Both the position numbers and the translations under genes were made by a program. Positions 1-64,000 of a stretch of 64,000 nucleotides of DNA are shown piece after piece. Each line of letters opens with the position of its first letter. Position 1 is the first letter of the stretch. The notes under the pieces were generated by a model. That model was given only the letters and a program-made list of their open reading frames with translations, was not told where the DNA came from and searched no databases. The stretch is from NCBI RefSeq assembly GCF_023516435.1, contig NZ_CP097332.1, positions 1,488,001-1,552,000 on the forward strand. The letters are read 5' to 3'. This DNA comes from Jatrophihabitans telluris (lineage in GTDB: Bacteria > Actinomycetota > Actinomycetes > Mycobacteriales > Jatrophihabitantaceae).

Positions 1-702
1 GATGTCGTGCTGGGCGCCGAGGACGAGTTCGCGCATGAGCGAGGCGGCCTGTTCGCCCTGCCGAGCAACGATCGCGTCGAGCACGGCCTTGTGCGAGGGA
101 AGGGTTCGCCGGTTGCGCCGGACATTGCGCGTGTGGACCTGGCGACCGGCGGCCAGCGCGGCCGAGAGCAACTCATCGAGATGGATCAGCAACTCGTTAC
201 CGCCGGCCTGAACCACCGCACGGTGGAAGGCCAGATCGTGCTTGATGAACTCGTCGGGGTCCTGCAGGCTCGACTCCATCAGCAGGTAGGCCTCCCGGAT
301 CGGCGTGAGCGTCTCCCGGCGCTTCGTCCGGGCCGCTAGTCGGGCCGCTTCGGGTTCGACGGCAACCCGCAGGCCCGACAGGTCATCGAGCTGCTGCCCG
401 GTGGGCGAACTCTCGTAGCGCCAGGCCAGGACGTCGGGGTCGAGCAGGTTCCAACCAGACTCCGGCTGGACGGTCGTGCCGACTTTGGGCCGTGCCAGGA
501 CCAGACCCTTGGCGGTGAGCACCTTGATCGCCTCGCGCACGGCCGGACGCGAGGAGGCCAGCTCAGTGACCAACTCGCTCTCGGTCGGCAACTGCTCGCC
601 GGGCAAGAGTTGCCCGGAGACGATGCGGGAGCCGAGTTCATGCACCAACCGCCCGTGCACCCCGTCGGCGCGGTAACCGCGCGCTGGGCCAGGACTGGTC
701 AT
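1..702 (-). CDS. FadR-type GntR transcriptional regulator (3' end beyond window)
   Basis: Translation from ATG at 702 gives an N-terminal winged helix (VHGRLVHELGSRIVSG, then LPTESELV, SSRPAVREAIKVL, residues about 15-75) followed by the all-helical FCD ligand-binding domain (FIKHDLAFHRAVVQAGGN, KAVLDAIVARQ). The metal-ligand-type D and H of the FCD domain are visible in the DLAFH stretch. The frame is still open at base 1, so the last residues are missing; 234 codons are present and the family is usually 220-250 residues. An upstream ATG at 713 runs into a stop, which fixes the start at 702. A perfect palindrome at 743-774 between this gene and the divergent dehydrogenase at 943 is its likely operator. 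Ligand is unknown; the context suggests a sugar acid. Confidence 0.88.
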   Translation of the reverse strand, partial: MTSPGPARGYRADGVHGRLVHELGSRIVSGQLLPGEQLPTESELVTELASSRPAVREAIKVLTAKGLVLARPKVGTTVQPESGWNLLDPDVLAWRYESSPTGQQLDDLSGLRVAVEPEAARLAARTKRRETLTPIREAYLLMESSLQDPDEFIKHDLAFHRAVVQAGGNELLIHLDELLSAALAAGRQVHTRNVRRNRRTLPSHKAVLDAIVARQGEQAASLMRELVLGAQHDI

Positions 703-742
703 GACGACACCATACGAGGACGCAGGACGGGCGCGCAAGCAT

Positions 743-774
743 TTGTCAGATGAATAGACTTATTCATCTGACAA
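743..774. promoter_or_regulatory. Perfect 14-bp inverted repeat, probable GntR operator
   Basis: Arms TTGTCAGATGAATA (743-756) and TATTCATCTGACAA (761-774) are exact reverse complements separated by GACT. The site is AT-rich in a GC-rich genome and sits in the 240-bp divergent region between the FadR-type regulator (start 702) and the SDR (start 943). A dimeric regulator binding here could repress both genes. The rest of the gap (about 795-930) is a C-rich stretch of degenerate CCGCCGT-like repeats without a clear signal. That the flanking GntR protein binds here is an inference. Confidence 0.75.
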
Positions 775-942
775 TTATGGGCGAGCCGTTGACCGCGCGC
801 ACTTCCTGGACCTAGCATCCGGTCTGTCGCACCCACCGTCCTACCACCGTCATACCGCCGTCATCGCCCGCCGTACCGCCCTCATATCCCCGCCGTACTC
901 ACGCAGCAGCTTCAGCCCGCCGTCCGCGAATCGGAGATCGCC

Positions 943-1704
943 ATGCCCATGGACCGCTTTCAGAACCGGGTCGCCCTCGTCACCGGTGGCGCTTCCGGAA
1001 TCGGCCTGGCCACCGCGCGGCGACTGATCGCCGAGGGAGCCCAGGTCGTCATCCTCGATCGCGACGCCCGGTCGCTGGCCGAGGCCGTCGCCGAGCTCGG
1101 CCGCCCGGCCAGTGCGATCGAAGCCGACGTCTCGGCTCCGGCGGAGATGGCCGAGGCCGTCGCGACCACGCTGCAACGGCACGATCGCCTGGACGTGGTC
1201 GTGACCGCCGCGGGCGTGGACCAGTGCGACACCGTTCCCGGTACGAGTCTGGCGGAATGGCGCACGGTCATGGACGTCGATCTCGACGGCGTTTTCTACC
1301 TGTGCCGGGAGGCCATTCCGGTGTTCGTCGACCAGGGCTCGGGTGCGATCGTCACGCTGTCCTCGGCGATCGGAACGGTCGGGGAGCGACGCCGATCGGC
1401 CTACTGTGCGGCCAAGTCGGGGGTGGAGAACCTCACTCGCGCGATGGCGCTGGACCACGGCGCCCAGGGCATTCGCGCCAACTGCGTAGCTCCGGGGCTC
1501 ATCGACACCCCGCTGATCCGGGGCGGCAAGGTCAGCACGGGCGCCAATGGCGGGGTGGAGGCGATGGTGGCAGCTCATCACGCCATCCCGCGCATCGGGC
1601 GGCCGGACGAGGTGGCAGCCGCCATCGCGTTCCTGGCCAGCGACGATGCCTCGTTCATCACCGGGACGGTCCTGGCCGTCGACGCCGGGTGGACGGCCGC
1701 CTGA
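943..1704 (+). CDS. Short-chain dehydrogenase/reductase, candidate deoxysugar-acid dehydrogenase
   Basis: A 253-residue classical SDR. The Rossmann motif TGGASGIG spans residues 14-21, the active-site pair is Y154/K158 in YCAAK with the serine in LSSAIG before it, and the C-terminus ends in the usual ITGTVLAVDAGW. It should catalyse NAD(P)-dependent oxidation of a hydroxyl. ATG at 943 is preceded by GGAG at about 6-bp spacing; ATG 949 is an alternative. It lies alone between two FadR-type regulators and is divergent from the first. Placement next to the deoxysugar operon makes L-fucose 1-dehydrogenase or 2-keto-3-deoxyfuconate 4-dehydrogenase plausible, but the substrate cannot be read from sequence. 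Confidence 0.9.
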   Translation: MPMDRFQNRVALVTGGASGIGLATARRLIAEGAQVVILDRDARSLAEAVAELGRPASAIEADVSAPAEMAEAVATTLQRHDRLDVVVTAAGVDQCDTVPGTSLAEWRTVMDVDLDGVFYLCREAIPVFVDQGSGAIVTLSSAIGTVGERRRSAYCAAKSGVENLTRAMALDHGAQGIRANCVAPGLIDTPLIRGGKVSTGANGGVEAMVAAHHAIPRIGRPDEVAAAIAFLASDDASFITGTVLAVDAGWTAA

Positions 1705-1745
1705 GCGGTCGGCCGGCTGCGCGGTCGGCGCGGTCGGCGCGGCGC

Positions 1746-2573
1746 TCAGCGTTCGGTGAGGTACTTGCGCGTGGAGGGCCGTCGGCGATTCCAGGAATCC
1801 ATGATGTGGGACCACATCGCCCGGTCGGCTGCCTCCGGGTCGCCGGCCTGGATGGCCTCGGCGATTGCGGTGTGCTCAGCCAGCGTCCTCACGATCGACT
1901 CGTCGGTGTAGGAGCCGTGGTATCGCACATTGGTGCGAGCCTTGTCGTGGATGGAGGTCACGATCGCGCGGCCGAGCCGGTTCTGCGACAGCTCCATGAC
2001 GACGTCGTGGAAGGCGACGTCCGCTTCGGAGAAGAGCGCGACCGAATCGGCGACGTTGCGCATCGCGGCGAGGGCGTCGGCGATCCGCCCCTTCTGCCCG
2101 GTGTCGGCGACCCGTGCCGCCGCGGCAGCCATCTCGCGCTCCAGCGCCGCCCGTACGGTGATCAGCTCGTCCAGGATGTTGAGGCTCTCGTCCTGACGGA
2201 TGAGCGAGCTGAGCACGATCTCGTCGATCATGTTCCATTCGCGGGAGTCGGTGACCTGCGTTCCTTTGCCCTGGACAATTCTGACCAGGCCCTTTTCCTG
2301 AACCACCTTCACCGATTCCCGCACGACCGTGCGTGAGACGTCGAAGTGGACGCACAGGTCGGCTTCGGGAGGTAGGGCCGCCCCGGGCGGAAAGCGCCCG
2401 CTGACGATGTCGTCCACCAGTGCCTGGACCACGGCCGTGCCCAGGCGTGAACCGCGGCCCTGGGGGCGTAACGGGGCGCGGTCGGAAGGCAGCCCCACCG
2501 TCGTGCCAGGCTGACCGGGCGCGCCGGACTGGCGCTCAGCGGTGATCGCGACCGGTGTGTCCACTGTGTCCAC
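1746..2573 (-). CDS. FadR-type GntR transcriptional regulator
   Basis: A 275-residue protein. A proline-rich, poorly conserved N-terminus (1-40) precedes a GntR winged helix (LGTAVVQALVDDIVSGRFPPG, LPPEADL, VSRTVVRESVKVV, about 45-110) and an FCD domain (about 125-265) containing the DVAFHDVVMELSQN motif and the late H of HIMDSW. It is convergent with the SDR at 943-1704 and divergent from the ABC-transporter operon at 2788. The gap between start codons (2574-2787) holds two palindromic elements. The simplest reading is a local repressor of the sugar operon that responds to a pathway intermediate. The long N-terminal tail may mean that the true start is internal. Confidence 0.9.
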   Translation of the reverse strand: MDTVDTPVAITAERQSGAPGQPGTTVGLPSDRAPLRPQGRGSRLGTAVVQALVDDIVSGRFPPGAALPPEADLCVHFDVSRTVVRESVKVVQEKGLVRIVQGKGTQVTDSREWNMIDEIVLSSLIRQDESLNILDELITVRAALEREMAAAAARVADTGQKGRIADALAAMRNVADSVALFSEADVAFHDVVMELSQNRLGRAIVTSIHDKARTNVRYHGSYTDESIVRTLAEHTAIAEAIQAGDPEAADRAMWSHIMDSWNRRRPSTRKYLTER

Positions 2574-2587
2574 GGAACCTCCGTTGG

Positions 2588-2608
2588 GAACTCGAGTTGA
2601 GTTCGAAC
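2588..2608. promoter_or_regulatory. Inverted repeat upstream of the second GntR gene
   Basis: GAACTC (2588-2593) and GAGTTC (2599-2604) are inverted with a 5-bp spacer, and GTTCGAAC (2601-2608) is itself palindromic. It lies 15 bp upstream of the regulator's start codon, so it could act in autoregulation. No experimental motif is recognised. Confidence 0.4.
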
Positions 2609-2630
2609 AATCAGATGCTAGACCATTGCC

Positions 2631-2659
2631 ATGACGTCATATGTGTGATGACATATGTC
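2631..2659. promoter_or_regulatory. Clustered palindromes, probable operator of the sugar operon
   Basis: Three overlapping dyads occur here: ATGACGTCAT (2631-2640), CATATGT/ACATATG around a 6-bp spacer (2638-2657), and GACATATGTC (2650-2659). They are AT-rich against the surrounding sequence and sit between the divergent regulator (start 2573) and the binding-protein gene (start 2788). A GntR dimer is the obvious candidate ligand, by position only. Confidence 0.6.
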
Positions 2660-2787
2660 CACGCGCCGAAACGAGCAGGAAACATCGAGTGCGCTCCACG
2701 AGACGCTCGACCCGCAGCACACCGCCCGGCGCCCGCACGTCGATGGTCCCTTTCCCGTTCCATCCGTCCTCTTCGATAGGAACCAGC

Positions 2788-4206
2788 ATGAATCGAGGCT
2801 GTGCCCCTGCTGCGCCGAATCGCCGATCCGGCCGCAGCATCGCCACCATCGCCCGGCTAGCCGGTGTCGCCGGCACCGCCGCACTGGCTGCGGTCGTGCT
2901 CGCGGCCTGCTCCGGCGGGACGTCGGTCGGCGGCGCCAACGCTGCCGGCAAGACCGACTCCTCCAGCCCCTTCGGCTTCAAGACCGCCGCTCAGGACGCC
3001 AACGCCGACATAACCGTGTGGGTCGACTCGACGCGCCTCGATGCGGCCAAGGCGTACCAGAAGGCCAACCCGGCGGCCAAGATCAAGATCGTCACCTACG
3101 ACGGCAACGCCAACGGTTCGGGCACTCTGAAGACAAAGACCCAGCTGTTCGACAAGGCGGGGTCCGGCTGGCCCGACGTGGTCTTCACGACCGACAACAA
3201 CTCCGCCTCGTGGGGATCGCAGTCACCGTCGTACTTCACGGCCCCGCTGAACAAGGGCCTCATCGATTCCAGCACGCTGTCCGGGTTCGCCAAGGGGGCC
3301 CTGGACCCGTGCACCGTCAACGGCACCGTGTACTGCCTGCGCAACGACCTGGCCCAGGACGTCCTCTGGTACAACAAGAAATTGATGGACCAGTGGGGCT
3401 ACACCGTGCCCGCGACCTGGGAGGACTACCAGGCCCTGGCCGGCAAGGTCGCCACCGAACATCCCGGGTACCTCGTCGGAACGGCCGGTGACGCCTGGAC
3501 GCCCGAGATGTACATGTGGGGCAGCGAATGTCCCGCCAACCAGGTAACCGGCGCCAAGGCCATCACGGTCAAGGCCACCGACCCCAAGTGCGTGCGAGCG
3601 GCCACCATGCTCGACAGCCTCATCGCCAACAAGACCATGTCCACCCTGCCGATCTTCGGCGCGGACTTCGCCAAGACCCAGGGCAGCAAGGTCCTGATGA
3701 TGCCCGGCCCGGCGTGGTACGGCGGCGCGGTGTTCCAGGGCACGATCAAGACCCCCAAGGGCGAGATTGCGGTGGCGCCGGCGCTGCACTGGGCCGACCA
3801 GAGCACCCCGGTCACCGGCAACGTCGGTGGCGGCGCCTGGTGGATCTCCAGCCACTCGAAGAATCTGGCCGCAGCGAAGGCGTTCGCGACCTGGGTGACC
3901 ACGTCCGACGCCTACCAGGCGGATCTGTCGCCGGGCTTCCCGGCTTACTCCTCGGCCGCCGCCAAGTGGATTGCCAAGCAACAGGCCAGTGGGTACTGGG
4001 CCAACGACATCTCCGCGCCGATCATCGCCGCCGCCGGTGAGGTCTGGTCCGGCTGGGGCTCTCCGGAGTTCAGTCAGGAAGCAGTCTGGTCCAAGGTCGT
4101 GATCTCCGGTATGACTCAGGGCAAGACGATCGCCTCCTTGCTGCCGGCCTGGCAGAAGGGCATCGAGGATCAGGCCCAGGTCTTCGGCTACACGGTCGGC
4201 AAGTGA
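2788..4206 (+). CDS. Sugar ABC transporter substrate-binding lipoprotein
   Basis: A 472-residue family-1 extracellular solute-binding protein. A basic N-terminus, a hydrophobic segment (about 24-40) and the lipobox LAAC give a lipidated Cys41, so the protein is anchored outside the membrane. Downstream features fit the fold: ITVWVDSTR at the start of lobe 1, LWYNKKLMDQWGYTVPATWEDY, and a C-terminal KTIASLLPAWQKGI helix. The frame is open upstream to 2641, but ATG 2788 follows AGGAA and gives a normal signal peptide, so I chose it. The stop overlaps a GTG of the next frame. It probably delivers a mono- or oligosaccharide to the permeases that follow; the catabolic genes suggest an L-fucose-like sugar. 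Confidence 0.9.
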   Translation: MNRGCAPAAPNRRSGRSIATIARLAGVAGTAALAAVVLAACSGGTSVGGANAAGKTDSSSPFGFKTAAQDANADITVWVDSTRLDAAKAYQKANPAAKIKIVTYDGNANGSGTLKTKTQLFDKAGSGWPDVVFTTDNNSASWGSQSPSYFTAPLNKGLIDSSTLSGFAKGALDPCTVNGTVYCLRNDLAQDVLWYNKKLMDQWGYTVPATWEDYQALAGKVATEHPGYLVGTAGDAWTPEMYMWGSECPANQVTGAKAITVKATDPKCVRAATMLDSLIANKTMSTLPIFGADFAKTQGSKVLMMPGPAWYGGAVFQGTIKTPKGEIAVAPALHWADQSTPVTGNVGGGAWWISSHSKNLAAAKAFATWVTTSDAYQADLSPGFPAYSSAAAKWIAKQQASGYWANDISAPIIAAAGEVWSGWGSPEFSQEAVWSKVVISGMTQGKTIASLLPAWQKGIEDQAQVFGYTVGK

Positions 4207-4232
4207 CCGTCGTTTCTCACCGGGAGGACCGC

Positions 4233-5147
4233 GTGCAGGCCGCCCGTTCGCAGTCCAGCCCCGCCAGGAGCCGGTCCCGCACCGGCTCCTGGCGCCCGGC
4301 CTCGGGCCACGTCTTCGTCTCCGGTTACGTGGTCCTGCTCGCCCTCTTCGGGCTCGTCCCGGCGCTGTACTCGCTCTATCTCGCTTTCACCGATGCCAGC
4401 GGCAAGTTCAGCGGCGTCAAGAACTTCACGCGTAGCGCCAAGGACTATCGCTTCATTCCCGCCGTCCAGCACGTCGCGGTGTACCTGGTGCTGTGGCTGG
4501 TCACGCTGACGATCTTCGTGGTGTTGCTCGCCCTCGTCGTGCATCGGCTGACGTCGCGGCGGACGAAGGCGGTTCTGCGGTTCGTGTACTACGTCCCCGG
4601 TGCGCTCGCCGGCGCGAGCAGCGTGCTGCTCTGGCTGTTCGTGCTGGATCCGGCGGTCAGCCCGGTGTCGAAGCTGCTGCGCTGGACGGGCAACGACAAC
4701 TTCGCGCAGGTGATCGTGCCCAATCACCTGCCGGCCGTCTTCACCATCATCGCGTTCTGGACCGGGGCCGGCGGCTGGATCGTCGTCCTGTACGGCGCGC
4801 TGAACACCATCCCGACCGAACTCATGGAGGCCGCGCGGGTCGACGGCGCGAATGCGGTGCAGACCGCCCTGCGAATCCAGCTCCCCATGCTGCGCAAGTG
4901 GATCGCCTACATGTTGATCCTGTCGTTGGCGGCCGGCACCCAATTGTTCGTCGAACCGCAACTCGTCTCGCAGGCCAGCTTCGGGATCGTCGGCAACGAC
5001 TACTCGGTCAACCAACTGGCCTACCAGTACGCGTTCAGCCAGAACGACTTCAACGGCTCGGCCGCCATTTCCATCGACCTGCTCATCGTGGCCCTGATCT
5101 GCGCCGGATTCTTCGTCGCCCGTGGCCGACTCTTCGAGACGGACTGA
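4233..5147 (+). CDS. Sugar ABC transporter permease (MalF/LacF type)
   Basis: An inner-membrane permease of 304 residues with about six hydrophobic segments. The EAA loop for ATPase docking is visible (IPTELMEAARVDGANAVQTA, then IQLPMLRK). The start could be GTG 4203, which overlaps the upstream stop, but GTG 4233 has a strong GGGAGG at 4222-4227 with 5-bp spacing, so I prefer it. It pairs with the next gene to form the translocation channel. No ATPase gene follows; actinomycete CUT1 importers often share a general ATPase such as MsiK encoded elsewhere. Confidence 0.9.
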   Translation: MQAARSQSSPARSRSRTGSWRPASGHVFVSGYVVLLALFGLVPALYSLYLAFTDASGKFSGVKNFTRSAKDYRFIPAVQHVAVYLVLWLVTLTIFVVLLALVVHRLTSRRTKAVLRFVYYVPGALAGASSVLLWLFVLDPAVSPVSKLLRWTGNDNFAQVIVPNHLPAVFTIIAFWTGAGGWIVVLYGALNTIPTELMEAARVDGANAVQTALRIQLPMLRKWIAYMLILSLAAGTQLFVEPQLVSQASFGIVGNDYSVNQLAYQYAFSQNDFNGSAAISIDLLIVALICAGFFVARGRLFETD

Positions 5148-5156
5148 GGAACCACG

Positions 5157-6095
5157 ATGTCGCAAGCAACCCTTTCCGCGGCCGCCCGGGCCAGGACGGC
5201 CCGACCGGCCGACCGCACACGCGGTTCGGCGGCCCGCATCAGCTCACGCGGGCTGATCACGCTGTTTCTGCTGGTTTTCGTGGCGTTCTTCCTCGTCCCG
5301 ATCCTCTGGCTGCTGCTCGCCGCGACCAAGTCGCCGAGCAACCTGGTGTCCGGGCATGCGTTCTCCATCGGCTCCTGGCACGACCTGCGCACGAACTGGA
5401 ACCATCTCATGAGGTTCCAGGACGGGGCGGTCAAGACCTGGATGAAGAACTCGGTCATCTACGCCGTGGGATCGCTGATCATCACGTTGCTGGTCAGCGT
5501 CCCCGCCGGTTACGCCATGGCCAAGATGGACTTCCACGGTCGCCGCCTGCTACTGATCACGACGCTGGTCGTCATGCTGATGCCCTCGGCCGCACTGGTG
5601 CTACCGACCTTCCTGGAGCTGAACTACGCCCACCTGATCAACACCCCGTTGTCGGTGATCCTGCCGTTCTCCTTCTTCCCCTTCGGCGTTTATCTCACCT
5701 ACATCTACTTCTCCACAGCGGTCTCCGCGGACCTGCTGGCAGCGGCCAAGCTCGACGGATGCGGTGACTTCAAGGCGTTCTTCTACGTCGGACTGCCGCT
5801 CGCGACGCCGATCATCGCCCTGGTGGCCTTCTTCAGTTTCGTCGGCAACTGGAACAACTTCTTCCTGCCGTACGTGATGTTGCCCGGCAGCGGCCAGTAT
5901 CCGATGCAGGTCGGGCTGACGCAGATGCTGGCGTCCACTCCTACCTTCAACCCCGTGGTCGGCGCCGATGCCGAGGTACAGCCGCCGGAACTCATCCTGG
6001 CGACGTTGCTGTCGGTCGCGCCGGTGCTCATCATCTTCCTGTTCTCACAGCGCTTCCTCGTGTCCGGCCTGACCGCCGGTGGAACCAAGGAGTGA
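5157..6095 (+). CDS. Sugar ABC transporter permease (MalG type)
   Basis: A 312-residue second permease of the CUT1 importer. A charged N-terminal tail of about 35 residues precedes six membrane segments. The EAA loop reads DLLAAAKLDGCGDFKAFFYV, followed by GLPLATP. ATG 5157 has GAGGAA just upstream and lies 9 bp after the previous stop. The region near 245-275 (QVGLTQMLASTPTFNP) is an external loop. No ATPase is encoded in the window. Confidence 0.92.
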   Translation: MSQATLSAAARARTARPADRTRGSAARISSRGLITLFLLVFVAFFLVPILWLLLAATKSPSNLVSGHAFSIGSWHDLRTNWNHLMRFQDGAVKTWMKNSVIYAVGSLIITLLVSVPAGYAMAKMDFHGRRLLLITTLVVMLMPSAALVLPTFLELNYAHLINTPLSVILPFSFFPFGVYLTYIYFSTAVSADLLAAAKLDGCGDFKAFFYVGLPLATPIIALVAFFSFVGNWNNFFLPYVMLPGSGQYPMQVGLTQMLASTPTFNPVVGADAEVQPPELILATLLSVAPVLIIFLFSQRFLVSGLTAGGTKE

Positions 6096-6169
6096 CGCTG
6101 CGCGGTTCGCACCCGGACCGCCGCGCGACCGGCTCGACGTACCTACGTGCTGACCCTCTGGAGATCGTC

Positions 6170-8119
6170 ATGTCCTCTGAACCGACCGGCCCCGCGGGCC
6201 CTGCCGTCGCGCGGCCGCGACTGACGGCGAGCGTGCCGTGCCTGGCGCCGCCGCCCTGGGCGACATCGCAACGAGCGCTGTTCGAGCTGCTCGACCAGGG
6301 CTGGCGACGGTTCTCCGAGGCCTACTGCAATCCCGACGGATCCCTGCGCTACGAGCAGGAGTTGAGTTCCCGAGACGGCGCGGACGACTTCATGGAGGCC
6401 TTCTTCAACTGGCCCCAGCTGTACCTGCTCGGCGGAGCGGACGACCTGTTGCCCGCGGCTGCGAGGCACTGGCACGGGGTGGCCGGGCAACTGACCCGGC
6501 TCGGCATGTACCGCGACGAGTTCGAGATCGGCTACGACTGGTTTCACCAGGGCGAGAGCCTGCTGTTCTTCTACTTCCTCACGATGGCCGATCCGCAGGC
6601 GTGGCAACAGCGTGCGGCCCGGTTCGCCGATCTCTACCTCGATCCGGCCTGCGGCAACTACGATCCCGAGCGGCGCATCATCAAGGCCCCGCACAACGGC
6701 AGCGGCGGCGCACGCGAGGGTGTATCGGATTCGCCGAGCTACCCGTGGACCGAGGCCGAGGCGGCGCAGTACGGATACCCGCTGGATTGGCTGATCGATC
6801 CGATGGCGCCGGTGCCGCCGCTGGCCGAGGACCCGCGGCTGGGCGAGCAGATGCAGCAACGGCTGGGACGCGGCGACGCGGTGGGCAACCTCAGTGTCGC
6901 GGGCCTGGTCCTGAATGCCTTCCTAGCCACCGGCGAGCACCGTTTCGCGGACTGGCTCGGCGAGTACGTCGGTGCGTGGAAGAAACGCGCGGAAGCCAAC
7001 GACGGGCTCATTCCCGACAACGTCGGCCTCGACGGCGTCGTCGGGAGCCAGCTGGAGGGCCGCTGGTACGGCGGTCACTACGGCTGGAGCTGGCCGCACG
7101 GGATGTACAGCCTCGCGCAGGCCGCCCTGGTCGGCGCCATGTCCGCAGCGCTGGCCCGGCGCGACGACTCGTTCCTGGACATGCCTCGCGCCCTGCTGGA
7201 CGCGGTCATCGCCCAGGGTCGACAGGGGCGTTTCGCCGACAGCGACTCGAGCATCGCGCCGCGCTGGCGGGCCCACCTCGGCGACGCGATCGACACCGAT
7301 ACGCTGCTGGTGCCCTACCGGCACAGTGACAAGGGCTGGTTCGACTACAACCCGGTGCAGGCCTCGGTTCCGCTGGCGCTCTGGCATCACAGTGATGACG
7401 CCGCCGACAGGGCCAGACTGGATGGGCTGCGTGCGGCCAGCGGGTACGACTGGGCGAGCGTGCGGCCGTTTCGGGACAAGGAGGAAGCCGGTCACGAGGA
7501 GCCGTGGTACGCCTACCTCGCCGGCGACAACCCCGACTATCCCGAGCAGATTCTGGCCGCGGCCCAGATTCAGGCCCGGCGCCGCCTCGCGCTGCTGGAG
7601 ACCCACGCCGGCCGAGAGCTCGCCGAGGCCGACATTCACCTGTGGCAGAACGTCAATCCGGTCGTCACCGAGGCCTTGGTACAGCTGACCTGGGGCGGCC
7701 CGCAGGTCGTCTACAACGGTGGTACCCAACAGGCGCGGGTTCGCTATTTCGATCGATCGGCCAACGGGGGCGTGCGTCCGGGTCTGCCACAGGACGTGGC
7801 CGCGCTGGTCAGTTCGATCGAGCCGCTCGCTACGACCGTGACCCTGATCAACCTGTCCGGTACGCAGGCACGGGCATTGACCGTCCAGGCCGGCGCGCTG
7901 GCCGAGCACGAGATCACGACGGTGACGGCGACACACAGCTGCGCGGAATGGACCGGCAGGGACAGCGAGTACCTGCCGCACGAGCCCGTCGTGCAGAGCA
8001 GCGACGTCGACGTCGCCGGCCCGTGGCTGGACGTCGACCTTCCGCCCGGAACCCAGATCACCCTTAGGCTGGCGATGCGGCTTCGGGCCTACCCGCCTTC
8101 CTACCGCAGCCCCGCGTGA
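6170..8119 (+). CDS. Uncharacterised 649-residue protein of the sugar operon, probably alpha-helical toroid
   Basis: I do not recognise the family. The chain has no signal peptide, so it should be cytosolic. Residues 30-500 are rich in amphipathic helices and aromatic motifs (FFNWPQLYLLGG, GYDWFHQGES, GGHYGWSWPHGMYSL, WFDYNPVQASVPLALW), which resembles the (alpha/alpha)6 barrels of some glycoside hydrolases, lyases and epimerases; residues about 510-645 look like a beta-sandwich (VTLINLSGTQ, LPPGTQITLRL). The frame opens at 6092 across the permease stop, but ATG 6170 has GGAG at 6160-6163 with 6-bp spacing and is the better start. Position between transporter and catabolic enzymes suggests it processes the imported sugar, for instance by releasing or epimerising it. 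Confidence 0.85.
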   Translation: MSSEPTGPAGPAVARPRLTASVPCLAPPPWATSQRALFELLDQGWRRFSEAYCNPDGSLRYEQELSSRDGADDFMEAFFNWPQLYLLGGADDLLPAAARHWHGVAGQLTRLGMYRDEFEIGYDWFHQGESLLFFYFLTMADPQAWQQRAARFADLYLDPACGNYDPERRIIKAPHNGSGGAREGVSDSPSYPWTEAEAAQYGYPLDWLIDPMAPVPPLAEDPRLGEQMQQRLGRGDAVGNLSVAGLVLNAFLATGEHRFADWLGEYVGAWKKRAEANDGLIPDNVGLDGVVGSQLEGRWYGGHYGWSWPHGMYSLAQAALVGAMSAALARRDDSFLDMPRALLDAVIAQGRQGRFADSDSSIAPRWRAHLGDAIDTDTLLVPYRHSDKGWFDYNPVQASVPLALWHHSDDAADRARLDGLRAASGYDWASVRPFRDKEEAGHEEPWYAYLAGDNPDYPEQILAAAQIQARRRLALLETHAGRELAEADIHLWQNVNPVVTEALVQLTWGGPQVVYNGGTQQARVRYFDRSANGGVRPGLPQDVAALVSSIEPLATTVTLINLSGTQARALTVQAGALAEHEITTVTATHSCAEWTGRDSEYLPHEPVVQSSDVDVAGPWLDVDLPPGTQITLRLAMRLRAYPPSYRSPA

Positions 8120-8143
8120 GCCTGCCCGAGAGAGTGTGAATAG

Positions 8144-8995
8144 ATGAGAATTGCCCGTAGCGGTCCGGCCGGCCAAGAGACTCCGGTCGTCGGGGACGGC
8201 GCCGGACGATGGTTCGACGCCGCATCGACGGTGGCCGACTTCGACCCCGCAACGCTGGCCGAGCCGGAGCGGTTGGACCTGCTGGCCCAGGCCCTCGCCG
8301 ACGGCCGGCTGCCCGAGCTCGCGGTGCCGACCCGATTCGGGCCGCCGCTGTCCGGCATCGGCAAGATCGTCTGCATCGGGCTGAACTACCGAGCCCACGC
8401 CGCAGAGACCGGAGCCGCCGCGCCCGCCGAACCGATTCTGTTCCTCAAGACTCCCGACACCGTCGTCGGTCCGAACGACGAGGTGCTCGTCCCGCGGCGC
8501 TCGGTCAAGACCGACTACGAGGTCGAACTCGCCGTCGTGATCGGGCGGACGGCGCGGTATCTGGACTCCGAGGACGATGCCGCCGCGGTCATCGCCGGCT
8601 ACGCCATCAGCAACGACGTCTCCGAGCGCGAGTTCCAGACCGAGCGCGGCGGCCAGTGGGACAAGGGCAAGAACTGTGAGACGTTCAACCCGTTGGGCCC
8701 GTGGATCCTGACCGCGGACGAGGTCGCCGATCCGCAGGCGCTGAGCCTGCGAACCTGGGTCAACGGCCAGGCTCGACAGGACGGCACGACCTCCGACATG
8801 ATCTTCGGCGTGAATCACCTCGTGTGGTACCTGAGCCAGTTCATGGTTCTGCGGCCGGGTGATGTCATCAACACCGGCACTCCGGCGGGGGTCGCGATGG
8901 GCGTCAACGACTTCGCCTATCTGCGGGCCGGTGACGTGGTCGAGCTGGAGATCGACGGCCTCGGCCGTCAGCGCCAGACCCTCGGGCAGGCCTGA
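8144..8995 (+). CDS. Fumarylacetoacetate hydrolase family, candidate 2,4-diketo-3-deoxy-L-fuconate hydrolase
   Basis: A 283-residue protein: a short N-terminal domain (1-65), then the FAH catalytic fold beginning at KIVCIGLNYRAHA. Metal ligands are seen in TDYEVELAVVIG (the paired E) and AISNDVSERE (D). The C-terminal VINTGTPAGVAMG is typical of the family. Members in oxidative L-fucose and L-rhamnose pathways hydrolyse 2,4-diketo-3-deoxy sugar acids to pyruvate and L-lactate; FAH relatives elsewhere act as acylpyruvases. The operon context (SDR, mutarotase, lactonase and aldose dehydrogenase just downstream) supports the diketo-acid role. It lies 24 bp after the 649-residue gene and one base before the next SDR. 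Confidence 0.85.
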   Translation: MRIARSGPAGQETPVVGDGAGRWFDAASTVADFDPATLAEPERLDLLAQALADGRLPELAVPTRFGPPLSGIGKIVCIGLNYRAHAAETGAAAPAEPILFLKTPDTVVGPNDEVLVPRRSVKTDYEVELAVVIGRTARYLDSEDDAAAVIAGYAISNDVSEREFQTERGGQWDKGKNCETFNPLGPWILTADEVADPQALSLRTWVNGQARQDGTTSDMIFGVNHLVWYLSQFMVLRPGDVINTGTPAGVAMGVNDFAYLRAGDVVELEIDGLGRQRQTLGQA

Positions 8996-8996
8996 C

Positions 8997-9758
8997 ATGG
9001 GCTCGTTGACGGGCCTGAAGGCGCTCGTGACGGGTGGCGCCTCGGGCATCGGCCTGGCTATCGCGCAGGCCTTCGCCGCCGAGGGCGCCCGCGTCGCGGT
9101 GCTGGACCGGGCCGAGAGCCGGCCCGATGCGCTCGGGGCCGACTTCGTCTATCTGCCGGCCGACATCACCGACGACGCGGGCGTGCGTGCGGCGGTGCAG
9201 CAAGCCGCCGCCGAACTCGGTGGCTTGGACCTGCTCGTCAACAACGCCGGCATCGGGGCCCAGGGGGCCGTCGCGGACAGCACCGACGAGCAATGGCGGC
9301 AGGTACTGGACGTCAATGTCATCGGCACGGCGCGGGTATCGCGGGCGGCGTGGCCGTATCTGGTCGCCTCCGAGCACGCCGCCGTCGTCAACACCTCCTC
9401 GATCGCCGCCACCGCCGGTCTGCCGCAGCGTGCCGTGTACTCGGCCAGCAAAGGCGCGGTGCTGTCCTTGACCCGGGCCATGGCCGCAGACGGAATGGCC
9501 GACGGTATAAGGGTGAACGCCGTCAACCCAGGCACCGCTGACACGCCGTGGGTCGCGCGGCTGCTGGACTCGGCCGACGACCCGGCGGCCGAGCGGGCCG
9601 CTCTGCAGGCTCGTCAGCCGCACGGCAGGCTCGTTGCGGCCGAGGAGATCGCGCACGCCGTGGTCTACCTCGCCTCGCCCGGAGCCGGCTCGACCACCGG
9701 AGCCGAGATCGCTGTCGACGGAGGGATGGCCGGCCTGCGGTTGCGGCCTCGCGGATGA
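8997..9758 (+). CDS. Short-chain dehydrogenase, candidate 2-keto-3-deoxy-L-fuconate dehydrogenase
   Basis: A 253-residue SDR with TGGASGIG near the N-terminus, NNAG, an SSIAAT serine stretch, and Y148/K152 in YSASK. The start at 8997 is one base after the upstream stop and gives the standard SDR N-terminus; the longer frame back to 8859 lies inside the FAH gene and is rejected. In the L-fucose route an SDR oxidises 2-keto-3-deoxyfuconate at C4 just before the FAH-type hydrolase, and here the two genes are adjacent. The SDR at 943 is the competing candidate for that step. Confidence 0.88.
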   Translation: MGSLTGLKALVTGGASGIGLAIAQAFAAEGARVAVLDRAESRPDALGADFVYLPADITDDAGVRAAVQQAAAELGGLDLLVNNAGIGAQGAVADSTDEQWRQVLDVNVIGTARVSRAAWPYLVASEHAAVVNTSSIAATAGLPQRAVYSASKGAVLSLTRAMAADGMADGIRVNAVNPGTADTPWVARLLDSADDPAAERAALQARQPHGRLVAAEEIAHAVVYLASPGAGSTTGAEIAVDGGMAGLRLRPRG

Positions 9759-9789
9759 GCGGGAGTCGGCCTCGGTGGGAGCACCATCG

Positions 9790-10119
9790 ATGAAGCGCGT
9801 CGCCTCGGTCATCGGTCTCCGGCCGGACAAGCAGGCCGAATATCTTCAGCTGCATCAGGCCGTCTGGCCCGGCGTCCAGCAACGGCTGCGGGACTCACAC
9901 GTCACGAACTATTCGATCTTCCTGCGTGACGGCCTGCTCTTCAGCTACTTCGAATACGTCGGTGAGGACTACGAAGCCGATATGGCCGCCGTCGCCGCGG
10001 ATCGGCGGACACAGCGCTGGTGGGAACTCACCGACCCGTGTCAGCGGGCGCTGCCCAGCGCCGAGACCGGACAGCGCTGGGTCGAAGCTGTCGAGGTCTT
10101 TCGCCTGGACGAGCCGTGA
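9790..10119 (+). CDS. L-rhamnose mutarotase family protein
   Basis: A 109-residue protein of the RhaM/COG3254 family, which interconverts the alpha and beta anomers of L-rhamnose or related 6-deoxy sugars. Visible landmarks are the opening strand KRVASVIGLRPDKQAEY, LHQAVWPGVQQRL, NYSIFL, LLFSYFEYVG and QRWWELTDPCQ. ATG 9790 has GGGAG at 9777-9781. The stop overlaps the GTG start of the lactonase gene. Family members assist uptake-linked catabolism by supplying the anomer the dehydrogenase prefers. L-fucose-specific members of this family are known, so the sugar stays open. Confidence 0.87.
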   Translation: MKRVASVIGLRPDKQAEYLQLHQAVWPGVQQRLRDSHVTNYSIFLRDGLLFSYFEYVGEDYEADMAAVAADRRTQRWWELTDPCQRALPSAETGQRWVEAVEVFRLDEP

Positions 10120-11036
10120 CGGCCGGGTCGGACGGCTCGGACGGCTCGGACGGGTCGGACGGGTCGGACGGGTCAGACACCTCGGACGGGGCGGACGAGC
10201 TGATCGACGCCCATCATCACCTGTGGGACCTCACGGTCCGCCCGCAGCCGTGGACGGCAGAACTGCCGGTGCTCCAACGATCCTTCGACTTCGCTGAACT
10301 TCGACCCCACCTGCGCGCGGCCGGCGTCAGCGGCACGGTCCTGGTACACGCCGTCGCGAGCCTGGCCGAGACGCGGGAGCTGCTCGGCCTGGCGCACACC
10401 AATCCCGAAATCCTCGGTGTGGTCGGGTGGTTCGACCTTCGGTCACCTGATCTGGCAGCGACGTTGCAGGCGACGCGGCAGGGCCCCGGCGGGGACCGGC
10501 TGGTCGGAGCCCGGCACCAGTTGCAGATCGATCCCGACCCGCGGTGGCTGTCCCGCCCCGAGGTGATCAGCGGCCTCGCGGTCCTGGCCGAGCACGGGCT
10601 GAGCTACGACCTCGTGGTCTCGCCCGAGCAGCTGCCGCTGGTCACTTCCGTGGTCCGGCAACTGCCGCAGGTGCGTTTCGTACTCGACCACGGGGGTAAA
10701 CCACCGATCGCCGGCGGCGACCTGAGCGACTGGTCCCGTGACATCCACGCGCTGGCGCTGGCCGACAACGTCGCCGTGAAGCTGAGTGGTCTGGTCACCG
10801 AGGCCGACTGGGCGAGCTGGACGGTGGACGAGCTGGCCCCAGCCGTGAAGCACCTTCTGTCCTGCTTCGGGCCGAACCGCAGCATGATCGGATCCGACTG
10901 GCCGGTGTGCCTGCTCGCTGCCGACTACCTCCACGTCATCGAAGGCACGCGGTCGCTGCTCACCGAGCTGGACGCGGCCGATCGGGCCGCGGTGCTGTCG
11001 GGCACCGCCCGCGACTGGTACCGGTTGAGCCGATGA
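10116..11036 (+). CDS. Amidohydrolase family 2 lactonase, candidate L-fucono-1,5-lactonase
   Basis: A 306-residue TIM-barrel hydrolase of COG3618. The metal motif AHHHLWD follows an unusual N-terminal tail; later landmarks are LVGARHQLQ, FVLDHGGKP, VAVKLSGLVTEA and GSDWPVC. In oxidative L-fucose and L-rhamnose catabolism this family opens the sugar lactone. GTG 10116 overlaps the previous stop, and a frame extending further upstream lies inside the mutarotase gene. Residues 5-24 are an SDG tripeptide repeat encoded by 9-bp tandem repeats, which has no role in the fold and may vary in length. The stop overlaps the next ATG (ATGA). Confidence 0.87.
   Translation: MTAGSDGSDGSDGSDGSDGSDTSDGADELIDAHHHLWDLTVRPQPWTAELPVLQRSFDFAELRPHLRAAGVSGTVLVHAVASLAETRELLGLAHTNPEILGVVGWFDLRSPDLAATLQATRQGPGGDRLVGARHQLQIDPDPRWLSRPEVISGLAVLAEHGLSYDLVVSPEQLPLVTSVVRQLPQVRFVLDHGGKPPIAGGDLSDWSRDIHALALADNVAVKLSGLVTEADWASWTVDELAPAVKHLLSCFGPNRSMIGSDWPVCLLAADYLHVIEGTRSLLTELDAADRAAVLSGTARDWYRLSR
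10128..10199 (+). repeat. In-frame 9-bp tandem repeat in the lactonase gene
   Basis: Eight 9-bp units of TCGGACGGC/G type: units 1-5 and 7 match closely, units 6 (TCAGACACC) and 8 (GCGGACGAG) are degenerate. They encode a Ser-Asp-Gly linker at the start of the lactonase. The period is a multiple of three, so unit gain or loss would preserve the frame. Confidence 0.95.
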
Positions 11037-11986
11037 TCACCCGCCGTCTGGGCCGAACCGCGCTCACGGTCTCCGCGCTCGGATTCGGGGCCGCGTCGCT
11101 GGGCAATCTGTACCGCCCCGTCGATGAGGACACCGCGTTCGAGGCCGTGCAGACCGCCTGGGCCGCGGGTATCCGCTACTTCGACACCGCACCGCATTAC
11201 GGTCTGGGTCTGTCCGAGCGCCGGCTCGGTGACGCGCTGGCCGGCCGTCCCCGCGGCGAGTTCGTGCTGTCGACCAAGGTCGGCCGGCTGCTGGAACCGA
11301 ACCCGTCGCCGAGCGGATCCGATCTGGCCGGCAACGGCTTCGACGTCCCGGACGATCTCCTGCGGCGGTTCGACTTCAGTGGCGACGGGGTCCGCCGGAG
11401 CCTGGACGAGAGCCTCGGCCGGCTCGGACTGGACCGGATCGACGTCGTCTACGTCCACGATCCTGACGAGTACGTCGACCAGGCGATCATGCAGGCGATA
11501 CCGGCGTTGATCGACCTGCGCGACCAAGGGGTGATCGGTGCCGTCGGGGTCGGCATGAACCAGTGGCGGGCGCCGCTTCGGATGGTCAGCGAGACCGACC
11601 TCGACGTGGTGATGCTGGCGGGCCGCTGGACCCTGCTCGACCGCTCGGGGCGGCCGCTGCTGGACGCCTGCGCCGAGCGCGGGATCTCGGTGGTGGCCGC
11701 GGCGCCCTACAACTCCGGACTGTTGTCGACCGCCCGGCCGCCCGCCGACGCCATGTACGACTACCAGCCGGTGCCCGCCGCTGTGCTTGCCCGCGCGAAC
11801 CGGCTGGCCGATATCTGCCAACGGCACGCGGTGGCGCTTCCGGAGGCGGCCATCCAGTTCGGCCTGCGGCACCCGGCGGTCGCCTCCGTGGTGGTCGGCT
11901 GCCGGACGCCGGAGCAGGTGCACTCGACCGCCGAGCGATACCGCCGCGAGATCGACGAGCAGACCTGGTCGGAGCTAGAGGCCTGA
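11033..11986 (+). CDS. Aldo/keto reductase, candidate L-fucose (D-threo-aldose) 1-dehydrogenase
   Basis: A 317-residue AKR barrel protein. The catalytic tetrad is visible as D and Y in RYFDTAPHYG, K in STKVGRL and H in VVYVHDPDE. The C-terminal NADP-site region reads SVVVGCRTPEQV. The sequence style (GRTALTVSALGFGAASLGNLY at the start, insertion with NGFDVPDD) is that of D-threo-aldose 1-dehydrogenases, which oxidise L-fucose and related sugars to the lactone. ATG 11033 overlaps the lactonase stop by four bases, so the two steps are translationally coupled. It is the last gene of the + operon and meets a convergent reductase gene. Confidence 0.88.
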   Translation: MITRRLGRTALTVSALGFGAASLGNLYRPVDEDTAFEAVQTAWAAGIRYFDTAPHYGLGLSERRLGDALAGRPRGEFVLSTKVGRLLEPNPSPSGSDLAGNGFDVPDDLLRRFDFSGDGVRRSLDESLGRLGLDRIDVVYVHDPDEYVDQAIMQAIPALIDLRDQGVIGAVGVGMNQWRAPLRMVSETDLDVVMLAGRWTLLDRSGRPLLDACAERGISVVAAAPYNSGLLSTARPPADAMYDYQPVPAAVLARANRLADICQRHAVALPEAAIQFGLRHPAVASVVVGCRTPEQVHSTAERYRREIDEQTWSELEA

Positions 11987-12032
11987 GCTAGCTATCGGAC
12001 GAACGGGCCTGAATCCCGGTGCCGGCATACGG

Positions 12033-13085
12033 TCAGAGTCGTTGGCCGGCCGGTGCGGCGAATTCGTCCACGGCGTCGAGTTCGGCCTGTGACAGCGGCG
12101 GTTGGCGTAGGGCGGCGACGTTCGCTTCGAGCTGCGCGACGCTGCTCGCACCGATCAACGCGGAGGTGATCTCAGGCCGGCGCAGGACCCAGGCCAAGGC
12201 CAGCTGCGCCAGGGTGCGGTCACCGGCGCGGGCAACCTCGTTGAGCGCCCGCGAGCGCCGCAGGACGTCGTCGGCGGTGGCCTGATCGGCGGACAGAAAG
12301 CGGCTGTGCGTCGCCCGCGAACCAGCCGGCACCCCGTCGAGGTACCGATCGGTGAGCCGTCCTTGCGCCAGGGGAGAGAAGACGATCAGCCCCACGCCGC
12401 GTCGCGCGGCCGTCTCGATGATGTCCGGCTCGATGTGCCGGTCGAAGAGGGAGTGCACGGGTTGGTCTATGAGCAGCGGGGTGCCCAGGTCAGCCAGGAT
12501 GCCCGCTGCCCGGTCGAGGACCTCAGCCGGGTAGTTCGAGACACCGGCGTAGAGCGCCTTGCCGCTGCGCACGGCGGTGTCCAGCGCGCCCAGGGTCTCC
12601 TCCAACGGTGTGTCGGGGTCGTAGCGGTGGGAATAGAAGATGTCGACGTAGTTCAGGCCCATCCTGGTCAGGCTCTGGTCCAGGCTGGCGAGCAGGTACT
12701 TGCGGGACCCGCCGTCGCCGTAGGGCCCGGGCCACATGTCGTAGCCGGCTTTGGTGGAGACGATCAACTCGTCCCGGTGCCGGCCCAGGTCGCTGGCCAG
12801 CACCTGCCCGAACGTCGACTCGGCCGCGCCGTAGGGCGGACCGTAGTTGTTGGCGAGGTCGATGTGGGTCACGCCCAGATCGAACGCACGCCGCAAGATG
12901 GCGCGGGCGTTGTCCAGCGGGCGGTCCCCACCGAAGTTCTGCCACAAGCCGAGCGAGATCGCGGGCAGCTTCAGGCCGCTGGTGCCGCAGCGTCGGTAGC
13001 TCATCGCGTCGTAGCGGTCCTGCGCCGCTCGCCAGGACAGGTCGCGTTGATCCGGGGCGGGGTTGGGCGGCTCGGTTGCGGGCAT
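12033..13085 (-). CDS. Aldo/keto reductase, YghZ-like (L-glyceraldehyde 3-phosphate reductase type)
   Basis: A 350-residue AKR. The tetrad is D and Y in HIDLANNYGPP, K in VSTKAGYDMWPGPYG, and H in IFYSHRYDPDTP. The MWPGPYGDGGSRKYL segment and YRRCGTSGLKLPAISLGLWQNFG are typical of the YghZ/Kv-beta-like subgroup that reduces L-glyceraldehyde 3-phosphate and other aldehydes. The frame opens at 13199, but ATG 13085 has AGGA at about 8 bp and avoids a basic, proline-rich N-terminal extension. In sugar clusters these enzymes often reduce lactaldehyde or detoxify aldehydes; the substrate here is unknown. Confidence 0.88.
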   Translation of the reverse strand: MPATEPPNPAPDQRDLSWRAAQDRYDAMSYRRCGTSGLKLPAISLGLWQNFGGDRPLDNARAILRRAFDLGVTHIDLANNYGPPYGAAESTFGQVLASDLGRHRDELIVSTKAGYDMWPGPYGDGGSRKYLLASLDQSLTRMGLNYVDIFYSHRYDPDTPLEETLGALDTAVRSGKALYAGVSNYPAEVLDRAAGILADLGTPLLIDQPVHSLFDRHIEPDIIETAARRGVGLIVFSPLAQGRLTDRYLDGVPAGSRATHSRFLSADQATADDVLRRSRALNEVARAGDRTLAQLALAWVLRRPEITSALIGASSVAQLEANVAALRQPPLSQAELDAVDEFAAPAGQRL

Positions 13086-13201
13086 GGGATCGATCCTGCC
13101 CCATCCTCGGGCGAGCGGGGGGCGCGGCCCACCCGCGCGACCGAGCTGCGGGCCGGACGGCATGATGCTGGGCGGGGTCCACGACGGGCCCGGCCGCACC
13201 C

Positions 13202-13230
13202 GGCCAGACCAGGCCAGACCAGGCCGGCCT
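13202..13230. repeat. Short tandem repeat in a divergent intergenic region
   Basis: GGCCAGACCA occurs twice in tandem (13202-13211, 13212-13221), then a partial third copy. It lies 22 bp upstream of the cysteine hydrolase start, between two divergent genes. No regulatory meaning is evident. Confidence 0.6.
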
Positions 13231-13252
13231 GCACCTAACAGGGAGTCACACC

Positions 13253-13804
13253 GTGAGCAGAGCGTTGCTGATCATCGACATCCAGAACGACTACTTCGCC
13301 GGCGGGGCGTACCCCCTGGCCGCACCCGAGTCTGCGGCCGAGGTGGCCGCGCAGCTGCTCACGACTTTCCGCTCCACCGGCGAGGCCGTCGTCCACGTCC
13401 AGCACGTCTGGGACGAGCCCGAGGCCAGCTTCATGCGCCCGGGAACTGCCGGAGTGGACATTCACCCGAGCGTCCGTCCCCACGGCGACGAGCCGGTCGT
13501 GACCAAGGCCTACCCGAACGCGTTCCGCCAGACCGATCTCGATGCGCAGCTGCGCTCGTCGGACGTCGACGAACTCGTCGTCGTCGGCATGATGACGAGC
13601 ATGTGCGTCGATGCGACGGTCCGCGCGGCCGCCGACCTCGACTACCGGGTCACCGTCATCAGTGACGGCTGCGCGAACCCGGCGCTGGAATTCGCCGGTC
13701 GCACCGTCGAGGCCGAGGACGTGCACGCGGCTTTTCTCGCCGCGTTGGGCGACAGCTATGCCACCGTCTGCACCCTGTCGGAGTTCACGGCGGCTGCCCT
13801 CTGA
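13253..13804 (+). CDS. Cysteine hydrolase, isochorismatase-like family
   Basis: A 183-residue isochorismatase-fold hydrolase. The catalytic triad is D9 (IIDIQNDYF), K85 (VVTKAYPNAF) and C118 (TSMCVDATV). The family hydrolyses amides, ureides or isochorismate through a cysteine thioester. GTG 13253 is preceded by AGGGAG. It is divergent from the YghZ-like reductase. Nothing in the sequence fixes the substrate. A weak hairpin near 13839 (TGGCC GAAAG GGCCA) may end its transcript. Confidence 0.9.
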   Translation: MSRALLIIDIQNDYFAGGAYPLAAPESAAEVAAQLLTTFRSTGEAVVHVQHVWDEPEASFMRPGTAGVDIHPSVRPHGDEPVVTKAYPNAFRQTDLDAQLRSSDVDELVVVGMMTSMCVDATVRAAADLDYRVTVISDGCANPALEFAGRTVEAEDVHAAFLAALGDSYATVCTLSEFTAAAL

Positions 13805-14030
13805 GCATTTCGCCTCGCGCCCTCGCCGCGACGGCCGGTGTGGCCGAAAGGGCCAACGATGGCGGTCTGGGGCTTGCCTGCACCGGACACGCGGCTACGG
13901 TGAGGCGTGACCGGACACGCCGCCACGCCTTGTGACTCGGGAGTAGGGCCGCGATGTGACAACGTGTGGACGGCGTCTCGGCTTGGTCGGCCGGGCACCT
14001 GAGGTTCCTACTGCGTTCGGAGGCAACTGA

Positions 14031-17000
14031 ATGTTCACGCGGATCGCCATCGTCAATCGTGGTGAGGCGGCGATGCGGCTCATTCACGCCGTGCGTGACA
14101 TCAACGCCGAGGGTGGTCCGCAGATCGAAACCGTCGCCCTCTACACCGACGCCGAACGCAGCGCGATGTTCGTTCGCGAGGCTGATCTCGCCGTTCCGCT
14201 CGGCCCCGCGTCGGCGCGGCCGTACATCGACCTTGCCGTGTTGGAGCGCGCGCTGCGCAGTAGCGGCGCGGATGCCGTCTGGGTCGGCTGGGGATTCGTC
14301 GCCGAGGATCCGGCCTTCGCCGAACTCTGCGAGCGCATCGGAGTGAGCTTCATCGGCCCCAGCCCGGAGGCGATGCGCCGGCTCGGTGACAAGATCGGTT
14401 CCAAGCTGATCGCCGAGGAGGTCGGGGTACCCGTCGCGCCGTGGAGCCGCGGGCCGGTCGACTCCCTCGACGACGCTCGGGCGGCTGCGGCTCGCGTGGG
14501 CTATCCGCTGATGCTCAAGGCGACGGCCGGCGGCGGTGGCCGCGGCATCCGGGTCATCACGTCCGAGGACGAACTGGCCGAGGCCTATCAGCGCACGCGC
14601 GACGAGGCCGAGCGGGCCTTCGGAAGCGGCGTGGTCTTCCTCGAGCGGCTGGTGACCGGTGCCCGCCACGTCGAGGTCCAGGTCATCGCCGACGGCCAGG
14701 GGACCGCTTGGGCCGTCGGGGTCCGCGACTGCTCGGTGCAGCGCCGCAACCAGAAGGTCATCGAGGAGTCGGCCTCCCCGCTACTGAGCGCGGACCAGAC
14801 CGCGGAGCTCAAGAGCTCAGCCGAACGGCTGGCATTGGCGGTCGGCTATCGCGGTGCGGCCACGGTGGAATTCCTCTACCACCCGGGCGAGAAGTCCTTC
14901 GCCTTCCTCGAGGTCAACACTCGCCTGCAGGTCGAGCACCCCATCACCGAGGCGACCACGTCGATGGACCTGGTGAAGGCCCAGATCCACGTGGCCGCGG
15001 GCGGACGCCTGGAGGGTGAGCCGCCGGCCGAACTCGGGCACGCGGTGGAGGCCCGGCTCAACGCCGAGGATCCCGACCGTGACTTCGCCCCGGCGCCCGG
15101 GCGCATCATGCTGCTCGAACTGCCGGCCGGACCGGGCATCCGGGTCGACACCGGGGTCGCGGAGAACGACGTCATCCCCGCCGACTTCGACTCGATGATC
15201 GCCAAGATCATCGCCTACGGCCGGACCCGCAGCGAGGCGCTGGCCCGGCTGCGGCGGGCGGTGCGCGAGACGACCGTGCTCATCGACGGTGGCGCGACGA
15301 ACAAGAGCTTCCTGCTGGATCTGCTCGACGAACCCGAGGTGATCCAGGCCAGCGCGGACACCGGCTGGATCGATCGCGTGCGGGCGCAGGGCCGGCTGGT
15401 GTGGAACCAGCACTCCGGGGTGGCGCTGCTCGCGGCGGGCATCGAGGCCTACGAGGACGAGGAACGCATCGAGGTCACCCGGTTGCTCGACACTGCCCGG
15501 GGTGGTCGGCCCCAGGTGCAGCATTCGGTCAGCCGCAAGGTCGAGCTCAAGCTGCGAGGGGTGTCCTACCGCGTGGTGGTGGCGCGCATCGGTCCGCACC
15601 GGTTCCGGGTGACCGTAGGGCTGGCCGGCGTGCCGGGAGCCACCGGAGTTACCGAGGCCGGGCGCACCGTCGACACCGAGCTGGAGCGTCTGGACGACTA
15701 CCGCAGCCGTTTGACCGTCGAGGGTCGTCGGTTCCGCCTGGTGACTGCGACCTCCGGACCCGTGCATCTGGTCGAGGTCGACGGGGTGACCCATCGAGTG
15801 AGCCGGGACGAGGGCGGCGTGCTGCGTTCACCCGCACCGGCCCTCGTGGTGGCCACCCCCGCGGCGGTGGGCTCGCAGGTCGCCGCGGGCGCCCCGGTCC
15901 TCGTGCTGGAGAGCATGAAGATGGAGACGGTGCTGGCCGCACCCATCGCCGGCACGGTGCGCGAACTGCTGGTGTCGGTCGGCAGCCAGGTCGAGACGGG
16001 TGCGCCGCTGGTGCGCCTGGAGCCGGTGGCCGAGCCCAGTGATGTGGCCGCGACCGCCGCGGCCCGACCGTCCGCCGAGAGCAACGAGATCACCCTCGAC
16101 CTTCCGGTCGCGACCGGGCAGGCCAGCATCCGGGAGCGGCTGGTCGGCGGTCTCGCGGAGCTGACCGCGATGCAGCTGGGCTATGACATCGAGCGCGAGG
16201 ACGGCCGCGACACCCTGGCCGACTATCTCGCGGTTCGCGCTGAACTCGTCGCCGCCGGAGCTCCGCCGCTGGCGGAGGAGATCGAGCTGCTGCGCGTTTT
16301 CGCCGACTTCGCCGAGCTGTCGCGCAACCGGCCGGCGGGCGAGGAACTGCACATCGAGAACCGGGTCCACAGTCCGAAGGAGTATTTCCACACCTACCTG
16401 CAGAGCCTGGACCCCGAGCGGGGCGGCCTACCCGAGGAATTCCGCGCCAAGCTCAAGCGGGTGTTGCGTTACTACGGTGTCACCGAGCTCGACCGGACCC
16501 CTGAGCTGGAGGAGGCGGTCTTCCGGATCTTCCTCGCGCAACAGCGTTCGGCCCCGGATCTGCAGCTGGTGACGGTGATTCTGCAGCAGTGGCTGGCCGA
16601 ACCGACACCGACCGACGGGTTGTCCGTCGCCGCCCGCGAGACGCTGGACCGACTGGTGTTGGCGACCCAGCTGCGCTTCCCCGTGGCCGGTGACCTTGCG
16701 CGCAGCGTGCGGTTCCGGTGGTTCGACCAGCCGCAGGTCGACCGGGAACGGGCCTCGGTGCTTGCGGGCGTGCGGGCTGAGGTCGAGTACCTGTCCGCCC
16801 ACCGGGATGCCGCCGACTACGCCGCGCGGGTCGACGCACTTGCCGCGATCCCGGAACAGATCGTGCGCTTCGTGTCCGAGCGACTGGAAGAAGGCGGCCA
16901 CGACAGCGAGCCGTTGCTCGAGGTGCTCATCAAGCGGCACTACCGCGACCACGAACTGCACGACCTGGCCGACGGGTCGATGTCGGGCCGCCCGGTGGCC

Positions 17001-19619
17001 ATCGCGGACTACACCCTGGACGGGCGCCCGACCCGGTTGATCTCCACGGTCGGCCGCGTCGACGAGCTGGCGCTGGGCACCGATCTCGTGGCCAGCGTCG
17101 ACGCCCAGGTCGAGGCCCGCGAGCCCGGTCACGAGGTGGTGTGCGACCTGTACCTGTACTGGCCCGACGCGCCGGAGGCGGCCGGTGACGTGGCCGCGCA
17201 GCTGGCCGAACGGCTGGGACGATTGCCTTTCGCCGCTGACGTCCGCCGGATCGCCTTGGCGGTCTGCCCGGGTCAGGGCCGCGAGGTCGGGTACTTCACC
17301 TTCCGCCCGTCGGTATCGGGGGCCGAGGCGGCAACCGGGGCCGAGGGCACGGTCAGCGTCGTCGAGGACACGCTGGTCCGCGGCGTGCATCCGATGGTCG
17401 GCCGGCGACTGAACCTGTGGCGGCTGCGCGACTTCGAGATCACCCGGCTCGAAGCGCCCGAGGACGTCCTGCTCTATCACTGTGTCGCCCGCGGCAACAA
17501 GGCAGATCAACGGTTGGTCGCCCTGGGGCAGGTCCGCCAGGTCGCGGTCATCAGGGACGACAAGGGCCGGGTCAGTTCGCTGCCGCACGTCGAACGTTCG
17601 ATCGCCAACTGCCTGGAGGCGATTCGGCGAGCCCGGACTGCCTTCGGTTCCGGGGGTGCGCGGCTGGACATGAACCATGTCTGGATCCACCTGTGGCCCG
17701 TCATCAGCGCCGAGCTGGATCAGCTCACCGCGCTGCAGCAGAAGATCGCGCCGCTGACCGTGGGCGCCGGAATCGAGGAAGTACTGGTGCAGGGCCGCGT
17801 CGGCGCCGAGGACGGCAGCGTGCTGCCAATCGCCGCCCGGTTCTTCTACCAGCAGGGCTCAGGCGTTGTCACGCGCATCACCGAACCGCCGAGCGAGCGG
17901 CTGCGCCCGCTGGACGACTACGCGCAGAACGTCCTGCGGGCCCGCCGGCGGGGGACGGTTTATCCCTACGAACTCAGCGGGATGGTCGCCGGGCGGGGCG
18001 GCAGTTTCGTCGAGTACGACCTGAGCGACGCGACCGACTCACCGGAACTGGTGCCCGTGAACCGGCCTGCCGGGCTGAACAAGGCCGGTCTGATCGCCGG
18101 GGTGGTCAGCACGCCGACAGCGCTGTACCCCGAGGGAATCACCCGGGTGATCCTGGCCGGTGACCCGACGAAGGCGCTGGGAGCGGTGTCGGAGAACGAG
18201 TGTGTCCGTATCATCGCCGCGCTCGATCTGGCCGAGCGGATGTCGGTCCCGCTGGAGTGGTTCGCGTTGTCCGCCGGGGCCCGGATCTCGATGGACTCGG
18301 GCACGGAGAACATGGACTGGGTCGCGCGGGCGCTCAAGCGCATCGTGACCTTCACCCAGGCCGGCGGCGAGATCAACGTCGTGGTGGCCGGTATCAACGT
18401 CGGCGCTCAGCCGTACTGGAACGCCGAAGCCACAATGCTCATGCACACCAAGGGCATTCTCGTCATGACGCCCGACAGCGCGATGGTGCTCACCGGTAAG
18501 CAGTCGTTGGACTTCTCCGGCGGCGTCTCGGCCGAGGACAACTTCGGCATCGGCGGCTATGACCGGGTGATGGGCCCGAACGGGCAGGCCCAGTATTGGG
18601 CTCCCGACCTCGGGGCCGCGACCAGGATCCTGCTGGCGCACTACGCGCACACCTATGTGGCGGCCGGGGAATCCGGGCCGCGGCAGGCACCGACCGCTGA
18701 TCCGATCGACCGGGACGTGACCGTCTCGGCCCACGATGCGCCGGGGACGGATTTCACAACGGTCGGCGAGATCTTCTCGGCGAAGACGAATCCGGACCGC
18801 AAGAAGGCTTTCGACATCCGCACGCTCATGCGCGCCGTGGCCGACGCCGACCAGCGCAGCCTCGAGCGGTGGGCGGGGATGGCCGACGCCGAGACCGCGG
18901 TCGTGCAGGACGCCTATCTCGGCGGCCATTCGGTCTGCCTGCTCGGGATCGAGTCGCGGCCGGTTCCACGCCGGGGCTTTCCTCCCACCGACGGTCCGGA
19001 TGTCTACACCGCCGGAACGCTTTTTCCCCGTTCGTCGAAGAAGCTGGCGCGGGCGATCAACGCCGCGAGCGGGAACCGTCCGGTCGTGGTACTGGCCAAC
19101 CTGTCCGGCTTCGACGGGTCGCCGGACTCGATGCGCAACCTCCAATTGGAGTACGGCGCGGAGATCGGCCGCGCGATCGTGAACTTCGACGGGCCGATCG
19201 TGTTCTGCGTGATCTCCCGCTACCACGGCGGGGCCTTCGTGGTCTTCTCCAAGGCCTTGAACCCGAACATGACCGTCCTTGCGGTGGAGGGCTCTTTCGC
19301 TTCGGTGCTCGGTGGTGCCCCGGCCGCGGCGGTTGTGTTCTCCGGCGAGGTCGACGCGCGCACGGCCGCCGATTCCCGGATGGTCGGGCTGACCGAGCGG
19401 ATGCGCTCGGCGAACGGGTCCGCGCGGGCGGCGCTGGCCACCGAGCTCGCCGAACTGCGCAGCAGCGTCCGCGCCGAGAAGCTGGGTGAGGTCGCCTCGG
19501 AGTTCGATGCGGTCCACAGCATTCAGCGCGCGGTCGAGGTGGGCTCCGTCGACGCCGTGATCAAGGCGGCGGAGCTTCGGCCGCAGATCATCGAGGCGCT
19601 GCGGCGCGACCGTGGCTGA
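14031..19619 (+). CDS. Single-chain biotin-dependent carboxylase (biotin carboxylase, BCCP and carboxyltransferase fused)
   Basis: An 1862-residue multidomain enzyme. Residues 1-450 are the biotin carboxylase ATP-grasp module (RIAIVNRGEAAMR, TAGGGGRGIRV, FLEVNTRLQVEHPITE). Residues about 600-670 are the biotinyl domain, with the biotin-accepting K630 in ESMKMET. About 700-1330 is a helical central region (NHVWIHLWP near its end). From about 1340 come the two carboxyltransferase lobes (VNRPAGLNKAG, GDPTKALGAV, SENECVRI; later FANL-type VLANLSGFDGSPDSM and YHGGAFVVFS). The order matches eukaryote-style single-chain acetyl-CoA carboxylase rather than the usual split subunits. Annotation pipelines name similar actinomycete proteins fused acetyl/propionyl-CoA carboxylase. 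ATG 14031 has GGAGG upstream. The acyl-CoA substrate is not determined. Confidence 0.93.
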   Translation: MFTRIAIVNRGEAAMRLIHAVRDINAEGGPQIETVALYTDAERSAMFVREADLAVPLGPASARPYIDLAVLERALRSSGADAVWVGWGFVAEDPAFAELCERIGVSFIGPSPEAMRRLGDKIGSKLIAEEVGVPVAPWSRGPVDSLDDARAAAARVGYPLMLKATAGGGGRGIRVITSEDELAEAYQRTRDEAERAFGSGVVFLERLVTGARHVEVQVIADGQGTAWAVGVRDCSVQRRNQKVIEESASPLLSADQTAELKSSAERLALAVGYRGAATVEFLYHPGEKSFAFLEVNTRLQVEHPITEATTSMDLVKAQIHVAAGGRLEGEPPAELGHAVEARLNAEDPDRDFAPAPGRIMLLELPAGPGIRVDTGVAENDVIPADFDSMIAKIIAYGRTRSEALARLRRAVRETTVLIDGGATNKSFLLDLLDEPEVIQASADTGWIDRVRAQGRLVWNQHSGVALLAAGIEAYEDEERIEVTRLLDTARGGRPQVQHSVSRKVELKLRGVSYRVVVARIGPHRFRVTVGLAGVPGATGVTEAGRTVDTELERLDDYRSRLTVEGRRFRLVTATSGPVHLVEVDGVTHRVSRDEGGVLRSPAPALVVATPAAVGSQVAAGAPVLVLESMKMETVLAAPIAGTVRELLVSVGSQVETGAPLVRLEPVAEPSDVAATAAARPSAESNEITLDLPVATGQASIRERLVGGLAELTAMQLGYDIEREDGRDTLADYLAVRAELVAAGAPPLAEEIELLRVFADFAELSRNRPAGEELHIENRVHSPKEYFHTYLQSLDPERGGLPEEFRAKLKRVLRYYGVTELDRTPELEEAVFRIFLAQQRSAPDLQLVTVILQQWLAEPTPTDGLSVAARETLDRLVLATQLRFPVAGDLARSVRFRWFDQPQVDRERASVLAGVRAEVEYLSAHRDAADYAARVDALAAIPEQIVRFVSERLEEGGHDSEPLLEVLIKRHYRDHELHDLADGSMSGRPVAIADYTLDGRPTRLISTVGRVDELALGTDLVASVDAQVEAREPGHEVVCDLYLYWPDAPEAAGDVAAQLAERLGRLPFAADVRRIALAVCPGQGREVGYFTFRPSVSGAEAATGAEGTVSVVEDTLVRGVHPMVGRRLNLWRLRDFEITRLEAPEDVLLYHCVARGNKADQRLVALGQVRQVAVIRDDKGRVSSLPHVERSIANCLEAIRRARTAFGSGGARLDMNHVWIHLWPVISAELDQLTALQQKIAPLTVGAGIEEVLVQGRVGAEDGSVLPIAARFFYQQGSGVVTRITEPPSERLRPLDDYAQNVLRARRRGTVYPYELSGMVAGRGGSFVEYDLSDATDSPELVPVNRPAGLNKAGLIAGVVSTPTALYPEGITRVILAGDPTKALGAVSENECVRIIAALDLAERMSVPLEWFALSAGARISMDSGTENMDWVARALKRIVTFTQAGGEINVVVAGINVGAQPYWNAEATMLMHTKGILVMTPDSAMVLTGKQSLDFSGGVSAEDNFGIGGYDRVMGPNGQAQYWAPDLGAATRILLAHYAHTYVAAGESGPRQAPTADPIDRDVTVSAHDAPGTDFTTVGEIFSAKTNPDRKKAFDIRTLMRAVADADQRSLERWAGMADAETAVVQDAYLGGHSVCLLGIESRPVPRRGFPPTDGPDVYTAGTLFPRSSKKLARAINAASGNRPVVVLANLSGFDGSPDSMRNLQLEYGAEIGRAIVNFDGPIVFCVISRYHGGAFVVFSKALNPNMTVLAVEGSFASVLGGAPAAAVVFSGEVDARTAADSRMVGLTERMRSANGSARAALATELAELRSSVRAEKLGEVASEFDAVHSIQRAVEVGSVDAVIKAAELRPQIIEALRRDRG

Positions 19620-19644
19620 CTGGACCTGATCGGATCCGACCTGA

Positions 19645-19666
19645 CGTGACCGGCCTCGTCACGTTT
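19645..19666. terminator. Hairpin between convergent genes
   Basis: CGTGAC (19645-19650) and GTCACG (19658-19663) pair around a 7-base loop and TTT follows. It lies 25 bp after the carboxylase stop and overlaps the stop codon of the convergent SGNH hydrolase. Short stem, so weak evidence. Confidence 0.4.
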
Positions 19667-20516
19667 CGTCACGGCTAATCGTCATCGCCCCGGGGTCGGC
19701 GGTGCGGGCGTCAGCGCCGTCAGCGGGTGGGACGGTGCGCCACTCGCCGTACTTGGGCGCCCGCCCATCGCCGGAGGACTGGTGGCGTAGGCGGCGTTTC
19801 ACCCATGGCAGCACATGTTCGCGGTAGTAGCGGGCGTTGTCGAGACGGCCGCGACGGGCCTCGGCCTCGACCGAATCGGCCAGCCAGTCCGGGGCCACCT
19901 GCGCGCCCAGCGCGGTGAGCACGCGGGCGGCAACCCTTCGGTGGCCGGCGGGGTTGAGATGCAGCCGGTCGGATGACCAGTAGACCGAGCGGCGGATCTC
20001 GGTGTCGTTCCAGTTGTCGACGTAGGTCAGGCCGTGGCGCTGACTCAACTCGGCCACCGCGTCGGCCAGCAACTGGCCGTTGGCGTGGATGCGCGCACCC
20101 AGCGGCAGATGGCGGGACGGGTCGGGCCCGCTGATGAGCACGAGCCGCACCCCGGCCGCCGCGCAGTCGGTGACGGCGGACTCGGTGAGTCGGACCAATC
20201 GGGCGAGGTCGGCCCTGGGGCGCATGATGTCGTTGCCGCCCCCGTTGAGCGTGATCAGGCTCGGCCCGAGGGCCAGGGCGGCCGTGAGCTGATCGGTGAC
20301 GATGGGCTCCAGCAGCCGTCCGCGGATCGCCAGGTTGGCGTATCGGCAGATCGCTCCGGCTCGGGCCGCCCCGCCGGCTGAACCGGCTGGGCCGGCTGGG
20401 CCGACTGAATCGGCTAAGCCACTGGCGACGAGGTCGGCCCAGCCGCGGACGCTACCGTCGGCCTGCTCGTCGCCGACTCCCTCGGTGAAGCTGTCTCCGA
20501 TCGCCACGTAGCGCAC
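19659..20516 (-). CDS. SGNH/GDSL-family hydrolase (esterase or lipase)
   Basis: A 285-residue SGNH hydrolase. Block I is GDSFTEGVGD with the nucleophile serine, block III is LNGGGNDI, and block V is DRLHLNPAGH with the catalytic Asp and His. The frame opens at 20573, but GTG 20516 is preceded by GAGGAG at 7-bp spacing and starts directly at the first beta-strand (RYVAIGDS). There is no signal peptide, so it should be cytosolic. The C-terminal 60 residues are basic and probably disordered. An AG-rich loop (GPAGPAGSAGGAARAG) is a low-complexity insertion. Confidence 0.88.
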   Translation of the reverse strand: MRYVAIGDSFTEGVGDEQADGSVRGWADLVASGLADSVGPAGPAGSAGGAARAGAICRYANLAIRGRLLEPIVTDQLTAALALGPSLITLNGGGNDIMRPRADLARLVRLTESAVTDCAAAGVRLVLISGPDPSRHLPLGARIHANGQLLADAVAELSQRHGLTYVDNWNDTEIRRSVYWSSDRLHLNPAGHRRVAARVLTALGAQVAPDWLADSVEAEARRGRLDNARYYREHVLPWVKRRLRHQSSGDGRAPKYGEWRTVPPADGADARTADPGAMTISRDET

Positions 20517-20608
20517 GCGTCCACTCCTCTGCTGGTTCCGGTGCTGGTGGTGTTTTCCGGTGTTCAGCGCCAATCCTGTCAGATTTCGAAGTAGCTCGGA
20601 GCCGGACC

Positions 20609-20614
20609 TAATCT
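20609..20614 (+). promoter_or_regulatory. Possible -10 element giving a near-leaderless GGDEF-EAL mRNA
   Basis: TAATCT lies 12 bases upstream of the ATG at 20627, in a short AT-rich island. With a start site about 7 bases after the element, the 5' leader would be 0-6 nt. No Shine-Dalgarno sequence precedes this ATG, which fits leaderless translation, common in actinomycetes. No clear -35 is seen. Confidence 0.35.
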
Positions 20615-20626
20615 TGAATTAACACG

Positions 20627-22660
20627 ATGTCGGCCGAAGGGCCACACGTGGGCAGTACCGCATCGACGGAGCAGACAGCAGGCAACCATGGTTCCCGGCT
20701 GTTCATCGTCTATGCCGTGGCCAGCCTGATCCCGGTCCTGATGCTCGGCCTGGTGTTGGCCGGCAACGAGCGCAAGACCGGCCAGGACTGGGGGCTCACC
20801 CAGGGACGTGAGAAGGCCGCCGTCATCGAACAGACCGCGTTGGCGCCCGCCTTGGACAGCGGAGACCTGTCCGAGGGGCTGACCAAGGCCGAGCTGCAGG
20901 GGATCAGCCAGGCGACCGACCTCGCGATCTTCTCCGGTTCGGTCACCCGGTTGCGACTGCGGTCCTTCAGCGGTGAGGTGGTGTTCTCCGACGACGGCTC
21001 CCGCAAGGAGTCGCTGTCCATCTCCGATGCCGCTTTCCAGACCGCGGTCAACGGGGGGACCAGCGTGCAGGTGGTGGCCGACCCTTCCGGCACCGCCCGG
21101 CAGGTGATCAGGGTGCTGGAACCCGTCACGCCCAACAGCAGCGGTCAAGCCACCGGAGTCCTCGAGCTGTACTTGCCCTACGCCCAGATCTCAGCGGCGA
21201 TCAAGGCCCAGCTCGCGCGCACCTATGTCCGGCTCGGAGTCGGTCTCGGTGCCCTCTACGCCGTCCTGGCCCTCATCTCCTGGTCGACGACCAGGCGGCT
21301 GCGCAGGCACGCGGCGGAGCGGCACCACCAGGCCCTGCACGACTCGCTGACCGGACTGCCCAACCGCGAGCTGTTCCGCTGTGCCGCCGACGCCGCGGTG
21401 CGCCGCGCGGAACGTGGTGAGACCGGCGCCCTGGTTCTCGTCGATCTCGACCATTTCAAGGAAGTCAACGACACGCTCGGCCATCACGCCGGCGACGCGC
21501 TGCTGCAGGTTGTGGCCCAGCGGCTACGGGCCTCGCTGCGCACCGATGACACCGTTGCTCGCCTCGGCGGCGACGAGTTCGGCATCCTGCTGCCCGGCCT
21601 GGCCGACGCCCCGCAGGCCGTGGGTCTGCTGAACACGATCCGGGCCGCGCTGGGGGAGGAGATCGTGGTGGACGGCGTCACCCTCAACGTCGAGGCCAGC
21701 TTCGGCATCGCGATGTATCCCGCGCACGGCACGAGTGTCGAGCAACTGCTGCAGCGCGCGGATTCGGCGATGTACGAGGGCAAACGCGGCACGGAAGGCG
21801 TCGTGGTCTTCACCGAGTCGTCCGCGCCCACTACCAGCCCTGGCCTGCTGATCCAGTCCGAGCTACGGCTCGCGCTCGAAGCCGACGAGCTTGTGCTGCA
21901 CTATCAGCCCAAGGTCGACCTGTCCTCGGGCCTGACGTTCGGAGTTGAGGCCCTGGTGCGCTGGCAGCACCCCTCGCGTGGACTACTCGGCCCGTTGGAG
22001 TTCGTTCCGGCGGCCGAGCAGTCGGGTCTGGTCGAGCCGCTGACCGAATGGGTCCTGCGCCGGGCGCTGGCCGACCAGCAGCACTGGAACCGGCGCGGCG
22101 TGGACTGGCAGGTGTCGGTAAACGTCTCGGCCCGCAATCTCAGCTCGGGCAGTTTTCCCCGGAGGGTCAAGGCCATTCTCGAAGCGGCCGGGGCGCGCCC
22201 GGAACAGCTGTGCCTCGAGGTTACCGAAACGGCGTTGTCGGCCAATGCCGACGCCGCCGCCGCCGCCATCGTCGAGCTGAGCGGGATGGGCATCGCGATC
22301 TCGATCGATGACTTCGGCACTGGCTACACCAGCCTGTGGCAGATTCGCACGCTGCCGGTGGCCGAGGTCAAGATCGACCGTGCCTTCGTCAGCGACGTGA
22401 CCGAGTCCGACCACGACCGATCGATCGTGCAGGCCATCATCGGGCTGAGCCACGGCCTGGGCTGCACGGTCACGGCCGAAGGTGTCGAGTCCGAGGCCGC
22501 GGCTCGTTGGCTCCGGCTGACCGGCTGCGACTCTGCCCAGGGCTTCTATTTCGCACGCCCACGTCCGTGGCCCGAACTTCTAGAGCACCATGCGGGTCTT
22601 CCTCCCGTGCCCCTGCCCATCGAGCTGTCCGACCTCTCCGAAACCGTGAGCCTGCCATGA
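20627..22660 (+). CDS. Membrane-bound diguanylate cyclase/phosphodiesterase (GGDEF-EAL)
   Basis: A 677-residue protein. A membrane segment at about 25-45 and a second at about 200-225 enclose an extracytoplasmic sensor of about 155 residues; then come GGDEF and EAL domains. G314-G315-D316-E317-F318 is intact and the product-inhibition I-site RTDD lies at 305-308. The EAL domain starts with E441-A442-L443 and keeps the catalytic motifs NVSARN, EVTETAL, DDFGTGYTSL, KIDRAF and AEGVES. Both activities, synthesis and breakdown of c-di-GMP, may therefore be functional. Its stop overlaps the ATG of an orphan solute-binding lipoprotein, suggesting a joint sensing role. No ribosome-binding site precedes ATG 20627. 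Confidence 0.93.
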   Translation: MSAEGPHVGSTASTEQTAGNHGSRLFIVYAVASLIPVLMLGLVLAGNERKTGQDWGLTQGREKAAVIEQTALAPALDSGDLSEGLTKAELQGISQATDLAIFSGSVTRLRLRSFSGEVVFSDDGSRKESLSISDAAFQTAVNGGTSVQVVADPSGTARQVIRVLEPVTPNSSGQATGVLELYLPYAQISAAIKAQLARTYVRLGVGLGALYAVLALISWSTTRRLRRHAAERHHQALHDSLTGLPNRELFRCAADAAVRRAERGETGALVLVDLDHFKEVNDTLGHHAGDALLQVVAQRLRASLRTDDTVARLGGDEFGILLPGLADAPQAVGLLNTIRAALGEEIVVDGVTLNVEASFGIAMYPAHGTSVEQLLQRADSAMYEGKRGTEGVVVFTESSAPTTSPGLLIQSELRLALEADELVLHYQPKVDLSSGLTFGVEALVRWQHPSRGLLGPLEFVPAAEQSGLVEPLTEWVLRRALADQQHWNRRGVDWQVSVNVSARNLSSGSFPRRVKAILEAAGARPEQLCLEVTETALSANADAAAAAIVELSGMGIAISIDDFGTGYTSLWQIRTLPVAEVKIDRAFVSDVTESDHDRSIVQAIIGLSHGLGCTVTAEGVESEAAARWLRLTGCDSAQGFYFARPRPWPELLEHHAGLPPVPLPIELSDLSETVSLP

Positions 22661-23580
22661 TGCTTCACCGATTCACCCCCCACCGTCGACGCGCCACGCT
22701 CCTCGGCGTGGCCGGTGTCCTGGCGGCGGCCTGCCTGGCCGGTTGCGCGGGCAAGCCTGTTGTCCGGGCCTCCGCGCCCGCCGCCGTCCAGGCCGACCTC
22801 GTGCTGCACAATGCGCTGCCGGCGGCGATTCGTGAATCCGGTGTCCTGCAGATCGCGACCGACGCCTCCTACGCGCCGGCATCGTCGTTCGCCGCCGACG
22901 GGCACACCATCGTCGGTTTCGAGCCCGACCTCGGCACCGCCCTGGGTGAGGTCCTCGGGGTGAGGGTGCGTTTCGTCAACCACGCGTTCTCGAGTCTGTC
23001 CGCGATGGTCGCCGACGGGAAGACGGACCTCGTCATGAGCGCGATGACCGACACCGTGCAGCGCGAGGAGAAGGTCGACTTCGTCGATTACTTCACCGCC
23101 GGTTCCTCGATCGTGGTGCAGCGCGGAAATCCGACCGGTCTGTCTGATCTGGCGAGCCTGTGTGGGCACGTTGTCGCCCTCGAGGCCGGAACCGTCCAGG
23201 TCGACCTGGTCCAGCGTGTGCTCAAGAACTGCCCGCCGGACAAGCCGATCACCGTGCACTTGTTCAAGACCAACACCGACACGTTGGTGCAGCTGCGTAC
23301 CGGCCGGGCCGACGCCGTGCTCAACGACTACCCGCCGGCCGCCGCGTTGGTGACCGACGCTCGCACCGGCGCCTTCTACCAACTGGCCTCAACGGCTCAG
23401 TACGAACCAGGTCCGTACGGCATCGCGGCGTCGAAGTCTCAGCCGCAATTGCGCGACGCGGTCGCCCAGGCGTTACGCACGCTGGTCGCCGATGGCCGCT
23501 ACGCGCAGATCCTGGCCAAGTGGGGGGTCGGCGCCGGGGCGGTCAAGTACGTCTCGCTCAACGGGGGCGCCGCAAGCTGA
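22657..23580 (+). CDS. Orphan extracellular solute-binding lipoprotein (family 3, amino-acid type)
   Basis: A 307-residue periplasmic-binding-protein-like lipoprotein. The lipobox LAGC lipidates Cys30 after a twin-basic, hydrophobic signal. The mature part follows the polar amino-acid binding-protein pattern: GVLQIATDASYAPASS, GFEPDLGTALGEVLGV, SAMVADGKTDLVMSAMTDT, then EEKVDFVDYF, and a C-terminal LRTLVADGRYAQILAKWGV. No permease or ATPase gene is near. The ATG overlaps the stop of the GGDEF-EAL gene (ATGA), so the two are co-translated. It may present a ligand to the sensor domain of that protein rather than to a transporter; this is an inference. Confidence 0.9.
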   Translation: MMLHRFTPHRRRATLLGVAGVLAAACLAGCAGKPVVRASAPAAVQADLVLHNALPAAIRESGVLQIATDASYAPASSFAADGHTIVGFEPDLGTALGEVLGVRVRFVNHAFSSLSAMVADGKTDLVMSAMTDTVQREEKVDFVDYFTAGSSIVVQRGNPTGLSDLASLCGHVVALEAGTVQVDLVQRVLKNCPPDKPITVHLFKTNTDTLVQLRTGRADAVLNDYPPAAALVTDARTGAFYQLASTAQYEPGPYGIAASKSQPQLRDAVAQALRTLVADGRYAQILAKWGVGAGAVKYVSLNGGAAS

Positions 23581-23610
23581 GCCGAGCGGGTTCCCTGCCG
23601 GCCGCTGCGC

Positions 23611-24255
23611 CTAGTTCTGCAGGTAGGCCAGCACCGCCAGCACCCGGCGATTGTCGGTCTCCGACTGTTCCAGCCCGAGTTTGGCGAAGATGTTGTTGCT
23701 GTGCTTGCTGATCGCCTTCTCCGTCACGAACATCCGGGCCGCGATGGCTGAATTGGATCTGCCTTCGGCCATGAGCTCGAGCACCTCCCGCTCCCGGGCG
23801 GTCAGGCTGGCAAGCGGCCGGTCGGCCTCGCGGCGGGCCAGCAGGGCCGAGATCACCTCAGGATCCATGGCGGTTCCGCCGGCGGCGACCCGCCGGACCG
23901 CGTCGATGAACTGGGCGACGTTCGACACCCGGTCCTTGAGCAGGTAGCCGATCCCGCCGGTCCGGTCCGAGAGCAACTCGCGCGCGTAAAGCTGCTCGAC
24001 GTACTGCGACAGCACCAGGACCCGCAGTCCGACAACCGCCCGACGTGCCTCGATCGCCGCGCGCAGGCCCTCGTCGGTGAAGGTTGGGGGCAGGCGGACG
24101 TCGACCACCGCTACGTCCGGACGGTGGGCGATCAACTCCCGAAGCAGCTCCGGTCCGTTGTCCACCGCCGCCACGACCTCGAAGTCGTAGGCCTGTAACA
24201 GCCGGATCAGGCCGTCCCTGAGGAGGGCGAGGTCCTCGGCGATGACAACTCGCAC
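23611..24255 (-). CDS. NarL/LuxR-family response regulator
   Basis: A 214-residue response regulator. The receiver domain has acidic E7/D8, phospho-acceptor D52 (VAVVDVRLPP) and the conserved K of LLKDRV. The C-terminal LuxR helix-turn-helix spans about 148-210 (LTAREREVLELMAEGRSNSA, AISKHSNNIF). GTG 24255 lies inside the end of the kinase gene, a 49-bp overlap, so kinase and regulator are made together. The pair is divergent from an MMPL transporter at 25683, its most likely target. Confidence 0.93.
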   Translation of the reverse strand: MRVVIAEDLALLRDGLIRLLQAYDFEVVAAVDNGPELLRELIAHRPDVAVVDVRLPPTFTDEGLRAAIEARRAVVGLRVLVLSQYVEQLYARELLSDRTGGIGYLLKDRVSNVAQFIDAVRRVAAGGTAMDPEVISALLARREADRPLASLTAREREVLELMAEGRSNSAIAARMFVTEKAISKHSNNIFAKLGLEQSETDNRRVLAVLAYLQN

Positions 24256-25532
24256 GGCAGGCTCATCCTCACCTCGGTCGGGCCGCCGGGCGGGGACTCC
24301 AGCGACAACTGCCCATCGAATGCTGCCAGACGTCGCTGGATTCCGCTCAGTCCCGTGCCACCGGCCAGGCTGGCGCCGCCCTGTCCGTCGTCACGTACCC
24401 GCAGCTGCAACCGTCCGTCGGCATGGCCGATGTCGATTGCGATGGATCGGGCCCGGGAATGCTTGATGGCGTTGGTCAGGCACTCCGCGACCGCGAAGTA
24501 TCCGGCCGACTCGACCGGTGCCGGCAGCCGCCCCGGCAGGGCTACCGAAACCGTGGTCGGCAGCGGGCTGGCCAGCGCGAGCGCGCGAACGGCGCCGTCC
24601 AGACCTCGGTCGGCCAGCACCGGCGGATGGATTCCTCGCACCAGATCGCGCAGCTCGGCCAGAGCGCTGGTCGTAGCAGCTCGGGCCTCGGCGAGCAGGG
24701 ACCGGGCTGCCTCCGGGTCACGGGCGAGCAGCTCCTCGGCCAGGCCCAGGCTCATTCCCAGTGAGACGAGCCGGGCCTGTGCGCCGTCGTGCAGATCGCG
24801 CTCGATGCGGCGTAGTTCGGCCGCCTGCGTGTCCACGGTCTCGGCGCGCGACGTGGTCAGCTGGGAAACGCGGGCGCGCAAGGCCGAACCCTTCGTCGGT
24901 GCCAACAGGCTGACGGCCAGCCGCGCGTAGCCCCGCGCGATCGGAAGTGCGGTGAGCCACCACAGCGACAGGAAGAACAGGCCGATCGGTACGAGCACCA
25001 GAGCGTCGGCGAGGTGATTGATGGTGTAGAAGCCGAAGGGCGAGGAGAAGACCTGTCTTGGTGTGACGGCCCAGAGGAACGGGTAGATCAGGTAGAACAC
25101 CCCAGCAATGAAGAGCGTGAAGGTCAGGATCTGCAGGGCGAATCCCACCGTGGCATTGACCAGCAGCCAGGCCCAGTCCCGCCATGAGGCCGGATCGGTC
25201 AGGACGGTGCTGAGTCGCCGCACCGGTCCCGCGCCGGGCGCGCTGCGCAGGTAGGGCCGAGCGATCGGCACGGCCAGCACCCGCGAGGCGTACTGGCGGT
25301 GCAGGCCGGCCACCAGCCGAGTCCCGAGCATCGCGGCGAGCAGCAGCGCGATGCCGACGCCGACGAACAGGGTGCTCACCCCGACGATCCAGATCACGAA
25401 CAGGGCGATCGAGACCTCGGCCAGAACAGCCAGCGGAAGCGCGAGCGCGACGAGAGCCAGCCGCGCACCCAGTCCGTGCGGGGCCCGCGTCTGCGGCGGC
25501 GGATCGCTCATGGTTCGTCCATCCTCGTGCAT
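24207..25532 (-). CDS. Sensor histidine kinase, NarL-partner (HisKA_3) type
   Basis: A 441-residue membrane kinase. About four hydrophobic segments lie in the first 205 residues (two at 22-70, two around 125-205). The dimerisation/phosphorylation motif ERDLHDGAQARL places the phosphorylated His at residue 248. The ATP-binding domain has ECLTNAIKHS (N box), RVRDDGQGG and GTGLSGIQRRL (G boxes). ATG 25532 has GAGGA at 7-bp spacing; ATG 25511 carries a second copy of the same GAGGATGGACG sequence and is also possible. The response regulator gene overlaps its 3' end. The signal is not evident from sequence. Confidence 0.92.
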   Translation of the reverse strand: MHEDGRTMSDPPPQTRAPHGLGARLALVALALPLAVLAEVSIALFVIWIVGVSTLFVGVGIALLLAAMLGTRLVAGLHRQYASRVLAVPIARPYLRSAPGAGPVRRLSTVLTDPASWRDWAWLLVNATVGFALQILTFTLFIAGVFYLIYPFLWAVTPRQVFSSPFGFYTINHLADALVLVPIGLFFLSLWWLTALPIARGYARLAVSLLAPTKGSALRARVSQLTTSRAETVDTQAAELRRIERDLHDGAQARLVSLGMSLGLAEELLARDPEAARSLLAEARAATTSALAELRDLVRGIHPPVLADRGLDGAVRALALASPLPTTVSVALPGRLPAPVESAGYFAVAECLTNAIKHSRARSIAIDIGHADGRLQLRVRDDGQGGASLAGGTGLSGIQRRLAAFDGQLSLESPPGGPTEVRMSLPCELSSPRTSPSSGTA

Positions 25533-25581
25533 GCGTCCATCCTCGGTGCTGGCGACCGGTCGGGCAGTGGACTTTTCTCCA

Positions 25582-25614
25582 CCCTGGCCGGGGTCCTGGC
25601 CCCAGGGTTTTCTT
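25582..25614 (+). terminator. Terminator-like hairpin with T-tract in the leader of the MMPL gene
   Basis: CCCT(25582-25585)/AGGG(25604-25607) and GGGG(25590-25593)/CCCC(25600-25603) form an interrupted stem, with loop TCCTGG and a 4-base left bulge. TTTTCTT follows at 25608-25614. It is oriented + and ends about 70 bp before the MMPL start. T-tracts are scarce in this genome, which makes the combination stand out. It could be an attenuator if transcription starts upstream, or end antisense read-through. Confidence 0.45.
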
Positions 25615-25618
25615 CGAC

Positions 25619-25637
25619 CTCGAGCACCAGGCTCGAG
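25619..25637. promoter_or_regulatory. Inverted repeat upstream of MMPL gene, candidate operator
   Basis: CTCGAGC (25619-25625) and GCTCGAG (25631-25637) are exact inverted copies around ACCAG. The site lies 45 bp upstream of the MMPL start and in the divergent region shared with the two-component genes, so the response regulator or another dimer might bind. Confidence 0.45.
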
Positions 25638-25682
25638 CGTGTGGCCCGGCGACCGGCGCCGAGCTCAGGCGAGGAGGACGAC

Positions 25683-27887
25683 ATGGCAACGAATTCGGCA
25701 ACGGTGCGCTTGGCTCGGTGGAGTGCCCGCCATCCCTGGCGGGCACTGTTCAGCTGGGTGACCTTGGTGCTGGTGTGCTTTCTGGCCGGCGGGGCGGTGG
25801 GCACCCGCCAGCCGTCGGATCATCAACTCGGCACGGGCCAGTCCGGCCGGGCCGCGGACTGGATCCGCCAGGCCGGGCTGACCGATCCCACCACCGAGAA
25901 CGTGCTGATCACGGCACGGTCGGGACCTCTCGACCTGCCGTCCGCGCGCCGGGCCGCCTTGCGGATCCAGCAGGGGATGACGGCGCTGCCCGAGGTCGCC
26001 ACGGTCGCGGATCCGGTGCTGTCTGCGGATCACACGGCACTGCTCGTGTCCGTGGATATGAGCGGCAGCCCGGACAACGCAACGAACCGTGTCGCGGCGT
26101 TGCAAGCGGTGACCTCCCAGGTGCAGCGCGGCAGCCCCCGGCTGGTCGTCGCCGAAACCGGCGGCGCGTCGATCGATGCCGGCGTCAACCGCCAACTCGG
26201 CCATGACTTCGGTCAGGCCAGCCGGATCTCGCTGCCCATCACGGTCGCCATCCTCGCGGTGGCGTTCGGAGCCGTGGTCGCAGCCGGTCTGCCGGTGATC
26301 CTGGCCTTGTGTGCGGTGTTCGCGGCGATCGGGCTGTCCGCCCTGACGTCCCACCTCATTCCGTCGACCGACACCATCAACGAGGTCATCCTGCTGATGG
26401 GGCTGGCCGTCGGCGTCGACTACTCACTCTTCTATCTCAAACGTGAGCGGGAGGAACGGGCTCGCGGCCTGGACCGGTTGTCGGCGATCGAGGTGGCCGC
26501 GCAGACCTCGGGCCGAGCCGTCGTGGTCTCCGGGGTTGCGGTCATCGTCTCGATGGCGGGCCTGTTCCTGGCCGCCGACGTCAGTTTCGCCTCGCTGGCG
26601 ACCGGATCGATCATCGTGGTGGCGGTGTCGGTTCTCGGATCACTGACCGTGCTGCCGGCGTTGCTGGCCAAGTTCGGCCGGGCCGTGGACCGGCCCCGCG
26701 TGCCGCTGGTGTGGCGATTGACCAATCGTCGCCAGGGTGAACCCCGGCTGTGGCCCGCGCTGCTCTCGCCTGCTCTGCGCCGTCCCGGGTTCACGCTCAC
26801 CGTGGTCGTGGCCGCGCTCGCGCTGCTGGCTCAGCCCGCGCTGCACCTGACGTTGCGAGCGTCCTCCTCGGCGCAGTTGCCTCGCACGATCCCGGCGATG
26901 CAGACCTATGACCGGTTGACGGCGGCCTTCCCCAACAAGAACACCAGCATCGCCATCGTGGTCCAGGCCCCGTCGCAGTACGCCGGGCAGGTCCGGGCCA
27001 CCCTGAACTCGCTGGCCCCGGCCTCGGGGGCGCCGTTGCTGTCGCGGGCTTCGGTCGACAGCCTGCGCACCTCGACCGATCGAAGGACGCAGGTGCTGCA
27101 GTTGGCGGTGCCCTACCCGTCCTCCTCCGACGGCGCCTCACGGGTGGTCCGGCTGCTGCGCTCGCAGGTGCTGCCCAGAGCCCTCGCCGACCTGCCCGCA
27201 GCGCGTTTCGCGGTCGGTGGTGACGTCGCCTCGGATCTGGATTTCGCCGAGCACGCCCAGCAGAAGCTGCCCTGGGTGATGGGTTTCGTGCTCGTCCTGA
27301 CGCTGCTGATGATGACGATCACGTTCCGCTCGCTGGTCGTCGCCCTCACCGCGATCGGCGTCAACCTGCTCTCGGCCGGATCGGCCTTCGGCATCCTGGT
27401 CCTGGTCTTCCAGCAGCACTGGGCCGAGTCCATCCTCGGCTTCACCTCCAATGGAGCGGTCGTGGCGTGGATCCCGATGTTCCTGTTCGTGGTGCTGTTC
27501 GGGCTGTCGATGGATTACCACGTACTCGTGGTCAGCCGGATCCGTGAAGGCGTGCGCAACGGGCTGTCCACTCAGGACGCCGTCCGGGAGGGCATCACCC
27601 GCTCGGCTGGCGTCATTACGAGCGCGGCGGTGGTGATGGTGTCCGTGTTCGCGGTGTTCGCCACCCTGTCGATGGTGGAGTTCAAGCAGATCGGTGTGGG
27701 GTTGTCCGCCGCAGTGCTGCTCGACGCCTTGGTCATCCGCATCGTGGTCCTGCCCGCCGCTATGACTCTGCTCGGACGGGCGAACTGGTGGCCGGGGGAG
27801 CTGTCGCGCCGGCCGCGTCGCAGTCAGGACGGGCCGGCTTCCACGCCCGTCTCCGCGGACCGGTTCGTCACCTCGCGGGCGCTGTGA
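25683..27887 (+). CDS. MMPL/RND-family membrane transporter
   Basis: A 734-residue transporter with twelve predicted membrane segments in the MMPL layout: TM1 (about 20-40), a large external domain, five segments at about 185-330, a second external domain, and five segments at about 535-705. The proton-relay-type motif in TM4 reads GLAVGVDYSLFYLKRE and its repeat in TM10 reads GLSMDYHVLVVSRIRE. Members export lipids or drugs across actinomycete membranes. ATG 25683 has GAGGAGG close upstream; the frame extending to 25299 lies in the divergent kinase and is rejected. The neighbouring two-component system is the likely regulator. Confidence 0.92.
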   Translation: MATNSATVRLARWSARHPWRALFSWVTLVLVCFLAGGAVGTRQPSDHQLGTGQSGRAADWIRQAGLTDPTTENVLITARSGPLDLPSARRAALRIQQGMTALPEVATVADPVLSADHTALLVSVDMSGSPDNATNRVAALQAVTSQVQRGSPRLVVAETGGASIDAGVNRQLGHDFGQASRISLPITVAILAVAFGAVVAAGLPVILALCAVFAAIGLSALTSHLIPSTDTINEVILLMGLAVGVDYSLFYLKREREERARGLDRLSAIEVAAQTSGRAVVVSGVAVIVSMAGLFLAADVSFASLATGSIIVVAVSVLGSLTVLPALLAKFGRAVDRPRVPLVWRLTNRRQGEPRLWPALLSPALRRPGFTLTVVVAALALLAQPALHLTLRASSSAQLPRTIPAMQTYDRLTAAFPNKNTSIAIVVQAPSQYAGQVRATLNSLAPASGAPLLSRASVDSLRTSTDRRTQVLQLAVPYPSSSDGASRVVRLLRSQVLPRALADLPAARFAVGGDVASDLDFAEHAQQKLPWVMGFVLVLTLLMMTITFRSLVVALTAIGVNLLSAGSAFGILVLVFQQHWAESILGFTSNGAVVAWIPMFLFVVLFGLSMDYHVLVVSRIREGVRNGLSTQDAVREGITRSAGVITSAAVVMVSVFAVFATLSMVEFKQIGVGLSAAVLLDALVIRIVVLPAAMTLLGRANWWPGELSRRPRRSQDGPASTPVSADRFVTSRAL

Positions 27888-28001
27888 CCGATTGATTCCA
27901 GCTGGGCGGGTCGTGGGGATACGGGCAACCTTGCGCGCGGGAAGCTCAGGTTTTTCCTACGATCCGCTCAGTTGGGCGGGGCCGAAGCCGATCTTGAGAA
28001 C

Positions 28002-29417
28002 ATGACCGGCGTGCTCCGTGCACTCACCCCCGACGCGGTAACCGCCGCGGCGGCCGAGGGTGGTGCACCTGCTCTCGCCGTGGGACTTCCGACCGCGATC
28101 ACCGCGGCTGCGGCCCCCCGCGCTTTCGCGACGACATCGACTGGCGCGACCCTCGACGCCGCGAGGATCTGGACCGTGCGCTGGGCGAACCCGGCCGCTG
28201 CGGCGTTGCTCGGCTCCGGCCCGCACGACCTGCTCGGAAACCGATTGCCGGCTGCGTACGCCGCCGCCGCCGCGGACGGGCTCCCGGGTCCGTGGATGCA
28301 GGTCGTCTCCGACGTCATCGCGGAACTGATCGATCCCGACGGCGAGGAGTTCGCCTGGGACTGGCACAGCGCGAGTGTTGACACCCCGGACCGCGGGTTG
28401 GTGGCCGTACAACTGCGCGTGCGGCCGGTTGCTGAATCCTCCGCCGACGACCCGATCTTCGTGGTCTGGCTCCGGGCGGTGACCGACGGCGAGCGGCGGG
28501 CCGAAGAGGCCCAGCGAGAGTCCGAGCATCGCTTCCGGGCCTTGGCCGACCACGCCCCGGTCGGGATCGTCGTGTCCGAAGCGGGCCTGCGGCTGAGCTT
28601 CGTGAACAACCGCTTTGCCGAGATCGCGGGCGGACATTCGGAATCGCTGTTGGGTACCGACTGGCTCAAGACCATTCACCCCGAGGACCTGCCCGGCCTG
28701 CTGGAGGGCCTGGACGAGGTGCTGTCCGGCGCGTCGCTGGAAACGACGGTGCGGATGATCTCCATCTCCGACTCCCAGCGCTGGGTGCAGTTCCGGCTCT
28801 CGCCGGTGACCACGCCCCGGCGCTCGGCCGGTTTCATCGGCACCGTCGAGGACATCACCGCGCGCCGGGCCTGGGAGAACCAGCTCACCTACCAGGCCAG
28901 TCACGACGCGCTGACGGGGCTGGCCAATCGGCGGAGCATGGTCGAGGCGCTGACCCAGTTGCTGAGCAGTCGCCGCAGCCGGGACCGGGACGCCGCCGTG
29001 CTGTTCTGTGACCTGGACGGCTTCAAGCAGATCAACGACACGCTCGGGCACGACGCCGGTGATCGGGTGCTGATCGAGGTCGCGCAGCGGCTGTCGACGA
29101 CCGCGAGAGATCATGACCTCGTCGCGCGCATCGCGGGCGACGAGTTCGTGGTGATGATCCGTGAGGTGGGCAGCTACGCCGACGCCGAAGCAGCGGCCGG
29201 ACGTCAGCTGAAGGCGATGTTGCCGGCGATCCGGGTAGCAGGCCGCGCCGTACACGTCACGGCCAGCATCGGCATCGCGATGGCCCGCGACTACGACACG
29301 GCGACGGCATTGCTGCAGGCCGCCGACCGCGGGATGTATGAGGCCAAGCGTTCGGGCACCGGGCTGTACCGCGGCGCGCAGGGTGTGGTGGCCGCGCGTC
29401 CGGACCCCGAGGCCTGA
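28002..29417 (+). CDS. PAS-domain diguanylate cyclase
   Basis: A 471-residue cytosolic protein. An N-terminal degenerate PAS-like part (about 35-165) leads through a short EEAQRESEHRFRAL helix to a clear PAS domain (about 185-300, HAPVGIVVSEAGLRLSFVNN, IHPEDLPGLL, RRSAGFIGTVEDIT). The GGDEF domain (about 305-465) carries A378-G379-D380-E381-F382, an active variant of the motif, and an I-site RDHD at 369-372. It should make c-di-GMP in response to an intracellular signal. The frame starts at a TTG at 27972; ATG 28002 is preferred but has a poor ribosome-binding site. The HDOD gene begins two bases after its stop. Confidence 0.9.
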   Translation: MTGVLRALTPDAVTAAAAEGGAPALAVGLPTAITAAAAPRAFATTSTGATLDAARIWTVRWANPAAAALLGSGPHDLLGNRLPAAYAAAAADGLPGPWMQVVSDVIAELIDPDGEEFAWDWHSASVDTPDRGLVAVQLRVRPVAESSADDPIFVVWLRAVTDGERRAEEAQRESEHRFRALADHAPVGIVVSEAGLRLSFVNNRFAEIAGGHSESLLGTDWLKTIHPEDLPGLLEGLDEVLSGASLETTVRMISISDSQRWVQFRLSPVTTPRRSAGFIGTVEDITARRAWENQLTYQASHDALTGLANRRSMVEALTQLLSSRRSRDRDAAVLFCDLDGFKQINDTLGHDAGDRVLIEVAQRLSTTARDHDLVARIAGDEFVVMIREVGSYADAEAAAGRQLKAMLPAIRVAGRAVHVTASIGIAMARDYDTATALLQAADRGMYEAKRSGTGLYRGAQGVVAARPDPEA

Positions 29418-29419
29418 GG

Positions 29420-30229
29420 ATGACCGTCGAGGCCGAGCTTGCTCGTTACGTGGTCCCGTCCCGCGCGGGGGCGGCGATTCAGGTGCTGCTGCTTGTCGAT
29501 GATCCGGCTTCCGGTGTGGCCGACCTGGTCCGGGTGATCGGTTCGGACCCCGCGTTCGCGACGAAGGTACTGGCCCTGTCCAACTCCGCCTACTACGGCC
29601 TGAGCGGGCGCGTCGGCACGCTGCAATATGCGGTTTCGGTACTGGGTTTTCAGACCATCCGCGCGCTGGCGGTGTCCATCGCGGCGGGCCTCGACCGACC
29701 CGGTGCGGTTCCGGCCGGATTCTGGGAGCAGGCCGCGACCGCCGCTACCGCCGCAAACACCGTCGCGCCGCTGATGGGTGCCAGCTCACCTGACGCCTTC
29801 TGCGTCGGCCTGCTGCACACGTTGGGCTCGGCGCTGTTGCATCAGCAGCATCCGTTGCCGCAGCTGTGTCTGCCCAGCCCGGACAACCTCGACGACCTCG
29901 AAGAGCGCGAGCACCAGCAGTACGGGATCTCCCACGCCGTCGCCGGTGCGCAGGTGCTCGAGTCCTGGCACTTTCCGCGTCGGCTCTGCGAGTTGATCGC
30001 CGGCCATCACGATCTACCGCTGCCCGACGCCGACCCGCTCACCCGCGCCCTGCACGCCGCCCGCACCCTGACCGATCTCGCCTTGAACGCCGAGGCTGAC
30101 CAGGCGCGAGGTTTCGACGCACTACGTCGGCTCAGCGAGGGACGGTTGACGGTTGCCCACATCGAGCCGATCGTGCGACGGGTGAAAGACCAGTCGGCGG
30201 CTTTGCTGGACGGCCTGCGTCCGAGCTGA
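29420..30229 (+). CDS. HDOD-domain protein
   Basis: A 269-residue protein made almost entirely of an HDOD domain, the metal-less relative of HD phosphohydrolases found in bacterial signalling. Landmarks are VIGSDPAFATKVLALSNSAY near residue 40-60, the YGLSGRVGTLQYAVSVLG segment, and the late HAVAGAQVLESWHFP and ELIAGHHDLP. It begins two bases after the PAS-GGDEF gene, so both proteins come from one transcript. HDOD proteins often act in c-di-GMP or chemotaxis regulation; a direct link to the cyclase is an inference from the coupling. Confidence 0.9.
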   Translation: MTVEAELARYVVPSRAGAAIQVLLLVDDPASGVADLVRVIGSDPAFATKVLALSNSAYYGLSGRVGTLQYAVSVLGFQTIRALAVSIAAGLDRPGAVPAGFWEQAATAATAANTVAPLMGASSPDAFCVGLLHTLGSALLHQQHPLPQLCLPSPDNLDDLEEREHQQYGISHAVAGAQVLESWHFPRRLCELIAGHHDLPLPDADPLTRALHAARTLTDLALNAEADQARGFDALRRLSEGRLTVAHIEPIVRRVKDQSAALLDGLRPS

Positions 30230-30243
30230 TCGATACTGGAGCC

Positions 30244-31209
30244 ATGATCGCTCGTTATCCCGCGGTTGAGCCGCACGCAACCGGCATGCTCGAGGTCGGC
30301 GACGGACACCAGCTGTACTGGGAGACGGTCGGGTCCGAGCAGGGCACCCCGGCGGTCTATCTCCACGGCGGCCCCGGCGGCGGAGCCTCTCCGGGCGCCC
30401 GGCGCGTGTTCGACCCGGCGGCCTACCGCGCCGTGTTGTTCGACCAGCGTGGGTGTGGCCGCAGCCGCCCGCTGGCCGACGGTCCGGACGCGGACCTGAG
30501 CCGCAACAGCACGCCGGAACTGGTGGCCGATATCGAGGCGCTGCGCGTTCACCTGGGCATCGATCGCTGGGTCGTCTACGGGGTCTCGTGGGGAGTGACC
30601 CTCGCCTTGGTGTACGCCCAGGCCCATCCCGACCGGGTGCTCGGACTGGTGCTCGGCGCGGTCACATCCGGTCAGCGAAGCGAAACCGAGTGGATTACCC
30701 GGGACATGGGTCGGCTGTTTCCGCGCGAATGGGAGGCGTTTCGCGATCACGTGCCGCCGGCAGAGCGTGATGGTGATCTGGCTGCCGCCTACGCCCGGCT
30801 GCTTGCCGATCGTGATCCCGAGGTCTGGCAGCGCGCGGCGGCGGCCTGGTGCGCGTGGGAGGACGTGCACGTCCGTTTCATGCCGGACTGGCAGCCGAAT
30901 CCGCGTTTCGCCGACCCGGTGTTCCGCAGCGTCTTTGCCCGCCTGGTGACGCATTACTGGAGTCACGGGTGCTTCCTGGCCGAGGGCCAGGTGCTGGCGG
31001 GAATGCCCAGGTTGGCGGCTATCCCCGCCGTGCTGATCCACGGCCGTTACGACGTCTCGGGACCGCCTGACGTCGCCTGGCACCTCCACCAGCGCTGGCC
31101 GGGCAGCCGCCTGGAACTGCTCGATGACGCCGGCCACGGCGGTGGGAGCTTTCCGGATCGGGTGCTGGCCGCCCTTGACGAGTTCCGCGGACTGGAGCGG
31201 CGCCGCTAG
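30244..31209 (+). CDS. pip: Proline iminopeptidase (alpha/beta hydrolase)
   Basis: A 321-residue S33-family peptidase that releases N-terminal proline. The oxyanion motif HGGPGGGASPG is followed by VLFDQRGCGRSRP, the nucleophile elbow G-V-S115-W-G, a cap domain (about 135-235), and the acid and base in RYDVSGPPD and AGHGGGSF. Length and motif order match the family. It starts 14 bp after the HDOD gene and has no signal peptide. Confidence 0.93.
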   Translation: MIARYPAVEPHATGMLEVGDGHQLYWETVGSEQGTPAVYLHGGPGGGASPGARRVFDPAAYRAVLFDQRGCGRSRPLADGPDADLSRNSTPELVADIEALRVHLGIDRWVVYGVSWGVTLALVYAQAHPDRVLGLVLGAVTSGQRSETEWITRDMGRLFPREWEAFRDHVPPAERDGDLAAAYARLLADRDPEVWQRAAAAWCAWEDVHVRFMPDWQPNPRFADPVFRSVFARLVTHYWSHGCFLAEGQVLAGMPRLAAIPAVLIHGRYDVSGPPDVAWHLHQRWPGSRLELLDDAGHGGGSFPDRVLAALDEFRGLERRR

Positions 31210-31258
31210 CTGGCTCCATGCGTGCACAGCACTGTCCGACACCCGCCGACACCGCCCA

Positions 31259-31315
31259 ACATTGGCGCGACTGTGCGCGACATTGGCGCGACTGTGCGAC
31301 CAGACTGTGCGACCA
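31259..31315. repeat. Intergenic direct repeats
   Basis: The 19-bp unit starting ACATTGGCGCGACTGTGCG occurs at 31259-31277 and 31280-31298, followed by two partial copies of GACTGTGCGACCAG up to 31315. It fills the gap between the convergent pip and ABC permease genes. Period 21; no known element is recognised. Confidence 0.8.
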
Positions 31316-31321
31316 GAGGGG

Positions 31322-32122
31322 TCAGCGGCTGGCCGCCCGCTTGTACTGACGGACTGATAGGGGGACGAACACAGCCAGGAGCACGACCACCCAGATCAGG
31401 GTGTAGATGATCGGGTGCTGTAGCGACCAGTACTTGGGGACAGCCAATTGCGGGCTGGTGTTACCGAACAGCTGCCGAGCCGCTTGCGTCACCGCCGACA
31501 CCGGATTCCAATTGGCGACCGCGCGCAGCGGGGCCGGGAAATTGTTGGTGGGCACGAAGGTGTTGGCGACGAACGTGAGCGGAAAGATCAGCATGAACGA
31601 GGCGTTGTTGACCACCTCGGGACTCGGCACGATGAGCCCGACCCAGGCCATGATCCACGAGATGGCGTAGGCGAAGACCAGCAACAGCAGGAATCCGGCG
31701 ATCGCTTCGAACACCGAGCTGCGGATGCGCCAACCCACGATCACACCGGTCACCGACATCACGAAGATCACCAGCACGTTGTTGGCGACGTCGCTTCCGG
31801 TGCGCCCGACCAGCACCGCCGACCGGGACATCGGAAGCGACCGGAATCGGTCGATGATGCCCTTCTGGATGTCGTCGGCCAGGCCCGCGCCGGTGATTGT
31901 GGCGCCGAAGATGACGGTCTGGGCGAAGATGCCCGGGATCAGGAATTCCCGGTAACTGACCCCGGGCACCTTGATAGCGCTGCCGAAGACGTAGGCGAAC
32001 AGCAGGATGAACATGATCGGAGACATCGTCGAGAAGACCAGGAGATCCGGCACGCGCTTGATCTTGATCAGGTTCCGCTTGGCGACGATGGCCCCATCGG
32101 TGACTGTCTTCAGGGCGGTCAT
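31322..32122 (-). CDS. ABC-2 type permease (DrrB-like)
   Basis: A 266-residue membrane protein with about six hydrophobic segments and the ABC-2 signature LTFVANTFVPTNNFPAPLRAVANWNP before the last helices. The N-terminal cytosolic stretch (KRNLIKIKRVPDLL) is typical of DrrB proteins, which export drugs or lipids together with a DrrA ATPase. Its ATG overlaps the ATPase stop by four bases. Substrate unknown; the sequence resembles daunorubicin-type exporters in organisation only. Confidence 0.92.
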   Translation of the reverse strand: MTALKTVTDGAIVAKRNLIKIKRVPDLLVFSTMSPIMFILLFAYVFGSAIKVPGVSYREFLIPGIFAQTVIFGATITGAGLADDIQKGIIDRFRSLPMSRSAVLVGRTGSDVANNVLVIFVMSVTGVIVGWRIRSSVFEAIAGFLLLLVFAYAISWIMAWVGLIVPSPEVVNNASFMLIFPLTFVANTFVPTNNFPAPLRAVANWNPVSAVTQAARQLFGNTSPQLAVPKYWSLQHPIIYTLIWVVVLLAVFVPLSVRQYKRAASR

Positions 32123-33186
32123 GCGCGCAACTCCTCGGTGTGCGGGGCCGCGGTGTGGTGTCCGTCCGGGTGGTGTCCGTCCGGGTGGTGTCCGTCCGGG
32201 TTTGGGCCGTCCGAGCGGCGCCCGCTGTCGGCGTCTGCGTCGGCGACGTCTCGCGGTCGGCCCGTGAGGGTCAGGAAGACGTCATCGAGGGTCGGGCGCC
32301 GCAGCGCGACGTCCAGCACCTGAACGCGTTCGGCGTGGAGCCGGCCCAGGGCTTCCATCAGAACGCCGGCCCCGCCGGTGACCGGCGCCGTCAGTTGTCT
32401 CGCGTGCTCGTCCACCTCGACGGCGCCGTCGGACAGATCGCCCAGGATGCGGCGCGCGATCTCGACGTCGCCGGACTCGGCGAGGACGAGAGCGATTCGC
32501 TCGCCGCCGACCTGCGCCTTCAACTCGTCGGCTGTTCCACGGGCGATCGCCCGGCCGTGGTCGATGACCACGATCTCGTTGGCCAGCCGATCCGCTTCTT
32601 CCAGGTATTGGGTCGTCAACAACAGGGTGGTGCCGCCGGAGACGAGCTCGTTGATCACGTCCCACATCTGCAACCGGCTGCGCGGGTCGAGCCCGGTTGT
32701 CGGCTCGTCAAGGAACAGCACCGGCGGTTGGGCGACGAGCGCACCGGCGAGGTCCAGCCGGCGCCGCATCCCACCGGAGTAGGTCTTGACCGGACGATCG
32801 CCCGCATCGGAAAGGCTGAACTGCTCGAGCAACTCCCGTGCCCGTTCCTTGGACCGGCGCCGGCCCAGGCCGTACAGCCGGCCGACCATGTCGAGGTTCT
32901 CGTAGCCGGTGAGGTACTCATCGACGGCCGCGTACTGACCGGACAGGCCGATCTTGGCCCGGACGTCGCCAGGCCGCTTGACGACGTCGATCCCCGCAAC
33001 CTCCGCCGAGCCGCTGTCCGGATCGAGCAGGGTCGTCAGGATCCGTACCGCGGTGGTCTTTCCCGCGCCGTTGGGCCCGAGCAGACCGAGCACGGTGCCT
33101 TCGGGAACGGACAGGTCCAGCCCGTCGAGGGCACGAACCTTGTCGTAGGTCTTGACCAGCCCGTGGGCCCGGATCATGTCAGGCAT
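32119..33186 (-). CDS. ABC transporter ATP-binding protein (DrrA-like)
   Basis: A 355-residue ATPase. Walker A is GPNGAGKTT, the signature is YSGGMRRRLD, Walker B runs into FLDEPTTGLD, and the switch H follows LLTTQYLEEAD. A DrrA-type C-terminal domain (about 225-315) ends in RRPTLDDVFLTLTGR. The final 40 residues are Asp/His-rich and include three PDGHH repeats from a 15-bp tandem repeat, not needed for the fold. ATG 33186 has AGGA at about 7 bp; an internal ATG at 33177 is possible. It powers the coupled permease. Confidence 0.94.
   Translation of the reverse strand: MPDMIRAHGLVKTYDKVRALDGLDLSVPEGTVLGLLGPNGAGKTTAVRILTTLLDPDSGSAEVAGIDVVKRPGDVRAKIGLSGQYAAVDEYLTGYENLDMVGRLYGLGRRRSKERARELLEQFSLSDAGDRPVKTYSGGMRRRLDLAGALVAQPPVLFLDEPTTGLDPRSRLQMWDVINELVSGGTTLLLTTQYLEEADRLANEIVVIDHGRAIARGTADELKAQVGGERIALVLAESGDVEIARRILGDLSDGAVEVDEHARQLTAPVTGGAGVLMEALGRLHAERVQVLDVALRRPTLDDVFLTLTGRPRDVADADADSGRRSDGPNPDGHHPDGHHPDGHHTAAPHTEELRA
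32155..32199 (-). repeat. In-frame 15-bp tandem repeat in the ATPase gene
   Basis: Three exact copies of GTGGTGTCCGTCCGG (32155-32169, 32170-32184, 32185-32199) and a degenerate fourth. They encode PDGHH near the C-terminus of the DrrA-like protein, giving a His-rich tail that might bind metal. Confidence 0.95.
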
Positions 33187-33235
33187 CGCCCGTCCTTTCT
33201 CAGTCGCCGGTGGAGCGCGCGCGGCGCTCGGTCAC

Positions 33236-34381
33236 TTACGAGGGTTGACCGTCTGGGCCCGACGAACTCATCGGTACCGAGGCCGCCGCTCGGAGGTTTG
33301 GATCCAACGGCAGCCCGAAGCTCGGGAAGAGTTCGGCCGCGTTGAGGAAGAAGCTGAACTCGACGATCTGGCCGCCGGCAATGGTCAATAGTTGCAGCGC
33401 CCAGGGCTCGTAGCGGCCCGGTGTACCGCTCGGTCGGTACTGCCCGAACGCCGGCAGCCCGTTGGCCGTGGTCGGTAGCAACAGTGAACCCCGGCAGCCG
33501 TGCCCTTGTCCTTGCCAGAACTCGAGGATGTGGTCTCGACCGGACAGCCACAGCTCGTACGGCGGCATCGTCTGCACCGCGTCGGCGTGCAAGAGCGACG
33601 TCAAGGCCTTCATGTCGTAGCGCTGGAAGGCCTCGACGTAACGGTCGAGCAGGATCTGTTGCTCGGGACTCATCGCCTCTGTCGGGCGCTCCTCGTGAGC
33701 GTGGGAGTCGATGGTGGCGCGCGCACGCTGCAGGGCGCTGTTGACCGACGCGACACTGGTGCCGAGCAGTTCGGCCACCTCGCCGGCCTGCCAGCGAAGC
33801 ACCTCGCGAAGGATCAGCACGGCCCGTTGCCGTGGCGGCAGCAGTTGCAGGGCGGAGACGAAAGCCAGCCGGATGGATTCGCGGGTTGCGGCGACCTCGG
33901 CCGGGTCGGCCGATTCCGACAGCACCGCGCGGTCATGGACCGGCTGGACCCAGAGGTTGTCGGTGATCAGCGGACCGACCGGGGTATCGGCCGAACTGGC
34001 CGGCCCCAGATCCATCGGCCGGGCCCGCCGCGCCCGGCCGTTGAGCTGGTCCAGGCAGACGTTGGTGGCGATGCGGTAGAGCCACGTACGCAGGCTGGAC
34101 CGACCGTCGAAGCGATCCAGCGACCGCCAGGCACGAACCATCGTGTCCTGGACCGCGTCGTCGGCCTCGAAGCCGGACCCGAGCATGCGGTAGCAGTAGC
34201 CGGTCAGCTCCCGTCGGTGCGATTCGAGGTCGGCCGTGTCGTAACGGTGGGCCGTCTGCGACGCCCGCGGGCTGATCCCGGGTGCGGTGCCGGCTGGTGC
34301 GACGCCGGCTGGTGCAGTGCCGGCTGGTGCAGTGCCACCCGGTGCGGTGCTGGTCGGTGCGGCGGTCTCGAGTTGGCTCAC
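33236..34381 (-). CDS. ECF sigma factor with C-terminal SnoaL-like domain
   Basis: A 381-residue sigma factor. A low-complexity Thr/Ala/Pro/Gly tail (1-35) precedes sigma region 2 (GYCYRMLGSGFEADDAVQDT, then SSLRTWLYRIATNVCLD) and sigma region 4 (LPPRQRAVLILREVL, AGEVAELLGTSVASVNSALQRAR). Residues about 245-365 form a SnoaL/NTF2-like domain (LDRYVEAFQRYDMKALTSLL), as in the SigJ/ECF41-like groups where the extension modulates activity in place of an anti-sigma factor. GTG 34381 has GGGGGA at 4-bp spacing; the frame opens earlier at 34435. No anti-sigma gene is adjacent. Confidence 0.91.
   Translation of the reverse strand: MSQLETAAPTSTAPGGTAPAGTAPAGVAPAGTAPGISPRASQTAHRYDTADLESHRRELTGYCYRMLGSGFEADDAVQDTMVRAWRSLDRFDGRSSLRTWLYRIATNVCLDQLNGRARRARPMDLGPASSADTPVGPLITDNLWVQPVHDRAVLSESADPAEVAATRESIRLAFVSALQLLPPRQRAVLILREVLRWQAGEVAELLGTSVASVNSALQRARATIDSHAHEERPTEAMSPEQQILLDRYVEAFQRYDMKALTSLLHADAVQTMPPYELWLSGRDHILEFWQGQGHGCRGSLLLPTTANGLPAFGQYRPSGTPGRYEPWALQLLTIAGGQIVEFSFFLNAAELFPSFGLPLDPNLRAAASVPMSSSGPDGQPS
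34281..34355 (-). repeat. In-frame 15-bp tandem repeat in the sigma factor gene
   Basis: Five 15-bp units of GGTGCRGTGCCGGCT type with increasing divergence toward the gene start. They encode the T-A-P-A-G repeat near the N-terminus of the sigma factor, outside its folded domains. Confidence 0.9.
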
Positions 34382-34517
34382 GGTGTCCCCCAGGTGGTGC
34401 GGCGGCGAACGACACGTGAGGCGGGTGACTCCCACCGCTCGGATCGCTCGTCCCGATCCTAGGACGGCCCACTGACAATGCGAGGCAGTTTGCGGACCCA
34501 GCGGGGCCGCACCGGCT

Positions 34518-34793
34518 TCAGGCGGCCAGCAAGTTCTCCAGCTCGGCTACGAAACGCGCCCGCTGGTTGCCGTCAGCGGCACCCGGTACCGCGGGCAGCG
34601 GTTCGGCGCCGGCAAGTTGGGCGAATTGTTCCAGGGCGCGGAAAACCTTCTGTCCCCGAGGCAGCCGCCACTGCTGGCCGGCATCGACGATGCCGTACAG
34701 GTCGAGTTCTGGATTGGCCGCCCGCACGTCGGCAACCGCCCGCCCCAATTGCATCAGCAGGTCCTCGGCGGGGGCGAGCAGCTCGGTCGTCAT
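34518..34793 (-). CDS. Small conserved-looking hypothetical protein
   Basis: A 91-residue acidic protein of unknown family, predicted mostly helical (TTELLAPAEDLLMQLGRAVAD, FRALEQFAQLAG, RARFVAELENLLAA). ATG 34793 has AAGGA at 7-bp spacing, and third-base GC bias fits a real gene. It lies between the sigma factor and icmF, same strand, with about 110-140 bp on each side, so it may be monocistronic. No signal peptide, membrane segment or cysteine is present. Confidence 0.6.
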   Translation of the reverse strand: MTTELLAPAEDLLMQLGRAVADVRAANPELDLYGIVDAGQQWRLPRGQKVFRALEQFAQLAGAEPLPAVPGAADGNQRARFVAELENLLAA

Positions 34794-34903
34794 GCGCGGT
34801 CCTTCATCGGCGAAAGTCTGACGGCTGTCCGAGTCGTGGGGGATTTAACGACTCGGCCCAGCACATCACCGTTCTGATCGGCCGGTCCGCCCCGAAGCTG
34901 AGC

Positions 34904-37900
34904 TCAGACGTTGCGCCGGTACTGCCCACCAACTTCGAAGAAGGCCTCGGTGATCTGCTGCAGCGAACACACCCGGGCCGCCGCCATCAACTCCACGAAC
35001 AGGTTCTCGTGCCGCGCCGCGGCCTCGCGTAGGCGGGCCAGCGCGTCTTGGGCCACGTCGCGGTGAGCGGTGTGGAAATCGGCCAGCCGGCGCAACTGGG
35101 ACTGCTTTTCCACATCGGTGCCGCGGGCCAGTTCCACGGCGGCCGACTGCTGGTCGGCCGCCGGGTTGAGGAAGGTGTTGACGCCGACGATCGGCAGGCT
35201 GCCGTCGTGCTTTCGGTGTTCGTAGAGCATCGATTCGTCCTGGATCCGGCCTCGCTGATAACCCGTCTCCATGGCGCCGAGCACTCCGCCACGCTCGGTG
35301 AGGCGATCGAACTCCGTGAGCACGGCCTGTTCGACCAACTCGGTCAGCTCCTCGACGATGAACGATCCCTGCAGTGGGTTCTCGTTCTGCGACAGCCCCC
35401 ATTCGCGGTTGATCACCAGCTGGATGGCCAGCGCGCGTCGCACCGATTCGGCCGACGGCGTCGTCACCGCCTCGTCGTAGGCGTTGGTGTGCAGGCTGTT
35501 GCAGTTGTCGTACAACGCGTTGAGAGCCTGCAGCGTCGTGCGGATGTCGTTGAACGCCATCTCCTGGGCGTGCAGTGATCGTCCGGAGGTCTGAACGTGG
35601 TACTTCAGCTTTTGGGACCGTTCGCCGGCTCCGTACCGCTCGCGCATCGCAATCGCCCAGATCCGGCGCGCGACCCGCCCCAGGACCGTGTACTCGGCGT
35701 CCATGCCGTTGGAGAAGAAGAACGACAGGTTCGGGGCGAAGTCATCGATGTTCATCCCGCGGGCCAGGTAGGACTCGACGTAGGTGAAACCGTTGGCCAG
35801 CGTGAAGGCCAGCTGGCTGATCGGGTTCGCCCCGGCTTCGGCGATGTGATAGCCCGAGATGGACACCGAATAGAAGTTGCGCACCTGGTTGGCCACGAAG
35901 TACTCGGCGATATCACCCATCATGCGCAGTGAGAAGTCGGTGGAGAAGATGCAGGTGTTCTGCCCCTGATCCTCCTTGAGGATGTCGGCCTGAACGGTGC
36001 CGCGCACCGTCGAGAGGGTGCGCGCTCGTAGCGCCGCGTCCTCCTCGGGCGACGGCGGCCGCCCCTGGTCCTCGGCGAAGCGTTCGCGCTGCTGGTCGAT
36101 CGCCGCGTTCAGAAAGAAGGCCAGGATGGTCGGCGCCGGCCCGTTGATGGTCATCGACACCGAGGTGCTCGGGTCACACAGGTCGAAGCCTGCGTACAGC
36201 GCCTTCATGTCCTCCAGGGTCGCGATGGAAACACCGGACGTGCCGACCTTGCCGTAGATGTCGGGACGTTCGTCCGGGTCGCGGCCGTAGAGGGTCACCG
36301 AATCGAAGGCGGTGGACAAGCGGTTGGCCGGCTGCCCTTCGGACAGCAGATGGAAGCGCCGATTCGTTCGGAAGGCGTCCCCCTCGCCGGCGAACATCCG
36401 GGCCGGGTCCTCGCCGTCCCGCTTGAACGGGAAAACGCCTGCCGTGTAGGGGAAATATCCGGGCAGGTTCTCCTCGCGCAGGAACCGCAGCAGCGATCCG
36501 TCCTCGCCGTAGCGCGGTAGGGCGACCCGCGGAATGCTGTTTCCGGACAGGGTGGTGCGACGCAGCGGCGTTCGTGATTCGCGGTCGCGGATCGGGACGA
36601 TGAGTTCCTCCCCGCAATAGCGCTCGGCCAGGGAGGGCCATTCGCTCAGCATTCGGCGCGAGTCCTCGCGCAGGCGCGCGTCCGCTTGTGCGATCAGCTG
36701 GTGAAGACCGGCCTCGGGGGCGGAATCGCTTTCGCGGACCAGGGATTCGGCCCGCATGAGTGCCGCCCGGTCGCGGGCCAGTTCGACCTCGGTGTTCGTG
36801 GTGGTGTGGTAGCGGCGGACGGTGTCGGCGATCTCGGCCAGGTAGCGCACCCGGCTCGCCGGGACGGGGACGGTGAGACCGGTGGACACTTTGCCCGTCA
36901 CCGGACTGAGGGTGCCTTCCGCGGTCGCCAGCCCACGTCGAGACAGCTCGTCGCGCAGGTGGAAGTACAGGGCGGTCATACCGTCGTCGTCGAAGCTGGC
37001 CGCGCTGGTGCCGAAGACCGGCATGTCCTGCCACGACTGGCCGAAGGCTTCGCGGTTTCGCACCAACTGGCGCGCGACGTCACGCCGCGCGTCCTCTGAT
37101 CCACGCCGCTCGTACTTGTTGATGGCGACCGCGTCGGCGAAGTCGAGCATGTCGATCTTCTCCAGCTGGGAGGCCGCTCCGAACTCCGCGGTCATCACGT
37201 AGAGCGACAGGTCGCAGTGCGCGACGATCGACGAATCCCCCTGTCCGATACCGGGAGTCTCAATCACGACGAGGTCGTAGCCGGCCGTCCGGCACGCGGC
37301 GATGGCGTCCGGCAAGCAGGACGGAACCGGCACTTCGCTGCCCCTGGTGGACATCGAGCGGAAGTAGACGCGGTCTGTGTGGGAATCCTCGCCGAGGGCG
37401 TTCATCCGGATCCGGTCACCGAGCAGCGCACCGCCGCCCTTGCGCCGGCTCGGATCGATGGCCAGGACGGCGGTGCGGATCTTGTCCTGTTGGTCGGCCC
37501 GCAGCCGCCGGATGAACTCGTCGGTCATCGAGGACTTGCCGGAACCGCCCGTGCCGGTGATGCCGAGTACGACGCTGGGATGCTGCGCCGCGCGCAGTTC
37601 ACTCACCTGGTCCTCGGGCAACCGGCCGGCCTCGATGAGGGAAATAGCTCGTGCGAGCGCGCCGCCGTCGCCGGTGCGGATCCTGGCGACAAGGTCGGGT
37701 TCGGCCGCGGGCAGCGGGTGGTCGCCGGTCTCGATGATGGTGTTGACCATGGCCGCAAGCCCGAGCCGTTGACCGTCCCCGGGCGAGAAGATTCGCGAGA
37801 CACCCGCGGCGTGGAGCAGTTCGATCTCCTCGGCGACGATCGTTCCGCCACCGCCGCCGAAGACGGCGATGTCGCCGGCTCCGCGCTCGCGCAGCCGGTC

Positions 37901-38146
37901 GACCAGGTAACGGAAGTATTCGACGTGACCACCCTGATAGGAACTGATCGCCACCGCCTGCACGTCTTCCTGGATGGCGGCCGTGACGATCTCGTCCACC
38001 GAGCGGTTGTGCCCCAGGTGGATGACCTCGGCGCCCTGCGCCTGCAGGATCCGCCGCATGATGTTGATCGCGGCGTCATGGCCGTCGAAGAGGGCGGCCG
38101 CGGTCAGTACGCGAACCGGGTGGGCGGGCGTGTGCAGGTGGGTCAT
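34904..38146 (-). CDS. icmF: Fused isobutyryl-CoA mutase IcmF (coenzyme B12 dependent)
   Basis: A 1080-residue fusion. Residues 10-145 are the B12-binding domain, with the cobalt-ligating H23 in LFDGHDAA. About 190-430 is the MeaB-like G-protein chaperone (Walker A GTGGSGKSS; ETPGIGQGDSS). A linker of about 90 residues precedes the substrate TIM barrel (about 530-1080; YTAGVFPFKRDGEDP, YGKVGTSGVSIATLEDMKALY). The FPFKR stretch and Q in GQNTCIF match the IcmF pattern rather than methylmalonyl-CoA mutase. It interconverts isobutyryl-CoA and n-butyryl-CoA, serving valine and branched fatty-acid metabolism. ATG 38146 has AGGAG at 7 bp. Two palindromic operators lie just upstream at 38182-38217. 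Confidence 0.95.
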   Translation of the reverse strand: MTHLHTPAHPVRVLTAAALFDGHDAAINIMRRILQAQGAEVIHLGHNRSVDEIVTAAIQEDVQAVAISSYQGGHVEYFRYLVDRLRERGAGDIAVFGGGGGTIVAEEIELLHAAGVSRIFSPGDGQRLGLAAMVNTIIETGDHPLPAAEPDLVARIRTGDGGALARAISLIEAGRLPEDQVSELRAAQHPSVVLGITGTGGSGKSSMTDEFIRRLRADQQDKIRTAVLAIDPSRRKGGGALLGDRIRMNALGEDSHTDRVYFRSMSTRGSEVPVPSCLPDAIAACRTAGYDLVVIETPGIGQGDSSIVAHCDLSLYVMTAEFGAASQLEKIDMLDFADAVAINKYERRGSEDARRDVARQLVRNREAFGQSWQDMPVFGTSAASFDDDGMTALYFHLRDELSRRGLATAEGTLSPVTGKVSTGLTVPVPASRVRYLAEIADTVRRYHTTTNTEVELARDRAALMRAESLVRESDSAPEAGLHQLIAQADARLREDSRRMLSEWPSLAERYCGEELIVPIRDRESRTPLRRTTLSGNSIPRVALPRYGEDGSLLRFLREENLPGYFPYTAGVFPFKRDGEDPARMFAGEGDAFRTNRRFHLLSEGQPANRLSTAFDSVTLYGRDPDERPDIYGKVGTSGVSIATLEDMKALYAGFDLCDPSTSVSMTINGPAPTILAFFLNAAIDQQRERFAEDQGRPPSPEEDAALRARTLSTVRGTVQADILKEDQGQNTCIFSTDFSLRMMGDIAEYFVANQVRNFYSVSISGYHIAEAGANPISQLAFTLANGFTYVESYLARGMNIDDFAPNLSFFFSNGMDAEYTVLGRVARRIWAIAMRERYGAGERSQKLKYHVQTSGRSLHAQEMAFNDIRTTLQALNALYDNCNSLHTNAYDEAVTTPSAESVRRALAIQLVINREWGLSQNENPLQGSFIVEELTELVEQAVLTEFDRLTERGGVLGAMETGYQRGRIQDESMLYEHRKHDGSLPIVGVNTFLNPAADQQSAAVELARGTDVEKQSQLRRLADFHTAHRDVAQDALARLREAAARHENLFVELMAAARVCSLQQITEAFFEVGGQYRRNV

Positions 38147-38181
38147 GCAGAACTCCTGAACCGGGACGGGGACACGAAAGT

Positions 38182-38217
38182 ACTAGGACGTCCCAGTTGA
38201 TAATAGGACGTCCTAGT
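38182..38217. promoter_or_regulatory. Paired palindromic operators upstream of icmF
   Basis: TAGGACGTCCCA (38184-38195) and TAGGACGTCCTA (38204-38215) each carry the palindrome GGACGTCC, with centres exactly 20 bp apart, two turns of the helix. The outer arms ACTAGGACGTCC (38182-38193) and GGACGTCCTAGT (38206-38217) are perfect inverted copies. AT-rich sequence lies between and around them. This is the form expected of a TetR-type regulator binding as two dimers on one face. No regulator gene is adjacent, so the binding protein is unknown. Confidence 0.85.
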
Positions 38218-38231
38218 AATTTCCGCGAAAT

Positions 38232-39047
38232 CTAGTGTGCGAGGGCACGTGCGAGGATGTCGACGATCCGCTCGCGCGCGCCGAGCAGGGACGGTCCGTA
38301 CCAGGTCAGGCAGCGGCCGTCGATGAGGGCGGCGGGCAGCCCCGCAAAGGCTTCGGGGCCATCGCTCGCGCTGAACGGATAGGGCTCGTCCGGCAGGAGC
38401 ACCACCTCCGCCCCGCCGGCCCGCACCGCGGAGTGTTCGACCTGGGGGTAGCGGGCCGAACCTCGTCCGGAGGACGCTTCCGCGGGGTCCGTCTCCTGAT
38501 CGAACACGTTGCGGGCGCCGAGCCGGGTCAGCAAGGACGACGTGAATGTGCGCGGGCCGACGACCATCCACGGATCTCGCCAGATCGGGACCGCGACCCG
38601 GACCCACGGATCGGTGTCCGGCCCACGCCACTCGGCCCGGGCTTCCGGCAGCCAGGTCGGCTCCGGTCGCTGCAGGGCAATCGTGAACAGGCGGGCGAGG
38701 GAGGCCATGGCCTCGTCGATGGACTCGATGGCCGTGACCCACACGTCCAGACCCTGGGCGCGCATCCGGCGCACATCCAGTTCGCGATTCTCTTCCTGGT
38801 TGGCGATCACCAGATCGGGGCGCAGGCCGGCGATGCGCGCCAGGTCCGGGTTCTTGGTGCCGCGGATGCGCGTGACGTCCAGGCCCGCTGGCTGGGTGCA
38901 CCAGTCAGTGGCGCCGACCAGTACCTCCGGGGCGGTCGAGGCGATCGCCTCGGTCAGTGACGGCACCAGGCTCACCACGCGCCGGACCTGTCGGCCCTGG
39001 GATGGGTGGGACAACGGATGACCGAGGTCGTCACTGGGAGCGGGCAC
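38232..39047 (-). CDS. Cytosolic BtuF-like helical-backbone metal receptor
   Basis: A 271-residue protein with the two lobes joined by a long helix typical of BtuF/FhuD-type receptors: VVSLVPSLTEAIAS, LVGATDWCTQPAG, TKNPDLARIAGLRPDLVIANQEEN, and a C-terminal lobe with MVVGPRTFTSSLLTRLGARNVF and EVVLLPDEPYPF. The start at 39047 yields no signal peptide or lipobox, unlike true B12-uptake proteins, so it should stay in the cytosol. It lies directly upstream of icmF on the same strand, 85 bp apart across the operator. A role in holding or delivering cobalamin is attractive but inferred. Confidence 0.88.
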   Translation of the reverse strand: MPAPSDDLGHPLSHPSQGRQVRRVVSLVPSLTEAIASTAPEVLVGATDWCTQPAGLDVTRIRGTKNPDLARIAGLRPDLVIANQEENRELDVRRMRAQGLDVWVTAIESIDEAMASLARLFTIALQRPEPTWLPEARAEWRGPDTDPWVRVAVPIWRDPWMVVGPRTFTSSLLTRLGARNVFDQETDPAEASSGRGSARYPQVEHSAVRAGGAEVVLLPDEPYPFSASDGPEAFAGLPAALIDGRCLTWYGPSLLGARERIVDILARALAH

Positions 39048-39081
39048 CGGTCCATAGTCCCGGACGCACCAGTGCTCACCC

Positions 39082-39113
39082 GAGTTTGAATATCCAACTC
39101 AGCCGGGTAGCGT
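39082..39113 (+). promoter_or_regulatory. Probable promoter with overlapping palindromic operator
   Basis: TTGAAT (39086-39091) and TAGCGT (39108-39113) fit -35 and -10 elements with a 16-bp spacer, about 100 bp upstream of the SDR start. GAGTT (39082-39086) and AACTC (39096-39100) are ends of a 19-bp near-perfect palindrome covering the -35, so a bound repressor would block polymerase. The regulator is not identified. Confidence 0.55.
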
Positions 39114-39208
39114 CGTACCGAGCCGGCCGCACCGCCGGCCGTCTGAGCCGATTGCCCAGTGCCTCTCAGCCACCATTTCCTTTCAGCACACATTTCGAGG
39201 AGAGATCG

Positions 39209-39937
39209 ATGACGTTCAACGGATCCGTAGCCCTGGTGACCGGAGCGAACCGCGGCCTCGGACGGGAATTCGTCCGGGCCCTGCAGCGTCGCGGCGTCAG
39301 CAGGATCTACGCCGGTGCCCGTAATCCCGACAGTGTCACCGTGGACAACATCGACGGGGTACGGGTGATCCCGCTGCGCATGGACGTCACCGATCCCGAC
39401 ACGGTCGCGCAGGCAGCCGCCGTCGCCACCGACGTGGACCTGCTGATCAACAACGCCGGCAGTTCGACCGGAAGCCTCGTCGTCACCGGTGATCTGAGCC
39501 AGGTACGCCTGGAGATGGATACCCACTACTACGGAACGCTGACGGTCATCCGAGCCTTCGCGCCGATCCTCGACGCCAACGGTGGCGGCGCGATCGTGAA
39601 CGTGCTCTCGGCGCTGTCGTGGGCCGTGCTGCCCACCACGTCGGCCTACAGTGCGGCCAAGTCGGCCGAGTGGGCGTTGACCAACGCCGTCCGCCAGGAG
39701 CTTGCCGCCCAGGGAACCCAGGTTTCCGCGCTGCACGTCGGCTACATGGACACCGACATGACCGCCCGAATCGATGCGCCCAAATCGCACCCGGCCGTGA
39801 TCGCCGAGTTCGCCCTGGACGCTGTCGAGGCCGGCGAGCTGGAAATCCTCGCCGACGAGACCTCCCGGACGATCAAGCAGGCGTTGTCGGCGCCCATCGA
39901 GGCGATCTACCCACAGTTCTCCGGAGCGCGGGCATAG
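39209..39937 (+). CDS. Short-chain dehydrogenase/reductase
   Basis: A 242-residue SDR. TGANRGLG binds the cofactor, NNAG follows strand 4, and Y147/K151 stand in YSAAK. It resembles the small SDR family often annotated as oxidoreductase with an ALSWAVLPTTSAYSAAKSAEW core. ATG 39209 follows GAGGAGAG; the frame extending to 38957 overlaps the divergent BtuF-like gene and is rejected. It appears to be a single-gene unit with its own promoter. Substrate unknown. Confidence 0.9.
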   Translation: MTFNGSVALVTGANRGLGREFVRALQRRGVSRIYAGARNPDSVTVDNIDGVRVIPLRMDVTDPDTVAQAAAVATDVDLLINNAGSSTGSLVVTGDLSQVRLEMDTHYYGTLTVIRAFAPILDANGGGAIVNVLSALSWAVLPTTSAYSAAKSAEWALTNAVRQELAAQGTQVSALHVGYMDTDMTARIDAPKSHPAVIAEFALDAVEAGELEILADETSRTIKQALSAPIEAIYPQFSGARA

Positions 39938-39947
39938 TCCACACTCA

Positions 39948-39981
39948 CAGCAGGTTTCACCGTAACCGGTGACTTGCTGAG
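39948..39981 (+). promoter_or_regulatory. Hairpin in the leader of the permease operon
   Basis: CAGCA (39948-39952)/TGCTG (39975-39979) and CACCG (39958-39962)/CGGTG (39967-39971) form two stacked stems around a TAAC loop, with a 5-by-3 internal loop. The GAGGGGG ribosome-binding sequence starts at the base of the stem. It could affect translation of the permease or end the upstream SDR transcript. I do not recognise it as a known riboswitch class. Confidence 0.4.
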
Positions 39982-39990
39982 GGGGACGCC

Positions 39991-41490
39991 ATGAGTACGG
40001 TGCGGGAAAGTCATGACCAGGACCGTCCCGGCTCGGGACCGTTCGCAGCGGCCGTGCCCGCCGGGGTCGAGCTAAACGGGATCAACGTCATCGCCGAGTC
40101 CGAACGCAAGGGTCGTCCGCGCGAGCTGTTCTGGCCGTGGTTCGCTTCGAACATCTCGGTCCTCGGCGTCAGCTACGGCGCGTTCGTGCTCGGCTTCGGG
40201 GTGTCCTTCTGGCAGGCCGCTCTCGTCGGGGTGATCGGCATCGTCGCCTCGTTCGCGCTCTGCGGCGTCATCGCGCTTGCCGGACGCCGGGGTTCCGCGC
40301 CGACGATGGTGCTTTCCCGTGCCGCCTTCGGTGTCCGGGGCAACCGCCTGCCGTCGGTGTTGTCATGGGTACTCACGGTCGGTTGGGAGACGGTCCTGGT
40401 CGTGCTGGCCACCCTCGGGACGGCCACGGTATTCGGCCGGCTGGGCTGGAGCCACGGTACGGCGACCAAGATCGTCGCGCTGCTGGTCGTCGCAGCGATC
40501 ACCGTTGCCGCCGGCGTGGCCGGTTTCGATGCGGTCATGAGAATCCAGGCCGTGATCACCGTCGTCACCGGTGTGCTGACGGTCGTGTACATGGTCCTGG
40601 TGGCCCATCACATCCACTGGCACACGGTTTCGTCGGTGCCCACGGGCTCGGCCCAGCACTTCATCGGAGCGCTCGTGTTCGTCATGACCGGATTCGGATT
40701 GGGCTGGGTCAACGCCGCGGCGGACTATTCGCGCTACCTGCCCCGGCGCTCCTCGGCCCGCGGCGTGTTCGGTTGGACCACGCTCGGTGCGGCGATCGGG
40801 CCGGTCGTGCTAATCCTCTTCGGCCTGTTGCTGGCCGGGTCGTCCACCGACCTGTCCACGGCGATCGGCTCCGACCCGATCGGCGCCCTGACCACGATCC
40901 TGCCGACCTGGTTCCTCGTGCCGTTCGCGGTCGTTGCCGTCCTCGGCCTGATCGGCGGTGCGGTCCTGGACATCTACTCATCCGGTCTCGCGCTGCTGAC
41001 CGCAGGACTGCGGATTCCCCGCTATCTGGCGGCCGCCGTCGACGGCGTCATCATGGTCGCCGGAAGTATCTACGTGGTCTTCTTCACCGACAACTTCGTC
41101 TTTCAGTTCCAGGGCTTTCTGATCACGCTCGGCGTGCCGGTGGCGGCGTGGTGCGGCGTCATGCTGGCCGACGTCGCGCTGCGCCGCCGCGACTACGACG
41201 AGTCGGCTCTGTTCGACCCGCGCGGCCGTTACGGCGACATCCAATGGGTACCGATCATCGCCGTGGTGGCGGGCACGGCAATCGGGTGGGGGCTGGTGAC
41301 CAACACCGCCGCCGGCTGGCTGAACTGGCAGGGCTATCTGCTTCGGTTCGGGCTCGGCGGCAAGCAGGGTGACTGGGCCTTCGCCGGCATCGGTGTCCTG
41401 GTGGCCCTGCTGATCGGCCTGATCGTCGGCGTCGCGGTGGCTGTGCGGCGCATCCCGAGCCAGGAGGCGTCGGCGGGATCAACCCGGTGA
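39991..41490 (+). CDS. NCS1-family nucleobase permease (cytosine/purine permease type)
   Basis: A 499-residue membrane protein with about twelve hydrophobic segments. NCS1 features are the N-terminal GINVIAESERKGRPRELF just before TM1, ASNISVLGVSYGAFVLG in TM1, and GWVNAAADYSRYLPRRSS after TM6. The family imports nucleobases, hydantoins, allantoin, nucleosides or vitamins by cation symport. It heads a run of four genes with overlapping or nearly touching ends (39991-43950). GAGGGGG precedes ATG 39991. The imported compound is probably the substrate of the downstream hydrolases. Confidence 0.92.
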   Translation: MSTVRESHDQDRPGSGPFAAAVPAGVELNGINVIAESERKGRPRELFWPWFASNISVLGVSYGAFVLGFGVSFWQAALVGVIGIVASFALCGVIALAGRRGSAPTMVLSRAAFGVRGNRLPSVLSWVLTVGWETVLVVLATLGTATVFGRLGWSHGTATKIVALLVVAAITVAAGVAGFDAVMRIQAVITVVTGVLTVVYMVLVAHHIHWHTVSSVPTGSAQHFIGALVFVMTGFGLGWVNAAADYSRYLPRRSSARGVFGWTTLGAAIGPVVLILFGLLLAGSSTDLSTAIGSDPIGALTTILPTWFLVPFAVVAVLGLIGGAVLDIYSSGLALLTAGLRIPRYLAAAVDGVIMVAGSIYVVFFTDNFVFQFQGFLITLGVPVAAWCGVMLADVALRRRDYDESALFDPRGRYGDIQWVPIIAVVAGTAIGWGLVTNTAAGWLNWQGYLLRFGLGGKQGDWAFAGIGVLVALLIGLIVGVAVAVRRIPSQEASAGSTR

Positions 41491-42026
41491 GCCGCGCCCT
41501 GCTGGTGATCGACATGCAGCAGGTATTCGCCGATCCGGCCAGCCCGTGGTCGACGCCCGGCTTTGCCGCGGTGCTGCCTCGTGTTCGCGAACTGACCGAT
41601 GCCTTCGCCGGACGGACGGTCTACACCCGCTTCGTTGCTCCGGCCGAACCGTGGGGCTCCTGGGTGCCCTACTACCGGCAATGGTCCTTCGCGCTGCGGC
41701 CGCCGGACGCGCAGCTGTGGACGATCGTGCCGGAACTGGCCGTGGGGTCGGCACCGGTTCTGGACGCGCCCACCTTCGGTAAGTGGGGTCCGCAGCTCCA
41801 GCGCCTGCTCGGCGGAGCGGCGGACATCGTGGTAGCCGGGGTGTCCACCGACTGTTGCGTGCTCTCGACGGTGCTCGCTGCTGCCGACGCCGGAGCGCAC
41901 CTGATGGTGGCTGCGGACGCGTGCGCGGGAATGAGCGAAAACGACCACCGGCGAGCGGTCGAGGCGATGGCCCTCTACGCTCCATTGGTAGAGATCGTCA
42001 CGACTGCGGAGGTGCTTGGGGGTTGA
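41487..42026 (+). CDS. Cysteine hydrolase, isochorismatase/nicotinamidase-like
   Basis: A 179-residue isochorismatase-fold enzyme with triad D9 (VIDMQQVF), K99 (TFGKWG) and C124 (TDCCVLST). It is closest in style to cysteine hydrolases acting on amides or carbamates. GTG 41487 overlaps the permease stop, and its own stop overlaps the TTG start of the next gene, so its dose is tied to both. In this setting it may hydrolyse an amide or ureide freed from the imported compound. Confidence 0.9.
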   Translation: MSRALLVIDMQQVFADPASPWSTPGFAAVLPRVRELTDAFAGRTVYTRFVAPAEPWGSWVPYYRQWSFALRPPDAQLWTIVPELAVGSAPVLDAPTFGKWGPQLQRLLGGAADIVVAGVSTDCCVLSTVLAAADAGAHLMVAADACAGMSENDHRRAVEAMALYAPLVEIVTTAEVLGG

Positions 42027-43018
42027 GCAACGAACGCGCGCGGATGGCCCTGTGGGGTCTGGCCATCGGCGACGCGCTGGGAATGCCGACCCAGTCGATG
42101 GCGCGCGAGGACATCAACGGCCGCTTCGGGCCGATCGCCGGGTTCCTCGCCTCCCCGTCCGATCAGCCGATCGCCCCGGGCCGGGTGGCGGGCTCGGTGA
42201 CCGACGACACCGAACAGGCCGTGCTGCTGGGCTATTCGCTCATCGAAGGGCGCGGGCGGATCGACCAGGCCGCCTTCGCCTCAGCACTGATCTCGTGGGA
42301 ACAGGGCATGATCGCCCGCGGCTCGCTCGACCTGCTGGGTCCATCGACCCGCCGGGCGATCGCGGAGCTACGGGCCGGTACCCCCGCCGGTGAGGCGGGT
42401 GCGGCCGGCACGACCAACGGCGCGGCCATGAGAATCACCCCGGTCGGCCTGGCCGCCTCCGCCGATGACCTCAAGGCGCTCGTCGATGTCGTGGTGCAGA
42501 CCAGCGAGTTGACGCACAACACCTCGCCGGCGTTGGCCGCCGCGTCCGCCGTGGCCGCCGCGGTCAGCGTCGGGGTGGCCGGCGGGGCTGTCGACGAGGC
42601 CATCGAGGTGGCCATCGAAGCGGCTGATCTGGGAAGCCGGCGCGGTCGGTGGGTCGCAGGCGGCTCGGTCTCCGAGCGGATCCTGTGGGCGGTGTCGACC
42701 TGTGCGGGCCGCGGTGGTGACGCCCTCGATGAGCTCTACACCATGCTCGGCACCGGATTGGCAGCCAACGAGTCGGTGCCTGCCGCGTTCGGGATCCTCG
42801 CGATGTGCCCGGACGACCCGTGGCGGGCCTGCCGGCTCGCAGCCGGAATCGGTGGAGACACCGACACCATCGCGGCGATTGTCGGTGCGATCGGCGGGGC
42901 GTGTCTGGGCGCATCGGCGTTTCCGGCCTCGGCTCGCGAAACCGTGGCCGCGGTGAACACCTTGGAGCTGGATTCGCTGGCCGACGGGCTTTACGCCCTG
43001 CGGCTGGTCATCGGCTGA
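42023..43018 (+). CDS. ADP-ribosylglycohydrolase-family protein
   Basis: A 331-residue DraG/ARH-fold protein. The two-metal-site motifs are intact: GDALGMP at 16-22, T60-D61-D62-T63-E64, and G277-G278-D279-T280-D281-T282. The family removes N- or O-linked ADP-ribose, but members inside catabolic operons may split simple N-ribosides. TTG 42023 overlaps the preceding stop (TTGA) with GGTGCTTGGGGG upstream; ATG 42044 would lack a ribosome-binding site. It sits between a nucleobase-type permease with amide hydrolase and a PfkB sugar kinase, which argues for a small-molecule riboside substrate rather than a modified protein. Confidence 0.9.
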   Translation: MSNERARMALWGLAIGDALGMPTQSMAREDINGRFGPIAGFLASPSDQPIAPGRVAGSVTDDTEQAVLLGYSLIEGRGRIDQAAFASALISWEQGMIARGSLDLLGPSTRRAIAELRAGTPAGEAGAAGTTNGAAMRITPVGLAASADDLKALVDVVVQTSELTHNTSPALAAASAVAAAVSVGVAGGAVDEAIEVAIEAADLGSRRGRWVAGGSVSERILWAVSTCAGRGGDALDELYTMLGTGLAANESVPAAFGILAMCPDDPWRACRLAAGIGGDTDTIAAIVGAIGGACLGASAFPASARETVAAVNTLELDSLADGLYALRLVIG

Positions 43019-43020
43019 CG

Positions 43021-43950
43021 GTGCCTCCATCACGCATCGCGCCGAACGGCCGGTTGGTGTACCTGGGCAACGCGGTCGTCGATCTGGTGCTCGCGGTACC
43101 TCGGCTGCCTGATCCGGGGGAGGACGTACGCGCTCGGGCAGCGAGCTGGGTACCCGGCGGCGGCGTGAGCACGATGGTCGCGGCGGCACGCCGGGGGATG
43201 GGCGTCTGCTACGCCGGCCGGACCGGGACCGGACCACTGGCCGAGCTGATCCGGAGCCGTCTGCGTCGCGAGGGGATCGTGCTCTGGGGCGAGCCGGTTG
43301 CCGGACAGGACAACGGCGTGGTCATCTGCCTGGTCGAACCGGACGGGCAACGAGCATTCGTGACCACGACCGGGGCGGAGGCTCTTCTGGAAGCCGAGCA
43401 TCTGCAGGGTCTGGCGGTCGGTCCCACCGACCTGGTCGCGTTGACCGGCTACGGACTCGCTCACCCGGTCAACGGGTTGGCACTCGCGGGCTGGCTGGCG
43501 ACGATCCCGGACGAGACGGTTGTGTTGCTGGACCCTGGTCCGTGGGTCGGCGACGCTGGTGCCGGCGTCCTCGACCGGGTCCTGCCACGCGTCGACTGGT
43601 ACAGCTGCAATGCGCGCGAAGCGCGGCTGGCGACCGGGTGCGCTGATCTCGCCGTGGCGGCCGAGCGCCTGTCCGCGGGGACGGGCCGAGTCGGCATCCT
43701 GGTGCGCGATGGGGAGCGGGGGTGCTGGCTTCGACTGCCGGGCACGCCTGCTGAGTTGGTCGCCGGGGATTGGGTCCCGCCGGACGGAGTGAAGGACACG
43801 ACTGGTGCCGGCGACGTACACGCCGGTGTGTTCCTGGCCGAACTTGCTGCGGGCAGGGGCGCGAAGCAGGCCGTCGCGGCCGCGAACGCCGTGGCCGCCG
43901 AATCGATCCGTCATCCGGGCCCCGGGTTACCGTTCTCCGGCCTGGAGTGA
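43021..43950 (+). CDS. PfkB-family carbohydrate or nucleoside kinase
   Basis: A 309-residue ribokinase-like protein. The N-terminal sheet begins LVYLGNAVVDLVLAVPRLP; the GG-type substrate loop is WVPGGGVSTMVAAARRG; the anion-hole/catalytic motif DTTGAGD places the base at D265. It would phosphorylate a sugar such as ribose or a nucleoside. GTG 43021 lies two bases after the stop of the ADP-ribosylglycohydrolase-like gene; the longer frame to 42805 lies inside that gene. It ends the four-gene operon. If the upstream enzyme releases ribose, this kinase would trap it as ribose phosphate. Confidence 0.9.
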   Translation: MPPSRIAPNGRLVYLGNAVVDLVLAVPRLPDPGEDVRARAASWVPGGGVSTMVAAARRGMGVCYAGRTGTGPLAELIRSRLRREGIVLWGEPVAGQDNGVVICLVEPDGQRAFVTTTGAEALLEAEHLQGLAVGPTDLVALTGYGLAHPVNGLALAGWLATIPDETVVLLDPGPWVGDAGAGVLDRVLPRVDWYSCNAREARLATGCADLAVAAERLSAGTGRVGILVRDGERGCWLRLPGTPAELVAGDWVPPDGVKDTTGAGDVHAGVFLAELAAGRGAKQAVAAANAVAAESIRHPGPGLPFSGLE

Positions 43951-44070
43951 AGCTTGGAGTGGGGCAGCTGCCCGGGCCGCGGAGACTGGGCCGTGCCTGC
44001 TACGCACCGCCCATTCGCTCACAGCGAACGATAACGGCGCGTTGCTGGGAACATCCGCCCCTCGCCTGTA

Positions 44071-44091
44071 CTTGAGTGAACAAGACTCAAG
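44071..44091. promoter_or_regulatory. Perfect HAIR element (HspR operator) upstream of lon
   Basis: CTTGAGT (44071-44077), a 7-bp spacer, and ACTCAAG (44085-44091) match the HAIR consensus exactly. HAIR is bound by the heat-shock repressor HspR of actinomycetes, which controls dnaK, clpB and, in Streptomyces, lon. It ends 16 bp before the lon ATG. Confidence 0.95.
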
Positions 44092-44107
44092 TGTGAGGAG
44101 ATGGCCG

Positions 44108-46450
44108 ATGGCCGACATACAGCGTTTGCCCGTCCTGTCAGTGACGGACCTGGTGGTACTGCCGGGAATGGTGGTCCCGATCGAGCTCGACGAGGCCGCT
44201 CAGGCGGCGGTGGACGCCGCGCGTACGAGCAGCGAGGACACTCTGCTGCTGGCGCCGCGGCTGGAAGACCGCTACGCCGCCTACGGCGTGATCGCCACGA
44301 TTCAGCAGGTCGGCCGGTTGGCCGGTGGCGCCCCCGCTGCGGTGCTGCGAGCGGGCCAGCGAGCCAGGATCGGAGTCGGCGTGACGGGTCCCGGCGCGGC
44401 CCTGTGGGTCGAGGCGGAGCCGGTCGAGGCTCACGCCGCGACCGAGCACGAGAAGGAGCTGGCGGCCGAGTACAAGTCGCTCGTCATCGCCAGCCTGCAG
44501 AAGCGCGACGCCTGGCAGGTCATCGACACCGTGCAGCGGGTGACCGACCCGGGGACCCTGGCCGACATGGCCGGCTACGCCAGCTACCTGACCGCTGAGC
44601 AGAAACGCCAGTTGCTCGAGACCCCGGAGATCGAGGCTCGGCTCACGGCCCTCATCAGCTGGACGAAGGACCACCTGGCCGAACTCGAGGTGTCGGAGAA
44701 GATCAGCGACGACGTCCGCGAGGGCATGGAGAAGAACCAACGCGAATTCCTCCTGCGCCAGCAACTGGCGGCCATCCGCAAGGAGCTGGGCGAGGACGAG
44801 CCCGACGGCGCCCAGGACTACCGCGGCCGGGTTGAAGCGGCGGAACTACCCGCCAACGTTCGCGAGGCGGCCCTGCGCGAGGTCGGACGGCTGGAGCGAG
44901 CCAGCGACCAGGGTCCCGAAGCGGGCTGGATCAGGACCTGGCTGGACACCGTCCTCGAACTGCCCTGGGCGGTGCGAACCACCGACGCGACCGACGTGAC
45001 GTCGGCGCGCGCGGTGCTCGACGCAGACCACCACGGCCTGACCGACGTCAAGGACCGGATCGTGGAGTACCTGGCGGTGCGCAGCCGCCGGGCCGAACGC
45101 GGCCTCGAGGTCGTCGGCGGTCGCGGGTCCGGTGCGGTGATGGCGCTCGTCGGGCCGCCCGGCGTGGGCAAGACCAGCCTCGGGGAATCCGTGGCCCGGG
45201 CGCTGGGGCGCACGTTCGTCCGGGTCGCTCTCGGCGGTGTCCGGGACGAGGCGGAGATTCGTGGTCACCGTCGCACCTACGTCGGCGCGCTACCCGGTCG
45301 GATCGTGCGAGCCATCGGTGAGGCAGGTTCCATGAACCCGGTCGTGCTGCTGGACGAGATCGACAAGGTCGGCGCCGACTATCGCGGTGATCCTGCCGCG
45401 GCGTTGCTCGAAGTGCTGGACCCGGCGCAGAACCACACCTTCCGCGATCACTACCTGGACCTGGACCTGGACCTGTCAGACGTCCTGTTCCTGGCCACCG
45501 CGAACGTGATCGAGTCGATTCCCGCGGCCCTGCTGGATCGGATGGAACTGATCTCGATCGACGGCTACACCGAGGACGACAAGGTGGCGATCGCCCGTGA
45601 ATACCTGCTGCCCCGGCAGTTGGAGCGGGCCGCTCTGGATGCCGGCGAGCTCGAGTTGACCGATGCCGCGCTCCGGGAGATCGTCGCCAACTACACCCGC
45701 GAGGCCGGCGTCCGGCAGCTGGAGCGGTTGCTGGCGAAAGCCCTGCGCAAGGTAGCCACCCGAATGGCGACCGACGAGCAGGCCGAGCGCCGCACCATCG
45801 ACGCCGGCGACGTCCGGACCTACCTCGGACGAGCCCGGTTCACGCCGGAATCACCCGAGCGCACCGAGGTTCCCGGGGTGGCCACGGGTCTGGCTGTGAC
45901 CGGTCTCGGCGGCGACGTGCTGTTCATCGAAGCGAGCGCGACCCAGGGCGCGGCCGGCCTGACCCTGACCGGCCAGCTCGGCGAGGTCATGAAGGAATCG
46001 GCCCAGATCGCGTTGTCCTACGTCCGGTCACATGCCGGTGAGTTGGGCGTGGACGCCGAAGCGCTGGACCGCTCGATTCACGTGCACGTGCCGGCCGGGG
46101 CTGTCCCGAAGGACGGACCGTCCGCCGGCGTGACGATGGTGACCGCGCTGACGTCGATGGCGACCGGACGGCCGGTGCGTTCTGAGGTCGGTATGACCGG
46201 AGAGGTGACACTGAACGGGCGCGTGCTACCCATCGGCGGGGTCAAGCAGAAGTTGCTGGCCGCGCAGCGGGCCGGCTTGACCACGGTGTTCATCCCGGCT
46301 CGCAACGAGCCGGATCTCGACGACGTGCCTGCCGATGTATTGGCGGCGATCGACGTTCGTCCGGTCAAGGACGTCGCTGAGATCCTCGCGTACGCGCTGG
46401 CCGAGTCCGGGACTGCCAGCGCGCGGGGCTCACAGCACGCTGCAGCCTGA
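44108..46450 (+). CDS. lon: ATP-dependent protease Lon
   Basis: A 780-residue Lon protease. The N-terminal LON domain (about 1-200; LPVLSVTDLVVLPGMVVPIELDE) is followed by a coiled region with EFLLRQQLAAIRKELGE, the AAA+ module (Walker A GPPGVGKTS, Walker B VVLLDEIDKVG) and the proteolytic domain with catalytic dyad S672 (GPSAG) and K713 (GGVKQK). It degrades misfolded and regulatory proteins. ATG 44108 has GAGGAG at 8-bp spacing; an ATG at 44101 is out of frame. The HAIR site shows HspR control, so induction by heat shock is expected. A strong hairpin terminator follows at 46524-46556. Confidence 0.97.
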   Translation: MADIQRLPVLSVTDLVVLPGMVVPIELDEAAQAAVDAARTSSEDTLLLAPRLEDRYAAYGVIATIQQVGRLAGGAPAAVLRAGQRARIGVGVTGPGAALWVEAEPVEAHAATEHEKELAAEYKSLVIASLQKRDAWQVIDTVQRVTDPGTLADMAGYASYLTAEQKRQLLETPEIEARLTALISWTKDHLAELEVSEKISDDVREGMEKNQREFLLRQQLAAIRKELGEDEPDGAQDYRGRVEAAELPANVREAALREVGRLERASDQGPEAGWIRTWLDTVLELPWAVRTTDATDVTSARAVLDADHHGLTDVKDRIVEYLAVRSRRAERGLEVVGGRGSGAVMALVGPPGVGKTSLGESVARALGRTFVRVALGGVRDEAEIRGHRRTYVGALPGRIVRAIGEAGSMNPVVLLDEIDKVGADYRGDPAAALLEVLDPAQNHTFRDHYLDLDLDLSDVLFLATANVIESIPAALLDRMELISIDGYTEDDKVAIAREYLLPRQLERAALDAGELELTDAALREIVANYTREAGVRQLERLLAKALRKVATRMATDEQAERRTIDAGDVRTYLGRARFTPESPERTEVPGVATGLAVTGLGGDVLFIEASATQGAAGLTLTGQLGEVMKESAQIALSYVRSHAGELGVDAEALDRSIHVHVPAGAVPKDGPSAGVTMVTALTSMATGRPVRSEVGMTGEVTLNGRVLPIGGVKQKLLAAQRAGLTTVFIPARNEPDLDDVPADVLAAIDVRPVKDVAEILAYALAESGTASARGSQHAAA

Positions 46451-46523
46451 CCAGCGGCCAGCGGCCAGCGGCCGGAGGCGACACCGGCCACCAGCCGGCC
46501 CCTGAAGGCGATGAAGACCGAAG

Positions 46524-46556
46524 CAGGGCCCGTCTCGGTACTGGAGACGGGCCCTG
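46524..46556. terminator. Strong GC-rich hairpin terminator after lon
   Basis: CAGGGCCCGTCTC (46524-46536) and GAGACGGGCCCTG (46544-46556) pair perfectly over 13 bp around a GGTACTG loop. There is no T-tract, as is common for actinomycete terminators. It separates lon from the sulfite-oxidase-like gene. Confidence 0.85.
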
Positions 46557-46610
46557 TGCACTGGGTAGGGTTCGCGGTGTCGGTATCGCGGAGCCCAGAA
46601 GGGGTCAGCC

Positions 46611-47222
46611 ATGACGTTCACGTCTCGAGGCTTCGGAGGTCGGGCCCGGCGGCCACGGGACGAACGACTGCCCCCGGGCCAGTACGACGTCGGCGGCGAC
46701 TGGCCGGTGCTGACCGCCGAGGTGACCCCCCGCTTCACGCTGGACCGGTGGAGTTTCACCATCGACGGCCTGGTCAGCGCGGCCAAGACCTGGAGCTGGC
46801 CGGAGCTGCAGGCACTGCCCAGCTCGAAGTACGAAGGCGACATCCACTGCGTGACGACCTGGTCGAAGCTGGGTACCAACTTCACCGGTCTGAGCCTGGA
46901 TGCCCTGTGGGAGCAGGTGGAACCGGGACCGTCGGCGGCCTTCATCCTGGCCACGTCGACCACCGGCTACACCACCAATCTGCCGTTGGCCGATGTGATG
47001 GGCGGCAAGGCCTGGCTGGCGTGGGAGCACGAAGGCAAGCCGCTGTCGGCCGAACACGGCGGCCCGATCCGGTTGCTGGTTCCCCACCTGTACTTCTGGA
47101 AGAGTGCCAAGTGGGTAACCAGGTTCACCGTGCTCGACCACGACGAGCCCGGATTCTGGGAACGCAACGGCTACCACGACCGCGGAGACCCCTGGACGGA
47201 ACAGCGGTATCAAGGTGACTGA
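46611..47222 (+). CDS. Sulfite-oxidase-like molybdopterin oxidoreductase, cytosolic
   Basis: A 203-residue protein consisting of just the molybdopterin-binding SUOX fold. The molybdenum ligand is C80 in IHCVTTWSK; other landmarks are WSFTIDGLV, TTGYTTNLPLADV, HGGPIRLLVPHLYFWKSAKW and the C-terminal RGDPW. No Tat signal or heme domain is present, unlike periplasmic MsrP/YedY or sulfite oxidases. The flavin reductase gene overlaps its 3' end by 8 bp, so electrons probably pass between the two proteins. Natural substrate unknown; sulfite or sulfoxide chemistry is possible. Confidence 0.88.
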   Translation: MTFTSRGFGGRARRPRDERLPPGQYDVGGDWPVLTAEVTPRFTLDRWSFTIDGLVSAAKTWSWPELQALPSSKYEGDIHCVTTWSKLGTNFTGLSLDALWEQVEPGPSAAFILATSTTGYTTNLPLADVMGGKAWLAWEHEGKPLSAEHGGPIRLLVPHLYFWKSAKWVTRFTVLDHDEPGFWERNGYHDRGDPWTEQRYQGD

Positions 47223-47976
47223 CCCGGCGCCGAGTTTCCGCACGGTCGATCCTCGCGTCGATGACCTGCTCTCAGCGGGAGTTCGTCCGACCGCGTGGCA
47301 GCGGGCCACCGTGGTCGGCGTCCGTAAGCTCTCGACCCGGCTCATCTCCCTGATGCTCGATGTCCCCGATCGGGCGGAGCACCTGCCCGGGCAGCACTAC
47401 GTGGTTCGCCTCACCGCCGACGACGGCTACACCGCATCGCGCTCCTACTCGATCGCCTCGGCGCCGCAAGCTGAAACGGTCGAGCTGTGCGTTGAACGGC
47501 TGGTCGACGGGGAGGTCTCGGGCTACCTCTACGACGTCGTGCGGCCTGGCGACGACCTCGAGGTACGCGGTCCGATCGGTGGCTGGTTCGTCTGGGACGG
47601 ATCGACCACGGCGTTGGGGATCGGCGGGGGCAGCGGCGTCGTGCCGATCGCGGCGATGGCCAGGCACGCCCGCGGTGCCGGGTTGCAGGACCGGTTCCGG
47701 ATTGCGGTGTCCGGTCGCAGCCGCGCAGAACTGCCTTATCTGGACGAGTTCATCGCCGGCCACGCCACCGTCGCACTGACTCGGGAACGCTCAGCGGTGC
47801 CCGGTACGCTCGATCATCGGCTGGGCGCTGAGGACTTGTCGCCCCTGATCAAGGGAGTCGAGACTGTCTACGTCTGCGGCTCAGCCGTCTTCGCCGAGGC
47901 GATCAGCCAGGTGCTGGTGCGCCTGGGCTATCCGCAGTCCCAGGTTCGAGTCGAACGGTTCGGCCCGACGTCCTGA
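47215..47976 (+). CDS. Ferredoxin-NAD(P)H-type flavin reductase
   Basis: A 253-residue FNR-fold protein. The FAD-binding domain has RSYSIASAP at about residue 80; the NAD(P) domain has GIGGGSGVVPIAAMARHA and a C-terminal VYVCGSAVFAEAISQVL. No 2Fe-2S domain is attached. GTG 47215 overlaps the sulfite-oxidase-like gene by 8 bp. It is the probable electron partner (donor or acceptor) of that molybdoenzyme. Confidence 0.9.
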   Translation: MTDPAPSFRTVDPRVDDLLSAGVRPTAWQRATVVGVRKLSTRLISLMLDVPDRAEHLPGQHYVVRLTADDGYTASRSYSIASAPQAETVELCVERLVDGEVSGYLYDVVRPGDDLEVRGPIGGWFVWDGSTTALGIGGGSGVVPIAAMARHARGAGLQDRFRIAVSGRSRAELPYLDEFIAGHATVALTRERSAVPGTLDHRLGAEDLSPLIKGVETVYVCGSAVFAEAISQVLVRLGYPQSQVRVERFGPTS

Positions 47977-48033
47977 GTCGCTATCGCAGCCAAGGCTTTC
48001 CCACCCGCCCGTATGAGAGCAAGGAGCAGGTCG

Positions 48034-49485
48034 ATGTCGCAGGAATCAGTCGTCGGTACCGCGCAGATCGGCGTGACCGGCCTGGCCGTGATGGGCCGCA
48101 ACCTCGCCCGCAACCTGGCCCGTCACGGTTTTCGGGTTGCCCTTCACAACCGCACCCACAGCCGTACCGAAAGCCTCGTCGCCGATCACGGCGATGAGGG
48201 GACTTTCGTCCCGAGCGAGGGACTGCAGGACTTCGTGGCCTCCTTGGAGCGCCCGCGAGCGATCATCATCATGGTCAAGGCCGGCCAACCGACCGATGAC
48301 GTGATCGACGAGCTTGTCCCGCTACTTGAAGAGGGCGACATCGTCATCGACTGCGGCAATGCCCACTACGCCGATACCCGTCGCCGCGAGAAGGAGCTGA
48401 AGGACAAGGGCCTGCACTTTGTGGGCAGTGGGGTCTCCGGCGGCGAGGAAGGTGCCCTCAACGGTCCCTCGATCATGCCCGGCGGCTCGGCCGAGTCCTA
48501 CCAGAAGCTGGGTCCCATCTTCGAGTCGATCGCCGCTCAGGTCGACGGCACGCCGTGCTGCGTGCACGTCGGACCCGATGGCGCCGGGCATTTCGTCAAG
48601 ATGGTGCACAACGGCATCGAGTACGCGGACATGCAGCTCATCGCCGAGGCCTATGACTTGTTGCGCAGCGGCCTTGGGGTGTCCCCGGCCGAGATCGCCG
48701 AGATCTTCAAGGAATGGAACTCCGGTGACCTGGAGTCCTTCCTGATCGAGATCACCGCCGACGTGTTGGCCCACATCGACGCCGAGACGGGTGAGCCGTT
48801 CCTCGACGTGGTGCTGGACCAGGCCGAACAGAAGGGCACGGGCCGGTGGACGGTGCAGAGCGCACTGGACCTCGGGGTTCCGATCACGGGCATCGCGGAG
48901 GCGACGTTCGCCCGGTCGCTGTCCGGGCACGCCGAGCAGCGCAAGGCCGCGGCCGCCACCTTCGATCAGCCGGCCGACGAGGGTTTCGTCAAAGACCGGC
49001 AGCAGTTCATCGACGACGTCCGCAAGGCGCTGTACGCCTCGAAGGTTGTCGCCTACGCGCAGGGTTTCGATCACATCAAGGCCGGTAGCGACGAATTCGG
49101 GTGGGACGTCGACCGTGGGGCGATGGCCACCATCTGGCGCGGCGGCTGCATCATCCGCGCCCGGTTCCTCAACCGGATCGTCGAGGCTTACGCCGACAAG
49201 CCGGAGCTGGAGAGCCTGCTGGTCGCTCCCTACTTCGCCGAGGCGGTCAGCGACGGGGTCGACAGCTGGCGGCGCATCGTCGCCGCGGCGGCGCAAGCGG
49301 GTATCCCCACCCCGGCGTTCTCGTCCTCGCTGGCCTACTTCGACGGCCTTCGGCGCAAGCGCCTGCCGGCCGCGCTCATCCAGGGGTTGCGAGACAACTT
49401 CGGTGCCCACACCTACCAGCGGGTCGACAAGCCCGGCTCGTTCCACACGTTGTGGGCCGGCGATGCAAGCGAGCACGAAGCCTGA
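48034..49485 (+). CDS. gnd: 6-phosphogluconate dehydrogenase (decarboxylating)
   Basis: A 483-residue long-type enzyme of the pentose phosphate pathway, converting 6-phosphogluconate to ribulose 5-phosphate with NADP reduction. The Rossmann motif is IGVTGLAVMGRNLARNLA, the substrate loop GSGVSGGEEGALNGPSIMPGG, then the catalytic K of FVKMVHNGIEYADMQ. The C-terminal tail ends in RVDKPGSFHTLWAG. ATG 48034 has AAGGAG at 7-bp spacing, so the ATG at 48013 is not needed. It is a stand-alone gene. Confidence 0.96.
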   Translation: MSQESVVGTAQIGVTGLAVMGRNLARNLARHGFRVALHNRTHSRTESLVADHGDEGTFVPSEGLQDFVASLERPRAIIIMVKAGQPTDDVIDELVPLLEEGDIVIDCGNAHYADTRRREKELKDKGLHFVGSGVSGGEEGALNGPSIMPGGSAESYQKLGPIFESIAAQVDGTPCCVHVGPDGAGHFVKMVHNGIEYADMQLIAEAYDLLRSGLGVSPAEIAEIFKEWNSGDLESFLIEITADVLAHIDAETGEPFLDVVLDQAEQKGTGRWTVQSALDLGVPITGIAEATFARSLSGHAEQRKAAAATFDQPADEGFVKDRQQFIDDVRKALYASKVVAYAQGFDHIKAGSDEFGWDVDRGAMATIWRGGCIIRARFLNRIVEAYADKPELESLLVAPYFAEAVSDGVDSWRRIVAAAAQAGIPTPAFSSSLAYFDGLRRKRLPAALIQGLRDNFGAHTYQRVDKPGSFHTLWAGDASEHEA

Positions 49486-49520
49486 GTTAGCGCGCCGCGC
49501 TTCGCGCGCGTCGCGCGCGT

Positions 49521-49539
49521 CCGCCCGGTCAGGGGGCGG
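49521..49539. terminator. Candidate hairpin terminator after gnd
   Basis: CCGCCC (49521-49526) and GGGCGG (49534-49539) pair around a 7-base loop. A second small hairpin, CGCGC TTC GCGCG, lies in the GCGC-rich run just upstream (about 49495-49510). No T-tract. The site is only 14 bp before the next GTG, so it may also affect its translation. Confidence 0.4.
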
Positions 49540-49553
49540 GCTAAATTGGCGGG

Positions 49554-51791
49554 GTGTCTGATGACCGTCACCCGCTGGACGAGCACTTCCGAAACGCCGT
49601 GGCCGGGCTGTCCCGCGGGCCCGCGCGGGCTCCTGAGGCGCCCGTTCGCGCCGGGTCGGATCTGACCGTTTCACAAGCGCTGTCGCTGTTCCGGTCGCAG
49701 TGCGAGTCCCGGCACGCCGACCTCGCCGCCAAGTACCTGCAAAGCAGGGGGCGGGGTTACTACACGATCGGCTCGTCGGGACACGAGGGCAATGCCGCCG
49801 TCGCACAGGCGCTGCGGATCGACGATCCGGCCCTGCTGCACTACCGTTCCGGCGGTTTCTACTGTGCGCGGGCGCACCTTCACGGCGGGATCGACCCGCT
49901 GGCTGACATCTTGCGGGGCGTGGCCGCGGCTACCGACGAGCCCATTTCCGGCGGTCGGCACAAGGTCTTCGGCCGGCGCGAGTTGTCGATCATTCCCCAG
50001 ACGTCGACAATCGCATCCCACCTGCCGCGCGCGGTCGGACTGGCGTTCTCGCTCGATCGGGTTCGTCGGCTTGGGGTGCCGTCCGAGTGGCCGGCCGACG
50101 CCCTCGTCGTGAGCAGTTTCGGCGACGCTTCGGTCAACCACTCCACCCTGGTCGGTGCGTTCAACACCTCCTCGAACACGGTGTACCAGGGCATCGGCAT
50201 GCCGCTGTTGATGGTCTGTGAGGACAACGGTTTCGGCATCTCCACCCGTACCCCGGCCGGCTGGATCGCCCAGCGATTCTCGGCGCGGCCGGGTTTGCGC
50301 TACCTCGCCGCAGACGGCACGGATCTGGCCGACGTCTTCGATGCGACGCGTCAGGCGGCCGAGTTCGTCCGGGCCTCGCGCAAACCGGCTTTCCTGCACC
50401 TGAAGATGGTCCGTTTTCTGGGGCATGCGGGATCCGATGCCGAGGTGGCCTACCGCAAGCCCGGCGAGATCGCCGCGGACTACGAACGGGACCCGCTGGT
50501 GGCCACGGCACGCTTGCTCGCCGCCGCGGGGGCAGCCGATGGCATGGAGTTGCTGGCCGAGTACGAGGCGGTACGAGCACGGGCGCTGGAGCTTGCCGAA
50601 CAGTTGCTGGGCCGGCCACAACTGGCGAGCGCCTCGGAGGTGATGGCGCCGTTGGCCTTGCCGGACGAGGAATCGGTCCGCGCCGAGGTCCTTCCGCGGG
50701 TGGGGGAGGACCACGGTGGCCAGCTGCGTTCTGAGGTATTCGCCGGACGCCGACCTGAGGACGAAGGCCCGCTGACCTTGGCCCAGTCGATCAACCGGGC
50801 GCTGCACGACGAGCTGTTCCGGCGGCCGGCCGCGGTCGTGTTCGGTGAGGACGTGGCGGTCAAGGGCGGCGTCTATGGGCTGACCAGGGGACTGCGAAAG
50901 GCCTTCGGTGCCGCGCGCGTGTGGGACACGTTGCTCGACGAGCAAGCGATCCTCGGGACCGGTCTCGGCGCGGGCCTAGCGGGCATGCTGCCGATTCCGG
51001 AGATCCAGTACCTGGCCTACCTGCACAACGCCGAGGACCAGCTGCGCGGGGAGGCCGCCACCCTGCGCTTCTTCTCCGATCGGCAGTATCGCAACCCGAT
51101 GGTGGTACGCATTCCCGGCCTCGCTTACCAGAAGGGGTTCGGTGGCCATTTCCACAACGACAACTCGGTCGCGGTACTGAGGGATCTACCCGGGGTGCTC
51201 GTGGCGTGCCCGTCGCATCCCTCGGATGCGCCGGCCCTGCTCCGGACACTGCTGGCCGCAGCCGCCACCGACGGCGCCGTGTCGGTGTATCTCGAGCCGA
51301 TTGCCTTGTATCACCGACGGGATCTGTACTCCGACGGCGACGGGCTCTGGCTCGCCGACTACGCCGCTCCGACGAACTGGAGTGCGTCCCACATTCCGAT
51401 CGGCCGCGCCCGGATCTGGGGCAGGACAGCAGCGGACTCGCTCACGATCATCACCTACGGCAACGGGGTGCCGATGAGTCTGCGGGTGGCGAACGAGCTT
51501 GCTCGGCAAGGCGTCTCCGCACGGGTGCTGGATCTGCGCTGGTTGGCGCCGTTGCCGATTGGTGACATCGTGGCCGAGGCCGCCGCGACCGGGCGGGTGC
51601 TCGTCGTCGATGAGGGCCGGCGCTCCGGAGGGGTGTCCGAGGGGGTCGTGACGGCCTTGGTCGATGCCGGATTCGAAGGCCGCATCCGCCGGGTGACGAG
51701 CGAGGATTCCTTCATACCGCTGGGCGAAGCGGCCTACCACGTGCTGCTGGACGAAGCCACCATCCTGGACGCGGCGAAGTCACTGGTGTGA
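49554..51791 (+). CDS. Fused E1 alpha/beta 2-oxoacid dehydrogenase (thiamine-diphosphate dependent)
   Basis: A 745-residue protein joining both E1 subunits. The alpha half (about 40-390) has GYYTIGSSGHEGNAAVAQ, ISGGRHKVFGRR, and the ThDP/Mg motif from SSFGDASVNHS to VCEDNGFGIS. The beta half (about 400-745) has LTLAQSINRALHDEL, VVFGEDVAVKGGVYGLT, then the IPEIQYLAYLHNAEDQ active-site stretch and the C-terminal LVVDEGRRSGGVSEG domain. It should decarboxylate a branched-chain or similar 2-oxoacid. No E2 or E3 gene is adjacent, so partner lipoyl enzymes must be elsewhere. GTG 49554 is the start. Confidence 0.9.
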   Translation: MSDDRHPLDEHFRNAVAGLSRGPARAPEAPVRAGSDLTVSQALSLFRSQCESRHADLAAKYLQSRGRGYYTIGSSGHEGNAAVAQALRIDDPALLHYRSGGFYCARAHLHGGIDPLADILRGVAAATDEPISGGRHKVFGRRELSIIPQTSTIASHLPRAVGLAFSLDRVRRLGVPSEWPADALVVSSFGDASVNHSTLVGAFNTSSNTVYQGIGMPLLMVCEDNGFGISTRTPAGWIAQRFSARPGLRYLAADGTDLADVFDATRQAAEFVRASRKPAFLHLKMVRFLGHAGSDAEVAYRKPGEIAADYERDPLVATARLLAAAGAADGMELLAEYEAVRARALELAEQLLGRPQLASASEVMAPLALPDEESVRAEVLPRVGEDHGGQLRSEVFAGRRPEDEGPLTLAQSINRALHDELFRRPAAVVFGEDVAVKGGVYGLTRGLRKAFGAARVWDTLLDEQAILGTGLGAGLAGMLPIPEIQYLAYLHNAEDQLRGEAATLRFFSDRQYRNPMVVRIPGLAYQKGFGGHFHNDNSVAVLRDLPGVLVACPSHPSDAPALLRTLLAAAATDGAVSVYLEPIALYHRRDLYSDGDGLWLADYAAPTNWSASHIPIGRARIWGRTAADSLTIITYGNGVPMSLRVANELARQGVSARVLDLRWLAPLPIGDIVAEAAATGRVLVVDEGRRSGGVSEGVVTALVDAGFEGRIRRVTSEDSFIPLGEAAYHVLLDEATILDAAKSLV

Positions 51792-51815
51792 CCGCGCCGC
51801 GCCCAGCGCCGGATA

Positions 51816-54086
51816 TCAGACGGGTGCGTATTCCCGGTTGGGCTCGGAGCCGGGCTCGTCACTGGCAACCGTGGCATCGTCGGCTGCTTCGATGGATACC
51901 CGCGGAGTGACCTTGTCCAGCCAGGACGGATAGAACCAGTTCGCCTTGCCGATCACGTGCATGATGGAGGGCACGAGCACGGTGCGAACGACGAACGCGT
52001 CCAGGAAGACGGCTGAGGCCAGGCCGATTCCGAGCAGCTTCACGATGCGGTTGTCGTCGATGATGAAGCCGCCGAACACGGCGATCATGATGATCGCGGC
52101 AGCGGTGATGATGCCGCCGGTCTCACCCTGTCCGACGGTGATGGCCCGCTTGTTGTCCTGCGAGTGCAGCCATTCCTCATGCATGCGACTGACGAGGAAG
52201 ACCTGATAGTCCATGGACAATCCGAACAGGATCGCGAAGAACATCACCGGGATGAACGGGAAGATCGGCCCACCGCCTCCGATCCCGAGTGGTTCGGCCA
52301 GCCAGCCCCATTGGAAGACGGCCACCACGATCCCGAAGGACGCTCCGGCCGCGAGCAGGTTCATCACCGCGGCGGTCAGCGGGACCACCAGGCTGCGGAA
52401 AGCCACCAGTAGCAGCAGGAACGACAGGCCGATGACCGCGATGAAGAACAGTGGCATCTTCGCCGACAGCACCTTCGTGAAGTCCACGAAGATGGCGGTC
52501 TGGCCGTAGACGTAGACGTGGTTGGCCGTGCCCCGGTACAGCGGAGGCAGCACGGTGGAACGCAGGGTCTTGACCACCTGGGTGGTCTTGACGTCCTGGG
52601 GCGAGGTTGTCGTCTTGAAGGCGATCAGGGCGATGTTCTTACCGGTCGGAACGGGTTGCACCGAGGCCGGTGCGACGTTCGGCACGGTTTTCAAGGTCGA
52701 ACCGACCTGGGAGAGGAAAGCCTGATCGGTCGCTCCCGGGCCGTTGATGACCAGGGTGAGGTTCGAGTTGTAGCCCTTGCCGAAGCCCTGGGCGATGAGG
52801 TCGTATCCCTTGCGGGTCGTGGTGGCCTTCGGATCAGAACCCTGATCGGAGCTTCCCAACTGCATCGAGAAGAACGGGATTGCGAGCAGGACCAGGACCC
52901 CGGCGGCGACGATGCCGGCAGGGATGCGGAATCGCTGGATGTAGCGCGCCCATCGATACCAGAAACCGTGGTGCTCTGACATGTCGAACTCGCCGGCGCG
53001 CACCGCACGGCGTTGTTTACGTGGCAGCACCTTCAAACCGAGGGCGGCCAGCAGGGCCGGAAGTAAGGTCAGCGAGGCCAGCATGGTCAGGGCGACGCCG
53101 ATGGCAGTGCCCAGCGAGACCCCGTATAGGAACGACACCTGCAGGGCCCAGAGCCCGAGCAGGGCGATGCAGACCGTCGTACCGGCGAACAGCACCGCTC
53201 GACCGGAGGTGTTGATGGCGTTGACGATCGATTCTTCGACGGGCATACCGCGCAGCAGGTTTCGTCGATGTCGCGTGACGATGAACAGGGCGTAGTCGAC
53301 CCCGACACCCAGAATCATCAACAGCGCGAGGCTGTTGGCGAAAGTGGCGACCGACATCGCGTGCGACAGCAGCCCGATCAGGGCCAGCCCGCTGCCCATC
53401 GCGGCGATCGCGCTGGCCAGCGGCAGGACGGTGGCGCCGACCGTGCGAAAGACCAGCGCCAGGATTACGAGGGCGGCGAGGAAGCCGATCATCTCTGGGT
53501 TCACCGTGGGCCCGCTGTTGTCGTCGATCTTGAGGCCGTTGAACGCCGCACCGGTGAACTCGACCTGCAGAGAGCTCGATCGGAGAGATTTCAGTTGAAC
53601 GATCGTGTCGGTCATGTCGCTGATGCTGGGCTGCGACGCGGCCCAGTTGAGGTCGACGATGCCGATCGATTTGTCCTGGCTGACCAGGCTCGCGGCACGG
53701 CCGGCCGCTGCCGGGTCGGCGCTGAGGGCGCCCTTGCCGTTGGTGCAGGTGATGAGACCGTAGGGGGAGGAGACCGACGCCAGCCCCTTACCGTTGCCGC
53801 ACAGGGCGGTCAGAGCGGGCAGGACCTGCTGCTGGTGATCGGTGACGGCGCTGCCGCCCAAGGCGTGCAGGACCATCGTGCCGCTGGCGCCGTTCTGGGC
53901 GTCCAAGCCCGCGGAGGTCAGGAGCCTGGCAACTGTCTCGGTCTCGGTGTGCGGAAGTTTGAAGTCGTCCTTGTAGGTGGCGCCGCCGAGGCCGGCTAGT
54001 AACGCCTGCATGGCCACGATGAACAACACCCATGCCCCGACCACCCACCATCGACGGCGGACGGCGAACCTCGCGATTGTCTGCAT
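51816..54086 (-). CDS. MMPL/RND-family membrane transporter
   Basis: A 756-residue transporter with twelve predicted membrane segments. TM4 carries GVGVDYALFIVTRHRRN and TM10 carries GLSMDYQVFLVSRMHEE, the paired MMPL signatures. The two external domains lie at about 45-190 and 410-550. ATG 54086 (QTIARFAVRRRWW) is preceded by GGGAG at about 9 bp and gives the standard short cytosolic N-terminus; the frame continues to 54158 without support. Typical substrates are lipids or drugs. An inverted repeat upstream (54111-54132) may be an operator. Confidence 0.92.
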   Translation of the reverse strand: MQTIARFAVRRRWWVVGAWVLFIVAMQALLAGLGGATYKDDFKLPHTETETVARLLTSAGLDAQNGASGTMVLHALGGSAVTDHQQQVLPALTALCGNGKGLASVSSPYGLITCTNGKGALSADPAAAGRAASLVSQDKSIGIVDLNWAASQPSISDMTDTIVQLKSLRSSSLQVEFTGAAFNGLKIDDNSGPTVNPEMIGFLAALVILALVFRTVGATVLPLASAIAAMGSGLALIGLLSHAMSVATFANSLALLMILGVGVDYALFIVTRHRRNLLRGMPVEESIVNAINTSGRAVLFAGTTVCIALLGLWALQVSFLYGVSLGTAIGVALTMLASLTLLPALLAALGLKVLPRKQRRAVRAGEFDMSEHHGFWYRWARYIQRFRIPAGIVAAGVLVLLAIPFFSMQLGSSDQGSDPKATTTRKGYDLIAQGFGKGYNSNLTLVINGPGATDQAFLSQVGSTLKTVPNVAPASVQPVPTGKNIALIAFKTTTSPQDVKTTQVVKTLRSTVLPPLYRGTANHVYVYGQTAIFVDFTKVLSAKMPLFFIAVIGLSFLLLLVAFRSLVVPLTAAVMNLLAAGASFGIVVAVFQWGWLAEPLGIGGGGPIFPFIPVMFFAILFGLSMDYQVFLVSRMHEEWLHSQDNKRAITVGQGETGGIITAAAIIMIAVFGGFIIDDNRIVKLLGIGLASAVFLDAFVVRTVLVPSIMHVIGKANWFYPSWLDKVTPRVSIEAADDATVASDEPGSEPNREYAPV

Positions 54087-54110
54087 CTCTTGTCGCTCCC
54101 TGTTGTGCAA

Positions 54111-54132
54111 CACCGGACGTACAACTCCGGTG
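54111..54132. promoter_or_regulatory. Inverted repeat upstream of the second MMPL gene
   Basis: CACCGGA (54111-54117) and TCCGGTG (54126-54132) are exact inverted copies with an 8-bp spacer, 25 bp upstream of the MMPL start. ACAAC/GTTGT elements overlap it. It may be a TetR-type operator; no regulator gene is adjacent. Confidence 0.5.
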
Positions 54133-54220
54133 CGAATACTGGCCAAGGGGTACGACAACCCCCGCCTCGTTCTCAGCCCGCCTACAGGACAGCAGACACC
54201 CGGGACGTTCCGAGCAGATT

Positions 54221-55168
54221 TCAGCGAGCTGGAGCGAAGGTTTCGAGTACGTGGACGGCTCGGTTCATGGCTGAGTCCGCCTCCGCTGACGGGTCACCGA
54301 TCTCGGGCACGAAGTTGAGATCGATGAAGACCTCGTCGACCCCCTGCGCGCCGAGCAGTTCGAGATCGTCCATGATCTGCCGCGCCGTTCCGGTGAGCTG
54401 GGGTCGGCCCTCGTTGTCGTCGGAGCGCGTCTCGCTCAGGCGCAGGACGCCGCGCACGATCACCCGGATCGCGTCGGGATCGCGGCCGGCCTGGGATGCG
54501 GCGTCCCGGATGATGCGGAGATCTTCCGGGATCCGGCGCAGATCGTGCCTGCTGCGGGTGATCCATCCGTCGGCCACCCGGCCGACCCGACGCAGCGCCG
54601 CTTCGGCATCTCCACCCAGCAGGATCGGCGGATGCGGCCGTTGCACCGGCTTCGGATCGATGTATGAGCGCGGTATCCGGTAGAACTCCCCCTCGAATTC
54701 GACCACGTCGGTCGTCCAGACCGCTTTGAGGCACTCGAGGAACTCGTCCAGGCGCGCGCCACGCCGTTGCATCGGGACGCCGCTGGCCACGAACTCGTCG
54801 GCCACCCACCCCAGGCCCAGGCCCGCGTCCAGCCGTCCCTCGGACAGCTCATCGATGGTGGCGAGTTGTTTGGCCAGCATGACCGGTGAGTAGAAAGGTG
54901 CGTTGACGATGGCGACGCCCAGCCGCGCGCGGCTTGTCAGGGCCGCGACAAAGGCCAGGGTCGTCAGCGGATCGGCAACCGAGCGATACATCGGCCCCAT
55001 CGGGTCGCGCTCGGGATAGAGAAGTCGCTGGAAGGTCCACAGCGATGCGTAGCCGGCCTCCTCGGCAAGTCGAGCGATCTCGGCGAGGTTGTCACGGCGC
55101 GCCCAGGAACCGGAGACGGGAAGCCCGAAGCCGAGCTTCGGGCAGGAAGTGGCGGCAGACGCCGTCAT
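54221..55168 (-). CDS. LLM-class flavin- or F420-dependent oxidoreductase
   Basis: A 315-residue luciferase-like monooxygenase fold: KLGFGLPVSGSW opening strand, IARLAEEAGYASLW, LGVAIVNAPFYSPVMLAKQLATID, GRLDAGLGLGWVADEF, PPILLGGDAEAALRRVGRVADGWI. In actinomycetes this family often uses F420. ATG 55168 overlaps the stop of the upstream VOC gene (ATGA), so the two are coupled. It probably oxidises or reduces a small organic molecule; the substrate is unknown. Confidence 0.9.
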   Translation of the reverse strand: MTASAATSCPKLGFGLPVSGSWARRDNLAEIARLAEEAGYASLWTFQRLLYPERDPMGPMYRSVADPLTTLAFVAALTSRARLGVAIVNAPFYSPVMLAKQLATIDELSEGRLDAGLGLGWVADEFVASGVPMQRRGARLDEFLECLKAVWTTDVVEFEGEFYRIPRSYIDPKPVQRPHPPILLGGDAEAALRRVGRVADGWITRSRHDLRRIPEDLRIIRDAASQAGRDPDAIRVIVRGVLRLSETRSDDNEGRPQLTGTARQIMDDLELLGAQGVDEVFIDLNFVPEIGDPSAEADSAMNRAVHVLETFAPAR

Positions 55169-55692
55169 CGGCCATCCAGCCACTGGCCGTCGAAGTACAT
55201 CAAAGGGTCCGAAAGCAGTTCGATCTGGATGCCGTCGGGGTCCCGGAAGTACAGCGATTCCTCGATTCCCTTGTCGGGGCCGCCGTAACTGATGCCGGAT
55301 TCGTCCAGCTTGGCCCGCAGACGGGCGTGCTCCTCGGGTGCGATGGAGATGGCGATGTGCTGCACGGTGCCCAGCGCCTCCACCCCAGGGGCCAGCCCGA
55401 GCCCTGGAAAGTCGAAGAAGCCGAGCAGGGTCGAGTTGCCGAGATCGAAGAAGAAGTGGGACGAACCCGGATAGTCACGGTTCTCCACGAGCTCGACCAG
55501 CGGAAAGCCCAACAATCCCTGGTAGAACTCGATCGTCGCGGCGACGTCGCGGCAGATGAGCGCCGCGTGGTGGATACCGCGAGCGCTGCTGCTCGGCCGC
55601 TGCGACACGGGCAGGAGATAGCGATCGCGCAGCTCGTCACGCTTTCGTGACAGTTCCTGCTGTTCCGCCTGCGTCGGCTTGTGTGTCGCCAC
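55165..55692 (-). CDS. VOC-family (glyoxalase/dioxygenase fold) protein
   Basis: A 175-residue protein. After a helical N-terminus (THKPTQAEQQELSRKRDELRD) a VOC domain runs from about 38 to 165. Metal ligands are suggested by GIHHAALICRDV (H), VQHIAISI (H) and GIQIELL (E). GTG 55692 is preceded by GGAGGA at 6-bp spacing; the longer frame to 55719 is unsupported. It is co-translated with the LLM-class oxidoreductase. Dioxygenase, isomerase or resistance functions are all possible within the fold. Confidence 0.88.
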   Translation of the reverse strand: MATHKPTQAEQQELSRKRDELRDRYLLPVSQRPSSSARGIHHAALICRDVAATIEFYQGLLGFPLVELVENRDYPGSSHFFFDLGNSTLLGFFDFPGLGLAPGVEALGTVQHIAISIAPEEHARLRAKLDESGISYGGPDKGIEESLYFRDPDGIQIELLSDPLMYFDGQWLDGR

Positions 55693-55966
55693 GGCGCTTC
55701 CTCCACTCGGTCCGAACACCCTTTCGGTGCAGGCTACTCACCGGACCGGGCACGGGAACACTCCACCGAAGCTTGCCGGCAACGATGTCCAGTCCATCGG
55801 GGTGATCCGACGGACGGGCTCGGCGAAAAGTCCGCGCGGGCTGTGCCGAGGAATGAACTCCGAGTGAATTCCGCCAAAGCCGTGGCACGTGTCAGAGGGA
55901 GGTGGCAACCTGCGCTGCAGAGCGCAAACCAGCGCTGAGATCAGAGATCGAACAGTGGAGGTTGAG

Positions 55967-56758
55967 ATGGTTACTCGAGACACGGCGTGGCCGGCGGGAA
56001 CCCCATGCTGGGTGGACGTCGCCGCCAACGACATCGGGACCGCCAAGCTTTTCTACGAGGAAATCTTCGGTTGGGACATCCCGCCCGGGCGTGAGGAGTT
56101 CGGCGGTTACACCAATGCCTCGATCGAGGGACGGCTGGTCGCCGGCCTGACACCCAAGATGGACCCGGCACAGCCCACCACGTGGACCATGTACTTCGCC
56201 GTCACCGATGCCGACGCCGCCGCCGCTTCGATCACGGCCAACGGTGGCACGCTGCTCGCCGAACCGATGGACGTCATGGACCTGGGCCGTATGGCGATCG
56301 CCGTCGACCCGTTGGGTGCCGTGTTCGGTATCTGGCAGGCGGGCACCCACTCGGGAATTCAGCGGGCCAACGAAGACGGCGCGCTCGTCTGGGAAGAACA
56401 CATGAGTCCGGACTTTGAGAAGGCAAAGGCCTTTTACAGTGCGGTGTTCGGCTTCGGCTTCACGGACATGAGCGGCCCGGACTTCACCTACGCCTCGTTC
56501 AACCGCGACGGCAGCGCCGAGATGGGCGACGCTCTCGGCGGTATCGGACAGACCGACGGCCAGAGTCCGGTGCCGGTGGGCTGGGCGGTCTACTTCCAGG
56601 TTCCCGATGTCGACAGCACCGTCGACGACATCGTCAAGCGCTCGGGCTCGGTGCTTCTGCCGCCATCGGACACCCCCTACGGTCGGATGTCGCTGGTCTC
56701 AGACCCTGAGGGCGCCGCCTTCTACGTGATGTCGCCGCCCGCTCAAGCTTCGGAATAG
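55967..56758 (+). CDS. Two-domain VOC-family protein
   Basis: A 263-residue protein of two tandem VOC domains (about 8-125 and 135-258): GTPCWVDVAANDIGTAKLFYEEIFGW and later WEEHMSPDFEKAKAFYSAVFGFGF. Each half has the paired beta-alpha-beta-beta-beta units. This is the arrangement of the Streptomyces CFP-30B/hydroxylase-like glyoxalases. ATG 55967 has GGAGG at 5-bp spacing. It is divergent from the other VOC gene; the 274-bp gap has no recognised site. A strong hairpin terminator follows. Confidence 0.9.
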   Translation: MVTRDTAWPAGTPCWVDVAANDIGTAKLFYEEIFGWDIPPGREEFGGYTNASIEGRLVAGLTPKMDPAQPTTWTMYFAVTDADAAAASITANGGTLLAEPMDVMDLGRMAIAVDPLGAVFGIWQAGTHSGIQRANEDGALVWEEHMSPDFEKAKAFYSAVFGFGFTDMSGPDFTYASFNRDGSAEMGDALGGIGQTDGQSPVPVGWAVYFQVPDVDSTVDDIVKRSGSVLLPPSDTPYGRMSLVSDPEGAAFYVMSPPAQASE

Positions 56759-56769
56759 CCGGCGCCAGT

Positions 56770-56801
56770 GGCGGCCATCCTGACGCGTCGGGGTGGCCGC
56801 C
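56770..56801. terminator. Hairpin terminator after the two-domain VOC gene
   Basis: GGCGGCCA (56770-56777) pairs with TGGCCGCC (56794-56801); the stem continues inward through CC/GG and GA/TC with two T-G wobbles to a CGCG loop, 14 consecutive pairs in all. It begins 12 bp after the stop codon at 56758. No T-tract. Confidence 0.85.
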
Positions 56802-56923
56802 AACCGGTCCTGTCACGGGCCGATCATGCGGTCGTTCGTGGTCGTGTGTGGTCGTGCCCGCTGGAGTCCGTCGGCGGCGGTCGTCGCTGACAGCCCTCAT
56901 CGGGTTCTGGCAGAGTACGTGGG

Positions 56924-57466
56924 ATGACCGATGTACAACCACGTTCGTCGTTGTCTTGGCGTCCGGTCGACGACGCGCCCGACTTGTTGGGGCCGACCGT
57001 CTCGCAACTGCTCGGCACCTGGTCGTCGTCGCTGGTGGAGGTCGCGCCCATCGATCCCGCGCTGGCGGATACCGCCGAGTTCTGCCGCAACTACGGCGTC
57101 GAACCTGCCTGCTCGGCCAACTGCGTCGTGATCACCGGAAAGCGCGAGGGCGTGGTCCGGTATGCCGCGTGTGTCATCCTCGCCACGACCCGCGCGGACA
57201 TCAACGGAGTAGCACGTCGTCTGCTCGACGTGCGCAAGGCCTCCTTCGCCCCGATGTCTGATGCGGTCCGCCTCACCGGGATGGAGTACGGCGGCATCAC
57301 GCCGATCGGGTTGCCCGCCGATTGGCCGATCCTCGTGGCGTCCCAGGTCGCGGACGCCGGGCCGGTCGTGGTGGGCAGCGGCCGCCGCGCGTCCAAGATC
57401 CGGATCGACGGCGCCGCGCTGCTGGAGCTGCCGAACGCTCAGCTGGCCGAAGAACTGGCCGGCTGA
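56924..57466 (+). CDS. YbaK/aminoacyl-tRNA-editing-domain protein
   Basis: A 180-residue protein with the YbaK/ProX editing fold: [25 protein letters not shown], then [30 protein letters not shown]. Members hydrolyse mischarged tRNA, for example Ala- or Cys-tRNA(Pro). The 40-residue N-terminal part is less conserved. Its 3' end overlaps the convergent hisN-like gene by 28 bp (57439-57466). A separate YbaK-type gene lies at the right edge of the window; the two belong to different subgroups. Confidence 0.88.
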
Positions 57467-58275
57467 GGCCGAACGGGTATGCCGACGGCGTCGAGCAAGG
57501 CCGCGTGTAACCGGCCGTTGGAGGCAGCGGCGTGGCCCTGCTGGACTCCGGGAACGCCGTCGAGGCCGGTGAACGACCCGCCCGCCTCGGTAACGATGGG
57601 GGCGAGCGCCGCCATGTCCCACAAGGACAGTTCGGGTTCGGCCGCGACATCGACCGCGCCCTCGGCCACCAGCATGTAGGACCAGAAGTCACCGTAGGCG
57701 CGCGATCGCCACACCCGCCGGGTCAGAGCGATCATCTCCTCCACCCGGTCATGGGCCTGCCACCCGTCGATGGAGGCGTAGGACAAGCTCGCGTCGACCA
57801 GATCTCCGACCTCGGACACCCGGATACGGCGTGGTTGCTGGCCCGCCGAGTGGGCGTAGGCGCCCTGCCCGCGACGGGCCCACCACCGTTGCCCCAGCGC
57901 CGGCGCGGACACGACACCGAGGACGGGTTCGTCGTCGATGAGCAGTGCGATGAGGGTTGCCCACACCGGCACGCCCCGCACGTAGTTCTTCGTCCCGTCG
58001 ATCGGGTCGACCACCCAGGTCCTGCGGCTGTGCCCCTGCGCCCCGAACTCCTCTCCGAAGAAGGCGTCATCGGGGCGGGCCTCCGCGAGCCGGTCACCGA
58101 TAGCGCGTTCGACCGCTTGATCGGCGTCGCTGACCGGGCTGAGGTCAGGCTTGCTCGTCACCACCAGGTCCGCGGCGCGGTAGCGCGACGTAGTGATCCC
58201 GTCAGCCAGGTCCGCCAGCTCCAGCGCGATGGCAAGGTCGTCCGCGGTCGGGGTCAATCCGGTATCGGCACTCAC
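57439..58275 (-). CDS. hisN: Inositol-monophosphatase-family histidinol-phosphatase
   Basis: A 278-residue IMPase-fold phosphatase. Metal ligands appear in FFGEEFG, in [15 protein letters not shown] and in [12 protein letters not shown]. The sequence matches the histidinol-phosphatase (HisN) branch used by actinomycetes for histidine synthesis, and proximity to rsgA and aroA fits that assignment; other IMPase substrates are not excluded. It overlaps the convergent YbaK-domain gene by 28 bp. Confidence 0.85.
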
Positions 58276-58298
58276 GCCGCAGAGGTTATCGTCGCCGG

Positions 58299-58448
58299 GT
58301 GAACCAACTGCAGACCGGACGGCGAGGTGCGCGCTTTCTCGCCGCCACGGAGGGCATCGAGGAGATCGCCGATCCCGTCCTGCAGAAACTGAGCCGCAGC
58401 TACGTCCGTGACGGCGGGCAGTACTGGCGTTGCGGGGGGCTGTTGTGA
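58299..58448 (+). CDS. Small protein (49 residues) coupled to an aminotransferase
   Basis: GTG 58299 opens a 49-codon frame: a basic start ([15 protein letters not shown]), an acidic helix ([16 protein letters not shown]) and a C-terminal [13 protein letters not shown] with one cysteine. Its stop at 58446-58448 overlaps the GTG start of the aminotransferase (GTGA), which argues for real translation. No family is recognised. It starts 23 bp from the divergent hisN start. No clear ribosome-binding site is visible, so leaderless translation is possible. Confidence 0.55.
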
Positions 58449-59596
58449 CCCGTCCGGCCTCGCGCCGCTCGCAGGTGGCGCCGTTCTACGTGATGGAGAT
58501 CTTCGGGGCGGCCGAGGCTCGCCGGTCCGCCGGGCTGCCGGTTTACAACCTTGCCGCCGGACAACCGTCGACCGGCGCGCCGAGCGCGGTTCAGGCCGCC
58601 GCTGCCGCGGCCCTGGTAACCGACAAGATCGGCTACACCGCGGCTCTGGGCATTCCCGCTCTCCGGGCGGCGATCGCGAGCCATACCGAGCGTTGGTACG
58701 GCGTTGCCGTCAGCCCGGACAACGTCGTCGTCACCACCGGCTCCTCGGGCGGCTTCCTGGCCGCGTTCCTGGCCTGCTTCGACGCCGGCGACGTCGTGGC
58801 GATGGCCCGTCCGGGCTACCCCGCGTACCGGAACATCCTGGCCAGCCTGGGCTGTGTCGTGCAGGAGTTCGACTGCGGCCCCGAGCAGGATTACCTGCCC
58901 ACCGTGGACATCCTCGACGCCCTCGATCCCTGTCCGGACGGGCTCATCCTCGCCTCGCCGGCCAATCCGACAGGCGCGATGATCCCGGACGCGGAACTGC
59001 GACGCATCGTCGAATGGTGCGAGCGACGCCAGGTCCGCCTCATCTCCGACGAGCTTTATCACGGAATCAGCTACGTCGGCGCGGCACCTACCGCCTGGCA
59101 GTACGGCCGCTCCAGCGTGGTGGTGAACTCGTTCTCGAAGTATTTCTCGATGACCGGCTGGCGGTTGGGCTGGCTTCTGGTGCCGGAGGAACTGCTCGAT
59201 GCCGTCGATCGCATCGTCGGCAACTACTCCATCTGTCCGCCGGCGCTGTCCCAGCTGGCCGCCGTGGCGGCCTTCCAGGCCTACCCCGAACTCGATCAGA
59301 ACGTCGCCCGGTACGCGGTCAACCGCGACAAGCTGCTGGCCGCTCTGCCGCGGATCGGGCTTCCCGATTTCGCTCCGGCCGACGGTGCGTTCTACGTCTA
59401 CGCCGACGTGAGCGCCTACACCGACGACTCACTGAGCTGGGTGCGTCGGGTGTTGCGGGAGACCGGGGTCGCGCTCGCGCCCGGGCTCGACTTCGACACC
59501 ACCAGCGGCGGCCACTTCGCCCGGCTGTCCTTCGCCGGCGAGACTGCTGAGATCGACGAGGCTATCGACGTACTGGGCTCGTTTCTGGCCCGCTGA
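58445..59596 (+). CDS. Class I/II pyridoxal-phosphate aminotransferase
   Basis: A 383-residue fold-type I aminotransferase. It has the N-terminal [31 protein letters not shown], the [16 protein letters not shown]-phosphate segment, [24 protein letters not shown], and the PLP lysine K232 in [15 protein letters not shown]. The C-terminus ends in [20 protein letters not shown] 58445 follows GGGGGG and overlaps the small upstream gene. It is an aspartate/alanine-aminotransferase-like enzyme; the amino acid pair is not determined. It converges on rsgA. Confidence 0.92.
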
Positions 59597-59640
59597 GCGC
59601 CGTCGGACCGATCAGGCTCGCCCGTGTCGCCTCGGGCCGG

Positions 59641-60648
59641 TCACGGCTCGCCGAGATCGCTTCGGGAGACCAACAACCGGCGAAAGGCCTCCAGTCGAGC
59701 CGGGGTCGAATGGCCCGAGGCGATCCAGTCGTCGAGCTTGCACCCGTCGGCGGCCGTGAGGTGTTCGCATGATCCGGGACACTGCACAGCGCCGTCCTCG
59801 AGATCTGGAAAGGCCCACAACACATCCTGCGCGGTGACGTGCGCCAGTCCGAAGGAGCGCACCCCGGGGGTGTCGATGACCCAGCCGGTCAGTGGCGCGG
59901 GCAGCTGCAGGGCCACGACCGAGGTAGAGGTATGGCGCCCCTTTCCGATTCCGCTGACCACGCCGGTCGAACGGCCGGCTCCGGGCACCAACGCGTTGAC
60001 CAGGGTGGACTTGCCTACCCCGGAGTGACCGACGAACACGGTGATCTTGCCGTCGAGAACGGCCCGAACCTCGCCCAGGTCGCCGCCCTTGCTCGTGGTC
60101 AGGGTCGGGACGTCGAGTGCGGAGTAGTTCTTCAACACCTCCTCCGGCGAAGCCAGATCGTTTTTCGTCAGCAACAGGATCGGCTCGATGTTGGCGGTCA
60201 GGGCGGCCACCACGGCACGATCGATCAGGCCGTAGCGCGGTGGCGGGTCGGCCAGCGCCGTGACGATGAGCAGTTGGTCGGCGTTGGCGACGATGACCCG
60301 CTCGTAGGGGTCGTTGTCATCGGCGGTCCGCCGCAGCACGGTTTCCCGCTCCGAGACGCGCACGATCCGCGACAGGGTGTCCGGGGCGCCGGTCAGGTCG
60401 CCGACCACCTCCACCCGGTCCCCGACTGCGATGGCAGTACGTCCGAGTTCACGGGCGCGCATGGTGATCAGCTGCAGCGGCGGATCGTTGAGCAGCACCC
60501 CGTAACGTCCGCGATCGACCGAGACGACCATTCCGGCGGCGGCGTCCACATGGGCCGGCCGTTGCTTGGTCCGTGGTCGACTGCTGCGGCCCGAAGGACG
60601 GTTGCGCACATCGTCCTCGTCCATTCGTCGCGTGTCCCGGCGGGCCAT
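59641..60648 (-). CDS. rsgA: Ribosome small-subunit-dependent GTPase RsgA
   Basis: A 335-residue circularly permuted GTPase that assists 30S maturation. An OB domain (about 40-105; AAGMVVSVDRGRYGVLL) precedes the G domain in permuted order: G4 TKND, then G1 GHSGVGKST, the GRHTST switch and G3 DTPG. The C-terminal zinc motif has cysteines and histidine in QCPGSCEHLTAADGC. ATG 60648 is chosen because it leaves 17 bp to the aroA stop; the frame continues into aroA. It forms a unit with aroA, the order seen in other actinomycetes. Confidence 0.94.
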   Translation of the reverse strand: MARRDTRRMDEDDVRNRPSGRSSRPRTKQRPAHVDAAAGMVVSVDRGRYGVLLNDPPLQLITMRARELGRTAIAVGDRVEVVGDLTGAPDTLSRIVRVSERETVLRRTADDNDPYERVIVANADQLLIVTALADPPPRYGLIDRAVVAALTANIEPILLLTKNDLASPEEVLKNYSALDVPTLTTSKGGDLGEVRAVLDGKITVFVGHSGVGKSTLVNALVPGAGRSTGVVSGIGKGRHTSTSVVALQLPAPLTGWVIDTPGVRSFGLAHVTAQDVLWAFPDLEDGAVQCPGSCEHLTAADGCKLDDWIASGHSTPARLEAFRRLLVSRSDLGEP

Positions 60649-60665
60649 GAGAGTGCAGAATCCCC

Positions 60666-61973
60666 TTATCCTGCGGGGGTTTCTCGCTGCGCGAGCAGCG
60701 ATTGCCACAAGCCCGGAAAGTCGGCGAGGGTCTTCGTGGTCGAGGCGATGTCATCGACGACGACGCCGGGGACGGCCAGGCCGAGCACCGCGCCGGCCTG
60801 GGCCATCCGATGATCGGCGTAGGCCCGGAAGACGGCTGGGTGCAACGGGGCCGGGCCGATGACGAGTCCGTCCTCGGTTTCGCTGACGTCGGATCCGGCG
60901 GCGGCAAGCTCGGTACGCAGCGCCGCAAGCCGATCGGTTTCGTGTCCGCGGATGTGGGCCACTCCGGACAGCCTCGAGCGGCCCGGGGCCAGGGCGCAGA
61001 TCGCGGCGATGACCGGGGTCAGCTCGCTGGCCTCGTGCAGATCGGCCACCAGCGGGCGTAACCCGGCCAGACCGGGACCGGTCACGGTGAGCCCGTCCGG
61101 CGCGAGCCGCACCTCGGCGCCCAGGTGGGTGAACAGCTCACGCAGCAGATCACCGGGCTGGGTGGTCGTCGCGGGCCAGTGCGGCACCGTCACCGACCCG
61201 CCGCACACCAGCGCGGCGGCCAGGAACGGCGCGGCGTTGGACAGATCCGGTTCGATGACGGTGTCCGGCAGGTCGATGGCGCCCGGCACGACGACCCAGC
61301 GGTTGGGCTGGCTCGCGTCGACCTCGACACCGGCCTCGGCGAGGCACGCCAGCGACATCTCGATGTGGGGCAGCGAGGGCAGGCTCGCCCCGACGTGGTG
61401 AATCTCGAGCCCTTTGTCGAACCGAGCACCCGCCAGGAGCAGGGCGGAGACGAACTGGCTCGACGCCGAGGCATCCAGCTCGACGCGGCCGCCACCGATC
61501 GATCCGTTGCCGTGGACGGTGAAGGGCAGACCACCGGTGCCGTCGTCGGAGATGGACAGCCCGGCCTGGCGCAACCCGTCGAGCAGGGTCCGCATCGGAC
61601 GGGTGCGGGCGTGCGGGTCACCGTCGAAGCAGCTGTCCCCGTCGGCGAAGCCGGCCAGCGGCGGAACGAATCGCATGACGGTGCCTGCGAGCCCGCAGTC
61701 GACCGGACCGGCGCTGAACCGGCCGGGGTGCACCCGCCAGTCAGCTCCCTCGTCGTCGATCCGCACGCCGAGGCTGCGCAACGCACCGCACATGAGCGTG
61801 GTGTCCCGGGCGCGCAGCGGGGCGGTCACGAGCGTGGGCGTCACGCTGAGGGCAGCGAGCACCAGCACCCGATTGGTCAATGACTTCGATCCCGGCAGTG
61901 CGACCGTTGCCGCCAAGGGGCCGCTCGCGCTGGGAGCAGTCCAGCCGAGGTCGCCGGAGGGTGTCATGGTCAT
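60666..61973 (-). CDS. aroA: 3-phosphoshikimate 1-carboxyvinyltransferase (EPSP synthase)
   Basis: A 435-residue two-lobed enzyme of the shikimate pathway, joining shikimate 3-phosphate and phosphoenolpyruvate. Motifs are LPGSKSLTNRVLVLAAL (phosphate-binding), GLAGTVMRFVPPLAG, DASASSQFVSALLL, and the C-terminal ADHRMAQAGAVLGL. ATG 61973 or 61967 gives the right length; the frame runs on to 62264 inside the divergent SRAP gene, which is rejected. It is only 24 bp from the SRAP start, so the two share a compact divergent promoter. rsgA follows 17 bp downstream. Confidence 0.95.
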   Translation of the reverse strand: MTMTPSGDLGWTAPSASGPLAATVALPGSKSLTNRVLVLAALSVTPTLVTAPLRARDTTLMCGALRSLGVRIDDEGADWRVHPGRFSAGPVDCGLAGTVMRFVPPLAGFADGDSCFDGDPHARTRPMRTLLDGLRQAGLSISDDGTGGLPFTVHGNGSIGGGRVELDASASSQFVSALLLAGARFDKGLEIHHVGASLPSLPHIEMSLACLAEAGVEVDASQPNRWVVVPGAIDLPDTVIEPDLSNAAPFLAAALVCGGSVTVPHWPATTTQPGDLLRELFTHLGAEVRLAPDGLTVTGPGLAGLRPLVADLHEASELTPVIAAICALAPGRSRLSGVAHIRGHETDRLAALRTELAAAGSDVSETEDGLVIGPAPLHPAVFRAYADHRMAQAGAVLGLAVPGVVVDDIASTTKTLADFPGLWQSLLAQRETPAG

Positions 61974-61997
61974 AGTCTGCCGGTAGCGTCCATTCCT

Positions 61998-62864
61998 ATG
62001 TGCGGCCGGTACGTATCCAGCAAATCCAGTTCGGACCTGCTCGACGAGTTCGACGCCGTCGACGAGACCGACGGCACGCTGTTCGAACCTGACTACAACG
62101 TGGCCCCGACCACCACCGTTCGCGCCGTCGTGACCCGGTTCCCGCGTGAACAATCGATCGGGATCGACTCCCAGGCCGGCGAGATCGCCGATGCCAAGAC
62201 CGCGGGCAGGACCGGCGGAGTCGTCGCCCCGCGGACAGCGGTCCGGCAACTGCGGGCGGTGCACTGGGGCTTGGTCCCCTCGTGGGCCAAGGACGTCTCG
62301 TCGGGCAACCGGATGTTCAACGCGCGCGCCGAGACCGTCCCCACCAAGTCGGCCTTCAGCCGCGCGTTCGCCAAGCGGCGCTGCCTGATCCCGACCGACG
62401 GCTGGTACGAATGGCGCAAGACGACCGATCGTGCCGGTGCCCCGTCCAAGCAGGCCTACTACATGACCTCACCGGACGGCCGATCCATCGCGCTGGCCGG
62501 GTTGTACGAGTTCTGGCGACCGCGAACAGGCGCCGACGCCGAGCCCGGGGACTGGCTGGTGTCGGCCACGATCATCACGGTGGCCTCCCAGGGTGAACTC
62601 GCCGGCATTCATGAACGGATGCCCTTGGTGCTCGATCCGCGGGACTGGGATCGCTGGCTGGACCCGGCCGCGGACGGTCCGCTCGACCTGCTCGCGGGCT
62701 GGGACGAAGCCGGTGGCGAGGGACTCGAGCTGCGCCCGGTCGCGGATCTGGTCAACAGCGTGAAGAACAACGGTCCGGAACTGCTCGAGCCCGTCGCCGA
62801 GCCGGCCCAATCTCTCGAGTCAGCCCCATCCCTTGAGCGAGCTCAGTCGCTCGAGCTGTTCTGA
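61998..62864 (+). CDS. SRAP-domain protein (HMCES/YedK type, abasic-site DNA-protein crosslink)
   Basis: A 288-residue SOS-response-associated peptidase-fold protein. It starts MCGRYV, so removal of Met exposes the catalytic C2 that crosslinks to abasic sites in single-stranded DNA. Further conserved parts are YNVAPTTTVRAV, RMFNARAETVPTKSAF, RRCLIPTDGWYEWRK and the His of IHERMPLVL. The C-terminal 35 residues repeat SLESAPSLERAQSLE and are probably disordered. Divergent from aroA, as seen in other actinomycetes. Its stop overlaps the next ATG (TGATG). Confidence 0.93.
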   Translation: MCGRYVSSKSSSDLLDEFDAVDETDGTLFEPDYNVAPTTTVRAVVTRFPREQSIGIDSQAGEIADAKTAGRTGGVVAPRTAVRQLRAVHWGLVPSWAKDVSSGNRMFNARAETVPTKSAFSRAFAKRRCLIPTDGWYEWRKTTDRAGAPSKQAYYMTSPDGRSIALAGLYEFWRPRTGADAEPGDWLVSATIITVASQGELAGIHERMPLVLDPRDWDRWLDPAADGPLDLLAGWDEAGGEGLELRPVADLVNSVKNNGPELLEPVAEPAQSLESAPSLERAQSLELF

Positions 62865-63478
62865 TGCCGTCCCGCCGGATCGAGATCGAGACGTCCAGCG
62901 GGCTCGCCTGGGTGGATCTCGACCGCGTCCCCGGTGGGCAGCGGTTGCTGCTGATCGGCCACGGTGCCGGGGGGTCGGTCGACTCGCCCGACCTGCTCGC
63001 GGTTCGCGAGCACTGCCTGGCGGCCGGGATCAGCGTCGCCCGAGTGACCCAGCCGTACCGGGTCGCGGGCAGGAAAGCGCCGCCGACCGCGCCCGTTCTG
63101 GACGACGCGTGGTTCGCGGTGGCGCGCGCCCTGGGCCGCCGACGGGGACTGAGCGCGCTGGAGTTCAGCTTCGGGGGCCGCTCCTCCGGCGCGCGAGTGG
63201 CCTGCCGGTGCGCGGCGACCGGGGCGGCCCCGGGCTCACCGCACTCGGTGGTGGCGATCGCGTTCCCCGTTCATCCGCCGGGCAAGCCGGAGCGTTCGCG
63301 GCTGTCCGAACTCGATGCGGTGCCGGTGCCGGTCCTCGTCGTTCAGGGCGACCGGGACCCGTTCGGGCTGCCACCACAGGCCGCGGGACGGACGGTGCGC
63401 ATCGTCTCGGGGGACCACGGGCTCAAGCGCGCCGCTGACGAGGTGGGTCGGCTGGTGGCCGAGTACCTCTCGGCGTGA
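62864..63478 (+). CDS. Small alpha/beta hydrolase
   Basis: A 204-residue hydrolase of the dienelactone-hydrolase-like family. The core has LLIGHGAGGSVDSPDLLAV, the nucleophile elbow G-R-S107-S-G, VAIAFPVHPPGKP, the acid in VVQGDRDPFG and the histidine in SGDHGLKRA. It is translationally coupled to the SRAP gene. Function unknown; the fold is that of the KAT/COG3571-type hydrolases. Confidence 0.85.
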   Translation: MPSRRIEIETSSGLAWVDLDRVPGGQRLLLIGHGAGGSVDSPDLLAVREHCLAAGISVARVTQPYRVAGRKAPPTAPVLDDAWFAVARALGRRRGLSALEFSFGGRSSGARVACRCAATGAAPGSPHSVVAIAFPVHPPGKPERSRLSELDAVPVPVLVVQGDRDPFGLPPQAAGRTVRIVSGDHGLKRAADEVGRLVAEYLSA

Positions 63479-63572
63479 CCGCCACGCCCAGCCGGGGCAG
63501 TCCACCCATCCGGAAACGGGCCGTCGACGCGGCCGGGGTGGGGCCGGGGTGCGGCCCTCGGCTCGGCCGCCC

Positions 63573-64000
63573 TCAGATCGTGGCGATGTCGGCGATGATG
63601 GCGCCGGTCAGTTGGGCGAGGTCGGCGGGGGACAGCTCGACCTGCAGGCCCCGCCGTCCCGCGGAGACGAAGACGGTCGAGAACGTCAGGGCGCTGGAAT
63701 CGAGCACGACGCGCAGCTTGGTCCGGTGTCCGAGTGGGCTGATCCCGCCGAGGACGTACCCGGTGGCGCGCTGGGCCTTGCCCGGGTCGGCCATCTCGGC
63801 TTTCTTGCCCTCGACGGCCGCGGCAAGCGCCTTGAGGCTCAGCTTGCCCGCGACCGGAACCACCGCGCAGACCAGCGCACCGTCGACCGAGGCGATGAGA
63901 GTCTTGAAGATCTGGTGCGGGTCGACGCCCAACAAAGCCGCCGCTTCGTCGCCGTACGACCCCGATCGCGCATCGTGCTCATACGGATGCAGAGAGTGAG
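63573..64000 (-). CDS. ybaK: Cys-tRNA(Pro)/Pro-tRNA-type deacylase, YbaK/EbsC family (5' end beyond window)
   Basis: The last about 142 residues of a YbaK-family protein. The open frame reaches base 64000 with YEHDARSGSYGDEAAALLG, then DPHQIFKTLIASVDGA, the catalytic-type K of FKTL, KLSLKALAAAVEGKKAEMAD, the RATGYVLGGISPLGH loop and a C-terminal QVELSPADLAQLTGAI. The family hydrolyses Cys-tRNA(Pro). The true start lies to the right of the window. The 94-bp gap to the convergent hydrolase (63479-63572) has no clear terminator beyond a short GGCCG/CGGCC stem. Confidence 0.9.
   Translation of the reverse strand, partial: HSLHPYEHDARSGSYGDEAAALLGVDPHQIFKTLIASVDGALVCAVVPVAGKLSLKALAAAVEGKKAEMADPGKAQRATGYVLGGISPLGHRTKLRVVLDSSALTFSTVFVSAGRRGLQVELSPADLAQLTGAIIADIATI

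Follow-up and report, generated by a model that had tools for sequence, protein, structure and literature searches.

What do an importer, a cysteine hydrolase, an ADP-ribosylglycohydrolase (ARH)-fold enzyme and a PfkB-family kinase do together when their genes follow one another on the same strand? Such a quartet is found in the window analyzed here, a stretch of 64,000 nucleotides from Jatrophihabitans telluris, and it appears to be a variant of a widespread bacterial yegTUV-type set that probably takes up and degrades a small sugar-linked compound. The genes, in window positions, are the following.

39991 to 41490, + strand: NCS1-family importer, subtype A, 499 amino acids (Pfam Transp_cyt_pur)
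41487 to 42026, + strand: isochorismatase-fold cysteine hydrolase, 179 amino acids, GTG start (Pfam Isochorismatase)
42023 to 43018, + strand: ARH-fold enzyme, YegU-type, 331 amino acids, TTG start (Pfam ADP_ribosyl_GH)
43021 to 43950, + strand: PfkB-family kinase, YegV-type, 309 amino acids, GTG start (Pfam PfkB)

As read from the sequence, the importer and hydrolase genes share a 4-base GTGA overlap (41487 to 41490), the hydrolase and glycohydrolase genes overlap at TTGA (42023 to 42026), and a gap of 2 bp separates the glycohydrolase stop codon, ending at 43018, from the GTG of the kinase gene at 43021, in agreement with the four-gene operon proposed in an earlier sequence-only reading. Between positions 38900 and 44300, a consensus scan returned no sigma-70-type promoter (0.3 expected from shuffled sequences). 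It marked two terminator-like sites, each on the - strand, a number near the shuffle mean of 1.6. The scan shows no break in the four-gene unit, for which a single transcript is predicted. No GntR/UTRA regulator adjoins the operon in the window, a YegW search of the organism's own genome gave a partial best match of 32 bits, and no Rfam families were found in the window.

The four family assignments made earlier held, each protein exceeding the cut-off of its Pfam model: the importer matched Transp_cyt_pur (PF02133) with an E value of 1.4e-38 (133.3 bits; cut-off, 23.5), the glycohydrolase ADP_ribosyl_GH (PF03747) with 9.9e-60 (203 bits; cut-off, 26.2), the hydrolase Isochorismatase with 1.6e-28, and the kinase PfkB with 8.5e-33. 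The sequence-only reading knew of no named pathway with these genes; the core does, however, have a precedent in E. coli yegTUV with yegW (ggaR), where a homologous glycohydrolase and kinase are encoded in the same operon as an importer. Specifically, the glycohydrolase is a full-length homologue of YegU (32% identity over 329 residues; E, 1.2e-49) and the kinase one of YegV (32% over 295 residues; E, 1.3e-29). The window differs from the E. coli set in its gene order, the lack of an adjoining regulator, the additional isochorismatase-fold gene, and an NCS1 permease in place of the MFS protein YegT, to which the importer shows no similarity (best E, 0.52). The core is already known from yegTUV; importer type and extra hydrolase are the variation found here. 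According to PMC10819704, yegTUV has no agreed function, the regulator YegW/GgaR reportedly leaves its DNA in the presence of ADP-glucose in vitro, and the operon is tied to glycogen; yegV appears on a glycogen-deficient screen list (PMC10819704 and PMC6195507). A search of the open-access literature found no study of the gene quartet and no solution for its substrate.

The glycohydrolase motifs TDDT and GGDTDT are present in the window copy and in 87 of 90 aligned sequences, the other three having gaps or a shifted alignment where the motifs lie; we take TDDT and D-x-D-T to be dinuclear metal-site motifs. In the loop preceding GAAMR, which presumably lines up with the diphosphate loop of ARH3, residues G129, T131, N132, and G133 are kept in 87 to 90 of the 90 sequences. 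The closest solved structure by sequence is that of MJ1187 (1t5j; E, 3.7e-27), an archaeal ARH-fold protein that was also the best match of the glycohydrolase model (Z, 38.9; rmsd, 2.3; 299 aligned residues); other fold matches were DraG (2woc; Z, 35.2) and ARH3 (2foz; Z, 34.8). The DraG model TIGR02662 matched with an E value of 3.1e-23, yet with only 82.4 bits against a cut-off of 337, and the curated Tri1 model gave 53.4 bits against 490. In a tree framed by the 7 of 13 distant sequences that proved usable, the others being dropped, YegU was sister to the 24 module sequences, with weak support (80/42) and flagged long branches.

All 83 kinase sequences were nearest to YegV among the eight E. 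coli PfkB proteins compared, and among solved structures the window kinase is closer to ribokinases than to nucleoside kinases. The catalytic residue Asp265 is kept in 81 of the 83 aligned sequences (two gaps); the window kinase has Ser50 at a column occupied by Asn in 80 of them. The curated ribokinase model was not reached (78.7 bits; cut-off, 299.65). Among the residues that we take to contact ribose in RbsK (N14, D16, K43, N46, E143, and D255), the window kinase keeps D16 and D255, whereas Val, Ser, and His replace N14, N46, and E143, respectively, and K43 falls opposite a gap. With K43, N14, and E143 not kept, the earlier proposal that the kinase phosphorylates the sugar released from an N-ribosyl compound is not supported as far as ribose is concerned.

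In a comparison with nine subtype-A and six subtype-B NCS1 sequences (alignment A4), the importer shared 63 to 70% identity with the former and 32 to 36% with the latter. The stricter TIGR00800 (ncs1) model was not reached (73 bits; cut-off, 353), and the match to the CytX model also remained under its cut-off. NCS1 permeases import nucleobases and other small compounds of that kind and are not known to carry nucleotides.

The structure model of the hydrolase (pLDDT, 93.8) matched maleamate amidase (4l07 and 3ot4; Z, 23.5 and 23.3), with Asp and Cys common to both, and TrtA (6xix; 21.8), BiuH (5bk6; 21.6), RutB (8blm; 21.3), and PncA (21.8), in which Asp and Cys are likewise kept; the best matches lie within about 2 Z units, a spread that does not separate the amidase subfamilies. 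Asp9 is found in 31 of 32 aligned sequences (one gap) and Cys124 in all 32. In isochorismatase-fold hydrolases, the canonical catalytic Lys precedes a conserved Phe. At this place, whose position shifts with the choice of alignment, no conserved Lys was found, positions 90 to 94 each being Lys in 0 to 2 of the 32 sequences; among the positions examined, Lys99, two residues after Phe97, is the sole Lys kept in all 32. The motifs TFGKW and TRFxAP are invariant. Consequently, the earlier statement that none of the three enzymes has lost active-site residues applies to the glycohydrolase, but neither to the hydrolase, with no conserved canonical Lys, nor to the kinase, with Ser50 for Asn. Nicotinamidases bind their metal through Asp-His-His, and where the P. 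horikoshii and E. coli enzymes have DWHP, the hydrolase aligns with TRFVAP. The hydrolase differs from known isochorismatase-fold amidohydrolases in its invariant TFGKW and TRFxAP motifs and in lacking both a conserved Lys at the canonical place and the nicotinamidase metal residues. The nicotinamidase model PRK11609 gave 24.7 bits against a cut-off of 174. A nicotinamidase acting in a nicotinamide riboside route was considered and rejected because these metal residues are missing; the rejection applies to the hydrolase, and nicotinamide riboside itself may still be a substrate. A distant relative of the hydrolase (40% identity) has as neighbours an ABC importer, nicotinate-dehydrogenase-like genes, and a pair of NtaA-type flavin monooxygenases, surroundings typical of the degradation of N-heterocycles.

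Related loci were compiled from the best 80 of at least 494 relatives plus nine from 60 related genomes; these 89 are the closest ones and not a fair sample. Among the loci so listed, a YegV-type kinase gene lies on the same strand within 1.8 kb of the glycohydrolase gene in 82. In two of the seven kinase-less loci (L048 and L072), the sequence stops no more than about 80 bases past the glycohydrolase gene, and the kinase is absent from the other five (L033, L035, L036, L038, and L040). A YegW-like GntR gene is located directly upstream in 74 of the 89 listed loci and in 23 of the 26 that carry all four families; the GntR/UTRA regulators of the related loci are 31% identical to YegW over 130 to 179 residues. 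An NCS1 importer is present in 75 of the 89. Conservation of the quartet elsewhere, on which the sequence-only reading had staked its pathway idea, was found in 26 of the 89 listed loci, in two joined gene orders (18 and 8). The linkage of these genes is beyond chance, both for the four families (26 of 89) and for glycohydrolase and kinase (82 of 89).

The hydrolase is present at all 27 of the 89 listed loci with NCS1 subtype A and at none of the 48 with subtype B. Among 33 hydrolase loci from other genomes, subtype A adjoins in 28 and a glycohydrolase in 2; apart from the latter 2, which have all four genes, this leaves 26 of the 33 in which importer and hydrolase occur but glycohydrolase and kinase do not. 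Such free-standing actinobacterial pairs consist of the same two adjacent proteins, mostly without glycohydrolase or kinase. The GntR-ARH-NCS1-PfkB loci of Pseudomonas, Salinicola, Kushneria, and Paraburkholderia, annotated at most at the family level, have the same core with an NCS1 importer, but of subtype B (32 to 40% identity to that of the window) and never with the hydrolase (0 of 48). On alphaproteobacterial plasmids, an ABC importer takes the place of NCS1 in 3 of 3 cases read (4 of 9 plasmid matches were read in all). Since importers differ across related loci, we treat the importer family as a variable trait of YegTUVW-type operons. The linked core of YegU-type ARH-fold enzyme and YegV-type PfkB kinase, often with a GntR/UTRA regulator, is paired with one importer or another depending on the lineage, and here the subtype-A permease brings its usual partner, the isochorismatase-fold hydrolase. 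Because the hydrolase tracks subtype A, the importer-hydrolase pair appears to have joined the YegU/YegV core; it is the importer subtype, and not the glycohydrolase, with which the hydrolase, read earlier as a partner within the quartet, goes together.

Mixed sets were also observed. Hydrolase and glycohydrolase genes occur without NCS1 at L032, L033, L034, and L040, and hydrolase and kinase genes without a nearby glycohydrolase at L175, L177, and L181; the three latter genomes yielded no glycohydrolase at an E value of 1e-50, which suggests that the kinase may be able to work without one. A class survey of 394 genomes (glycohydrolase at 1e-50, five candidates scored per genome) found a glycohydrolase in only 11 and a hydrolase (1e-41 or better) in 33, with two genomes of weaker hydrolase matches (G128 and G077) counted as absent and the weak match of G280 set aside. 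The glycohydrolase was commoner with the hydrolase (5 of 33 versus 6 of 361 genomes; Fisher p, 0.001, not corrected for kinship); in G234 and G280 the two lie on separate contigs. Within the genus, 3 of 9 genomes, including the one studied, have the glycohydrolase.

The explanation we tentatively favor, at somewhat less than an even chance, is that of a YegTUV(W)-type operon for catabolism or salvage that acts on an imported nucleoside-like N-glycoside, with an added aglycone or amide hydrolase. The subtype-A permease would import a small nitrogen-containing compound, most likely the N-glycoside; the metal-dependent ARH-fold enzyme would cleave its N-glycosidic bond, cleavage of a riboside being plausible; the kinase would phosphorylate the sugar, either after its release or before cleavage as in PsuK-PsuG; and the hydrolase would cut an amide or ureide group, present either in the compound taken up or in the aglycone. 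This explanation is favored because of the YegU/YegV homology with a kinase nearest to YegV, the linked kinase, GntR, and NCS1 genes, the kept metal motifs, the exchange of the importer for an ABC system, the hydrolase following subtype A, and the N-heterocycle setting of the 40% hydrolase relative. The PsuT-PsuG-PsuK and ribose operons are alike in combining importer, glycosidase, and PfkB kinase; their glycosidase and transporter families are other than those of the window, whose kinase type is closer to YegV. Against the favored explanation count the three loci with hydrolase and kinase but no nearby glycohydrolase, the missing ribokinase ribose contacts and Ser50 of the kinase, as well as the reported link to ADP-glucose and glycogen in E. 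coli (PMC10819704), which would also fit a nucleotide-sugar role. A bolder version, which we consider somewhat unlikely, would make the core an unrecognised small-molecule pathway, the same in yegTUV, in which the ARH-fold enzyme is a metal-dependent N-glycosidase of imported nucleoside-like glycosides, perhaps positively charged or alpha-linked; the quartet would add an aglycone hydrolase with its catalytic Lys moved to Lys99. The annotation that ARH-fold proteins commonly receive is reversal of protein ADP-ribosylation. The coupling of this one to a sugar kinase and an exchangeable NCS1, ABC, or MFS importer argues that a whole branch of the fold acts on small molecules, and its constancy supports the small-molecule role proposed earlier. 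Overall, the sequence-only reading stands in gene structure, families, conservation, and this role, but not in the lack of precedent or the uniformly intact active sites. Importer exchange and the link between the hydrolase and a single NCS1 subtype offer starting points for finding the substrate, and the result could account for E. coli yegTUV as well.

Known ARH substrates bear a ribose 5'-phosphate ester, which would suit a kinase-first order as in PsuK-PsuG: the YegV-type kinase would phosphorylate the riboside, and the glycohydrolase would split the 5'-phosphoriboside into aglycone and ribose 5-phosphate. This order, which we regard as unlikely, is also in line with the kept G129/T131/N132/G133 loop, given its presumed match to the ARH3 diphosphate loop, and with a kinase that has the catalytic Asp without the presumed ribokinase sugar contacts; it fits less well with a kinase for which ribokinases, not nucleoside kinases, are the nearer solved structures and whose closest E. 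coli relative is YegV, not PsuK or YeiI. Quite unlikely, in our view, is a joining of two functions under one promoter for regulation, with importer and hydrolase serving one compound (e.g., a ureide or amide) and glycohydrolase and kinase another. The pairs standing alone in 26 of 33 loci and the core with subtype B and no hydrolase in 48 of the 89 listed loci agree with such a division, whereas the recurring mixed sets, the two joined orders of the 26 full loci, and the enrichment of the glycohydrolase in hydrolase genomes (uncorrected for kinship) do not.

Import by an NCS1 permease, a carrier for nucleobase-type compounds rather than nucleotides, is at odds with the role proposed for yegTUV, turnover of ADP-glucose or of another sugar linked to ADP, and we judge this role improbable for the window operon. 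What speaks for it is the DNA release by YegW/GgaR with ADP-glucose and the glycogen-deficient listing of yegV (PMC10819704 and PMC6195507). No glycogen gene was seen beside loci with annotated neighbours, some of which are unnamed, and the operon in the window has no YegW-like gene beside it, the own-genome best match being the partial one of 32 bits. Reversal of ADP-ribosylation on proteins or other macromolecules, the role of DraG and ARH enzymes, is very improbable: the shared fold and metal motifs, the DraG and ARH3 structural matches, and the hit to TIGR02662 speak for it, but the glycohydrolase stays far under the DraG and Tri1 cut-offs and shows a constant association with importer and sugar kinase genes, and no ADP-ribosyltransferase was seen among the named neighbours.

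Four related loci (L041, L050, L059, and L099) carry a serine hydroxymethyltransferase-like cluster next to the operon. In an Rfam riboswitch scan that covered 10 of the 89 loci, a ZMP/ZTP riboswitch was found at three of these four, downstream of the kinase gene and either immediately ahead of the serine hydroxymethyltransferase-like gene or at its beginning. Because the riboswitch sits between kinase and cluster, the cluster is probably a neighbour under its own control.

The sequence-only reading had described a four-gene operon, and its coordinates, junctions, and family assignments were all borne out by the sequence and by Pfam:

39991-43950, + strand: four genes with two 4-base overlaps followed by a 2-base gap, encoding, in gene order, an NCS1-family permease, an isochorismatase-fold hydrolase, an ADP-ribosylglycohydrolase-fold enzyme, and a PfkB kinase

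Each product scored above the cut-off of its own Pfam family, and none of the four reached that of the more specific NCBIfam models it touched. The genome is a single contig of 4.19 Mb. Scans of the window between 38900 and 44300 returned neither a terminator-like site on the + strand nor a sigma-70-type promoter. On the - strand, positions 34904-38146 hold a 1080-aa open reading frame that, on visual inspection of its translation alone, looks like a fusion of a cobalamin-dependent acyl-CoA mutase and a G-protein part.

The four-gene set is a variant of an operon type that is already known, though uncharacterised; in E. coli K-12 the type is represented by the operon yegT-yegU-yegV and the adjoining yegW. 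YegU shares 32% identity with the window glycohydrolase over 329 residues (E 1.2e-49) and YegV 32% with the window kinase over 295 residues (E 1.3e-29), whereas YegT does not match the permease (best E 0.52). All 83 kinases from related loci found their best match in YegV among the eight E. coli PfkB proteins compared. Both copies scanned of the regulator in these loci carry GntR and UTRA domains, and YegW is 31% identical to them over 179 and 130 residues. A tree places 24 glycohydrolases of related loci as sister to YegU, apart from seven distant actinobacterial ones; its branches are long and the grouping is weakly supported (80/42). Within the open-access literature, the scope of our search, one study was found that treats yegTUVW regulation in E. 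coli (PMC10819704), a list in PMC6195507 includes yegV among glycogen-related deletions, and a passage from 2025 still terms it an uncharacterised sugar kinase (PMC12506659).

For comparison, 89 loci were assembled, comprising 80 in named genomes (the best 80 of 494 relatives) and 9 out of 60 related genomes. Of these, 82 place the kinase no more than 1.8 kb from the glycohydrolase and on its strand, 75 have an NCS1 permease, 74 a GntR gene directly upstream, and 31 the hydrolase. The sequence-only reading had asked whether the quartet recurs elsewhere; it does, with all four families in 26 of the 89, ordered permease, hydrolase, glycohydrolase, kinase in 18 and glycohydrolase, kinase, permease, hydrolase in 8. 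A GntR gene accompanies 23 of these full loci; L045, L050, and L098 lack it, as does the window. In another genome (L107:6992-12413), both permease subtypes defined below occur in one gene run: glycohydrolase, NCS1-B, kinase, NCS1-A, hydrolase. ZMP/ZTP riboswitches were seen 3' of the kinase, beside a serine hydroxymethyltransferase-like gene cluster, in three related loci (L059:8956-9038, L099:9180-9263, and L041:5708-5789).

With NCS1 permeases divided into subtype A (>50% identity to the window permease) and subtype B (<=50%), the hydrolase was present in 27/27 subtype A loci and 0/48 subtype B loci of the same set (best 80 of 494 relatives plus 9), four further loci having a hydrolase without a matched permease. 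The hydrolase is encoded in 33 of the 394 class genomes surveyed (E 1e-41 or better), the window's own among the 33. In the 33 loci taken from the other 32 genomes, NCS1-A adjoins it in 28, a YegV-type kinase is found in 5, and the glycohydrolase in 2. Glycohydrolases at E 1e-50 are commoner in genomes with the hydrolase (5/33 versus 6/361; Fisher p 0.001, kinship ignored), and most hydrolase-bearing genomes lack one at that threshold. In three loci (L175, L177, and L181) the hydrolase is directly followed by a YegV-type kinase, with neither NCS1-A nor a glycohydrolase nearby and no glycohydrolase at E 1e-50. The constant association with subtype A and never B, together with the frequent adjacency of NCS1-A and the rarity of the glycohydrolase, argues that NCS1-A and the hydrolase are an independent pair that was added to the YegU/YegV core in certain lineages.

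The importer is swapped for another type in some related loci, as seen in four neighbourhoods read from nine plasmid hits. A Paraburkholderia plasmid carries GntR, glycohydrolase, NCS1, and kinase genes; Mesorhizobium and Rhizobium plasmids combine GntR, glycohydrolase, and kinase with an ABC system, and a Paracoccus plasmid has the same without GntR. The best match of the binding proteins of these ABC systems is PotD, but with 153-157 bits against a cut-off of 582 they fall far short, and the systems should therefore not be taken for polyamine transporters.

The claim that the active sites of all three enzymes are intact stood for the glycohydrolase motifs and needed qualification for the hydrolase and the kinase. 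The TDDT and GGDTDT motifs of the glycohydrolase are present in the window and in 87/90 aligned rows; its predicted model (mean pLDDT 95) has MJ1187 as best solved match (Z 38.9; next rows <=35.4). The hydrolase retains Asp9 and Cys124 and has no conserved lysine at 90-94, where alignments to known relatives place the catalytic one; one alternative alignment places it opposite residue 88, and in the window that residue is no lysine either. Lys99 (TFGKW motif), invariant in 32/32 rows, may replace it. Nicotinamidase metal residues are missing from the hydrolase. In the kinase, catalytic Asp265 is present in 81/83 rows, the other two being gapped, and N14, K43, and E143, which bind ribose in ribokinase, are not retained in this class. 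Ser50 (window 43173-43176 region) is peculiar to the window kinase, the column being Asn in 80/83 rows and Trp and Arg in the other two; this column aligns with a sugar contact of ribokinase. Nothing in these comparisons points to an inactive window kinase.

Most likely, NCS1-A would bring the substrate in, the glycohydrolase would cut an N-glycosidic bond, the sugar would be phosphorylated before or after cleavage, and the fourth enzyme would hydrolyse an amide or ureide. Comparison shows the linkage, the importer swap, the importer-hydrolase tie, and the metal site; the individual reactions, their sequence, and the kind of substrate handled are inferred. The pathway idea of the sequence-only reading is plausible and has gained a clearer frame. 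One hint of N-heterocycle chemistry comes from a marine Paracoccaceae plasmid (L207:2961-12811), where a 40% identical hydrolase relative is grouped with two NtaA-type monooxygenases, nicotinate-dehydrogenase-like genes, and an ABC importer, a cluster that looks like an N-heterocycle breakdown set. This setting was not repeated in three other hydrolase neighbourhoods read, though one of them, L209, contains an ABC system and XdhC-family genes.
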